A stretch of DNA of 32,763 nucleotides from Propionivibrio sp. (GTDB lineage Bacteria > Pseudomonadota > Gammaproteobacteria > Burkholderiales > Rhodocyclaceae): NCBI RefSeq assembly GCF_017995515.1, contig NZ_JAGOIT010000031.1, positions 2,856 to 35,618 on the forward strand. Reading direction: 5' to 3'. The translations under genes were made by a program, and so were the position numbers. The notes beneath the pieces were generated by a model. That model was given only the letters and a program-made list of their open reading frames with translations. It was not told where the DNA came from and ran no database searches. Positions 1 to 32,763 of the stretch are shown in pieces. The stretch's first letter is position 1; each line of letters begins with the position of its first letter.

Positions 1-214
1 GGTCGATCTCCTTGACCGGCGTGAACCAGCGCAGCTCGAAGCCCCTGGCCGACGGCACGAAGAATGCCGTCTCCGAGAGATTGTTCTCCTCGGCGATCGC
101 CTGCAGCAGCCCGTCGTCGAGCCAATGGTCGAGCGGGCAGACGGCGGCCGGGTTGCCGGAAAAGGCGCGCGTGGTGAAGGCGTCGATCTGGTACTGGACA
201 AGCTGGTGTTGCAT
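1..214 (-). CDS. PhzF family isomerase, partial (N-terminal part; runs off left edge)
   Basis: The reverse strand from the ATG at 212-214 reads an open frame to the window edge (about 71 residues). The protein begins MQHQLVQYQIDAFTTRAF and contains the PhzF-family signature SGNPAAVCPLD, followed by AEENNLSETAFFV, which carries the Glu that acts as the acid/base residue in PhzF-type epimerases and isomerases. An AGGA lies 9 bases before the ATG. The fold is that of diaminopimelate epimerase. Most chromosomal relatives have no known substrate, so a phenazine pathway should not be inferred. The C-terminal three quarters lie outside the window. The family call is firm and the function is open. 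Confidence 0.85.
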   Translation of the reverse strand, partial: MQHQLVQYQIDAFTTRAFSGNPAAVCPLDHWLDDGLLQAIAEENNLSETAFFVPSARGFELRWFTPVKEID

Positions 215-267
215 GAAGGGTTCCTGTTGCAGTTGCTGTTTGATCAACAAGGGTTCTGGTGCGCTTT

Positions 268-348
268 GCAGGAGCGCAGCTTTTGCGCGATGAAGGCATT
301 TCCTCGAAGGATCACCGCCAATCGCCCGGTAGAACCGGGCTCCTACCA
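268..348. repeat. Inverted pair of REP-like palindromic repeats
   Basis: Two similar units lie head to head between rluF and the phzF-like gene. The left unit (268-296) reads GCAGGAGCGCAG...GCGCGATGAAGG. The right unit (318-348), read on the other strand, gives GGTAGGAGCCCGG...GGGCGATTGG. Each unit contains its own small stem (for example CCCGGTAGAACCGGG at 325-339), and the two units are related to each other. This matches the general GTAGGAGC...GCGA type of dispersed extragenic palindrome known from beta- and gammaproteobacteria. It could also help end rluF transcription, but there is no T-run. Confidence 0.7.
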
Positions 349-377
349 CAAATTGCGGCCAAGAGCGCCCCTCGACA

Positions 378-1691
378 TCAGAACCGCTCGCCCTCGCGAA
401 GGTAACGCCACTGGCCGGCCGGCAGCTTGCCGAGCGAGACGCTGCCGATGCGCAGGCGTTTGATGCCGACGACGTGCAGGCCGACGAGTTCGCACATGCG
501 CTGAATCTGCTGCGGCCGCGACTCGTGCAGGACGAAGCGCAACGTGCCTTCATGTTGCCAGGAGACTTCGGCGCGCTTGAGCTTGATGTCGTCGAGCGAC
601 AACCCGAAATTCAGTTTCTTCAGGTCCGCCTCCGACAGCTCGCCTTCGACAGAAACCTGGTACTCCTTTTCCAGCTTCGTGTCGTCGCCGACGATACGCC
701 GCGCGACGCTGCCTTCCTGCGTGAACACGAGCATGCCCGAGGCTTCAGCGTCGAGCTTGCCGGCCAGCGCCAGCCCGCGCAGGTGCGTCGCCTTGAAGAT
801 CATCGCCGTGCCGTCTTCGCGCCAGCGGTTTTCCGCCTGGATCAGCTGCAGCGCCGGTTTCTGCCTGTCCTCGGCCGGCCCGGCGATGACGCCTTCGGGC
901 TTGTTGAGGACGATGGTCACGCTCTCCGGGCGGTGCAACTTGGCGTCTTCCTTGACCTCGATGATCGCCTTCGGGTGGGCGCGCGTGCCGAGCGTCCTGA
1001 CGACAACGCCATCGACGCGCACCCAGCCGTTCTCGATCCACTCGTCGGCCTCGCGCCGCGAGCAGCCGAACAGTTCACTGATGCGCTTGGCGAGGCGCGG
1101 CGGCTCCTTGAGCGGGCGGCGTGCTTCTGTCGGCTCGGCGGTCGCGTTGTCTGCCTGGCTGCGCTCGCGAACGGGCGGTCTTCCTTTCGCCTCTGTGGGT
1201 TTTGGCGGCCGGACGGGCTGCGCTGTGCGTACTTCGGTTGCGGGCGCAACGTCGGTGCGCGCCGGCGGGAAGGCGCGGGCGCCGGTGCTGCGGGCGATGC
1301 CGCGCGGCGGATAAACCTTCTTCGGCGGCTCTTCGCGCACCGATTTGTTGCGGCGCGGCAGATGGGGCGTCGTTGATTCCGCGACGACGGGAGCGGCCGC
1401 GTTGGCATCGATGCGGGCGGCCGCTTCGACCGGTTTGCGCTCCGGTGCGCGCGGTCTTTCGGCTACCGGCTTCGGCATCACGCGTGCGGCTTCGGCAGCC
1501 TCGCGTGCCTTCTGCGCGGCGGCACGCGTGGCAATCGTCTCGTGCCGCTTGGCGCGTTGCGCGACCGTCGGTTTCGGCGCCTTGAAACCGCTGCGCACGG
1601 GTTTGCGCCCCTTGCTCGCGGCTTCGCCACTCTCTGCCGGTGTTGTCTTGACGGGAAGTTTCAGGGTCGGGCGGGCAGGAACGCGGGTCAT
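378..1691 (-). CDS. rluF: RluF-like 23S rRNA pseudouridine synthase with long disordered N-terminus
   Basis: 437 residues. The C-terminal half is an S4 domain (about 199-245, RLAKRISELFGCSRREADEW) followed by an RsuA/RluB/RluF-type pseudouridine synthase domain. The catalytic Asp is D314 in AGKLDAEASGMLVFT, and the late motif is QQIQRMCELVGL, where E. coli RluF has NRQIRRMCEHFGY. The family isomerises a uridine in 23S rRNA; RluF acts at position 2604. Residues 1-198 are a Lys/Arg/Pro/Ala-rich region with no predicted fold, so the protein is much longer than the roughly 290-residue E. coli RluF, whose basic tail is C-terminal. The start ATG at 1689-1691 has no strong ribosome binding site. RluB is the main alternative assignment. 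It lies downstream of the cobalamin operon, separated by a palindrome. Confidence 0.85.
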   Translation of the reverse strand: MTRVPARPTLKLPVKTTPAESGEAASKGRKPVRSGFKAPKPTVAQRAKRHETIATRAAAQKAREAAEAARVMPKPVAERPRAPERKPVEAAARIDANAAAPVVAESTTPHLPRRNKSVREEPPKKVYPPRGIARSTGARAFPPARTDVAPATEVRTAQPVRPPKPTEAKGRPPVRERSQADNATAEPTEARRPLKEPPRLAKRISELFGCSRREADEWIENGWVRVDGVVVRTLGTRAHPKAIIEVKEDAKLHRPESVTIVLNKPEGVIAGPAEDRQKPALQLIQAENRWREDGTAMIFKATHLRGLALAGKLDAEASGMLVFTQEGSVARRIVGDDTKLEKEYQVSVEGELSEADLKKLNFGLSLDDIKLKRAEVSWQHEGTLRFVLHESRPQQIQRMCELVGLHVVGIKRLRIGSVSLGKLPAGQWRYLREGERF

Positions 1692-1869
1692 GGCAGCAGC
1701 TTTCGGGTAAACGGCCGCCTAGTTTACGCCAGATGCGCGCCAGCCAGACTTCAAACGCGTCCGGCATCGAATGATCCGGCACGAAAGAGTCTCAACGCCC
1801 GTTCGGGCTGAGGCTGTCGAAGCCCGTCCCCCTTCGACAAGCTCAGGGCGAACGGACTTCATCGCCGGA
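1692..1869. other. Intergenic stretch between cobA and rluF
   Basis: This stretch of about 180 bases holds a palindromic repeat at 1798-1855 and otherwise no coding signal that I can support. No clear rluF promoter was found. Confidence 0.5.
1798..1855. repeat. Dispersed palindromic repeat (TTCGACAAGCTCAGGGCGAAC type)
   Basis: An imperfect inverted repeat pairs CCCGTTCGGGCTGAGGCTGTCGAAG (from 1798) with CTTCGACAAGCTCAGGGCGAACGG (to about 1855) around a short C-rich loop. This sequence type is a common dispersed intergenic repeat in proteobacterial genomes. It sits just after the cobA stop codon and may act as a terminator-like hairpin, but no U-tract follows on either strand. Confidence 0.7.
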
Positions 1870-2628
1870 TCAATGATCGTGCATGAGGCCGACGACCGTT
1901 CCGATCACGATCAGCGTCGGCGGCTTGACCTTGTGGGCGCGCGCGACTTCCGGCAGCGTGGCGAGCGTTCCCTTGTGCGCTTTCTCGTTCGGCCAGGTGG
2001 CGCGGTAGATCAGCGCGGCCGGCGTGTCGCCGGGCAGGCCGGCGGCCTGCAGTTCGCGCGAGATCGTCTCGAGGCCGGTGACGCCCATGTAGATCACCAC
2101 CGTTTGCCCGGGGCGGGCGAGCGCCGGCCAGTCGAGCTCGACGGTATGGTCCTTGAGGTGACCGGTGACGAAGACGCAGCTCTGCGCGTGGTCGCGGTGC
2201 GTCAGCGGGAAGCCGAAGCTCGCGGCGGCGCCGAGCGCGGCGGTGACGCCGGGCACGATGTCGACCGGCACGCCGGCTTCGATGAGGACGTCCATTTCTT
2301 CGCCGCCGCGCCCGAAGACGAAGGGATCGCCGCCCTTGAGACGCACGACGGACTTGCCTTCCAGCGCCTTGCCCACGAGCAGCTGGCAGATGTCGTCCTG
2401 CGGCATCGTGTGGTTGCCGGCCATCTTGCCGACGAAGATGCGCTCGGCGGTCGGCGAGATCAGGTCGAGGATGCCGGCGCTGACCAGATTGTCATAGACG
2501 ACGACTTCGGCCGCCTGCAGCAGACGCGCGCCTTTCAGCGTGATCAGTTCGGCATCGCCTGGGCCGGCGCCGACGAGAGCGACGTGGCCGATCGGGTTAT
2601 CAGTGGTCGACGAGGTGGTTTGGGTCAC
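1870..2628 (-). CDS. cobA: Uroporphyrinogen-III C-methyltransferase (SUMT)
   Basis: 252 residues from a GTG start at 2626-2628, chosen because GGGAGA lies 6-7 bases upstream and the family's N-terminus (HVALVGAGPGDAELITLKGARLL) follows shortly after. The longer open frame upstream runs into cobJ and reads as non-protein. Family motifs include GAGPGD near the N-terminus, VRLKGGDPFVFGRGGEE and VPGVTAALGAAA, all typical of SAM-dependent tetrapyrrole methylases. It methylates uroporphyrinogen III at C2 and C7 to give precorrin-2, the branch point to cobalamin and siroheme. There is no fused CysG-type domain. It is the last gene of the cobalamin operon, 91 bases after cobJ, with a hairpin in the gap. 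Confidence 0.95.
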   Translation of the reverse strand: MTQTTSSTTDNPIGHVALVGAGPGDAELITLKGARLLQAAEVVVYDNLVSAGILDLISPTAERIFVGKMAGNHTMPQDDICQLLVGKALEGKSVVRLKGGDPFVFGRGGEEMDVLIEAGVPVDIVPGVTAALGAAASFGFPLTHRDHAQSCVFVTGHLKDHTVELDWPALARPGQTVVIYMGVTGLETISRELQAAGLPGDTPAALIYRATWPNEKAHKGTLATLPEVARAHKVKPPTLIVIGTVVGLMHDH

Positions 2629-2654
2629 GATGGTTCTCCCGGCGCCTTTAACCC

Positions 2655-2688
2655 CTCCCGGCCTCCCCTTGTCAGGGGAGGAGAGGAA
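2655..2688. repeat. C/G-rich palindrome between cobJ and cobA
   Basis: CCTCCCC (2662-2668) and GGGGAGG (2675-2681) form a perfect 7-base-pair stem with a 6-base loop, inside a longer CCCTCCCGGCCTCCCC...GGGGAGGAGAGG context typical of a dispersed intergenic repeat. It lies between the cobJ stop and the cobA start on the transcribed strand and could affect mRNA stability or readthrough. No T-run follows. Confidence 0.6.
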
Positions 2689-2719
2689 TGGTCTGCGCTC
2701 AGTGCATGGATTTGGTTCT

Positions 2720-3712
2720 TTACTCGGCGGTTTCGTTCTCGTCCGTTTCCGCCTCGATATCGAGCGGTTCGGCGAGCACGGCAGCGATGTAGTCCTCGGG
2801 CAAGCGGTGCGCTTTCGCCAGTTCGGCCGGCGTCGAACCGTTAGCGTGTGCGGCGTGGATGGCGGCGAGCCAGCCATTGAGTCCGGTCGACAGCGAGTGA
2901 CCGGCCTTTTCGCCGTCGCGCGCGGCGCTGTTGCCGATCTCGACGTCGTACTTGTTGGCGTAGCCGCGCGGCGTGATCATCAGGCCGTGTTTGACGAAGG
3001 TGTTCGAGTTGCCGATCAGCACGGTCGACAGCATGCCGATGTCGGCCTCGGTCATTTTCTCCAGCGTCGTGAACTCGATGCGCTGCTTGGCGCGGAAGGC
3101 CGATTTGACGATGGCAACCGGCGTATTCGGATCGCGGTGGCGCAAGAAAATTCGTTGTGCTTCCTGGATCTGCCGCGTGCGCCGGCCGCTCTTCGGGTTG
3201 TAGAGCGCGACGACGAAGTCGGAATAGGCGACGGCGTCGAGGCGACGGGCGATGGTCGGCCACGGTGTCAGCAGGTCGGAGAGCGAGATGGCGCAGAAGT
3301 CGTGCGTCAGCGGCGCGCCGACCAGCGAGGCGCAGGTGTTGATCGCCGAGGCACCGGGGATGATCTCGACCTCGATGCCCGCATCGGGCGTCCAGCCGGC
3401 CTGGAACAGGACTTCAAACGTTGGCCCGGCCATGCCGTACACGCCGGCGTCGCCCGAGGAAATGAGCGCCACCTTCTTGCCGAGCTTGGCGCGGTCGTAG
3501 GCTTCGATGGCGCGGCCGAGTTCCTCGGTCATCGCCTTCTTGATCACTTCCTTGCCGTCGAGCAGGTCTTTCACCAGCCGGATGTAGGTTGCGTAGCCGA
3601 TCACCGTGTCGGCTTCGGCGATGGCGTCACGCGCGCGGCCGGTCAGGTAGTCGTGGCTACCCGGGCCGAGGCCGACGAGCATGATTTTTCCGTGTTGGGT
3701 GGTTTGGGTCAT
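2720..3712 (-). CDS. cobJ: Precorrin-3B / cobalt-precorrin-3 C17-methyltransferase
   Basis: 330 residues (CbiH/CobJ). The methylase core spans about 8-257, with GLGPGSHDYLTGRARDAI near the N-terminus, ISSGDAGVYGMAGPTFEVL (85-102), IPGASAINTCASLVGAPLTHDFCAISLSDLLTPW (118-151) and YNPKSGRRTRQI. The enzyme methylates C17 and contracts the ring of the (cobalt-)precorrin-3 intermediate, and the rest of the cluster indicates the cobalt-containing substrate. Residues 258-330 are an extra C-terminal segment ending in a very acidic tail (IEAETDENETAE). The core alone has the usual family length of about 240-250. The ATG overlaps the cobE stop codon by 4 bases (ATGA), indicating translational coupling. 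Confidence 0.95.
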   Translation of the reverse strand: MTQTTQHGKIMLVGLGPGSHDYLTGRARDAIAEADTVIGYATYIRLVKDLLDGKEVIKKAMTEELGRAIEAYDRAKLGKKVALISSGDAGVYGMAGPTFEVLFQAGWTPDAGIEVEIIPGASAINTCASLVGAPLTHDFCAISLSDLLTPWPTIARRLDAVAYSDFVVALYNPKSGRRTRQIQEAQRIFLRHRDPNTPVAIVKSAFRAKQRIEFTTLEKMTEADIGMLSTVLIGNSNTFVKHGLMITPRGYANKYDVEIGNSAARDGEKAGHSLSTGLNGWLAAIHAAHANGSTPAELAKAHRLPEDYIAAVLAEPLDIEAETDENETAE

Positions 3713-4104
3713 TCAGGAATCCTTGCGATGGAGACGGTGGCATTGCGGCCGTCGGGGCCGCGCAGGCGATGTTTTTCGATGAGGAGGTGGGTCTTGTCGG
3801 TTCTGGCTGCGAGTAGAGCGGCGGCTTCGGAGACCGAGGGGGTGCCGGTGTGTTTGCGGACGGTTTCCGAGGGGTTGGGGACGTCTACTTCTGCCAACTC
3901 CTGTGCTGTGTAGAAATGGATCGTCCAGCCTTGTTGTTCGGCGAGTTGTTGCAGGGCGGGTTCGCCGGCTTTCAGGTCGATGCTGGCGATGGCTTGGACG
4001 TCGTTCATGTGGGCGTGGCAAAGCGCCAGGGCTTGGTCGATGGCTTCCTTGACGGTCGCTAGCGGGGTGTTGCGGTCGCAGCCGAGGCCCAGGGCGATCT
4101 TCAT
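3709..4104 (-). CDS. cobE: CobE / CbiG C-terminal domain protein
   Basis: 131 residues from the ATG at 4102-4104. The sequence MKIALGLGCDRNTPLATVKEAIDQAL matches the start of the CbiG C-terminal (CobE) domain, with later family features ASIDLKAGEPALQQLAEQQGW and VSEAAALLAA. In CbiG this domain belongs to cobalt-precorrin-5A hydrolase, which opens the ring lactone and releases the C20 fragment as acetaldehyde. Here it is a separate gene just after the gene for the N-terminal and middle CbiG domains. The two overlap by 4 bases (ATGA), and cobE overlaps cobJ by 4 bases. The two polypeptides are inferred to act together as a split CbiG. Confidence 0.88.
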   Translation of the reverse strand: MKIALGLGCDRNTPLATVKEAIDQALALCHAHMNDVQAIASIDLKAGEPALQQLAEQQGWTIHFYTAQELAEVDVPNPSETVRKHTGTPSVSEAAALLAARTDKTHLLIEKHRLRGPDGRNATVSIARIPE

Positions 4105-4841
4105 TGCCCGACTCCGGGTCGATAGGTGACGCTGCGGCCGGCGAGTCTTGCTTTGTAGCTCGCTGGCATTTCGCGCTGGCTGATCCACAGCACGGTCGCG
4201 AATCTCTCCGGGTCGACGTCTTCCAGTCTGCCGAACTCGGTCACGTTGGCGGGCTTCGGTCCCTTGCGGCCGTTGGCGTGCTTCGTCCACCAGTCGGTGC
4301 TGCCGGCTTCCTGCACCAGCGCGACGGGTTCGTCGTTGACGACAGCGGCGCTGCAACGGACGAGTTCGTCGTGCGTGGCTTCAATCGTCCAGCCGAGTTC
4401 GCGGCCGAGGATGTCGACGCCGATCGTTTCGCGCGAGTCGGAGGCGGTGGTGAGCACGGCCTGGGCGCCGATGGCGGTGGCCAGATGGCCGGCGAGCGCG
4501 TTGGCGCCGCCGAGGTGGCCGGAGAGGATGGGGATGGCGAACTTGCCGCCTTCGTCGAGCACCACCACCGCCGGGTCGACGTCCTTGGATTTCAGATGCG
4601 GGGCGATCAGGCGCACGACGGCGCCGAGCGAGACGACGGCGACGATGCCGTCGAAGGCTTCGAACAGCGCCGGAATCTGGTCGCCGGTCTTGCCCGCGTA
4701 GCACGCGGCGGTACTCGACGCGGCTTCCGCCTCGGCGCGGAACTTCTCCGGGGCGAAGAGTTGCGCGCCGGGCAACGCAGCGGCGACCTTGCCGGCGAGC
4801 GCGATGCCGTGGCGGGTGATGGCGACGACGGCGATCTTCAT
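4101..4841 (-). CDS. cbiG: Cobalt-precorrin-5A hydrolase, CbiG N-terminal and middle domains
   Basis: 246 residues. It begins MKIAVVAITRHGIALAGKVAAALPGAQLF. The core VSLGAVVRLIAPHLKSKDVDPAVVVLDEGGKFAIPILSGHLGGANALA is the CbiG N-terminal domain (about 60-120), followed by the middle domain with TTASDSRETIGVDILGRELGW. CbiG opens the delta-lactone of cobalt-precorrin-5A in the anaerobic cobalamin route. The usual C-terminal third is missing here and is supplied by the adjoining cobE gene. The ATG overlaps the cobI stop by 4 bases. Classic CbiG proteins are about 330-350 residues, so this is a domain split and not a truncation, because both reading frames are intact and coupled. Confidence 0.92.
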   Translation of the reverse strand: MKIAVVAITRHGIALAGKVAAALPGAQLFAPEKFRAEAEAASSTAACYAGKTGDQIPALFEAFDGIVAVVSLGAVVRLIAPHLKSKDVDPAVVVLDEGGKFAIPILSGHLGGANALAGHLATAIGAQAVLTTASDSRETIGVDILGRELGWTIEATHDELVRCSAAVVNDEPVALVQEAGSTDWWTKHANGRKGPKPANVTEFGRLEDVDPERFATVLWISQREMPASYKARLAGRSVTYRPGVGQ

Positions 4842-5623
4842 GCCGAAAGGGCTTCCTGCGCTTCCTTACGCTGGCGGCAGCCACGGCGGAGTTCGCCGCG
4901 CTGGCGTTTCGGGTTCTGTACGAGCAGCAGCGAGAGGTAGTTCACCTTTTCGCCCTTCAGGCTGGCGAGGTCGCGCACGATGCGCTCGTCGGGCGAGCCG
5001 ACCTTTTCGATGAAGCAGCTGGTCGCCAGCAGGTCGCGCCGTTCGAGCAGTTCGAGCACTTCGTCGAGCAGCGGTTTGACCTTGAGCAGGATCAGCGTGT
5101 CGAACTCGTCGAGCATGTGGTCGATGACGCCGGTGCCGTAGGCGGCCGGGATGATGGCCAGCGTTTCGTCTTCCTCGGCGAGCGGCATGCCGGTCGTCGC
5201 GGCGGCGGCGGCAAAGGACGAGACACCAGGAATCGTTTCCACTTCGATCTCGGGCGCCAGCTCGCGGGCGACGCGCGCCAGGTGGCCGAAGGTGGCGAAG
5301 GTCGAGGCGTCGCCTTCGACGAGGAAGACGAGGTCGCGGCCTTCGGCGAGCAGCGCCACGGTTTGCTCTGCGGCGCGCACCCACGCTTTGGTCAGGATCT
5401 CGGGATCGCGCGTCATCGGGAAGACGAGTTCCACCGCGTCGGCCGGGCGAGGAATGCCGCCACGTTCGACGATGGACAGTGCGTAGGAGGCTTCCTCGGC
5501 CTTCTTCACCGGATAGATCCAGCGCGCGCCGGATTGCAGGACGGCCCAGCTGCGCCGCGTGATCAGTTCGGGGTCGCCGGGGCCGAGCGAGGCGCCGATC
5601 AGTTTTCCGTAGGATTTCTTCAT
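4838..5623 (-). CDS. cobI: Precorrin-2 / cobalt-precorrin-2 C20-methyltransferase
   Basis: 261 residues (CbiL/CobI). Motifs are GASLGPGDPELITRRSWAVLQ at the N-terminus, FLVEGDASTFATFGHL and IPGVSSFAAAAATTGMPLAEEDETLAIIPA in the SAM and tetrapyrrole site, and CFIEKVGSPDERIVRDL late. It adds the C20 methyl group to (cobalt-)precorrin-2. After the normal end of the fold (YLSLLLVQ) it carries a basic tail of about 24 residues, NPKRQRGELRRGCRQRK and onward, not typical of the family. The preceding gene cobL ends 124 bases upstream, and that gap is filled by a long palindromic repeat. The stop codon overlaps the cbiG start (ATGA). Confidence 0.95.
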   Translation of the reverse strand: MKKSYGKLIGASLGPGDPELITRRSWAVLQSGARWIYPVKKAEEASYALSIVERGGIPRPADAVELVFPMTRDPEILTKAWVRAAEQTVALLAEGRDLVFLVEGDASTFATFGHLARVARELAPEIEVETIPGVSSFAAAAATTGMPLAEEDETLAIIPAAYGTGVIDHMLDEFDTLILLKVKPLLDEVLELLERRDLLATSCFIEKVGSPDERIVRDLASLKGEKVNYLSLLLVQNPKRQRGELRRGCRQRKEAQEALSA

Positions 5624-5636
5624 GGGTGGTTAACCT

Positions 5637-5735
5637 CTTTTGACGCAGAGTGCGCAGAGGCGCAGAGAACGCGGAGAGCAGCAAAGAAAGATTTTTCTCT
5701 GCGGACTCTGCGCCTCTGCGATCTCTGCGTTGAAA
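5637..5735. repeat. Long imperfect inverted repeat (ACGCAGAG family) inside the cobalamin operon
   Basis: The left arm (about 5637-5676), TTTTGACGCAGAGTGCGCAGAGG and onward, pairs with the right arm (about 5696-5734), which reads TTTCAACGCAGAGATCGCAG on the other strand. The arms are close to 38 bases with a few mismatches, separated by an A/T-rich loop. Each arm is itself a near-tandem of GCAGAG units. This is a familiar kind of dispersed intergenic repeat in betaproteobacteria. It fills nearly the whole gap between cobL and cobI, the only large gap within the biosynthetic part of the operon other than the one before cobA. Confidence 0.8.
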
Positions 5736-5747
5736 GCGTTTCGTTTT

Positions 5748-7022
5748 TCAAAATGTGGCCTTGCTGGTGGTTACGATCCACACCGGGTTCTGTGCGGCCA
5801 TCCGGTGCATGTCGAGGATCGGCTGGCTGCGCGACGCTTGCAGCTGGACGACGTCCCATTCAGCGCAAAACTCATTCAGCGCGGCGGTCGCCGTCGCCAG
5901 GTTCTCCAGCGTGACGAAGTTCATCACCAGCCGGCCGCCGGGTTTCAGGCGGGCGAGGATGAGCCGGATCAGTTCGGCGAGTTCGCCGCCCGAGCCGCCG
6001 ATGAACACGGCGTCCGGTGCGGGCCAGGTGTCGAGGTGCTGCGGCGCCTTGCCGTCGAACAGCGAGTAGTTGGTCGCGCGGAAACGTGCCGCGTTGGCGC
6101 GTGCGTTGGCCGCGTCGCCTTCGTTCTTCTCGATCGCCCAGACGTGGCCGTGCGGCGCGAGGCGTGCGGCTTCGAGGCCGACCGAGCCGGAGCCGGCGCC
6201 GATGTCCCAGACGGTGGCATTGCGTTTGATGCGCAGCTTGGCGAGCGACAGGGCGCGTGCCTCCTGCTTGGTGATCAACCCCTTCTCCGGCGTGCGCTGG
6301 ATGTACTCGAGATCGTCGAGGCCGAAGGTTGGCACGCCGGCGCTCTCTTTGCGCTGCACCAGTACGACGTTCGGCTCGGGGAAGTTCATGCTGGCTGCGG
6401 CGTCCAGCGACAAGACCGGAAACAGTTGTTCGTCCGGGAGTTGTAGACGGCAGGCGACCGAGAGCGAGACCTCGTCGCTGGCGTAGCCGGCCGTCAGCAG
6501 CGCGCGCGCCAGCCGCGCCGGGTTGTTCTCCGGCCCGGTGAACAGGAAGACCTGCGCGTGTTGTGCGATGGCGCGCATGGCGGGATACAGCCCGTGCGTC
6601 GGCGTCGCGCCAGCGAACCACTCGCCGGCGTCCTTGCTGTGGCACGAGGCGATGGTGATGTCCTGCCACGGTTGCCGGAAGCGCGCGCAGGCGAGCTGCA
6701 GCGTCGAGACGTTGGGCAGGATCTCGAGCGGTGCGTCGAGCTTGTCGCCGAGCCAGGCGGCGATGCCGTGGCAGAGCGGGTCGCCGGTGGCGAGGATGGC
6801 GACGGTACGGTTTTCGGCGAGCGCGGCTTGCGCCCATTCCGGCACCTTGGTCAGTGCGCCATCCATGTCTTTCAACTCGGCCTTGGACACGTTCGCACGA
6901 ACGAGGTCGAGCGTGCGCCCGGCGCCGATGACAACATCGGCCGTACCGAGACGCTCGCGTGCCGCGTCGGACAGTCCGGCCCAGCCGTCGTCGAGAATGC
7001 CGATCAGGGAGCAAAAGGTCAT
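5748..7022 (-). CDS. cobL: Bifunctional precorrin-6Y C5,15-methyltransferase / decarboxylase (CbiE-CbiT fusion)
   Basis: 424 residues, the usual length for CobL (about 400-430). Residues 1 to about 205 are the CbiE methylase: SLIGILDDGWAGLSDAARE, VVIGAGRTLDLV, ILATGDPLCHGIAAWLG, and LPNVSTLQLACARFRQPWQD. Residues about 215-424 are CbiT, a Rossmann SAM methylase with GLITKQEARALSLAKLRI and the SAM-binding loop VWDIGAGSGSVGLEAARLAP, then FIGGSGGELAELI. The enzyme methylates C5 and C15 and decarboxylates the C12 acetate side chain of (cobalt-)precorrin-7/6B. The ATG overlaps the cbiD stop by 4 bases. Confidence 0.95.
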   Translation of the reverse strand: MTFCSLIGILDDGWAGLSDAARERLGTADVVIGAGRTLDLVRANVSKAELKDMDGALTKVPEWAQAALAENRTVAILATGDPLCHGIAAWLGDKLDAPLEILPNVSTLQLACARFRQPWQDITIASCHSKDAGEWFAGATPTHGLYPAMRAIAQHAQVFLFTGPENNPARLARALLTAGYASDEVSLSVACRLQLPDEQLFPVLSLDAAASMNFPEPNVVLVQRKESAGVPTFGLDDLEYIQRTPEKGLITKQEARALSLAKLRIKRNATVWDIGAGSGSVGLEAARLAPHGHVWAIEKNEGDAANARANAARFRATNYSLFDGKAPQHLDTWPAPDAVFIGGSGGELAELIRLILARLKPGGRLVMNFVTLENLATATAALNEFCAEWDVVQLQASRSQPILDMHRMAAQNPVWIVTTSKATF

Positions 7023-8167
7023 AGCGCTTCTTCCTCATCGACGCGCACGATGAACTTGCCGTCAAAGTCGCAGACCAGCAGGGTCAATTGGTAAGGGCCG
7101 GGGTAGCAGGTCTTGAGACTGCGGATCGCCTTCTTCGCCAGCGCGCGGTGAAACTCGACCGAGAGGCCGAGCGCCAGCAGCTTTTCCGCCGCGAAGCGCG
7201 CCGTCTCGGCGGCGCGGATTTCTTCGACCAGATCGGGCGCGGCGCCGACTTCCTGCGCGCACTCGGCGAGCAGGTCGCGGTCGATCTCGGCCTTCCAGGC
7301 GTGGGTGACGGCGAGGCCCTGACCCATCTTGGTCAGCTTGCCGGCCATGGCGCCGATGTAGACGCGCTGCATCTTGCGCTTGACCGCCGCCTGGAACGCG
7401 GCCTTGACGAAGTCGCCCATCTGCACGAAGCAGGCTTCGTCGAGTTCCGGCAGCTGGCGCATGGCGAACTTCTCGCTGCGTCCGCCGGTGGTGAACACGG
7501 TGCTGGTATTGCCCTGTTTGGCGGCGACGTCGATCGCCTGCACGACGCTGGCGCGGAAGGCCGCCGTCGAGTACGGGCGGACGATGCCGGTGGTGCCGAG
7601 GATCGAAATGCCGCCGAGAATGCCCAGCCGCGCGTTGAGCGTCTTCTTCGCCATCTCGTCGCCGCCCGGCACCGATAGGGTCACTTCCAGCCCGTCGTGG
7701 TCGAGCACCTCGCCGGCGACGGCGCGCACGTTGTCGGCGATGTTGCGGCGCGGCACCGGGTTGATCGCCGGACCATTCACTTCCAGCCCAAGGCCTTCCT
7801 TGGTGACGACGCCGACGCCGGGGCCGCCTTTGAGGATGACTTCACCGGTCGCATTCGGCAAGAGGCGAACGTCGGCGGTGAGGTGCGCACCGTTCGTCGC
7901 GTCCGGATCATCGCCGGCATCCTTGACGATGACGGCGTGGGCAACGCCATCGACGATGCGGCCTTCGCTCACTGCGAAGCTCACGTCCTGCCCGTTCGGC
8001 AAATGACAGACGACGCTTGCCGGCACCTCGCCGCTGAGCAGGCCGAGCGTCGCCGCGCGCGCCGCCGCCGCCGAGCAGGCGCCGGTGGTGAAGCCGCTGC
8101 GGTTGCCACGCTGGCGACGGCCGTCGCCCTTGCGGACTTTTTCCGTCGTTGTCGCGAGGTCGCTCAT
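7019..8167 (-). CDS. cbiD: Cobalt-precorrin-5B C1-methyltransferase
   Basis: 382 residues from the ATG at 8165-8167, chosen because it gives the standard 4-base overlap with cbiC and the family N-terminus follows (RSGFTTGACSAAAARAATLGLL). Other CbiD features are GGPGVGVVTKEGL, GGISILGTTGIVRPYSTAAF and GAMAGKLTKMGQGLAVTH. CbiD methylates C1 of cobalt-precorrin-5B and is diagnostic of the anaerobic (early cobalt) pathway, where it replaces CobF. The N-terminal 20 residues are rich in Lys and Arg. Confidence 0.95.
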   Translation of the reverse strand: MSDLATTTEKVRKGDGRRQRGNRSGFTTGACSAAAARAATLGLLSGEVPASVVCHLPNGQDVSFAVSEGRIVDGVAHAVIVKDAGDDPDATNGAHLTADVRLLPNATGEVILKGGPGVGVVTKEGLGLEVNGPAINPVPRRNIADNVRAVAGEVLDHDGLEVTLSVPGGDEMAKKTLNARLGILGGISILGTTGIVRPYSTAAFRASVVQAIDVAAKQGNTSTVFTTGGRSEKFAMRQLPELDEACFVQMGDFVKAAFQAAVKRKMQRVYIGAMAGKLTKMGQGLAVTHAWKAEIDRDLLAECAQEVGAAPDLVEEIRAAETARFAAEKLLALGLSVEFHRALAKKAIRSLKTCYPGPYQLTLLVCDFDGKFIVRVDEEEAL

Positions 8168-8847
8168 GCCGCCTTCTTCTGCTCCGCTTCGGCGAGCCCG
8201 AGCAGCGCATGGATCGCGGCGACGACGAGCGTCGAGCCGCCCTTGCGCCCCTTGATCGCGACCCACGGGATGTCATCGATGGTCATCAGCAGGTCCTTCG
8301 ATTCGGCCGCCGAGACGAAGCCGACCGGCATACCGACGATCAGCGCCGGCTTGGCGCCTTCTTCGCGGATCAGGCGGATGACTTCGATCAGCGCGGTCGG
8401 CGCATTGCCGATGCCGACGATGGCGCCGTCGAGCTTGCCTTCGCGGTGCGCCTTGCGCATCGCCTGCACGGCGCGCGTCGTCTCTTCGGCCTTTGCCTGC
8501 TCGATCACGTCATCGTCGGAGATGTAGTGGTGCGTCGTCATGCCGAAGTGCTTGAGGCGCGGCTTGGAGAGGCCGACGCAGATCATCTCGACGTCGGCGA
8601 CGATCGGCGTGCCGCCTTTCAGCACAGCGGCGAGACCGGCCTGCATCGCTTGCGGATGGAAAGCCGTGAGGCCGTTGAACTCGAAGTCGGCGTTGGCGTG
8701 GATCATGCGGCGTACCAGCGGCCATTGTTCGGCGGTGTAGTCATGTGGGCCGGCTTCGGCGTCGATGATGGCGAACGAGTCGTGTTCGATGGCGCGGCCG
8801 GCGGCGGTCAGTTGTTCGGTGATGGTGTTGGCGGAGTTAGTCATCAT
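8164..8847 (-). CDS. cbiC: (Cobalt-)precorrin-8 methylmutase
   Basis: 227 residues (CbiC/CobH). Diagnostic segments are VRRMIHANADFEF with the catalytic His, LKGGTPIVADVEMICVGLSK, and IVGIGNAPTALIEVIRLI followed by ALIVGMPVGFVSAAESKDLL. It moves the methyl group from C11 to C12, giving (cobalt-)cobyrinate (hydrogenobyrinate in the aerobic route). It lies 6 bases downstream of cbiX and overlaps cbiD by 4 bases. Two Met codons open the gene, so the start could be either one. Confidence 0.95.
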   Translation of the reverse strand: MMTNSANTITEQLTAAGRAIEHDSFAIIDAEAGPHDYTAEQWPLVRRMIHANADFEFNGLTAFHPQAMQAGLAAVLKGGTPIVADVEMICVGLSKPRLKHFGMTTHHYISDDDVIEQAKAEETTRAVQAMRKAHREGKLDGAIVGIGNAPTALIEVIRLIREEGAKPALIVGMPVGFVSAAESKDLLMTIDDIPWVAIKGRKGGSTLVVAAIHALLGLAEAEQKKAA

Positions 8848-8853
8848 GTCGGT

Positions 8854-9759
8854 TCAGGTCCTGGCGTGTTTGCAGCTGGAGTGGTTGTCAGCATGGTCGT
8901 GCGCATGGCTGCAACCGCCGGTCGCGGTATGGCTATGGTCGTGCAGATGTTCGGCTTCGGCGGCTTCGCGGTATTTGCAGCCGTCGCATTCGAGCAGCGA
9001 GCCTTCGGCGAGTTGATCGTCGCCGGCACGTCGGTCGAGCAGGGCGAAGATCTCCGGCTCGAAGCCGAAGTGCTTGCCGAGCGCGAAGGCGACCTGCGGA
9101 TATTGCTGCTTCAGCCGTGCGAGCTGGCCGTTGATGCGTTCGATCAGCACGCCGGTAAAGAGATAAACCGGGATCACGCAGATCTGCGTCATGCCGAGCT
9201 TGACGTGGCGCTGGACGACCGTCTCCAGGCGCGGCCAGGTGACGCCGGTGAAGGCGAGGTCGACGAGTTCGTGATCGTTCTCCTCGAAGATCCAGCGCGC
9301 CATGCGCGCCAGTTCGCCGTTGGCACCAGCGTCCGACGAGCCGCGCCCGAGCAGGATGACGCCGGTCGTCTGCGGGTCCGGCACGTCGAGTGCTCTCATC
9401 AGGCGGTCGAGCTGCTTCTGCAGAACGTCGAAGATCTCGCGCCCCATGCCGAGATGGCGCGTGACGACGAACTCAACGTTCGGGTGGCGTTCACGCGCAC
9501 TCTCGATCGCGGCCGGCAGCTCCATCTTGACGTGGCCGGCGGCGTTGAGAATGAAGGGGATCAGCACGACACGTTGGGCACCCTTGGCTGCGTTGTCGAG
9601 GCCGTCGTTGAGTAGCACGTCGGCGTGCTCGATGAAGCAGACCTCGATGCGCCAGTCCGGATGTTTTCTCCGCCACTGATCGGCGAAGCGCTCGATCTCG
9701 TCGTTGCCGTCGCGGTTGCGCGAGCCGTGGCCGGCGAGCAGGAAGGTAGTCTTAGTCAT
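8854..9759 (-). CDS. cbiX: Sirohydrochlorin cobaltochelatase with Cys/His-rich C-terminal tail
   Basis: 301 residues, a two-lobed long-form CbiX. Lobe 1 has FLLAGHGSRNRDGNDEI with metal-ligand His11 and IPFILNAAGHVKMELP with His76. Lobe 2 has VILLGRGSSDAGANGELARMARWIFE and IPVYLFTGVLIERI. The enzyme inserts cobalt into sirohydrochlorin (factor II), the step that commits to the anaerobic route. The tail carries CDGC (Cys258, Cys261) and then a His-rich stretch with nine His and two more Cys (about 271-298). A His-rich region plus a CxxC Fe-S motif is known from Bacillus CbiX, so a metal-storage or redox role is possible. The start overlaps the cobM 3' end by 8 bases. Confidence 0.94.
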   Translation of the reverse strand: MTKTTFLLAGHGSRNRDGNDEIERFADQWRRKHPDWRIEVCFIEHADVLLNDGLDNAAKGAQRVVLIPFILNAAGHVKMELPAAIESARERHPNVEFVVTRHLGMGREIFDVLQKQLDRLMRALDVPDPQTTGVILLGRGSSDAGANGELARMARWIFEENDHELVDLAFTGVTWPRLETVVQRHVKLGMTQICVIPVYLFTGVLIERINGQLARLKQQYPQVAFALGKHFGFEPEIFALLDRRAGDDQLAEGSLLECDGCKYREAAEAEHLHDHSHTATGGCSHAHDHADNHSSCKHART

Positions 9760-10546
9760 GGGTGATCGTCTCAGTGGCCTTGCGGAAGCGGTGCGTGAAG
9801 GTCGGGTCGTAGAGCTTGGAGCGCACCAGCGACTCCCAATCGGCAGCGCCGAGCGTCGGGCTGGCGACGATCATCGCCTGGCTGCCGATTTTCTCGGCCT
9901 GACACTTCTGCTTGATGTCAGCCAGCGTGCCGCGCACGATCTTCTCCTGCCCCGGCCAGCTGGCTTTCTGGACCACTAGGATCGGCGCATCCTCGCGCCA
10001 GCCGGCGGCGCGCAGCGCCTTCTGCACTTCGTGCAGCAGCGTGATCGAGAGGTAGATGCACAATGTGCAGTGGTGCGACGCCAGCGCTTCGAGGTCTTCG
10101 CCCTCGGGCATCGGCGTGCGTCCGGCGGTACGCGTGAGGATCACCGTTTGCGTGACTTCCGGCAGCGTCAGCGATTCGCCGGCCGCGGCCATCGACGCCA
10201 TCGCCGACGAGACGCCAGGCACCACGGCCCATTCGACGCCGGCGGCGGTGAGCGGGCGCGTCATCTCGATCAGCGCGCCGTAGAGGCCGGGGTCGCCCGT
10301 CTGCAGGCGGATGACCGTTTCGTGGCGGCTGGCCTGGTCGAGCAGCCAGTCAACCATCTCTTCGAGCGTCATGTCCTTCGAGTCGCGGATCTCGCAGCCC
10401 TCGGGCGCGTACAACGTCGCTGCCTGGTCGACGAGCGAGCCGGCGTAGAGGATCGCGCCCGATTGTTCGAGCAGCTTGCGGCCCTTGACGGTGATCAGGT
10501 CGGGGTCGCCGGGGCCGGCGCCGACAAACCAGATTTTTCCTGGCAT
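9752..10546 (-). CDS. cobM: Precorrin-4 / cobalt-precorrin-4 C11-methyltransferase
   Basis: 264 residues (CbiF/CobM). Motifs are IWFVGAGPGDPDLITVKGRKLLE, RLQTGDPGLYGALIEMTRPL, and VVPGVSSAMASMAAAGESLTLPEVTQTVILTR, then YLSITLLHEV. It methylates C11 of the (cobalt-)precorrin-4 macrocycle. A GGAG lies about 10 bases before the ATG (10544-10546). It follows cbiO by 46 bases, the join between the transporter and enzyme halves of the operon, and its 3' end overlaps cbiX by 8 bases. Its stop codon is TAA where most neighbours use TGA. Confidence 0.96.
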   Translation of the reverse strand: MPGKIWFVGAGPGDPDLITVKGRKLLEQSGAILYAGSLVDQAATLYAPEGCEIRDSKDMTLEEMVDWLLDQASRHETVIRLQTGDPGLYGALIEMTRPLTAAGVEWAVVPGVSSAMASMAAAGESLTLPEVTQTVILTRTAGRTPMPEGEDLEALASHHCTLCIYLSITLLHEVQKALRAAGWREDAPILVVQKASWPGQEKIVRGTLADIKQKCQAEKIGSQAMIVASPTLGAADWESLVRSKLYDPTFTHRFRKATETITHD

Positions 10547-10592
10547 CAGTGGGTACTCCGTGGTTGGATGGAAAAGGGCGCAATCGTCGCGT

Positions 10593-11453
10593 TCATTGCG
10601 CGCTCTTTCCTTGATGTTTGATAAGTTCGGTCAGCTCGCCGAGGCTGCGCGGCGACTGTCCGGCTTGAAGGTGGCCGGCGGTGACCAGCTGGCGGTGCAG
10701 TTCGATGATGCCGGGGATGGGCAGGCCGGCGGCGGCAAGCGCGTGGGCGTTGCCCGGGAAGTCCTCGGCATCGAAGGCGGCGGTGCATTGGCCGCGTGCC
10801 ATCACGTGGATGCGGTCGGCCCAGCGGTAGGCGAAGTCGATGTCGTGCGTCGCCAAGAGGAGCGTGATGCCCTGGCCGTGCAGGTGATCGAAGACGGCGA
10901 GCAGCTCCTGGCGCATGGCGTGGTCGAGGCCGGCCATCGGTTCGTCGAGGATCAGCAGCTGCGGTTGCATCGCCAGTACGCCGGCGATGCACACGCGCTT
11001 CTTCTGCCCGAACGAGAGGTTATGTACCGGGCGATCGGCGTAGTCGTCCATGCGCACGGCACGCAGGGCGTCGTTTACGCGCTGGCGCACCGTGTCCATG
11101 TCGAGTCCGAGGTTGAGCGGGCCGAACGACACGTCTTCCTGCACACTGGCCGAGAAGAGCTGCTGGTCGGGGTTCTGGAAGACGAGGCCGACGGCGCTGC
11201 GCAATCGACGCAGCCCGTCACGGGAGTAGTCCAGCGGATGACCGGCGTAGCGGATGGCGCCGGACTGTGGGCGCAACAGGCCGTTGGCGTGCTGGAAGAG
11301 CGTCGTCTTGCCGGCGCCGTTGGCGCCGATCAGCGCGTTGCGGCTGCCTTGGGTGATCGCCAGCGAGCAGCCGTCGAGACCGACGTTGCCGTCCGGGTAG
11401 CGGAAGGCGACGTTCTCGAACGCGAGCAACGGTGATGGCGTCGATGGTGTCAT
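10593..11453 (-). CDS. cbiO: Cobalt ECF transporter ATP-binding protein
   Basis: 286 residues from the ATG at 11451-11453, overlapping the cbiQ stop by 4 bases. Walker A is GANGAGKTTL, the Q-loop region is VGLVFQNPDQQLFSASVQEDV, the signature is LSFGQKKRVCIAG, Walker B is LLILDEPMAGLD, and the switch His is in LATHDIDFA. It supplies ATP hydrolysis for cobalt uptake with CbiM, CbiN and CbiQ at the inner membrane. After the switch there is a typical CbiO C-terminal segment (GQCTAAFDAEDFPGNAHALAAAGLPIPGI is seen in part). The residue after DEP is Met where Thr or Ser is usual, which is unlikely to prevent activity. Confidence 0.95.
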   Translation of the reverse strand: MTPSTPSPLLAFENVAFRYPDGNVGLDGCSLAITQGSRNALIGANGAGKTTLFQHANGLLRPQSGAIRYAGHPLDYSRDGLRRLRSAVGLVFQNPDQQLFSASVQEDVSFGPLNLGLDMDTVRQRVNDALRAVRMDDYADRPVHNLSFGQKKRVCIAGVLAMQPQLLILDEPMAGLDHAMRQELLAVFDHLHGQGITLLLATHDIDFAYRWADRIHVMARGQCTAAFDAEDFPGNAHALAAAGLPIPGIIELHRQLVTAGHLQAGQSPRSLGELTELIKHQGKSAQ

Positions 11454-12190
11454 GCAAGTCCCAGCGCGGCTGCGATCAGGCAGGCGCCGCCGATGCCGGC
11501 GATCCACAGGTCACGTTGCGTGTTGGCGTACTGCGGTTCGAGAAAGCGCAGCGCGCCATCGTTGTTGCGCGACTGCGCGGCGACATGCAGGGCGTGCGCG
11601 CGCTGCCAGATCTGTACGGTCAGGTTGGCGGTGAGGCTGCCAAGCGAACGCAGTGCGAGTCGCGGCGTCGCGTACCCAAGACGTGCCGCCTGTGCGGTAC
11701 GGGTGTCGCGCACCGCTTCGGAAAAGACGAACAACATGCGGTAGCAGAGCACCATGATCTCGAGCAGCACTTCCGGCACGTGCAGGCGGCGGAAGAAAGC
11801 GATCAGATCGACCATCGGTGTGGTCAGCGCGAGAAAGAGCATGGCGGCCAGCGCGCCGAGCGAGCGTGCCGCCAGCTGCAAGGTCGGTCCCCAGCCTTCG
11901 GGCAGCCATTGCACGACGAGGTTGCCATCGTTGAAGTCGAGCGAATAGGCGAGCGACACGCAGCCGAGCAGGAGAAAACCGAGCGGCGGCAGTGCGATGC
12001 GCAGATAGCGGCCGGGTGGAACGCAGGCGCCGAGCAGCGTCACGGCAACGATCAGCACGGCGACGCCGGCGGCCGCGTCGGGCCGACCGGCGGCGAAGGC
12101 CGCGACGAAACCGCCGAGGCTGAACGCGGCTTTCGCCGCCGGCGAGACGAATCGCCAGCGGTTGCCGTACGCGCACTGCTCGATCAGCAC
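11450..12190 (-). CDS. cbiQ: Cobalt ECF transporter transmembrane (T) component
   Basis: 246 residues from a GTG at 12188-12190, 4 bases after the cbiN stop, with AGGA a few bases further upstream. This start gives VLIEQCAYGNRWRFVSPAAKAAF, the normal CbiQ N-terminus with its NxWR motif. There are about five hydrophobic segments. The coupling region VLLEIMVLCYRMLFVFSEAVRDTRTAQAARLG carries the Ala-Arg-Gly type coupling signature of T components (here QAARLG), which contacts CbiO. The longer open frame upstream lies inside cbiN in another frame and is not used. Confidence 0.92.
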   Translation of the reverse strand: MLIEQCAYGNRWRFVSPAAKAAFSLGGFVAAFAAGRPDAAAGVAVLIVAVTLLGACVPPGRYLRIALPPLGFLLLGCVSLAYSLDFNDGNLVVQWLPEGWGPTLQLAARSLGALAAMLFLALTTPMVDLIAFFRRLHVPEVLLEIMVLCYRMLFVFSEAVRDTRTAQAARLGYATPRLALRSLGSLTANLTVQIWQRAHALHVAAQSRNNDGALRFLEPQYANTQRDLWIAGIGGACLIAAALGLA

Positions 12191-12194
12191 CGGA

Positions 12195-12590
12195 TCACTG
12201 GTCCTGCTTGCCGTTTTGCTCGGCGGCTGCGCGCAGTTCTTCCCGCAGTTCCTCCATCTCGCGCCGCATCTTCTCGCGCGTGCGGCCGACGCCGATGTAG
12301 TAGCCGATGAAGCCGGCGCCGATCGCCGCTTGCAGCGCAAAGAGCATCGACGCGATTTCGCCGCTTGCCGGCTCGATCAGCGACTCGAACCACGGCTGGT
12401 ACTCGGGGTTGATCTCGCCGATCAGGTTCTTGGCCTGATCGTCGGCGCCGCCGAAGATCGCGACCTCGCCATCCGGTCCGGCGGCAGGGCGTTCGACGAT
12501 CCATAGCGGCAATAGCGCGAGGACGATCACGCCGAGGATCAAGAGGATGTTCTGTGCGCGCTTTTGTGTGGGTTTTTGCGTAGGACTCAT
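12195..12590 (-). CDS. cbiN: Cobalt ECF transporter small subunit CbiN, C-terminally extended
   Basis: 131 residues. Membrane helix 1 is about 14-32. The periplasmic loop holds the CbiN signature [26 protein letters not shown] (46-71), and helix 2 is about 80-101 ([20 protein letters not shown]). CbiN pairs with CbiM and helps load cobalt. CbiN proteins are usually about 90-105 residues. Here 30 extra residues follow helix 2, forming a charged, probably helical or coiled-coil cytoplasmic tail ([18 protein letters not shown]). Both gene ends are tightly packed: the start overlaps the cbiM stop by 4 bases, and cbiQ begins 4 bases after the stop. Confidence 0.92.
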
Positions 12591-13264
12591 GCCTGCACCT
12601 CCGCACGGTCGATAAGCTTCATGGCGCGCAGCTCGGCCGGGTTGAAGCGGGCGAGCGCGTTGAAGATGAGCACGGTGAGCAGGCCTTCGCTGATCGCGAG
12701 CGGGATCTGCGTGACGGCGAAGATGCCGGCGAACTTGACGAACGAGGCCATGAAGCCGCCGACCGGGTCCGGGAAAGCCATCGACAGCTGCACCGACGTG
12801 GTGACATAGGTCAGCAGATCGGCGAGCGACGCGGCGAGAAAGACACCGACGGCGAGCGAGGCGCCGAGCGAACGCGCGAGGCGGAAGACGCCGTAGGCGA
12901 CGAAGGGGCCGACGATGGCCATCGAGAAGATATTGGCGCCGAGCGTGGTCAGGCCGCCGTGCGCGAGCAGCAGCGCCTGGAACAGCAGGACGACGGCGCC
13001 GATCGGCGCCATCGCGGCCGGGCCGAAGAGCAGCGCGCCGAGCCCGGTGCCGGTCGGGTGCGAGCAGCTGCCGGTCACCGAAGGGAGTTTCAGCGCCGAC
13101 AAGACAAACGAAAACGCGGCGGCGACGCCGAGCAGGATGCGCTGCTCCGGATTGGCGGCGATCCGCTTCTTGATCGAGACGATGCCCCAGGCGACGAACG
13201 GCGCGGACGCGACGCTCCAGCCAATGGCGTGTTCAACGGGCAGGAAGCCCTCCATGATGTGCAT
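12587..13264 (-). CDS. cbiM: Cobalt ECF transporter substrate-specific subunit
   Basis: 225 residues from the ATG at 13262-13264. This start is preferred over one four codons upstream because it gives MHIMEGFLP, and in CbiM/NikM the N-terminal Met amine and His2 bind the metal. GGAGAG lies 4 bases upstream. Other signatures are [25 protein letters not shown], which has the third-ligand region, and [25 protein letters not shown]. It is the S component that captures Co2+ for the CbiMNQO transporter. It is the first gene after the cobalamin riboswitch. Confidence 0.96.
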
Positions 13265-13268
13265 GATT

Positions 13269-13274
13269 CTCTCC
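13269..13274 (-). promoter_or_regulatory. cbiM ribosome binding site, possibly sequestered
   Basis: GGAGAG on the minus strand, 4 bases before the cbiM ATG. Upstream, 13302-13304 and adjacent bases give CTCTCGTGA. This can pair with TCACG...AGAG, placing the Shine-Dalgarno in a hairpin around a 13-base loop. It is a candidate off-state element of the riboswitch. Confidence 0.5.
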
Positions 13275-13301
13275 ATTCGTGAAACATAAGTTCGGTCACG
13301 A

Positions 13302-13405
13302 GAGGGGAATCAGGACGGAAGAAGGGCCGGCGGGTAACTCGCTCCGGGCGATGCTGCGTGCACGGAAGAATGGCAGGACGGCGAATCGACAGAACCTTTC
13401 CCCTC
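13302..13405 (-). promoter_or_regulatory. Candidate expression platform of the riboswitch
   Basis: On the transcribed strand GAGGGGAA (13398-13405) is perfectly complementary to TTCCCCTC (13302-13309). The CTCTC that overlaps the second element can instead pair with the cbiM Shine-Dalgarno (13269-13274), helped by CGTGA/TCACG next to it. The two pairings cannot form at once. This suggests an anti-sequester/sequester switch controlling translation; there is no U-tract typical of a transcription terminator. The arrangement is inferred from base pairing read by eye. Confidence 0.45.
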
Positions 13406-13428
13406 ACCCCGAGGATTGGTACCACATT

Positions 13429-13633
13429 CGTCTCAGGCCGGTCTTCTGGCTCGCCATCATCCTTCGCCAGCGCCTTCCCATGTGAAGATGTCACACAGTG
13501 GCTACGTCTTTGCTGGCGTCGTCCGGCCTACAGCAGCGGGGGGCTGCGCCGGATTTTTCCGATGACAAAACGTCGAAATTACCGGCTTCCCGTTTCTCCC
13601 ACTCCGGTTGTTCGGAGCTAGGAACCTGAAACG
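13429..13633 (-). promoter_or_regulatory. Cobalamin (AdoCbl-type) riboswitch aptamer
   Basis: Read on the minus strand, the leader holds the conserved blocks of B12 riboswitches in order: an AGGTTCC-type 5' part, GTGGGAGAAACGGGAAGCCGG, the core CCGGCGCAGCCCCCCGCTGC followed by TGTA, the B12 box GCCACTG (13496-13502), GGGAAGGCG, then GATGATGGCGAGCCAGAAGA and CCGGCC. The ends CGTTTCAGG (13625-13633) and CCTGAGACG (13429-13437) pair as a 9-base P1 stem with one G-U. The element lies between a promoter and cbiM, so B12 binding is expected to repress the cobalt uptake and cobalamin operon. Confidence 0.96.
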
Positions 13634-13639
13634 GGCGCA

Positions 13640-13668
13640 AGTATACGCCGAACGTCGTTCCGCACCAA
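13640..13668 (-). promoter_or_regulatory. Sigma70-type promoter of the cobalamin operon
   Basis: The -35 box is TTGGTG (13663-13668) and the -10 box is TATACT (13640-13645), with a 17-base spacer. The predicted transcription start falls at about 13633, exactly where the riboswitch P1 stem begins, which supports the assignment. Confidence 0.75.
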
Positions 13669-13701
13669 CGCCCCTTCCTTGAAGCGCGTGGTCTCATTTG
13701 C

Positions 13702-15357
13702 TCATCGTGGTCGACAGGTTTGCGAGATATCCATCGTCCGGTCATAGACCGTCGTTCGGATGTCAAGCAAGCCGAGTACCGAGTGGAAGAAGTGGTCGTG
13801 GGTGACGGGCCGGGTAGCCTGCGCCCGCAGGCAATCGACATCGAGCGAGAAATTCTTGGCGTAGCTTGGTGAGAACCACATCACCATGGGCACCTCCTTC
13901 TGAACCTTTGGCGCAACCGGATACGGTACCCCGTGCAGGTAGAGCCCATTTTCGCCGAGTGATTCGCCGTGATCTGACAGATAGATCATTCCCGTGTCGA
14001 ATTTCTCCTCCTGCTTTTTAAGGAAAGCAATCGTCTGCGCCAGCATGTGATCGGTGTAGAGCAGCGCGTTGTCGTACGCATTGACGATCGCTTCGCGTGA
14101 GCATTTGGCCAGGTCGGAGGTTTCACAGACCGGCTCGAATTTTCGGAAGGCCGGTGGATAGCGCTTGAAGTAGGCCGGTCCGTGGTTGCCAAGTTGGTGC
14201 AATACCAGCACGAGATTGCCATGGGTGTCGGCAAGAATGCCGTCGAGTCCGTGTAGCAGCACTTCATCCAGGCAGCGGTCACCGTCGCAAAGATCCGGGA
14301 TCTTCGAGTTACCGACTTTATGCTCCTCGACCCCCGTGCAGACGCCCTTGCAGCCCGACTGGTTGTCGCGCCAAATGACCTTCATGCCGGCCCGGTCAAG
14401 GATATTCAGCAGCGATTCGCTGTTGCGAATCTTGTCCTCGTCGTAGTTGCGTCGCCCGTAGACAGAGAACAAGCAGGGTACGGAGACTTCGGTATTCGTA
14501 CCGCAACTGGTTGTTTGCTGAAAGTTGATGACGTCGAGCTTTGACAGTTCAGGCGTGGTCTGCCTCGCATAGCCGGACAGCCCCCAGTTGGCCGTGCGTG
14601 CGGTTTCACCAACGACGATCACGAAGAGTGTGGGTTTTGTCCTGTCTTTCCAGTTCTCGCCCTTGGTTGCATCCAGGCCGACCCTGATACGTTCCCGGGT
14701 TGCTGCGCTGGCATCACTGCCGAGTACCTTGGCGATCGAATAGAGGTAGTTGCCGGGGGTGATGAGGTAACGGATCTCCTTGTGGTTGCGCATCAACGGC
14801 GCCAGTTCATGGAAGCCAAGCAGGAGTGCGCCTGCGCCAACGACGATCGCCAGCGCTATCGCCAGCAGTCGAGCGAGAGTCGAGCGACGAAACGAGTCAA
14901 GTCGCAGATGGACCCTGGACAGAAACAACAGAGGCAACACGGCATACAGAACGAGATGCGGCAGCATCCCGGCGTTGAACAGCTCGCTCGCCTCCTTGAC
15001 GTCGGTACGCAGCACGTTGCGCAACATGCTCGGGTCGAGAAATACGGTGAAGGTGCTCATGTAGTACGTGGCAAAAGCCGTGACTACGGTGAGCAGCGTC
15101 AGCAGGGGTTTGGCTGTCCAGCGATTGAACATCAGGCTGAGCAGAATGAAGTGAAGCATCACCAGCGCGACGAACAGCTCGCCGGCAAACAGCCAGGTGC
15201 CGAGCTGTCCGAATTCCCGGCCGGCGAACGATGATCTCCAGAAAAGCCCGTTGCAGGCGAGAGCGAAAAAGATGCTGGCGACGAGGGCCAGGGTTTCGAT
15301 ACGCATCGAAAGACGCCAATTGCGCCATCGCGCCAATGCTGCTGAAAGAGGAGTCAT
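13702..15357 (-). CDS. eptA: Phosphoethanolamine--lipid A transferase (EptA/MCR family)
   Basis: 551 residues. Five N-terminal membrane helices (about 20-40, 52-76, 84-106, 132-148, 162-182) are followed by a periplasmic sulfatase-fold domain. Zinc and catalytic residues appear in VVGETARTANWGLSGYARQ (Glu251), SCGTNTEVSVPCLFS (nucleophile Thr289), HQLGNHGPAYFKRYPP (His392), YLSDHGESLGENG (Asp462, His463) and LHGVPY (His475). Paired Cys (285/295, 357/362, 411/419) fit the disulfides known in MCR-1. The enzyme moves phosphoethanolamine from phosphatidylethanolamine to lipid A, lowering its negative charge; relatives give polymyxin resistance. No clear ribosome binding site precedes the ATG; Met18 is an alternative start. 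It ends 34 bases before the cobalamin operon promoter, without a clear terminator. Confidence 0.93.
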   Translation of the reverse strand: MTPLSAALARWRNWRLSMRIETLALVASIFFALACNGLFWRSSFAGREFGQLGTWLFAGELFVALVMLHFILLSLMFNRWTAKPLLTLLTVVTAFATYYMSTFTVFLDPSMLRNVLRTDVKEASELFNAGMLPHLVLYAVLPLLFLSRVHLRLDSFRRSTLARLLAIALAIVVGAGALLLGFHELAPLMRNHKEIRYLITPGNYLYSIAKVLGSDASAATRERIRVGLDATKGENWKDRTKPTLFVIVVGETARTANWGLSGYARQTTPELSKLDVINFQQTTSCGTNTEVSVPCLFSVYGRRNYDEDKIRNSESLLNILDRAGMKVIWRDNQSGCKGVCTGVEEHKVGNSKIPDLCDGDRCLDEVLLHGLDGILADTHGNLVLVLHQLGNHGPAYFKRYPPAFRKFEPVCETSDLAKCSREAIVNAYDNALLYTDHMLAQTIAFLKKQEEKFDTGMIYLSDHGESLGENGLYLHGVPYPVAPKVQKEVPMVMWFSPSYAKNFSLDVDCLRAQATRPVTHDHFFHSVLGLLDIRTTVYDRTMDISQTCRPR

Positions 15358-15527
15358 GCGGCCAAGTCACTGAACGGGAAGAGCGAAAGTATATCCGTGA
15401 TGGTTTGTTCCGCGAATCGACTGTCAGGCTCTGGCGCCATGATCGGCCGCTCCAGACGCGCAACTCGCGCAGCTTCATGTGCGCCGACTCGAAGGCGAAC
15501 TGCTGGAACAGGTGGCTGAGCTCGTCC
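15358..15527. other. Non-coding stretch upstream of eptA
   Basis: Between the eptA start and the thioesterase remnant no reading frame on either strand looks like protein. A minus-strand frame encodes HLFQQFAFESAHMKLRELRVW, which looks protein-like but could not be tied to a family and is broken on both sides. The stretch probably holds rearranged debris and the eptA promoter. Confidence 0.4.
15388..15416 (-). promoter_or_regulatory. Possible eptA promoter
   Basis: TATACT (15388-15393) resembles a good -10 box. The -35 at 17 bases spacing (15411-15416, TTCGCG) is poor. It lies about 30 bases before the eptA ATG. Confidence 0.35.
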
Positions 15528-15668
15528 GTCGCCGGCACGATTCACCTCGGGCGGACAAGCCAGGTGTGGAAAATCCGCATCAGCGACGACGCCGGCAAGC
15601 TGACCTGCGTCTCGCGCCTGACGATGGCGGCGCTCGAACGACCGAAGGACGAAACTCAGGCGCGATAG
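15528..15668 (+). pseudogene. 3' remnant of a MenI/EntH-type hotdog thioesterase gene
   Basis: The plus strand encodes VAGTIHLGRTSQVWKIRI...SDDAGKLTCVSRLTMAALE and a stop at 15666-15668. This lines up with the C-terminal strands of E. coli YdiI/MenI and EntH (PLHLGSRHQVWQIEIFDEKGR, SSRLTTAIL). The family's N-terminal two thirds, including the HGG active-site region, are not found in any frame upstream to the eptA start. The remnant is therefore the tail of a thioesterase gene cut by rearrangement. Its last 13 bases overlap the convergent pfkB-family gene. Confidence 0.65.
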
Positions 15669-16651
15669 TCGAGGGAAAACGACTCCTCGAGGAATCCCGG
15701 TCGCGCCGTGCGCGCGTTCGATTGCGCGCACGCCGTGGCGAACAAGCAAGCGCCTGCGAGCGCCGCCATCGTGAAACGGCGACCGGAAGCCGGTGTGGCC
15801 GCGACCAGGCGCGCCACCATGCCGGCGAGGAAGGCATCCCCCGAGCCGATCGGGTTGAGCACCTCGGCTGGAGACAGGGACGTCACCGGGACGACGCGCA
15901 CGTCGCCGCCCTGCGCGAGCAGGATGCTGTTGGCGCCGCGCGTCAGGACGAAGGACGTCACGTATTGGCGCGACACGTCGGCGACGGCGTCGAGAATTTC
16001 GTCGGCAAGCACCGGCTGCGCCAGATCGCCGCTGTGTTCGCCGCCCTGAAAACGGTCAGAGAGGAAGGTGGCGACGAATTCAGAGAGATTGATCTTGACC
16101 AACGCCGGCCGTTCGGCGATCGCCACGCGCAGCGGTGCGCCCTGCAGGTCGAGGAAGACCGGTACGCCGGCCGCGCGCGCCAGCGCCGCGAGCTTTGCCT
16201 GGTAGTCGCTCGGGAAACCCGGCGCCATCGAGCCGGCGATGACCAGCGCCTGCGCCGTCGGCAGCTGACCCTTCACGGTGCGCGTGATCTCCTGGATGCA
16301 CGGCTCCTCGACCGTCGGTGACGGTTCGATCAGTTCGGTCACGCGGCAGCCACCAGTGGCCGCAGTCTCGATGATCGACGTGCAGGTGCGCAGCATGCCG
16401 GTTGATGGAATAAGCCGGAGATTGAGCCCCTCGCACCGGGCGAGCAGCATCAGTTCGTCGGCATTGCTGCCGCCCTGTGACAGGCAACAGGCCGGAATCT
16501 TGAGTCGTTGCAGCACGCGGCAGACATTGACGCCCTTGCCCGACACGTCGACATGGGCGGCCTTCAGGCGATTGACTTCGCCAACGTTGAGTGAATCGAG
16601 GGCGACCGAGCGCTGGATGCCGGGCGTCAGGCAGACGGAAACAATGGACAT
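15656..16651 (-). CDS. PfkB-family sugar-phosphate kinase (1-phosphofructokinase/tagatose-6-phosphate kinase group)
   Basis: 331 residues. The N-terminal VCLTPGIQRSVALDSLNVGEVNR and the first PfkB motif SGKGVNVCRVLQRL (about 37-50) place it with the 1-phosphofructokinase, LacC and PfkB hexose-kinase group. The second motif NPIGSGDAFLAGMVA carries the GAGD-like site, here GSGD, with the catalytic Asp. The enzyme phosphorylates a sugar phosphate with ATP. The substrate cannot be read from sequence; fructose-1-phosphate, fructose-6-phosphate and tagatose-6-phosphate are all possible. It lies just after the tkt terminator on the same strand, and a weak promoter may overlap that terminator. TTELIEP-type substrate-loop residues are replaced by VTELIEPSPTVEE, typical of the group. 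Confidence 0.85.
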   Translation of the reverse strand: MSIVSVCLTPGIQRSVALDSLNVGEVNRLKAAHVDVSGKGVNVCRVLQRLKIPACCLSQGGSNADELMLLARCEGLNLRLIPSTGMLRTCTSIIETAATGGCRVTELIEPSPTVEEPCIQEITRTVKGQLPTAQALVIAGSMAPGFPSDYQAKLAALARAAGVPVFLDLQGAPLRVAIAERPALVKINLSEFVATFLSDRFQGGEHSGDLAQPVLADEILDAVADVSRQYVTSFVLTRGANSILLAQGGDVRVVPVTSLSPAEVLNPIGSGDAFLAGMVARLVAATPASGRRFTMAALAGACLFATACAQSNARTARPGFLEESFSLDYRA

Positions 16652-16685
16652 TTCGGGGAATCTCGCAACAAGGAAAACGGGCAGG

Positions 16686-16715
16686 AATTTACCGGATTGC
16701 GCGCCCGAACGGCAA
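16686..16715 (-). promoter_or_regulatory. Weak candidate promoter for the pfkB-family gene
   Basis: The -35 box is TTGCCG (16710-16715) and the -10 box is TAAATT (16686-16691), with an 18-base spacer. The -35 overlaps the T-run of the tkt terminator. Confidence 0.3.
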
Positions 16716-16742
16716 AAAAAGACCCGACGCGAAGGCCGGGTC
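16714..16742 (-). terminator. Rho-independent terminator of tkt
   Basis: On the minus strand GACCCG and CGGGTC form the stem around a GC-rich loop, followed by seven T (16714-16720). It lies about 29 bases after the tkt stop. Confidence 0.9.
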
Positions 16743-16770
16743 CTCGTACTGCGTTACCGCGTCAGGCAGA

Positions 16771-18771
16771 TCAGGCGATGACGCCTTCCACCGCTTCCGC
16801 GACCTTGGCGGCGGTGATGCCGAGGAACTCGAACACCTTGCCGGCCGGGCCGCACTCGCCGAAGCGATCGATACCGATCACCGCGCCGTCGAGGCCGACG
16901 TAGCGATACCAGCCGCTTGTCGCGCCAGCCTCAACCGCCACGCGCGGCACGCCACGCGGCAGCACGGAGTCACGGTAGGCCTTGTCCTGCTGGTCGAAGA
17001 CGAAGTTCGACGGCATCGAGACGACACGCACCGCGACGCCCTTCTCGGCGAGCGCCTTCTGTGCATCGACGGCCAGGCCGACTTCCGAACCGGTGGCGAT
17101 GATCACCGCCTTCGGCGCGCCGGCGCAGTCCTTCAGCACGTAGCCGCCCTTGCGGATGGCCTTGACCTGCGCGTCGTCGCGCGTCTGGTGCGGCAGGTTC
17201 TGACGCGTCAGGATCAGCGCGGTCGGGCAGTCCTTGTGCTCGACGGCGGCTTGCCAGGCGACGAACGTTTCGACCGTGTCGCACGGACGCCAGACGTCCA
17301 TGTTCGGGATCATGCGCAACGTGGCCGTCTGCTCGATCGGCTGGTGCGTCGGGCCGTCTTCGCCCACACCGATCGAGTCGTGCGTGAACACGTAGATCGG
17401 GTTGATGCGCATCAATGCGGCCATGCGGATCGCGTTGCGGGCGTACTCGGAGAACATCAGGAAGGTGCCGCCGAACGGACGGAAGCCACCGTGCAGGATG
17501 AGGCCGTTCATGACGACGGCCATGCCGAATTCGCGCACGCCGTAATGGATGTAATTGCCGCCTTCGGCCATCGCTTCCGGACGGACGCTCTTGCTGCCCT
17601 TCCAGGTGGTCAGGTTGGACGGCGCGAGGTCGGCCGAACCGCCGACGAATTCCGGGAGGATCGGGGCGAGCGCCTGGATCGAGTTCTGCGACGACTTGCG
17701 CGTGGCGATGACTTCGGCCTTGGCGATGATTTCCTGCAGCGCGGCTTCGGACTTGGCGGCGTAGTCGGCGGACAGTTCGCCCTTCATGCGGCGCTCGAAT
17801 TCGGCGGCGAGTTGCGGGTGCGCGGCGCGGTAGGCGGCGAACAGCGTGTTCCATTCGGCCTGGCGCTTGGCGCCGGCGTTGCGGGCGTCCCACTCGGCGC
17901 GCACGTCGGCGGCGATCTCGAACGGACCGTCGGTGATGCCGAGCGCAGCGCGCGTCGCGGCGATTTCGTCCTTGCCGAGCGGCGCGCCGTGTACGTCGTG
18001 CGTTCCGGCCTTGTTCGGCGAGCCCTTGCCGATGATCGTCTTGCAGCAGATCAGCGTCGGCTTGGCGTTCTGCGCCTTGGCGGCGGCGATCGCGCGGTCG
18101 ACCGCGTCGATGTCGTGACCGTCGACGTCGCGGATGACGTTCCAGCCGTAGGCTTCAAAGCGCTTCGGTGTATCGTCGCCGAACCAGCCCTTGACGTGGC
18201 CGTCGATCGAGATGCCGTTATCGTCGTAGAAGGCGATCAGCTTGGAGAGCTTCCACACGCCGGCGAGCGAGGAGACTTCGTGCGAGATGCCTTCCATCAT
18301 GCAGCCGTCGCCGAGGAAGGTGTAGCTGTAGTGGTCGACGACCGGGAAGCCTTCGCGGTTGAACTCGGCGGCAAGCAGCTGCTCGGCGAGCGCCATGCCG
18401 ACCGCGTTGCCGATGCCCTGGCCGAGCGGGCCGGTGGTCGTTTCGACGCCGGCGGTGTGGCCGTACTCAGGGTGACCCGGCGTCTTGCTGCCGAGCTGAC
18501 GGAAGTTCTTCAGTTCTTCGAGGGGCAGATCGTAGCCGGTCAGGTGCAGCAGCGAGTAAAGCAGCATCGAGCTGTGGCCGTTGGACAGGACGAAACGGTC
18601 ACGGTTGGCCCATTTCGGATCGGTCGGATTGTGGCGCAGGTGGCGATTCCACAACGCGACGGCAATTTCCGCCATTCCCATCGGGGCGCCCGGGTGGCCG
18701 GAATTGGCAGCCTGGATGCTGTCCATGGCCAGAACGCGGATTGCGTTGGCCAGCGAAGCCTGAGAAACCAT
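16771..18771 (-). CDS. tkt: Transketolase
   Basis: 666 residues, the normal bacterial TktA length, from the ATG at 18769-18771. AGGAG lies 7 bases before this ATG, and the longer frame adds a non-conserved leader. Motifs are [16 protein letters not shown], the thiamine-diphosphate binding stretch [18 protein letters not shown] with later [22 protein letters not shown] in the pyrimidine domain, and the conserved [19 protein letters not shown]. It exchanges two-carbon ketol groups between pentose and hexose phosphates and acts in the cytoplasm. Promoter, leader palindrome and terminator are all visible. fba lies about 6.7 kb away on the other strand. Confidence 0.98.
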
Positions 18772-18833
18772 GTAATTACTCCTGAAGCATGATTGGAAAG
18801 GGTCGTACGGGCCCCGCAATGGGCAATTTGCGT

Positions 18834-18861
18834 CAAATGTTCAGAAAAAAATGAACATTTG
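18834..18861. repeat. Perfect 10-base inverted repeat in the tkt leader
   Basis: CAAATGTTCA (18834-18843) and TGAACATTTG (18852-18861) are perfect inverted copies separated by GAAAAAAA. The site lies 26 bases downstream of the tkt -10 box, so it is either an operator near the transcription start or an mRNA hairpin in the 5' leader. Confidence 0.7.
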
Positions 18862-18886
18862 CTCACGGGGTGATCCATAACTACTC

Positions 18887-18915
18887 ATTCTATCGTTTTG
18901 CGCCTTGACTGTCAG
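18887..18915 (-). promoter_or_regulatory. Sigma70-type promoter of tkt
   Basis: The -35 box is CTGACA (18910-18915) and the -10 box is TAGAAT (18887-18892), with exactly 17 bases between. Each box matches consensus at five of six positions. It gives a 5' leader of roughly 110 bases. Confidence 0.75.
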
Positions 18916-18933
18916 CACAAACAGGCAGTCAAG
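18904..18933. repeat. Inverted repeat overlapping the tkt -35 box
   Basis: CTTGACTG (18904-18911) and CAGTCAAG (18926-18933) are perfect 8-base inverted copies with a 14-base spacer, surrounding the tkt -35 element. The layout suits a dimeric regulator binding site between the divergent tkt and TauE/SafE genes. Confidence 0.55.
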
Positions 18934-19042
18934 CGTCTGTTTCGCCTTGTTTTTCAATGTTTTTTCCGATTTTCTTTAAGCTTTGGAAAAGAATTTTCAA
19001 GGCAAGCTTCGAGTCTCCCTTCCGGCTGGGTATACTGCGTAG

Positions 19043-19813
19043 ATGGGCGAAACAATGCAGTGGGCAGGACTCTTCGGCGGCATGGATACGTGGCAATTCG
19101 CGATGATCGTCGCGGCGGCCCTGCTCGTCGGCTTTTCCAAGACCGGCATCGGCGGCGTGGTGATGATTGTCGTCCCCTTGCTCGCCGCCGTTTTCGGAGG
19201 CAAGGCCTCGACCGGCATCCTGCTGCCGATGCTGATCATCGGCGACATCTTCGCCGTGACCTGGTATCACCGCCACGGCGACTGGGCCGGCATCCGCCGC
19301 CTGCTGCCGTGGACGATCGCCGGCCTGATCGCCGGCATCGGCGTCGGCAACCTGATCGACGACCGGCTGTTCGTGCTGCTGATCGGCGTTTCCGTGCTCG
19401 TCTGCCTGTGCATCCTCGTCGTGCTGGAAACGAAGGGCAGTCGCGTGCATCCGCCCGATGGGACGTGGTTCTTCGCGCTGATCGGCCTGACGGCCGGCTT
19501 CTGCACGATGATCGGCAACGTCGCCGGCCCGATCTTCTCCGTTTACCTGCTGGCGCGGCGCTACGACAAGCAGGGCTTTCTCGGCACCTCGGCCTGGTTC
19601 TTCATGGTCATCAACCTGATCAAGCTGCCGCTGCAGATCTTCTTCTGGAAGAACATCGGTGTACCGACGTTATTGATGAGCGCCGCGCTGATCCCGGCCA
19701 TTCTCGTCGGCGCCGTCATCGGTGTTGCGGTGGTCAGGCGTGTACCGGAGAAGCCTTTTCGCTGGCTGGTCATTGGCATGACCTTCGTCGCCGTCATCCG
19801 GCTTTTTCTCTAG
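19043..19813 (+). CDS. TauE/SafE family sulfite/anion exporter
   Basis: 256 residues with about eight hydrophobic helices. The N-terminal LLVGFSKTGIGGVVMIVVPLLA motif and the mid-protein repeat LIGLTAGFCTMIGNVAGPIFSVYLLA are the paired signatures of the TauE/SafE (DUF81) membrane family, whose members export sulfite, sulfoacetate or other organosulfur anions. The substrate is unknown here. Start choice is uncertain: ATG at 19043 lies only 7 bases after a TATACT box, ATG at 19055 follows a weak GGGCGA, and ATG at 19082 (MDTWQFAMIV) begins exactly at the first helix. It is divergent from tkt, and the next gene begins 6 bases after its stop. Confidence 0.88.
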   Translation: MGETMQWAGLFGGMDTWQFAMIVAAALLVGFSKTGIGGVVMIVVPLLAAVFGGKASTGILLPMLIIGDIFAVTWYHRHGDWAGIRRLLPWTIAGLIAGIGVGNLIDDRLFVLLIGVSVLVCLCILVVLETKGSRVHPPDGTWFFALIGLTAGFCTMIGNVAGPIFSVYLLARRYDKQGFLGTSAWFFMVINLIKLPLQIFFWKNIGVPTLLMSAALIPAILVGAVIGVAVVRRVPEKPFRWLVIGMTFVAVIRLFL

Positions 19814-19819
19814 ACGACC

Positions 19820-20299
19820 GTGCGCCGCGCGGCAAGGCTCGGTGGTCTCTTCCTGCTGCTCGCGACGGTGACGGTCGGCGCCGACCCGCTCGACGGGCGC
19901 GTCTACCGCGTCGTCGACGGCGACACCCTGATGGTGGTTGATGGTTCGCACCGCCAACGCGAGATTCGCCTGCTCGGGATCGATGCGCCGTGGGTCACCC
20001 AGGCGTTCGGGCAGAACGCCCGCACCGCCCTCTCGGCGCTGGCGGCGAATCAGGCGCTAAGCGCAGAATGCCGCAAGTTCGGTGCGCAGAACGTCTGCCG
20101 GGTGCGGATCGGCGGTAAGGATGTCGCACTCGAACTGGTGCGCGCCGGCATGGCCTGGTGGAACCCGCAGCACGCGTCGCTGCAGACGGAGCAGGAGCGC
20201 GCGGACTACCAGCAGGCCGAGTTCAACGCCAAGATCCGCCGCTTCGGCCTGTGGAACAGCAAGAATCCGGTGCCGCCCTGGCAATGGCGACGTCCCTGA
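19820..20299 (+). CDS. Secreted SNase-like (thermonuclease family) protein with altered active site
   Basis: 159 residues from a GTG at 19820. A signal peptide (about 1-21, LGGLFLLLATVTVGA) precedes a staphylococcal-nuclease fold. It has VYRVVDGDTLMVVDG, with the calcium Asp pair 33 and 35, then EIRLLGIDAP with Arg50 and Asp55, and DVALELVRAGMAWW. The Glu that follows DTP/DAP in active nucleases (Glu43 of SNase) is Trp58 here, and the YGR Arg (Arg87) appears as FGAQ, so two catalytic side chains are missing. Cys84 and Cys93 could form a disulfide. It is 6 bases downstream of the TauE/SafE gene and probably co-transcribed. No ribosome binding site was seen. Confidence 0.85.
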   Translation: MRRAARLGGLFLLLATVTVGADPLDGRVYRVVDGDTLMVVDGSHRQREIRLLGIDAPWVTQAFGQNARTALSALAANQALSAECRKFGAQNVCRVRIGGKDVALELVRAGMAWWNPQHASLQTEQERADYQQAEFNAKIRRFGLWNSKNPVPPWQWRRP

Positions 20300-20314
20300 A
20301 CGACGCTTGGTGTC

Positions 20315-20443
20315 TTCCAGCGCCAGCCATTTCATGCCGTGCGTGCCGAAATTCACCTGCACGTGGGTGTATGCCCGACCTTGCGCAGCGGTTCCTCGGG
20401 CAACGCACCAAGAGATGGCGAAAAGCGCCTGACCGTGCAGCAT
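20315..20443 (-). pseudogene. Decayed duplicate of the uvrD 3' end
   Basis: This stretch, in the same orientation as uvrD, repeats its 3' coding end. Bases 20315-20344 are identical to 23038-23067 over 30 bases (encoding FGTHGMKWLALE). Bases of about 20379-20405 (CCTTGCGCAGCGGTTCCTCG) match about 23272-23300. TGACCGTGCAGCAT at 20430-20443 matches 23333-23346. Compared with intact uvrD, about 180 bases are missing from the middle. It starts 15 bases after the stop of the SNase-like gene. It marks one side of an inserted segment. Confidence 0.85.
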
Positions 20444-20684
20444 TCTACGGTTCGGAGCAGCCTCGTCTGGCTGTTTGATCGAAGACAAGTGGCTCTTTCG
20501 GCCTTTCATGCACACGAATCTCGCCAGAGAGAGAAATCGACACAAAGGCCTGTCAATGCCAGAATCCAACGAATGATCGTTCAGGCGCACACGAGAGAAA
20601 TGTCATGAATCAGTTGATGAAGTTTGCCTCTGCCAGCACGCCCATTGTAGCGAGGCGAAGCCACTGCGGATAAGGTCGGCGCCC
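20444..20684. other. Left flank of the inserted segment, no gene supported
   Basis: The stretch between the uvrD remnant and the zinc-finger gene has visibly lower GC than its surroundings. A 22-codon frame (20605-20673, ATG to TAA) ends just at the AAGG before the next gene and could be a leader peptide, but nothing else supports it. No promoter of good quality was found. Confidence 0.4.
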
Positions 20685-22607
20685 ATGTCTCAACTTCCGC
20701 CACTCGACCCTGCGAACACACGAATCGTCGAGCGTCTCCATGCCACTATTGCTACGCTAATTCACGGCAATCAGATCGACCAGTCCGAGGTCAGGAATCT
20801 CGGCGCGCGAGCCTGTCCGTGCCACTTGAGTTACGAGGTGCGGTGGCGCTTTGTTCCAAACGCACACATCCAGCGGGTCATCGGCAATGGCGCGGTCAGC
20901 ACGCACTTCGGCGATAACCGTCACGGCTTCGATGCTGAGACCACACAACGTTGCGAGATGGGTCGTACACACCAACCCATACGCCAGCCATTCATCGATA
21001 AGTTACTGCGCCTGGGCGGCACATCCCTGGGGCTGTCCGGGCAACCTGAACCCATCTGGGACTTTGGTCAGCACTCGGTTCACGTAAATTGCCGCCGCTG
21101 CGGCGCGACCGGAAACATCACGTGCGGGAGCTGTCACGGATCCGGGCGTGAGACCTGCTTTCACTGCCACGGATCAGGATCAACAACCGAAACCCGCTGG
21201 GTGAGCGATCACAGAGGCCAGGGAAGAAGCGAGCACTATCAGCAGTCATGCTCATGGTGCGGCGCTAGCGGTCGCGTCACCTGCCGACGCTGCCAAGGCT
21301 CGGGCTCCGAAACGTGCCCTGATTGCCAAGGCCATGGTTTTTTCACTGACATCTGCCATGTCACCGTAGACGCCACGCCTTCGGTGACAGCCACTGCCGA
21401 ATCCAGCTTGTCACAAAATCGATTGCTTGAATTCCTGCTGCGCTTTCCCGTGTCGCAAGTGGTTCGCTATATCGACTTTGATTGCACGGGTCACCGTAAC
21501 GCAGGAAACGACGCCTGGTTGGTTGCCTACCAGGCCAGCACGACCACGGTCGAATTGGATGTTGGCTTGCGCGGCAAGCAGTACATGGCGGCAGCGATTG
21601 GCGAACATGCGCTCTCCTTTATCAAGCCCCCCATTTTTGATGACGTGTTCATTGAAGAACTGACCGACCTGAAAAAGATATGGTCTGGACGCAAGAAAGC
21701 GTTTAGCAACGACCGGGCCCAAAGATTTTTCGTCCGGTACTCAGGCCAGCCGGTGCTGGACAGAGCGATGAAAGCAGTTGCCAAGCTTAAGGGCAGAGAG
21801 CGTGCAGAACCCGGAAATGAAGTACTGGCTGCTTGTGATAGCTACATCTCCATCGACTCGGCCAAACTGCTGGGGCAATGCATGGCATCGTTGCTCGACA
21901 AAGTTTCGCCGCCCAATTCGCTATGGTCGTGGACTGGTGTGATGGCATTGCCGTTTTTACTGCTGTTTTTGGGCGCGCAAAACTGGTTGGAACGAAATGC
22001 GCCGGACGGGTATTTCGGCCTGACGATCGTGTGGCTGCTGACAGCACTGAGTGCCACCTTGCTAACGCTCACGGTGTCGCCACTCGCGGCAAGCCTCAGC
22101 GCCTTGGTTAGCGCCATTCGCCGCCGCGCGGTACCTGCCGAGTACCGACAGCACGGGCGCAACTGGCAACCGCTCAAGCGATTTGTTTGGTTCTCGATTG
22201 GAATTGCTTCTCTGGGCGCGAGCTTAGGTTGGTTGTCGCACCAGAACAAGTTACCCCGCTGGGACAACTTTCCGATGAACATGATCGAAGAAACCCTGAA
22301 TCTCAATCATTTCATACCCTATGCGCAAGCTGCAGCGGGACTAAAGAAAATAGGCTTCTTCGTCCCATCTCCGGCAAATACGCTGTTGATGCCGACGGTC
22401 GACCTCGTCGTGCTGGACATCCAGAACAACTTGAAGCGCTTGGGCTACAAAGTAACCGCGACAGGGCAAATTGACAACGCGACGCAGCAAGCGGTCGCCG
22501 CCTACGTGAAAAAACGCAAGCTCAACTCAGCGGAACCGCAAGCCATTCTAGCCTCGCTGTGCAAAGACCTGCGCGGCGCCTGCGCCAACATCTCGCAGAT
22601 CAAATGA
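20685..22607 (+). CDS. Membrane protein with DnaJ-type zinc-finger repeats and a peptidoglycan-binding-like C-terminus
   Basis: 640 residues, not a recognised named family. In order: an N-terminal region (1-130) with no clear fold but CPC at 44-46; six CxxCxGxG-like motifs at Cys136/139, 147/150, 158/161, 189/192, 200/203 and 211/214, arranged as two triplets with 11-residue periods; and a soluble middle domain (about 240-405). Three hydrophobic segments follow (about 412-432, 443-478, 499-517). The C-terminal stretch about 572-613 (LDIQNNLKRLGYKVTATGQI, then TQQAVAAYVKKRKL) fits the PG_binding_1 repeat pattern. DnaJ itself has four such Cys motifs and a J domain; no J domain is present. Base composition is lower in GC than that of its neighbours and the gene lies between two copies of the uvrD 3' end, so it is probably acquired. 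A role in envelope protein folding or redox sensing would be speculation. Confidence 0.85.
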   Translation: MSQLPPLDPANTRIVERLHATIATLIHGNQIDQSEVRNLGARACPCHLSYEVRWRFVPNAHIQRVIGNGAVSTHFGDNRHGFDAETTQRCEMGRTHQPIRQPFIDKLLRLGGTSLGLSGQPEPIWDFGQHSVHVNCRRCGATGNITCGSCHGSGRETCFHCHGSGSTTETRWVSDHRGQGRSEHYQQSCSWCGASGRVTCRRCQGSGSETCPDCQGHGFFTDICHVTVDATPSVTATAESSLSQNRLLEFLLRFPVSQVVRYIDFDCTGHRNAGNDAWLVAYQASTTTVELDVGLRGKQYMAAAIGEHALSFIKPPIFDDVFIEELTDLKKIWSGRKKAFSNDRAQRFFVRYSGQPVLDRAMKAVAKLKGRERAEPGNEVLAACDSYISIDSAKLLGQCMASLLDKVSPPNSLWSWTGVMALPFLLLFLGAQNWLERNAPDGYFGLTIVWLLTALSATLLTLTVSPLAASLSALVSAIRRRAVPAEYRQHGRNWQPLKRFVWFSIGIASLGASLGWLSHQNKLPRWDNFPMNMIEETLNLNHFIPYAQAAAGLKKIGFFVPSPANTLLMPTVDLVVLDIQNNLKRLGYKVTATGQIDNATQQAVAAYVKKRKLNSAEPQAILASLCKDLRGACANISQIK

Positions 22608-23013
22608 AAGCCCATGCGATTTTGCGCTGAATAGCGCCGCTGTGCTGCCAATGGAGACGAGATCGTCGCAGCGGGCGGTTTGAAAGTTTTCGGATTCCCC
22701 ATTGCTAAAGTAGCATTTATGCGCGAGGCTGGCGAAGTCCTGCATTTTGTGCACTTCCACCGAAGTGTCGGTTTGGAGCATATCGCAAGGGTCGGACAAC
22801 TGAAGGCCGATCAGCATGGAAATCGGACTCGAACCGTTCAGGTCGGCAAGGATATCAACGGATTCCTCTCCGCATCGCTACGGAATGGAATCCCTATGTT
22901 TGCAGTGCTCAATCGATTATGAGCAGGACATGGATCGATTATTGCATGAATGCCCGGTGAAATTACGCAGGGCTCCGCGCGTTACATGAGGAAATGGATT
23001 ACGCCGTTGACGC
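22608..23013. other. Right flank of the inserted segment, mostly non-coding
   Basis: About 400 bases of lower GC between the zinc-finger gene and the uvrD stop codon. It contains one short plus-strand frame (22680-22922) and an overlapping minus-strand frame (22548-22817); neither is convincing. No integrase remnant, tRNA or terminator hairpin with a T-run was seen. Confidence 0.4.
22680..22922 (+). CDS. Small hypothetical protein, doubtful
   Basis: 80 codons from a TTG start at 22680; the first ATG is at 22719 and would leave 67 residues. The product (MKVFGFPIAKVAFMREAGEV and onward) has no recognised motif, signal or membrane segment. A GGGCGG precedes the TTG, which is a poor ribosome binding site. 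It may be a decayed gene of the inserted segment. Confidence 0.2.
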   Translation: MKVFGFPIAKVAFMREAGEVLHFVHFHRSVGLEHIARVGQLKADQHGNRTRTVQVGKDINGFLSASLRNGIPMFAVLNRL

Positions 23014-25218
23014 TCAGCAGTGCGTCAGTTTCGCGTATTCCAGCGCCAGCCATTTCATGCCGTGCGTCCCGAAATTAACCTCAACGCGCGCGTCGGCGCC
23101 CCGCCCTTCGGCCGAGACGATCACGCCGAGGCCGAACTTGGCGTGCTGCACGTTCTGACCGATGCGGAAGCCGCCGACCGTCGCCGGTTCGCTGGCTGAG
23201 AGTTTCGTCGCCGTGCCGCCGGACGAATAACCGGACGGCACCTTCGCCGCATACGACGGCACGTTGCCGACCTTGCGCAGCAGGTCCTCGGGTAACTCTT
23301 CGAGGAACATCGACGGCACGCAGTAGCGCGTCTGACCGTGCAGCATGCGCGTCTGCGCGTGCGTGAGATACAGGCGCTTGCGCGCGCGGGTGACGGCGAC
23401 GTACATCAGGCGCCGCTCTTCCTCGACGCCATCGCGTTCCTGCGTCGAATTGTCGTGCGGGAAGAGGCCGTGTTCGAGGCCGGTGATGAAGACGACGTCG
23501 AATTCCAGTCCCTTGGCGGCATGCACGGTCATCAGTTGCACCGCCTCCTGCCCTTCGCCGGCCTGATGCTCGCCGGCTTCGAGCGAAGCGTGTGCGAGGA
23601 AGGACGCGAGTGGATCGGCGTCGACCGGGTTGGCCAGCGTGTCGGACTCTTCCTGCACGAAGCTGGTCGCCGCGTTGATCAGTTCGTCGAGGTTCTCCAG
23701 CCGCTCGCCGCCTTCCTTCTCGCCGAGGTAATGCTGGCGCAGGCCGCTCTTCTCGATCAGGTGGTCGATCACTTCGGGCAAGGGCAAGCCCTGCGTCTCG
23801 TTGCGCATGGATTCGACCAGCCGGATGAAATTGCCGACCGACGCACCGGCCTTGCCCGACAGGCTGGCCGCCGCGTTATAGAGGCTCGAATTGGCACGGT
23901 GCGCGGCTTCCTGCAGCGCCTCGACGCTGCGGCTGCCGATGCCGCGCGTCGGGAAATTTACGACGCGTGCGAACGCCGTGTCGTCGTCCGGATTAGCGAT
24001 CAGGCGCAGGTAGGCGAGTGCGTGCTTCACTTCCTGGCGGTCGAAGAAGCGTGTTCCCCCGTAGATTCGGTATGAGACTTCGGACTTAATGAGCTGGTGC
24101 TCAAGCACGCGCGATTGAGCATTGGAGCGGTAGAGCAAAGCGATTTGCGTGCAGTGCATTCCTTCGCGCACCAGCTCGCGCACTTCGTCGACGATGAAGC
24201 GCGCTTCGTCGAGATCGGAAAAACCCTCGAAGACGCGGATCGGTTCGCCGGCACCGGCATCGGTCCACAGGTTCTTGCCGAGCCGACCGCGGTTGTTCTT
24301 GATCAGCGCGTTCGCCGCGTCGAGGATGTTGCCGTGCGAGCGGTAGTTCTGTTCGAGACGGATGACGTTGGCGACCTTGAATTCGCGTTCGAGGTCGCGC
24401 ATGTTGCCAACCTCGGCGCCGCGAAAGGCGTAGATCGACTGGTCGTCGTCGCCGACGGCGAACAGGCACGCGCCGTCCGGCTGCGCCCCCGAAGCGTCGT
24501 GGCCGGCGAGCAGCTTCAGCCACGCATACTGCAGTCGGTTGGTGTCCTGGAATTCGTCGACGAGGATGTGGCGGAAGCGCTCCTGGTAATGCCGGCGTAG
24601 CGGCTCGTTGCGGCAGAGCAGTTCGTAAGTGCGCAGCAGCAGCTCGGCGAAATCGACGACGCCCTCGCGCTGGCATTGCGCGTCGTACTCGGCGTAGAGA
24701 TCGACGCGGCGCTGCGTGTAGTCGTCGTAGACCTCGGCCTGCGCGGCGCGGATGCCCTGTTCCTTGTGCGCGTTGATGAAGTGGGCCAGCTCGCGCGGCG
24801 GGTACTTCTCGTCGTCGACGTTGAGGTTCTTCAGCAGACGCTTGATCGCCGACAGCTGGTCGGCCGAATCGAGGATCTGGAAGGTCGCCGGCAGCGCCGC
24901 CTCGCGGTGATGGGCGCGCAGCAGGCGGTTGCACAGCCCGTGAAACGTCCCGATCCACATGCCGCGCGCGGAGTGACCAAAATGCATCGGCAGCATCGCC
25001 GAGAGCCGCGCCAGCATCTCCTTCGCCGCCTTGTTGGTAAACGTCACGGCGAGAATCCCGTGCGGGCCGACCTGCCCGGTCGAGATCAGCCAGGCGATGC
25101 GCGTCGTCAATACGCGCGTCTTGCCGCTGCCGGCGCCGGCGAGGATCAGCGCGTGCTGCGGCGGCAGGGTGACGGCGGCGAGTTGTTCGGGATTGAGGTT
25201 GGCGAGCAGGTCGGACAT
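23014..25218 (-). CDS. uvrD: DNA helicase II (UvrD/Rep/PcrA family)
   Basis: 734 residues, the usual UvrD length. Superfamily 1A motifs are all present: the Q motif LNPEQLAAV; Walker A AGAGSGKTRVLTTR; Ia VTFTNKAAKEM; II VDEFQDTNRLQY; III FAVGDDDQSIYAFRGA; IV RLEQNYRS; V LMTVHAAKGLEFDVVFI; VI RRLMYVAVTRARKRL. The C-terminus has the UvrD tail (GFRIGQNVQHAKFGLGVIVSAEG, then VEVNFGTHGMKWLALEYAKL). It unwinds DNA 3'-5' in nucleotide excision and mismatch repair. A decayed copy of its last part lies 2.7 kb downstream at 20315-20443, so the present 3' end may have been brought in with the inserted segment. Confidence 0.97.
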   Translation of the reverse strand: MSDLLANLNPEQLAAVTLPPQHALILAGAGSGKTRVLTTRIAWLISTGQVGPHGILAVTFTNKAAKEMLARLSAMLPMHFGHSARGMWIGTFHGLCNRLLRAHHREAALPATFQILDSADQLSAIKRLLKNLNVDDEKYPPRELAHFINAHKEQGIRAAQAEVYDDYTQRRVDLYAEYDAQCQREGVVDFAELLLRTYELLCRNEPLRRHYQERFRHILVDEFQDTNRLQYAWLKLLAGHDASGAQPDGACLFAVGDDDQSIYAFRGAEVGNMRDLEREFKVANVIRLEQNYRSHGNILDAANALIKNNRGRLGKNLWTDAGAGEPIRVFEGFSDLDEARFIVDEVRELVREGMHCTQIALLYRSNAQSRVLEHQLIKSEVSYRIYGGTRFFDRQEVKHALAYLRLIANPDDDTAFARVVNFPTRGIGSRSVEALQEAAHRANSSLYNAAASLSGKAGASVGNFIRLVESMRNETQGLPLPEVIDHLIEKSGLRQHYLGEKEGGERLENLDELINAATSFVQEESDTLANPVDADPLASFLAHASLEAGEHQAGEGQEAVQLMTVHAAKGLEFDVVFITGLEHGLFPHDNSTQERDGVEEERRLMYVAVTRARKRLYLTHAQTRMLHGQTRYCVPSMFLEELPEDLLRKVGNVPSYAAKVPSGYSSGGTATKLSASEPATVGGFRIGQNVQHAKFGLGVIVSAEGRGADARVEVNFGTHGMKWLALEYAKLTHC

Positions 25219-25402
25219 TGCGGGAGGTTCCGTGAGAGCAGCCGGCGATTATACCGATGCGCCGGACACGCCTTCTCGATGCACGGCTGACGGATCTTGC
25301 GCATCGACTGGAGGTGTCGGGGGCGGATCGGCGCGATCAGTCCAAGACAATGAAATATAAGCAGAAATCACTGCGGTAGAACTCTGAATAATCGCTCAAA
25401 AA
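25219..25402. other. Divergent intergenic region uvrD/fba
   Basis: Holds the upstream regions of both genes; the fba promoter lies at its right end. No other gene was seen. Confidence 0.5.
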
Positions 25403-25432
25403 TTGACCGGACAAGGGGTTCCGCAGTACGAT
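25403..25432 (+). promoter_or_regulatory. Candidate fba promoter
   Basis: The -35 box is TTGACC (25403-25408) and the -10 box is TACGAT (25427-25432), with an 18-base spacer, about 37 bases before the fba ATG. Confidence 0.55.
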
Positions 25433-25468
25433 TGCTGCTTTCATCAACAGTGTATTGGAACCAAGACC

Positions 25469-26542
25469 ATGAACGCTCCGAAGTTCAAGCCGGGTGTTGT
25501 TGCCGGTGATGAGTTGAATGCCCTCTTCGCTTACGCCAAGGCCAACAAGTTTGCCCTGCCGGCGGTTAACGTCATCAACACCAGCACGGTCAACGTGATC
25601 CTGGAAACCGCCGCCGAAATCAAGTCGCCGGCGATCATCCAGTTCTCCAATGGCGGCGCCCAGTTCTACGCCGGCAAGGCGCTCAACAACGACGGCCAGC
25701 GTGCCGCGATCGCCGGTGCCGTTTCCGCCGCCCAGCACATCCACGCGCTGGCCGAAATGTACGGCGCGACCGTCGTCCTGCACACCGACCACGCCGCCAA
25801 GAAGCTGCTGCCGTGGATCGACGGCCTGCTCGATGCCGGCGAAAAGTTCTACGCCGCGCACGGCAAGCCCCTGTTCAGCTCGCACATGCTCGACCTCTCC
25901 GAAGAGTCGCTGGAAGAGAACATCGAAATCTGCGAGAAGTACCTCGCCCGCATGAGCAAGATCGGCATGACGCTCGAGCTCGAGCTCGGCGTCACCGGCG
26001 GTGAAGAAGACGGCGTCGACAACAGCGGCGTTGACAGCTCCAAGCTCTACACGCAGCCGGAAGACGTGGCCCTCGCCTACGAGCGCCTGTCGAAGATCAG
26101 CAAGAACTTCACGATCGCCGCTTCGTTCGGCAACGTGCACGGTGTCTACAAGCCGGGCAACGTCAAGCTGCAGCCGGTCATCCTGAAGAACTCGCAAGAA
26201 TTCATCGCCAAGAAGTTCGGCACCGAAGCGCAGCCGGTCAACTTCGTGTTCCACGGCGGTTCGGGTTCGACGATCGAAGAGATCCGCGAAGCGATCTCCT
26301 ACGGCGTGATCAAGATGAACATCGACACCGACACGCAATGGGCGTTCTGGGACGGCGTTCGTGGCTTCTACAAGAAGAACGAAGGCTACCTGCAAGGCCA
26401 GATCGGCAACCCGGAAGGCGACGACAAGCCGAACAAGAAGTACTATGACCCGCGCGCCTGGCTGCGCAAGGGCGAAGAGTCGTTCAAGGCCCGTCTGAAG
26501 CAAGCCTTCGAAGACCTGAACAACATCGGCACGCTGGCCTGA
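25469..26542 (+). CDS. fbaA: Fructose-bisphosphate aldolase, class II
   Basis: 357 residues from the ATG at 25469, matching the roughly 359-residue FbaA subtype. The longer upstream frame lies in the promoter. It begins MNAPKFKPGVVAGDELNALF. Metal and active-site segments are VVLHTDHAAKKLLPWIDGLL (Asp and His of the Zn site), LELELGVTGGEEDGVDNSG, ASFGNVHGVYKPGNVKL, NFVFHGGSGSTIEEI and VIKMNIDTDTQWAFWDGV. It cleaves fructose-1,6-bisphosphate to dihydroxyacetone phosphate and glyceraldehyde-3-phosphate. It ends in a strong terminator and has its own promoter, so it is probably monocistronic. Codon use is strongly biased to C-ending codons, as expected for a highly expressed gene. Confidence 0.98.
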   Translation: MNAPKFKPGVVAGDELNALFAYAKANKFALPAVNVINTSTVNVILETAAEIKSPAIIQFSNGGAQFYAGKALNNDGQRAAIAGAVSAAQHIHALAEMYGATVVLHTDHAAKKLLPWIDGLLDAGEKFYAAHGKPLFSSHMLDLSEESLEENIEICEKYLARMSKIGMTLELELGVTGGEEDGVDNSGVDSSKLYTQPEDVALAYERLSKISKNFTIAASFGNVHGVYKPGNVKLQPVILKNSQEFIAKKFGTEAQPVNFVFHGGSGSTIEEIREAISYGVIKMNIDTDTQWAFWDGVRGFYKKNEGYLQGQIGNPEGDDKPNKKYYDPRAWLRKGEESFKARLKQAFEDLNNIGTLA

Positions 26543-26564
26543 TCGGCATCCCGAGGTTCTGAAG

Positions 26565-26593
26565 AAGCCGGCTCGCTCTGAGCCGGCTTTTTT
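26565..26593 (+). terminator. Rho-independent terminator of fba
   Basis: AAGCCGGCTC (26565-26574) pairs perfectly with GAGCCGGCTT (26580-26589) around a GCTCT loop, followed by a run of T to 26593. Confidence 0.95.
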
Positions 26594-26613
26594 GTTTCCG
26601 CCTTCCTCATCGC

Positions 26614-27471
26614 ATGAACGTCACTCCCTTCCTCGCGCTCAACTGCCCGCTCGACGGTACGCCGCTGCGCCGCAGCGATGCGTCGTGGCGTTGTTCGGTC
26701 GGTCACTGCTTCGACGCCGCCGCGCAGGGCTATACAAATCTCCTTCCCGTGCAGAACAAGCGTTCGCGCGATCCGGGCGACAGCAAGGAGATGGTCGCCG
26801 CGCGCCGGCGCTTTCTCGAGAGCGGCGCGTATCAGCCGATCGCGGCGGCGGTCAGCCAGGCTGTTCTTGCCGACCTGCCGCCGGGCAGTCTTGCTTGCCT
26901 CGACGCCGGCTGCGGCGAAGGTTACTACCTGCGCCAGCTGGCCGACGCGGCCGAGCGCAGCAGCGAACAACAGACGCTGGCGCTGCTCGGGCTCGACATC
27001 TCGAAATGGGCCGTTATCTCGGCGGCCAAGCGTGACAAACGCTCCAACTGGATCGTCGGCAGCAACGCCAACCTGCCGGTGCCGACCGCCGCGCTCGATC
27101 GCGTGCTGTGCATGTTCGGCTTTCCCGTGTACGCCGAGTTCGCGCGCGTGCTCAAGACCGGCGGCTTGCTGCTGCAGGTCGATGCCGGCCCCGATCATCT
27201 GCGCGAACTGCGCGAGACCATCTACCCGACGCTGAAGGCGGAACGCACCACACCGACCGCCATCCCCGATGGTTTCACTCCCGACACAACTGAATCGATC
27301 CGCTACTCGCTCGACCTCGTCGGCCAGGCGCAGATCGCCGACCTGCTGGCGATGACGCCGCACCTCTACCGCGCGACCGCCGAAGGACGCGCCAAGGCCG
27401 CCGCGCTGACCGCACTCACGGTGACGGTCGACGTGCGCCTCAACTGCCTTCGCCGTAAAGCCGGCGGGTGA
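26614..27471 (+). CDS. rlmA: 23S rRNA (guanine-N1)-methyltransferase, RlmA family
   Basis: 285 residues. The N-terminal zinc-finger region is followed by the diagnostic block GYTNLLPVQNKRSRDPGDSKEM (40-60) and ARRRFLESGAYQPI, then a Rossmann SAM site CLDAGCGEGYYLRQLAD and LGLDISKWAVISAAKR. RlmA methylates N1 of G745 (E. coli numbering) in 23S rRNA; some relatives (TlrB) modify G748. In E. coli RlmA the zinc ligands are three Cys and one His. Here they would be Cys11, Asp14, Cys27 and His31, so the second Cys is replaced by Asp, with Cys32 as a possible substitute. It follows the fba terminator by 20 bases and is convergent with the next small gene. Confidence 0.93.
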   Translation: MNVTPFLALNCPLDGTPLRRSDASWRCSVGHCFDAAAQGYTNLLPVQNKRSRDPGDSKEMVAARRRFLESGAYQPIAAAVSQAVLADLPPGSLACLDAGCGEGYYLRQLADAAERSSEQQTLALLGLDISKWAVISAAKRDKRSNWIVGSNANLPVPTAALDRVLCMFGFPVYAEFARVLKTGGLLLQVDAGPDHLRELRETIYPTLKAERTTPTAIPDGFTPDTTESIRYSLDLVGQAQIADLLAMTPHLYRATAEGRAKAAALTALTVTVDVRLNCLRRKAGG

Positions 27472-27478
27472 TCGTCGC

Positions 27479-27841
27479 TTACTCCCCGGCCGGCAACAAG
27501 GCCAGCCACTCACTCTTCGTCAACCTGCCGACCAGTCCCTGCTGGTGACGCTTGCGCAACTTCGCCAGCCTCCGTTTTGCCTCGTTGCGCGTCGCGCAGG
27601 CATGGCGCGGATAGGCGTTGCACGCGGCCCAGCGACCACTGGCCAGGCGCAGCACGGCGACTGCGCGGCCGCCGTCGATCTGCGTTGCGACGCAATCACG
27701 CTCGTCATCCAGCCAGGACGCAGCGACAAGGTCCATCACCTCGTCGTGCGGTACGCAGAGGCTCAGCAGCGCGTCGATCGGCGAGTCGAATTCGGCGCAG
27801 ACGATCAGCGGGAGGAAACGGATGGAGTCGGCATCGGTCAT
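27479..27841 (-). CDS. Hypothetical protein, 120 residues
   Basis: From the ATG at 27839-27841, with AAGG 9 bases upstream. The frame continues upstream through ubiH as a non-coding shadow, so the start is placed here. The product is soluble with no signal or membrane segment. The N-terminal half is acidic (SIRFLPLIVCAEFDSPIDAL, HDEVMDLVAASWLDDERD), and the C-terminal half is basic and helical (ATRNEAKRRLAKLRKRHQQG), with four Cys scattered through it. No family was recognised. It is divergent from the ubiH-family gene and converges on rlmA, its stop lying 8 bases past that gene's stop. Confidence 0.6.
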   Translation of the reverse strand: MTDADSIRFLPLIVCAEFDSPIDALLSLCVPHDEVMDLVAASWLDDERDCVATQIDGGRAVAVLRLASGRWAACNAYPRHACATRNEAKRRLAKLRKRHQQGLVGRLTKSEWLALLPAGE

Positions 27842-27934
27842 GGGCCGACCTTCTATCACGCACGGCAAGTGCTTGTAAAACGTCCGGCGTGCGGTACACA
27901 ATCGCCTCTTTCCTGAAACGCGAACACATCCCCG

Positions 27935-29119
27935 ATGCAGTTTGACCTCGTAATCGTCGGCGGCGGCCTGGCCGGACTCTCGCTGGCCTGCGCCTTGCGC
28001 GACGCCCGCCTCAAGATCGCCCTCGTCGAAAACCACGCGCCGAAGCCGGCGACCGGCTGGGACGCGCGCGTCTACGCGATCAGCCCGGCGAACGCCGACT
28101 TCCTGCGCGAAATCGGCGCCTGGAAGCATATCGATGCAGAGCGGATCGCACCGATCCATGCCATGAAAGTGATGGGCGACGCCGGCGCGCGCCTCGATTT
28201 CTCTGCCTACGAATCGGGCGTCAGCGAGCTCGGCTGGATCCTCGAATCCTCGCTGATGGCCTGCGAACTGTGGGAGAACGTCAAGCGCCAGAGCAACCTC
28301 ACGCTGATCTGTCCGGCCACGCCGCAGGCACTCACCTTCACCCCGGACGTTGCCCGCCTGACGTTGAACGACGGCCAGATGCTCACCGCCAAACTCGTCG
28401 TCGGTGCCGACGGACGCGATTCCTGGGTACGCGAGGCGGCCGGCCTCAAGGCGGTCAACACGCCGTATGGGGAGATGGGCGTCGTCGCCAACTTCGAATG
28501 CGAAAAGCCGCACCGCGGCATCGCCCGCCAATGGTTCCGCGACGACGGCGTACTCGCCTGGCTGCCGCTCGCCGGCGACCAGCAAGGCGACGCCCGGACG
28601 CATCGCATCTCCATCGTCTGGTCGACGCCCGACGCGCACGCGAGCGAACTGCTGGCGCTCGAACCCGAGGCCTTCGCCGAGCGCGTTGCGGCAGCCGGCC
28701 ATTTTGAACTCGGACGGCTCGTACAGATCACCGCGCCCGCCGCCTTCCCGCTGCGCCTGATGCGCGTGCCGCACACCGTCGCGGCGCGCCTGGCGCTGGT
28801 CGGCGACGCGGCGCACGGCATCCATCCGCTGTCGGGGCACGGCATCAACCTCGGTTATCAGGACGCCAAGGCGCTCGCCGACCTCCTGCGCGCGACGCCG
28901 GAATGGCAGGACATCGGCAGCGAACGGTTGTTGCAGCGCTACCAGCGCGCACGGCGCGAGGAAACCGTCCTCATGCAGTACACAACTCATACACTGCGCC
29001 GTCTTTTTGATGAGAAACTCCCCGGCCTGAAGACGCTGCGCAATGTCGGGATGAACGTGACGAACGCCCTGCCGGTCCTGAAGAACCAACTGGTCCGTTA
29101 CGCACTCGGCGCATTCTGA
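27935..29119 (+). CDS. ubiH: UbiH/UbiF/VisC/COQ6-family FAD-dependent hydroxylase
   Basis: 394 residues. It has the FAD-binding Rossmann motif DLVIVGGGLAGLSLACAL (4-21), the middle family motif VVGADGRDSWVREAAG, and the second FAD motif LALVGDAAHGIHPLSGHGIN. These flavoproteins hydroxylate the ring of ubiquinone precursors with NAD(P)H and O2. Which position (C1, C5 or C6) is modified cannot be read from sequence, since bacteria use UbiH, UbiI, UbiF, UbiL and UbiM in varied sets. The usual GQGxN is GHGIN here. It is 65 bases upstream of dsbC. Confidence 0.9.
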   Translation: MQFDLVIVGGGLAGLSLACALRDARLKIALVENHAPKPATGWDARVYAISPANADFLREIGAWKHIDAERIAPIHAMKVMGDAGARLDFSAYESGVSELGWILESSLMACELWENVKRQSNLTLICPATPQALTFTPDVARLTLNDGQMLTAKLVVGADGRDSWVREAAGLKAVNTPYGEMGVVANFECEKPHRGIARQWFRDDGVLAWLPLAGDQQGDARTHRISIVWSTPDAHASELLALEPEAFAERVAAAGHFELGRLVQITAPAAFPLRLMRVPHTVAARLALVGDAAHGIHPLSGHGINLGYQDAKALADLLRATPEWQDIGSERLLQRYQRARREETVLMQYTTHTLRRLFDEKLPGLKTLRNVGMNVTNALPVLKNQLVRYALGAF

Positions 29120-29184
29120 CCTCGCCGCTAGAGCCCCTTTCTTACCCTTTACGTTTTCGTATTCAAAACGGAGAAACAACGGAG

Positions 29185-29946
29185 ATGCGCATGTTGAAGA
29201 AACTCCTGCCGGTCATGCTTGCCCTCGCGCTCAGCGCGCCCGGCCTCGCTGCACCGGCAACCAGGAAGGCGCCGACGCCCAAGGTCGAAGACAAGTCCGC
29301 AAGCGTCAAGGAAGCGATGGAAGCCAAGCTTGGCACCAAGATTTCCAGTGTCACCAAGAGCCCCTATCTCGGCCTCTATGAAGTCTATGCCGACGGCCAG
29401 ATCCTCTACACCGACGAGAACCTGACGGCGATCATCGCCGGCACGCTGATCGACGGCCAGACGATGAAGAACTACTCGGCCGAGCGGCTGCAGAAGCTCA
29501 CCGCGATCGCCTTCTCCGAGCTGCCGCTCGACCTCGCCGTCAAGCAGGTGCGCGGCGACGGCAAGCGAGTCCTGGCGACATTCGAGGACCCGAACTGCGG
29601 CTATTGCAAAAAGCTCGCCAAGGATCTCGGCAAACTCGACAACATCACGATCTACACCTTCCTCTACCCGATCCTGTCGCCGGACTCATTGGAGAAGTCG
29701 AACCAGATCTGGTGTTCGTCCGACAAGGCAAAGGCCTGGAACGACTGGATGCAGGACAACAAGCCGCTGACCGGCAAGAGCGATTGCGACACGACCGCCG
29801 TCAGGAAATCGGTTGAGCTCGGGCGCAAGCTGGCGATCACCGGTACGCCGACGTTGTTCTTTGCCGACGGCGAACGCGTTCCGGGCGCAGTGCCGATCGC
29901 GCAGATCGAGAAGAAGCTGGGCGAGATCGACCAGGCCGCTCAATAA
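29185..29946 (+). CDS. dsbC: Periplasmic thiol:disulfide interchange protein DsbC
   Basis: 253 residues. A signal peptide (about 1-23, LLPVMLALALSAPGLAAPA) precedes the DsbC dimerisation domain (about 37-105, KEAMEAKLGTKISSVTKSPYLGLYEV) and a thioredoxin fold with the active site DPNCGYCKKLAKDL (Cys138, Cys141) and the cis-Pro loop ITGTPTLFFADG. DsbC isomerises wrong disulfides in the periplasm and is kept reduced by DsbD. The second ATG (29191) has GGAG at 6 bases and could be the true start, shortening the signal by two residues. A strong hairpin follows. Confidence 0.95.
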   Translation: MRMLKKLLPVMLALALSAPGLAAPATRKAPTPKVEDKSASVKEAMEAKLGTKISSVTKSPYLGLYEVYADGQILYTDENLTAIIAGTLIDGQTMKNYSAERLQKLTAIAFSELPLDLAVKQVRGDGKRVLATFEDPNCGYCKKLAKDLGKLDNITIYTFLYPILSPDSLEKSNQIWCSSDKAKAWNDWMQDNKPLTGKSDCDTTAVRKSVELGRKLAITGTPTLFFADGERVPGAVPIAQIEKKLGEIDQAAQ

Positions 29947-29968
29947 AACGCCAGACCGATCGTCGACA

Positions 29969-29995
29969 AAGCGGGGCGCCACGGGCGCCCCGCTT
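29969..29995. terminator. Bidirectional terminator-like hairpin
   Basis: AAGCGGGGCGCC (29969-29980) and GGCGCCCCGCTT (29984-29995) pair perfectly over 12 bases with an ACG loop. It lies between the convergent dsbC and the small minus-strand gene. Only short T stretches follow on the plus side. Confidence 0.75.
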
Positions 29996-30011
29996 CATTT
30001 CCGCCGCCCGC

Positions 30012-30302
30012 CTACGAGGACGCCTGTTCGTTGGCCAGCGCCTGAGTGGTGATCGCGTGATAGAGGCTCATCATTCGCGCCGCCAGTTCCTGGTATTCCG
30101 GATGACGATCGAGCAGCGGCTTCAGGCGGGTGCAGTCGTCAAACACCTTTTCGAGAAAGTCGATATCGAAATCCTCGAGCGTTTCGCCGCGATCGACCTT
30201 CTCCTTCAACTCCAGCGCACGCGGATAGCGCTGCTCCTGCATGCGCTCGACGATCACGGTCAAGACGCCTTCGTCCATCGAATTGAGTTCGTTACGATCC
30301 AT
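30012..30302 (-). CDS. Small acidic hypothetical protein, 96 residues
   Basis: From the ATG at 30300-30302, with GAGGAAAA directly upstream, a strong ribosome binding site that decides this start over one 17 codons earlier. The product is predicted all-helical and acidic (MDEGVLTVIVERMQEQRYPRAL, EKVDRGETLEDFDIDFLEKVF, TRLKPLLDRHPEYQEL). There is no signal peptide or membrane segment. The well-formed start and helical pattern suggest a real gene, but no family was recognised. It lies 47 bases downstream of the patatin gene on the same strand and ends before the shared hairpin. Confidence 0.75.
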   Translation of the reverse strand: MDRNELNSMDEGVLTVIVERMQEQRYPRALELKEKVDRGETLEDFDIDFLEKVFDDCTRLKPLLDRHPEYQELAARMMSLYHAITTQALANEQASS

Positions 30303-30349
30303 GTTTTCCTCGCTTTCGCTTCCGGAATGCAAATTCAGTATAGGTTGGC

Positions 30350-32551
30350 TCACGGCGTGCCGATGAAGAGATAGACGCTCGACGTGCCGCTGTCGGACTG
30401 CCCGTACCCCAGATATACCGGTCCCAGCGGCGTTTCCCCGCCAAGGTAGAGCGTCGCCGAATTCAGCCAGCCGGTTCGGTGCGTTTCGGAGTAGGGACGA
30501 CCGACCTTGGCCGTCTCCAGCGCCAGGCCGGCGCGCATGTCGCCGCGCAGGCCGAGCGGCAGGCGGCCGATGATCTTCTCGGCGCGCAGGCCGAAATAGC
30601 GGATGTCGTCGCCGACCAGCTGGTTCGGCGCAAATCCGCCGAGGTTGTGGAAGCCACCAAGGGTGCCGGCGTCGTAGATCGGCAGTTTTCCCTGCAGCGA
30701 GCCCTGATAGGTAGCCTTCGCGGTCAGCACATAGTCGTCGAGCGCGTACGCGCCGCGCACATCGGCCATCAGCTTGCTGTAATCGTCGGCCTGGGAATTG
30801 AAGTAACCGAAGCGCGCCGACCAGCCAGCGGTCGGGAAGTGGAGCCGGTCCATCTGGTCGAAATCAAGGACGAGATAGCCGCCGCTGTTCGAATCCTCAA
30901 AGCGCTCGGGGAATGACGACGACGGGATACCCGTCGTCAGATCGTATTCCAGCCAGCGCTGCCGCCAGCCGGCGTGGATCTGCCCAAGCTGCCCGACGTT
31001 GATGCCGGCGCCGAGCGAGGCGCCGCCCTTGAACTGCTCGAAGTCGGCCAGCTTGTGGTCGTCCTGATAGAAGCCGATCATCTCCTTTCCGTAGAACAGC
31101 GCGCCTTCCATGAAATAGCGCTGGCGAGCGTCGAGCGGCTGGTAGAGGTCGACGGCGGCCTGGCTCGTGCGCCCGATCTCGCCGACGACGAGCAGTTCGC
31201 CACCGAGCGAATTGAGCCAGGTCTTGTCATACGCGGCGCGCAACGTGTAGGAGGAATCCTGCTTGAAGTTCGTTTCCAGATTGACGCCGAAGCGCAGGTA
31301 GTCGCTGCCCCAGCTCTTCTCGACCGGCGTCACGTGCAGGATGTTGCGGTCGCGCACGTTGATCAGCGAATAGTCGACGCTCTCGTACCAGCCGTCGCCG
31401 TAGATGCGCAGCATGTCCTGATTGACTCGCGCATCGTCGATCGGGTCGCCCGGCTTGACGCGCAGATGCCGTTCGACGGCGGCCGGATTGACGGTCTTCA
31501 GCCGGTCGATCACCACCGCATCGACGGGTGGCGGCGATGGGCGAACGTAGGCGATGCGTTTTGCCCAGGCTTCGTATTCTTCAGCGCTCACCGCCAGCGC
31601 CCGCAGGCGTGTGGACACGGCCTCCGCCGCCGCGCGCCCGCGGTCGGCCGTCTCGGAACTCTTCTGGAAGTCGCCGGCGGTAATGCCTTCCAGATCCGGT
31701 TTGATGTAGATGTCGGTCGGCTGGAGCAGCGCCAGCGAGCGGCTCACGTTCTGCTCAGTCAGGATGTTGATCATCTGCGCCGAGACCGTGAATAGCGAAC
31801 CGACGTCTTCCGCCTTCATCAGCGGCGAGCCGACGTTGACGGCGATCACGACGTCGGCCAGGCAGCGTTCGCGCACCTCGCTGATCGGCAGGTTGTCGAC
31901 AAGACCGCCGTCGACCAGCTTCCGCTCGCGATAATTCACCGGCGCCAGCAGGCCCGGCACCGACATGCTGGCGCGCATGGCCATGGTCAGGCTGCCGTCG
32001 CGATAAACCACGCGCTCGCCGGTGCCGATGTCGGTGGCGACGATCGACAGCGGCAAGGCCAGCGACTCGATGTCGCGCTCGCCCAGATCGGCGTTCACCA
32101 GCCGGTTGAAGAAAAGCTTGATCTTCTGCCCGGCCACCACCCCGCCCCGATAGGCGACGCCGTCGATGCCGACGCCGGTTTCCGAACCGGGCATGAAGCG
32201 CTTGGAGGTGGCCTTGTTGCGGTAATTGATCTCGGAGTAGCTCGGGTTGTCCTGGAACATGTCGCTCCAGTCGGCTTTGGCCAGCTCCTCGCGCATTTCG
32301 GTAGGCGTTCGTCCGGCAGCAAAAGCGCCGGCAGCGAGCGCGCCCATGCTGGTGCCGGCCACACAGTCGACCGGCACGTGCAGCCTTTCGAGCGTTTCGA
32401 GCACGCCGACGTGTGCCGCGCCGCGCGCGCCGCCGCCGCCGAGAACGAGGCCGACGCGTGGGCGCTGCGGCGTATCGCCAGCCGCGAAGGACACGCCGGC
32501 AAGCAACACGAAAAGGACGGCCAGGCCGCGGAGGAAGGAGGAGGTTTTCAT
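30350..32551 (-). CDS. Patatin-like phospholipase with POTRA and outer-membrane barrel (type Vd autotransporter, PlpD-like)
   Basis: 733 residues from the ATG at 32549-32551, the start that leads straight into a signal peptide (MKTSSFLRGLAVLFVLLAGVSFAA). The patatin domain has the oxyanion motif GGGGARGAAH (38-47), the nucleophile motif GTSMG (Ser68) and the dyad motif VDGGLVDNLP. A POTRA-like stretch follows (VNPAAVERHLRVKPGDPIDD), and then a beta-rich Omp85/16-strand barrel to the C-terminal VYLFIG. Such proteins are lipases held at or released from the outer membrane. The start overlaps the stop of the upstream tag fragment (ATGA). It ends 47 bases before the small hypothetical gene. Confidence 0.92.
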   Translation of the reverse strand: MKTSSFLRGLAVLFVLLAGVSFAAGDTPQRPRVGLVLGGGGARGAAHVGVLETLERLHVPVDCVAGTSMGALAAGAFAAGRTPTEMREELAKADWSDMFQDNPSYSEINYRNKATSKRFMPGSETGVGIDGVAYRGGVVAGQKIKLFFNRLVNADLGERDIESLALPLSIVATDIGTGERVVYRDGSLTMAMRASMSVPGLLAPVNYRERKLVDGGLVDNLPISEVRERCLADVVIAVNVGSPLMKAEDVGSLFTVSAQMINILTEQNVSRSLALLQPTDIYIKPDLEGITAGDFQKSSETADRGRAAAEAVSTRLRALAVSAEEYEAWAKRIAYVRPSPPPVDAVVIDRLKTVNPAAVERHLRVKPGDPIDDARVNQDMLRIYGDGWYESVDYSLINVRDRNILHVTPVEKSWGSDYLRFGVNLETNFKQDSSYTLRAAYDKTWLNSLGGELLVVGEIGRTSQAAVDLYQPLDARQRYFMEGALFYGKEMIGFYQDDHKLADFEQFKGGASLGAGINVGQLGQIHAGWRQRWLEYDLTTGIPSSSFPERFEDSNSGGYLVLDFDQMDRLHFPTAGWSARFGYFNSQADDYSKLMADVRGAYALDDYVLTAKATYQGSLQGKLPIYDAGTLGGFHNLGGFAPNQLVGDDIRYFGLRAEKIIGRLPLGLRGDMRAGLALETAKVGRPYSETHRTGWLNSATLYLGGETPLGPVYLGYGQSDSGTSSVYLFIGTP

Positions 32552-32763
32552 GCCGAACCGTTTCGGGAATTGATCGGAAGGCCGAATTCTACTGCGCACC
32601 CCGACCACGCCGACGCCGTGCACGGCAATTCAGCCGGCGAGCAGGGCAGGACCCGGGCTTCGTCGTAAGCGGCGATGCGCTGCGGGTCGAAGCCGTCGAA
32701 CACGGCGCGGTAGTGCTCGCGCTTCTTGAGAATCGTCGACCACGACAGCCCGGCCTGCGCACC
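32548..32763 (-). pseudogene. tag: DNA-3-methyladenine glycosylase I (Tag) fragment, truncated, partial at right edge
   Basis: The minus strand entering from the right edge reads GAQAGLSWSTILKKREHYRA and FDGFDPQRIAAYDEARV, matching E. coli Tag (GQQAGLSWITVLKKRENYRA). After DEARV the frame turns into unrelated residues (LPCSPAELPCTASAWSG) and stops at 32548-32550. Tag proteins continue for over 100 more residues, including the zinc ligands. A frame two bases off gives PALLAG and then a stop, resembling the next family residues, so a frameshift followed by deletion is likely. The fragment therefore probably encodes no functional enzyme. Confidence 0.7.

Follow-up and report, generated by a model that had tools for sequence, protein, structure and literature searches.

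On the evidence of its sequence, the 640-residue protein encoded in the window (the whole stretch of 32,763 nucleotides analysed here) is a member of an unnamed and scattered protein family, the members of which consist of an N-terminal domain, a hairpin of CxxC motifs with arms of equal length, a soluble domain and, usually, three membrane segments. An architecture of J-domain-less CxxC hairpin, soluble domain and membrane segments is well supported, and the likeliest function, by analogy, is a chaperone-like one at the membrane. We tentatively favor the explanation that it is a membrane-anchored protein of the DnaJ zinc-finger type without a J domain, which would hold or assemble client proteins independently of DnaK and which in this case would be tethered to the cell wall. 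The architecture of the window protein is rare and unnamed, and few members of its family carry a wall-binding-like tail.

The gene and its protein

The features of the gene, its product and its borders are listed in Table 1. The reading frame is under purifying selection, with pN of 0.31 and pS of 0.73 over 562 codons in comparison with a 54% identical homologue (L007). When the protein was shuffled 20,000 times, six or more CxxC motifs arose once and a triplet of CxxC motifs at 11-residue spacing never. The shuffles, the selection and the existence of homologues rule out a chance or spurious ORF.

Table 1. Location of the gene, the parts of its product and the bordering sequences (window positions)
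Feature	Position	Strand	Remarks
Gene, 640-residue protein	20685..22607	+	Stop codon included; purifying selection against L007
N-terminal domain, residues 1-135	20685..21089	+	Weak similarity to other members (hhalign 17%)
Cysteine hairpin, residues 136-217	21090..21335	+	3+3 CxxC, 11-residue steps, 31 from motif 3 to 4
Family-specific soluble domain, residues 218-412	21336..21920	+	Unrelated to the DnaJ C-terminal part
Hydrophobic segment 1, residues 413-431	21921..21977	+	Kyte-Doolittle
Hydrophobic segment 2, residues 446-464	22020..22076	+	Kyte-Doolittle
Hydrophobic segment 3, residues 500-518	22182..22238	+	Kyte-Doolittle
Tail, residues 519-640, predicted outside the inner membrane	22239..22604	+	Missing past about residue 560 in L007
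PG_binding_1-like stretch, residues 576-612	22410..22520	+	Pfam
Decayed copy of the uvrD 3′-end, left side of insert	about 20307-20443	-	Sequence comparison
Intact uvrD, 3′-end bordering insert	23014..25218	-	
snc, adjoins uvrD in congener G002	19820..20299	+	Thermonuclease-like by eye

The CxxC motifs begin at residues 136, 147, 158, 189, 200 and 211, exactly where the earlier note had placed them; its description of all six as CxxCxGxG fails, since only four (147, 158, 200 and 211) are complete and the other two read CxxCGAxG. The DnaJ_CXXCXGXG family (PF00684) gives a significant match, yet one that lies under its cut-off of 32.7 bits (21.1 bits with the whole protein, 26 with residues 1-240). 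A module resembling the DnaJ zinc finger, as had been proposed, is supported, with zinc binding as a prediction. The reported absence of a J domain is borne out by Pfam, which lists no J-domain family at E values up to 10, and by the lack of an HPD motif. NCBIfam yields a single sub-threshold match to DnaJ (15.9 against 377.2 bits), PADLOC defense models yield 0 families at E values up to 10, and PHROGs yields weak matches on the tail (two endolysins, best E 8.1e-4, a holin and one unknown family) and on the cysteine part (two unknown families). No model in these four collections covers the protein, in line with the earlier remark that no named family was known to possess this order of parts. 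Structure predictions reach a mean pLDDT of only 32.6 for the whole protein and 34.9 for the hairpin.

The C-terminal fit to PG_binding_1 (PF01471), another of the features noted earlier, exceeds the Pfam cut-off (24.6 against 23 bits; E 2.8e-5), reaches 27.8 bits when the tail is searched alone, and covers positions 5-42 of the 57 in the profile. No hydrolase or other enzyme domain is listed by Pfam for this protein. Three membrane segments had also been postulated, and three are found by Kyte-Doolittle analysis. The numbers of Lys and Arg residues near the membrane are two on the N-terminal side, one in loop 1, seven in loop 2 and two in the tail; the excess in loop 2 over loop 1 predicts an N-in, C-out topology, in agreement with the suggestion that the two ends lie on opposite sides.

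The insertion site

The gene has a GC3 of 0.661, compared with 0.723-0.879 in six neighboring genes, namely uvrD, tkt, tauE, an aldolase gene and snc (0.847-0.879) and an eptA-type gene (0.723). This foreign composition is consistent with the lower-GC insertion that had been described. A congener (G002) possesses the order tauE-snc-uvrD without the 640-codon gene, and there only 12 bases, stops included, lie between the last coding codon of snc and that of uvrD. In the window, the decayed copy of the uvrD end comprises one 67-base block with 55 identical positions and further blocks of 30 bases (90%) and 19 bases (95%). From the gene order in the congener, the decayed copy and the intact uvrD end at 23014, we conclude that the gene was inserted at the end of uvrD with a partial duplication of the latter. 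By these comparisons it is foreign to its site and was acquired by insertion. The window contains no tRNA gene, and inspection by eye of the ORFs in the insert revealed neither an integrase nor a transposase.

Near and distant relatives

The closest homologue, L007, is found on a contig of a Nevskiaceae metagenome-assembled genome; it has six CxxC motifs in its main cluster, possesses three hydrophobic segments and stops short of the PG_binding_1 stretch. The protein matched four of 198 relatives of the window's genome, its own included, and the sole other convincing match was in G085 (50% over residues 130-225), the protein of which (P0002; 499 residues) possesses 3+3 CxxC motifs and two hydrophobic segments. 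Four loci were set aside as weak, L003 and L004 upon reading of their ORFs, and L005 (three internal stops) and L006 (residues 579-621 only) from the match table. More distant members are carried by a megaplasmid of Methylorubrum extorquens AM1, by Azospirillum plasmids (seven records, each matching at least 80% of the protein with 87.5-100% identity) and by a Rhizobium plasmid. In a scan of the phylum 60 of 398 genomes matched, 30 of them outside the loci examined. Of the 28 loci L015-L042, 26 contain an ORF with at least four CxxC motifs plus HPD, which marks it as DnaJ; G904 was kept as a family member. The relatives share the order of parts up to the tail, and the notion that the protein stands alone as an isolated fusion is therefore replaced by that of a scattered family.

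The loop between the two CxxC triplets (residues 162-188 of the window protein, the 31-residue step) is strikingly alike in the window protein and P0002, where both read T.ET.W..DHRG, even though there is hardly any likeness between their remaining domains. This loop may be a functional tip.

Viral contigs, plasmids and phages contained no relatives of the window protein, and none was confirmed when viral contigs were searched with other family members; since the PHROGs matches are weak as well, a phage origin was rejected. Two CxxC-rich ORFs were excluded from the family on reading: L012:2921-4351, from the 634,780-base record of an uncultured phage, and L010:4623-5735, on a haloarchaeal (Halobiforma) plasmid between SNF2-related and DUF1156 genes.

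Homology outside the cysteine region

A profile (A4) was built from the post-cysteine and membrane parts of five members, essentially without cysteines; two of its five rows start with a fragment of the last CxxC motif, in columns that are gapped in the other three. Among 337 genomes from the class of G904, which belongs to the same phylum as the window's genome and a different class, probably the Alphaproteobacteria, twelve were matched, one of them being G904, which already contributes a row to A4. ORFs of 507-581 codons between stops are present in ten of the twelve loci, every one of them carrying eight CxxC motifs; as G904 is one of the ten, nine are new. The two weakest matches (L075 and L076) have no ORF with three or more CxxC motifs; L072 has eight, and does not form part of the alignment A6. 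Against the 198 relatives of the window's genome, A4 recovered the gene of the window and, late in the model, a single weak match (E 4.3e-4). A second profile (A7; 14 rows, post-cysteine part) matched just one gene, that of the window, among 229 genomes from the same class as the window's.

A post-cysteine profile from which the window protein and L007 had been left out recognizes both (at Z=1000, E 1.5e-5 for L007 and 5.3e-3 for the window protein), above 1,000 shuffles. When members were left out singly, those of Methylorubrum (E 4.4e-8), Azospirillum (1.4e-7) and G904 (5.5e-9) were recovered; the Rhizobium protein scored 0.086 and was beaten by a shuffle, and G085 fell outside the best three. 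The latter two, unrecognized outside the cysteine region in these tests, are regarded as provisional members. For the same reason P0002 was excluded from A6, while still being counted among the 15 members. Comparison of profiles by hhalign gives a probability of 95.3% (E 2.3e-8) for approximately the soluble post-cysteine part of the window protein and L007 against 12 others, and 91.9% for the post-cysteine plus membrane part of this pair against nine members from the class of G904; against Methylorubrum and Azospirillum alone it is only 9.8%. None of six leave-out tests yielded a significant match for the N-terminal part, and the N-terminal domains of the nine members from the class of G904 align with the rest at 17%.

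The hairpin, the membrane part and the tail

By a strict count 13 of the 15 members possess equal CxxC arms, nine of them 4+4 and four 3+3. The exceptions are Azospirillum (1+3) and Rhizobium (3+4), which become 3+3 and 4+4, respectively, once degenerate motifs assigned by eye (CGGDGC, CTH and CGC) are included. In G904 and eight other loci of its class with wide flanks the steps are 11, 11 and 11, then 15-19, then again 11, 11 and 11 residues. The seven members counted contain 16 to 22 cysteines each, mostly in CxxC motifs, and HPD is absent from all 15 members. The family profile matches the solved zinc domain of DnaJ (1exk; E 1.5e-7) and BSD2 (E 3.1e-6).

The zinc motifs of DnaJ pair 1 with 4 and 2 with 3. 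Equal arms at fixed steps point to the same rule in the family, motif i pairing with motif n+1-i, which suggests a nested pairing of 1-6, 2-5 and 3-4 in the window protein. A bolder version, which we think rather improbable, is an extensible zinc ladder obeying this rule, in which motifs would be gained and lost in twos (4+4, 3+3), three or four zinc sites would be stacked at the inner membrane, and some members would couple the ladder through the membrane to the wall. If so, the state of the wall and cytoplasmic protein quality control could be physically coupled in those members.

At the threshold used, three C-terminal hydrophobic segments are present in 11 of the 15 members, two in L084, L085 and G085, and one in L086. 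Loop 2 contains more Lys and Arg residues than loop 1 in all 11 of the three-segment proteins, in Azospirillum barely so (two against one). A PG_binding_1-like tail is present in two of the 15 members (Pfam lists it for two of 14, plus none for G085): the window protein and that of Azospirillum, where it falls just under the cut-off of 23 bits (20.5 with the whole protein, 22.9 with a fragment). In both it lies beyond the last hydrophobic segment, on the predicted outer side. This end, listed by the earlier note among the parts of the protein, is accessory in the family, and it is missing from the closest homologue.

Gene neighborhoods

Nine loci from the class of G904 were viewed, with genes named partly by Pfam and partly by eye. 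The family gene adjoins uvrA-type genes in L079 (by Pfam) and L084, ychF in L082, rho in L083, a dienelactone hydrolase gene in L081 and L086 (by Pfam in the latter), a glycosyltransferase gene in L063, and DUF4167 and methyltransferase genes in L080. In L085 (G1019) it is flanked by csrA and an ORF resembling the C-terminus of FlhB (Pfam), in what by eye is a flagellar cluster. L081, L083 and L086 have rho- and hemE-like genes nearby in common (hemE by eye), as expected from vertical inheritance. The G085 gene lies near TrwB/TrwC conjugation genes (L064:2098-8630) and overlaps the end of an upstream ORF with a sub-threshold PD-(D/E)XK-like match. In Azospirillum there is a 105-codon ORF just upstream, and the opposite strand carries a gene for an MscS-type channel at a distance of about 1.9 kb. 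No constant partner gene is found among the neighborhoods viewed. The idea that homologues might share a mobile or defense setting was not upheld, their neighbors in the class of G904 being of the uvrA, rho, ychF and csrA types and G085 being the one relative near TrwB/TrwC.

Comparison with DnaJ-type proteins and possible function

The cysteine-rich part resembles the zinc finger of DnaJ (type I Hsp40). DnaJ has four CxxCxGxG motifs; the window protein has six CxxC, four of them complete. The domain following the cysteines is unrelated to its counterpart in 26 DnaJ proteins (hhalign 0.4%), which together with the lack of HPD rules out a piece of DnaJ. From the excerpts of the literature consulted, DnaJE proteins retain four CxxCxGxG repeats, and the DnaJE1 members lack the J domain (PMC12063368). 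This class, which includes ORANGE, BSD2, ZnJ2 and ZnJ6, thus shares with the present family DnaJ-type CxxC repeats without a J domain, and some of its members are also membrane proteins (two predicted segments in ORANGE, one in ZnJ6). The present family differs in having six or eight CxxC motifs rather than four repeats, a soluble domain of its own and, in the window protein, a PG_binding_1-like tail as well. Its segments follow the cysteines, whereas the two predicted transmembrane domains of ORANGE precede the zinc finger, according to the same excerpts (PMC12063368). The tail is like those of PG_binding_1 proteins, though Pfam lists no enzyme domain beside it.

DnaJE1 proteins are described as working independently of HSP70/DnaK (PMC12063368, PMC7865324, PMC5818400); ZnJ2 prevents aggregation without synergy with DnaK (PMC5818400), and ZnJ6 is a membrane-associated, DnaJ-like protein with oxidizing activity (PMC7865324). 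In these papers, the DnaJ-type zinc proteins that lack a J domain are chaperones in the plastids of plants and algae (PMC7865324, PMC5818400, PMC12063368). No such bacterial family appears in the titles and abstract openings among the matches listed, in a search that left subscription journals mostly outside.

The present family plausibly works like the DnaJE1 proteins. In the arrangement that we envisage, the cytoplasmic side would have the N-terminal domain and the soluble domain with a long zinc hairpin of antiparallel arms between them, three helices would cross the inner membrane, and the C-terminus would be outside. By analogy with the plastid proteins, the cytoplasmic part would hold client proteins or aid assembly at the membrane without DnaK, and in the window and Azospirillum members the outer end would tether the protein to the cell wall. 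Should this tether work, the cytoplasmic face of the membrane would be connected to peptidoglycan in an unusual way. A family of bacterial membrane proteins whose CxxC hairpins are longer and symmetric would mean that the module occurs in bacteria also and is variable in length there, and Azospirillum and Methylorubrum would be simple soil bacteria in which the role of such a hairpin without DnaK could be addressed.

The same hairpin could instead sense zinc or oxidation and signal at the membrane, no clients being held. The abundance of cysteines, the oxidizing activity reported in the excerpt on the membrane protein ZnJ6 (PMC7865324) and the match of one member to the Anti-TRAP regulator model (E 0.0011) speak for such a sensor, but a known output domain is found in none of 14 members scanned and there is no constant partner gene, leaving this reading doubtful. 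It is unlikely that the protein is an assembly factor for one envelope machine, for instance in flagellar or secretion assembly, which would be placed at the wall by its tail: the placement between csrA and the FlhB-like ORF in G1019 would fit, as would a tail in two members, yet a flagellar setting occurs in one of the nine loci viewed from that class.

We consider it very unlikely that the protein is a horizontally spread mobile accessory or defense protein, in which a cysteine sensor is coupled to membrane helices. This would account for the foreign GC3, the empty site in the congener, the absence of the gene from 228 of 229 genomes of the window's class and the surroundings of the G085 gene, near conjugation genes and beside the sub-threshold PD-(D/E)XK-like ORF; against it are the lack of a PADLOC match for the window protein, the housekeeping-type neighbors in the class of G904, three loci of which have rho- and hemE-like genes in common, and four scans of viral contigs in which no relative was confirmed.

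Other features of the window

A cobalamin riboswitch aptamer (RF00174; 103.9 bits) is located at 13419-13644 on the minus strand, upstream of a block of minus-strand genes. The eptA-type gene, with a GC3 below that of the other neighbors measured, occupies 13702-15357 on the same strand and specifies a phosphoethanolamine transferase of the EptA/EptB type with sulfatase and EptA_B_N domains.
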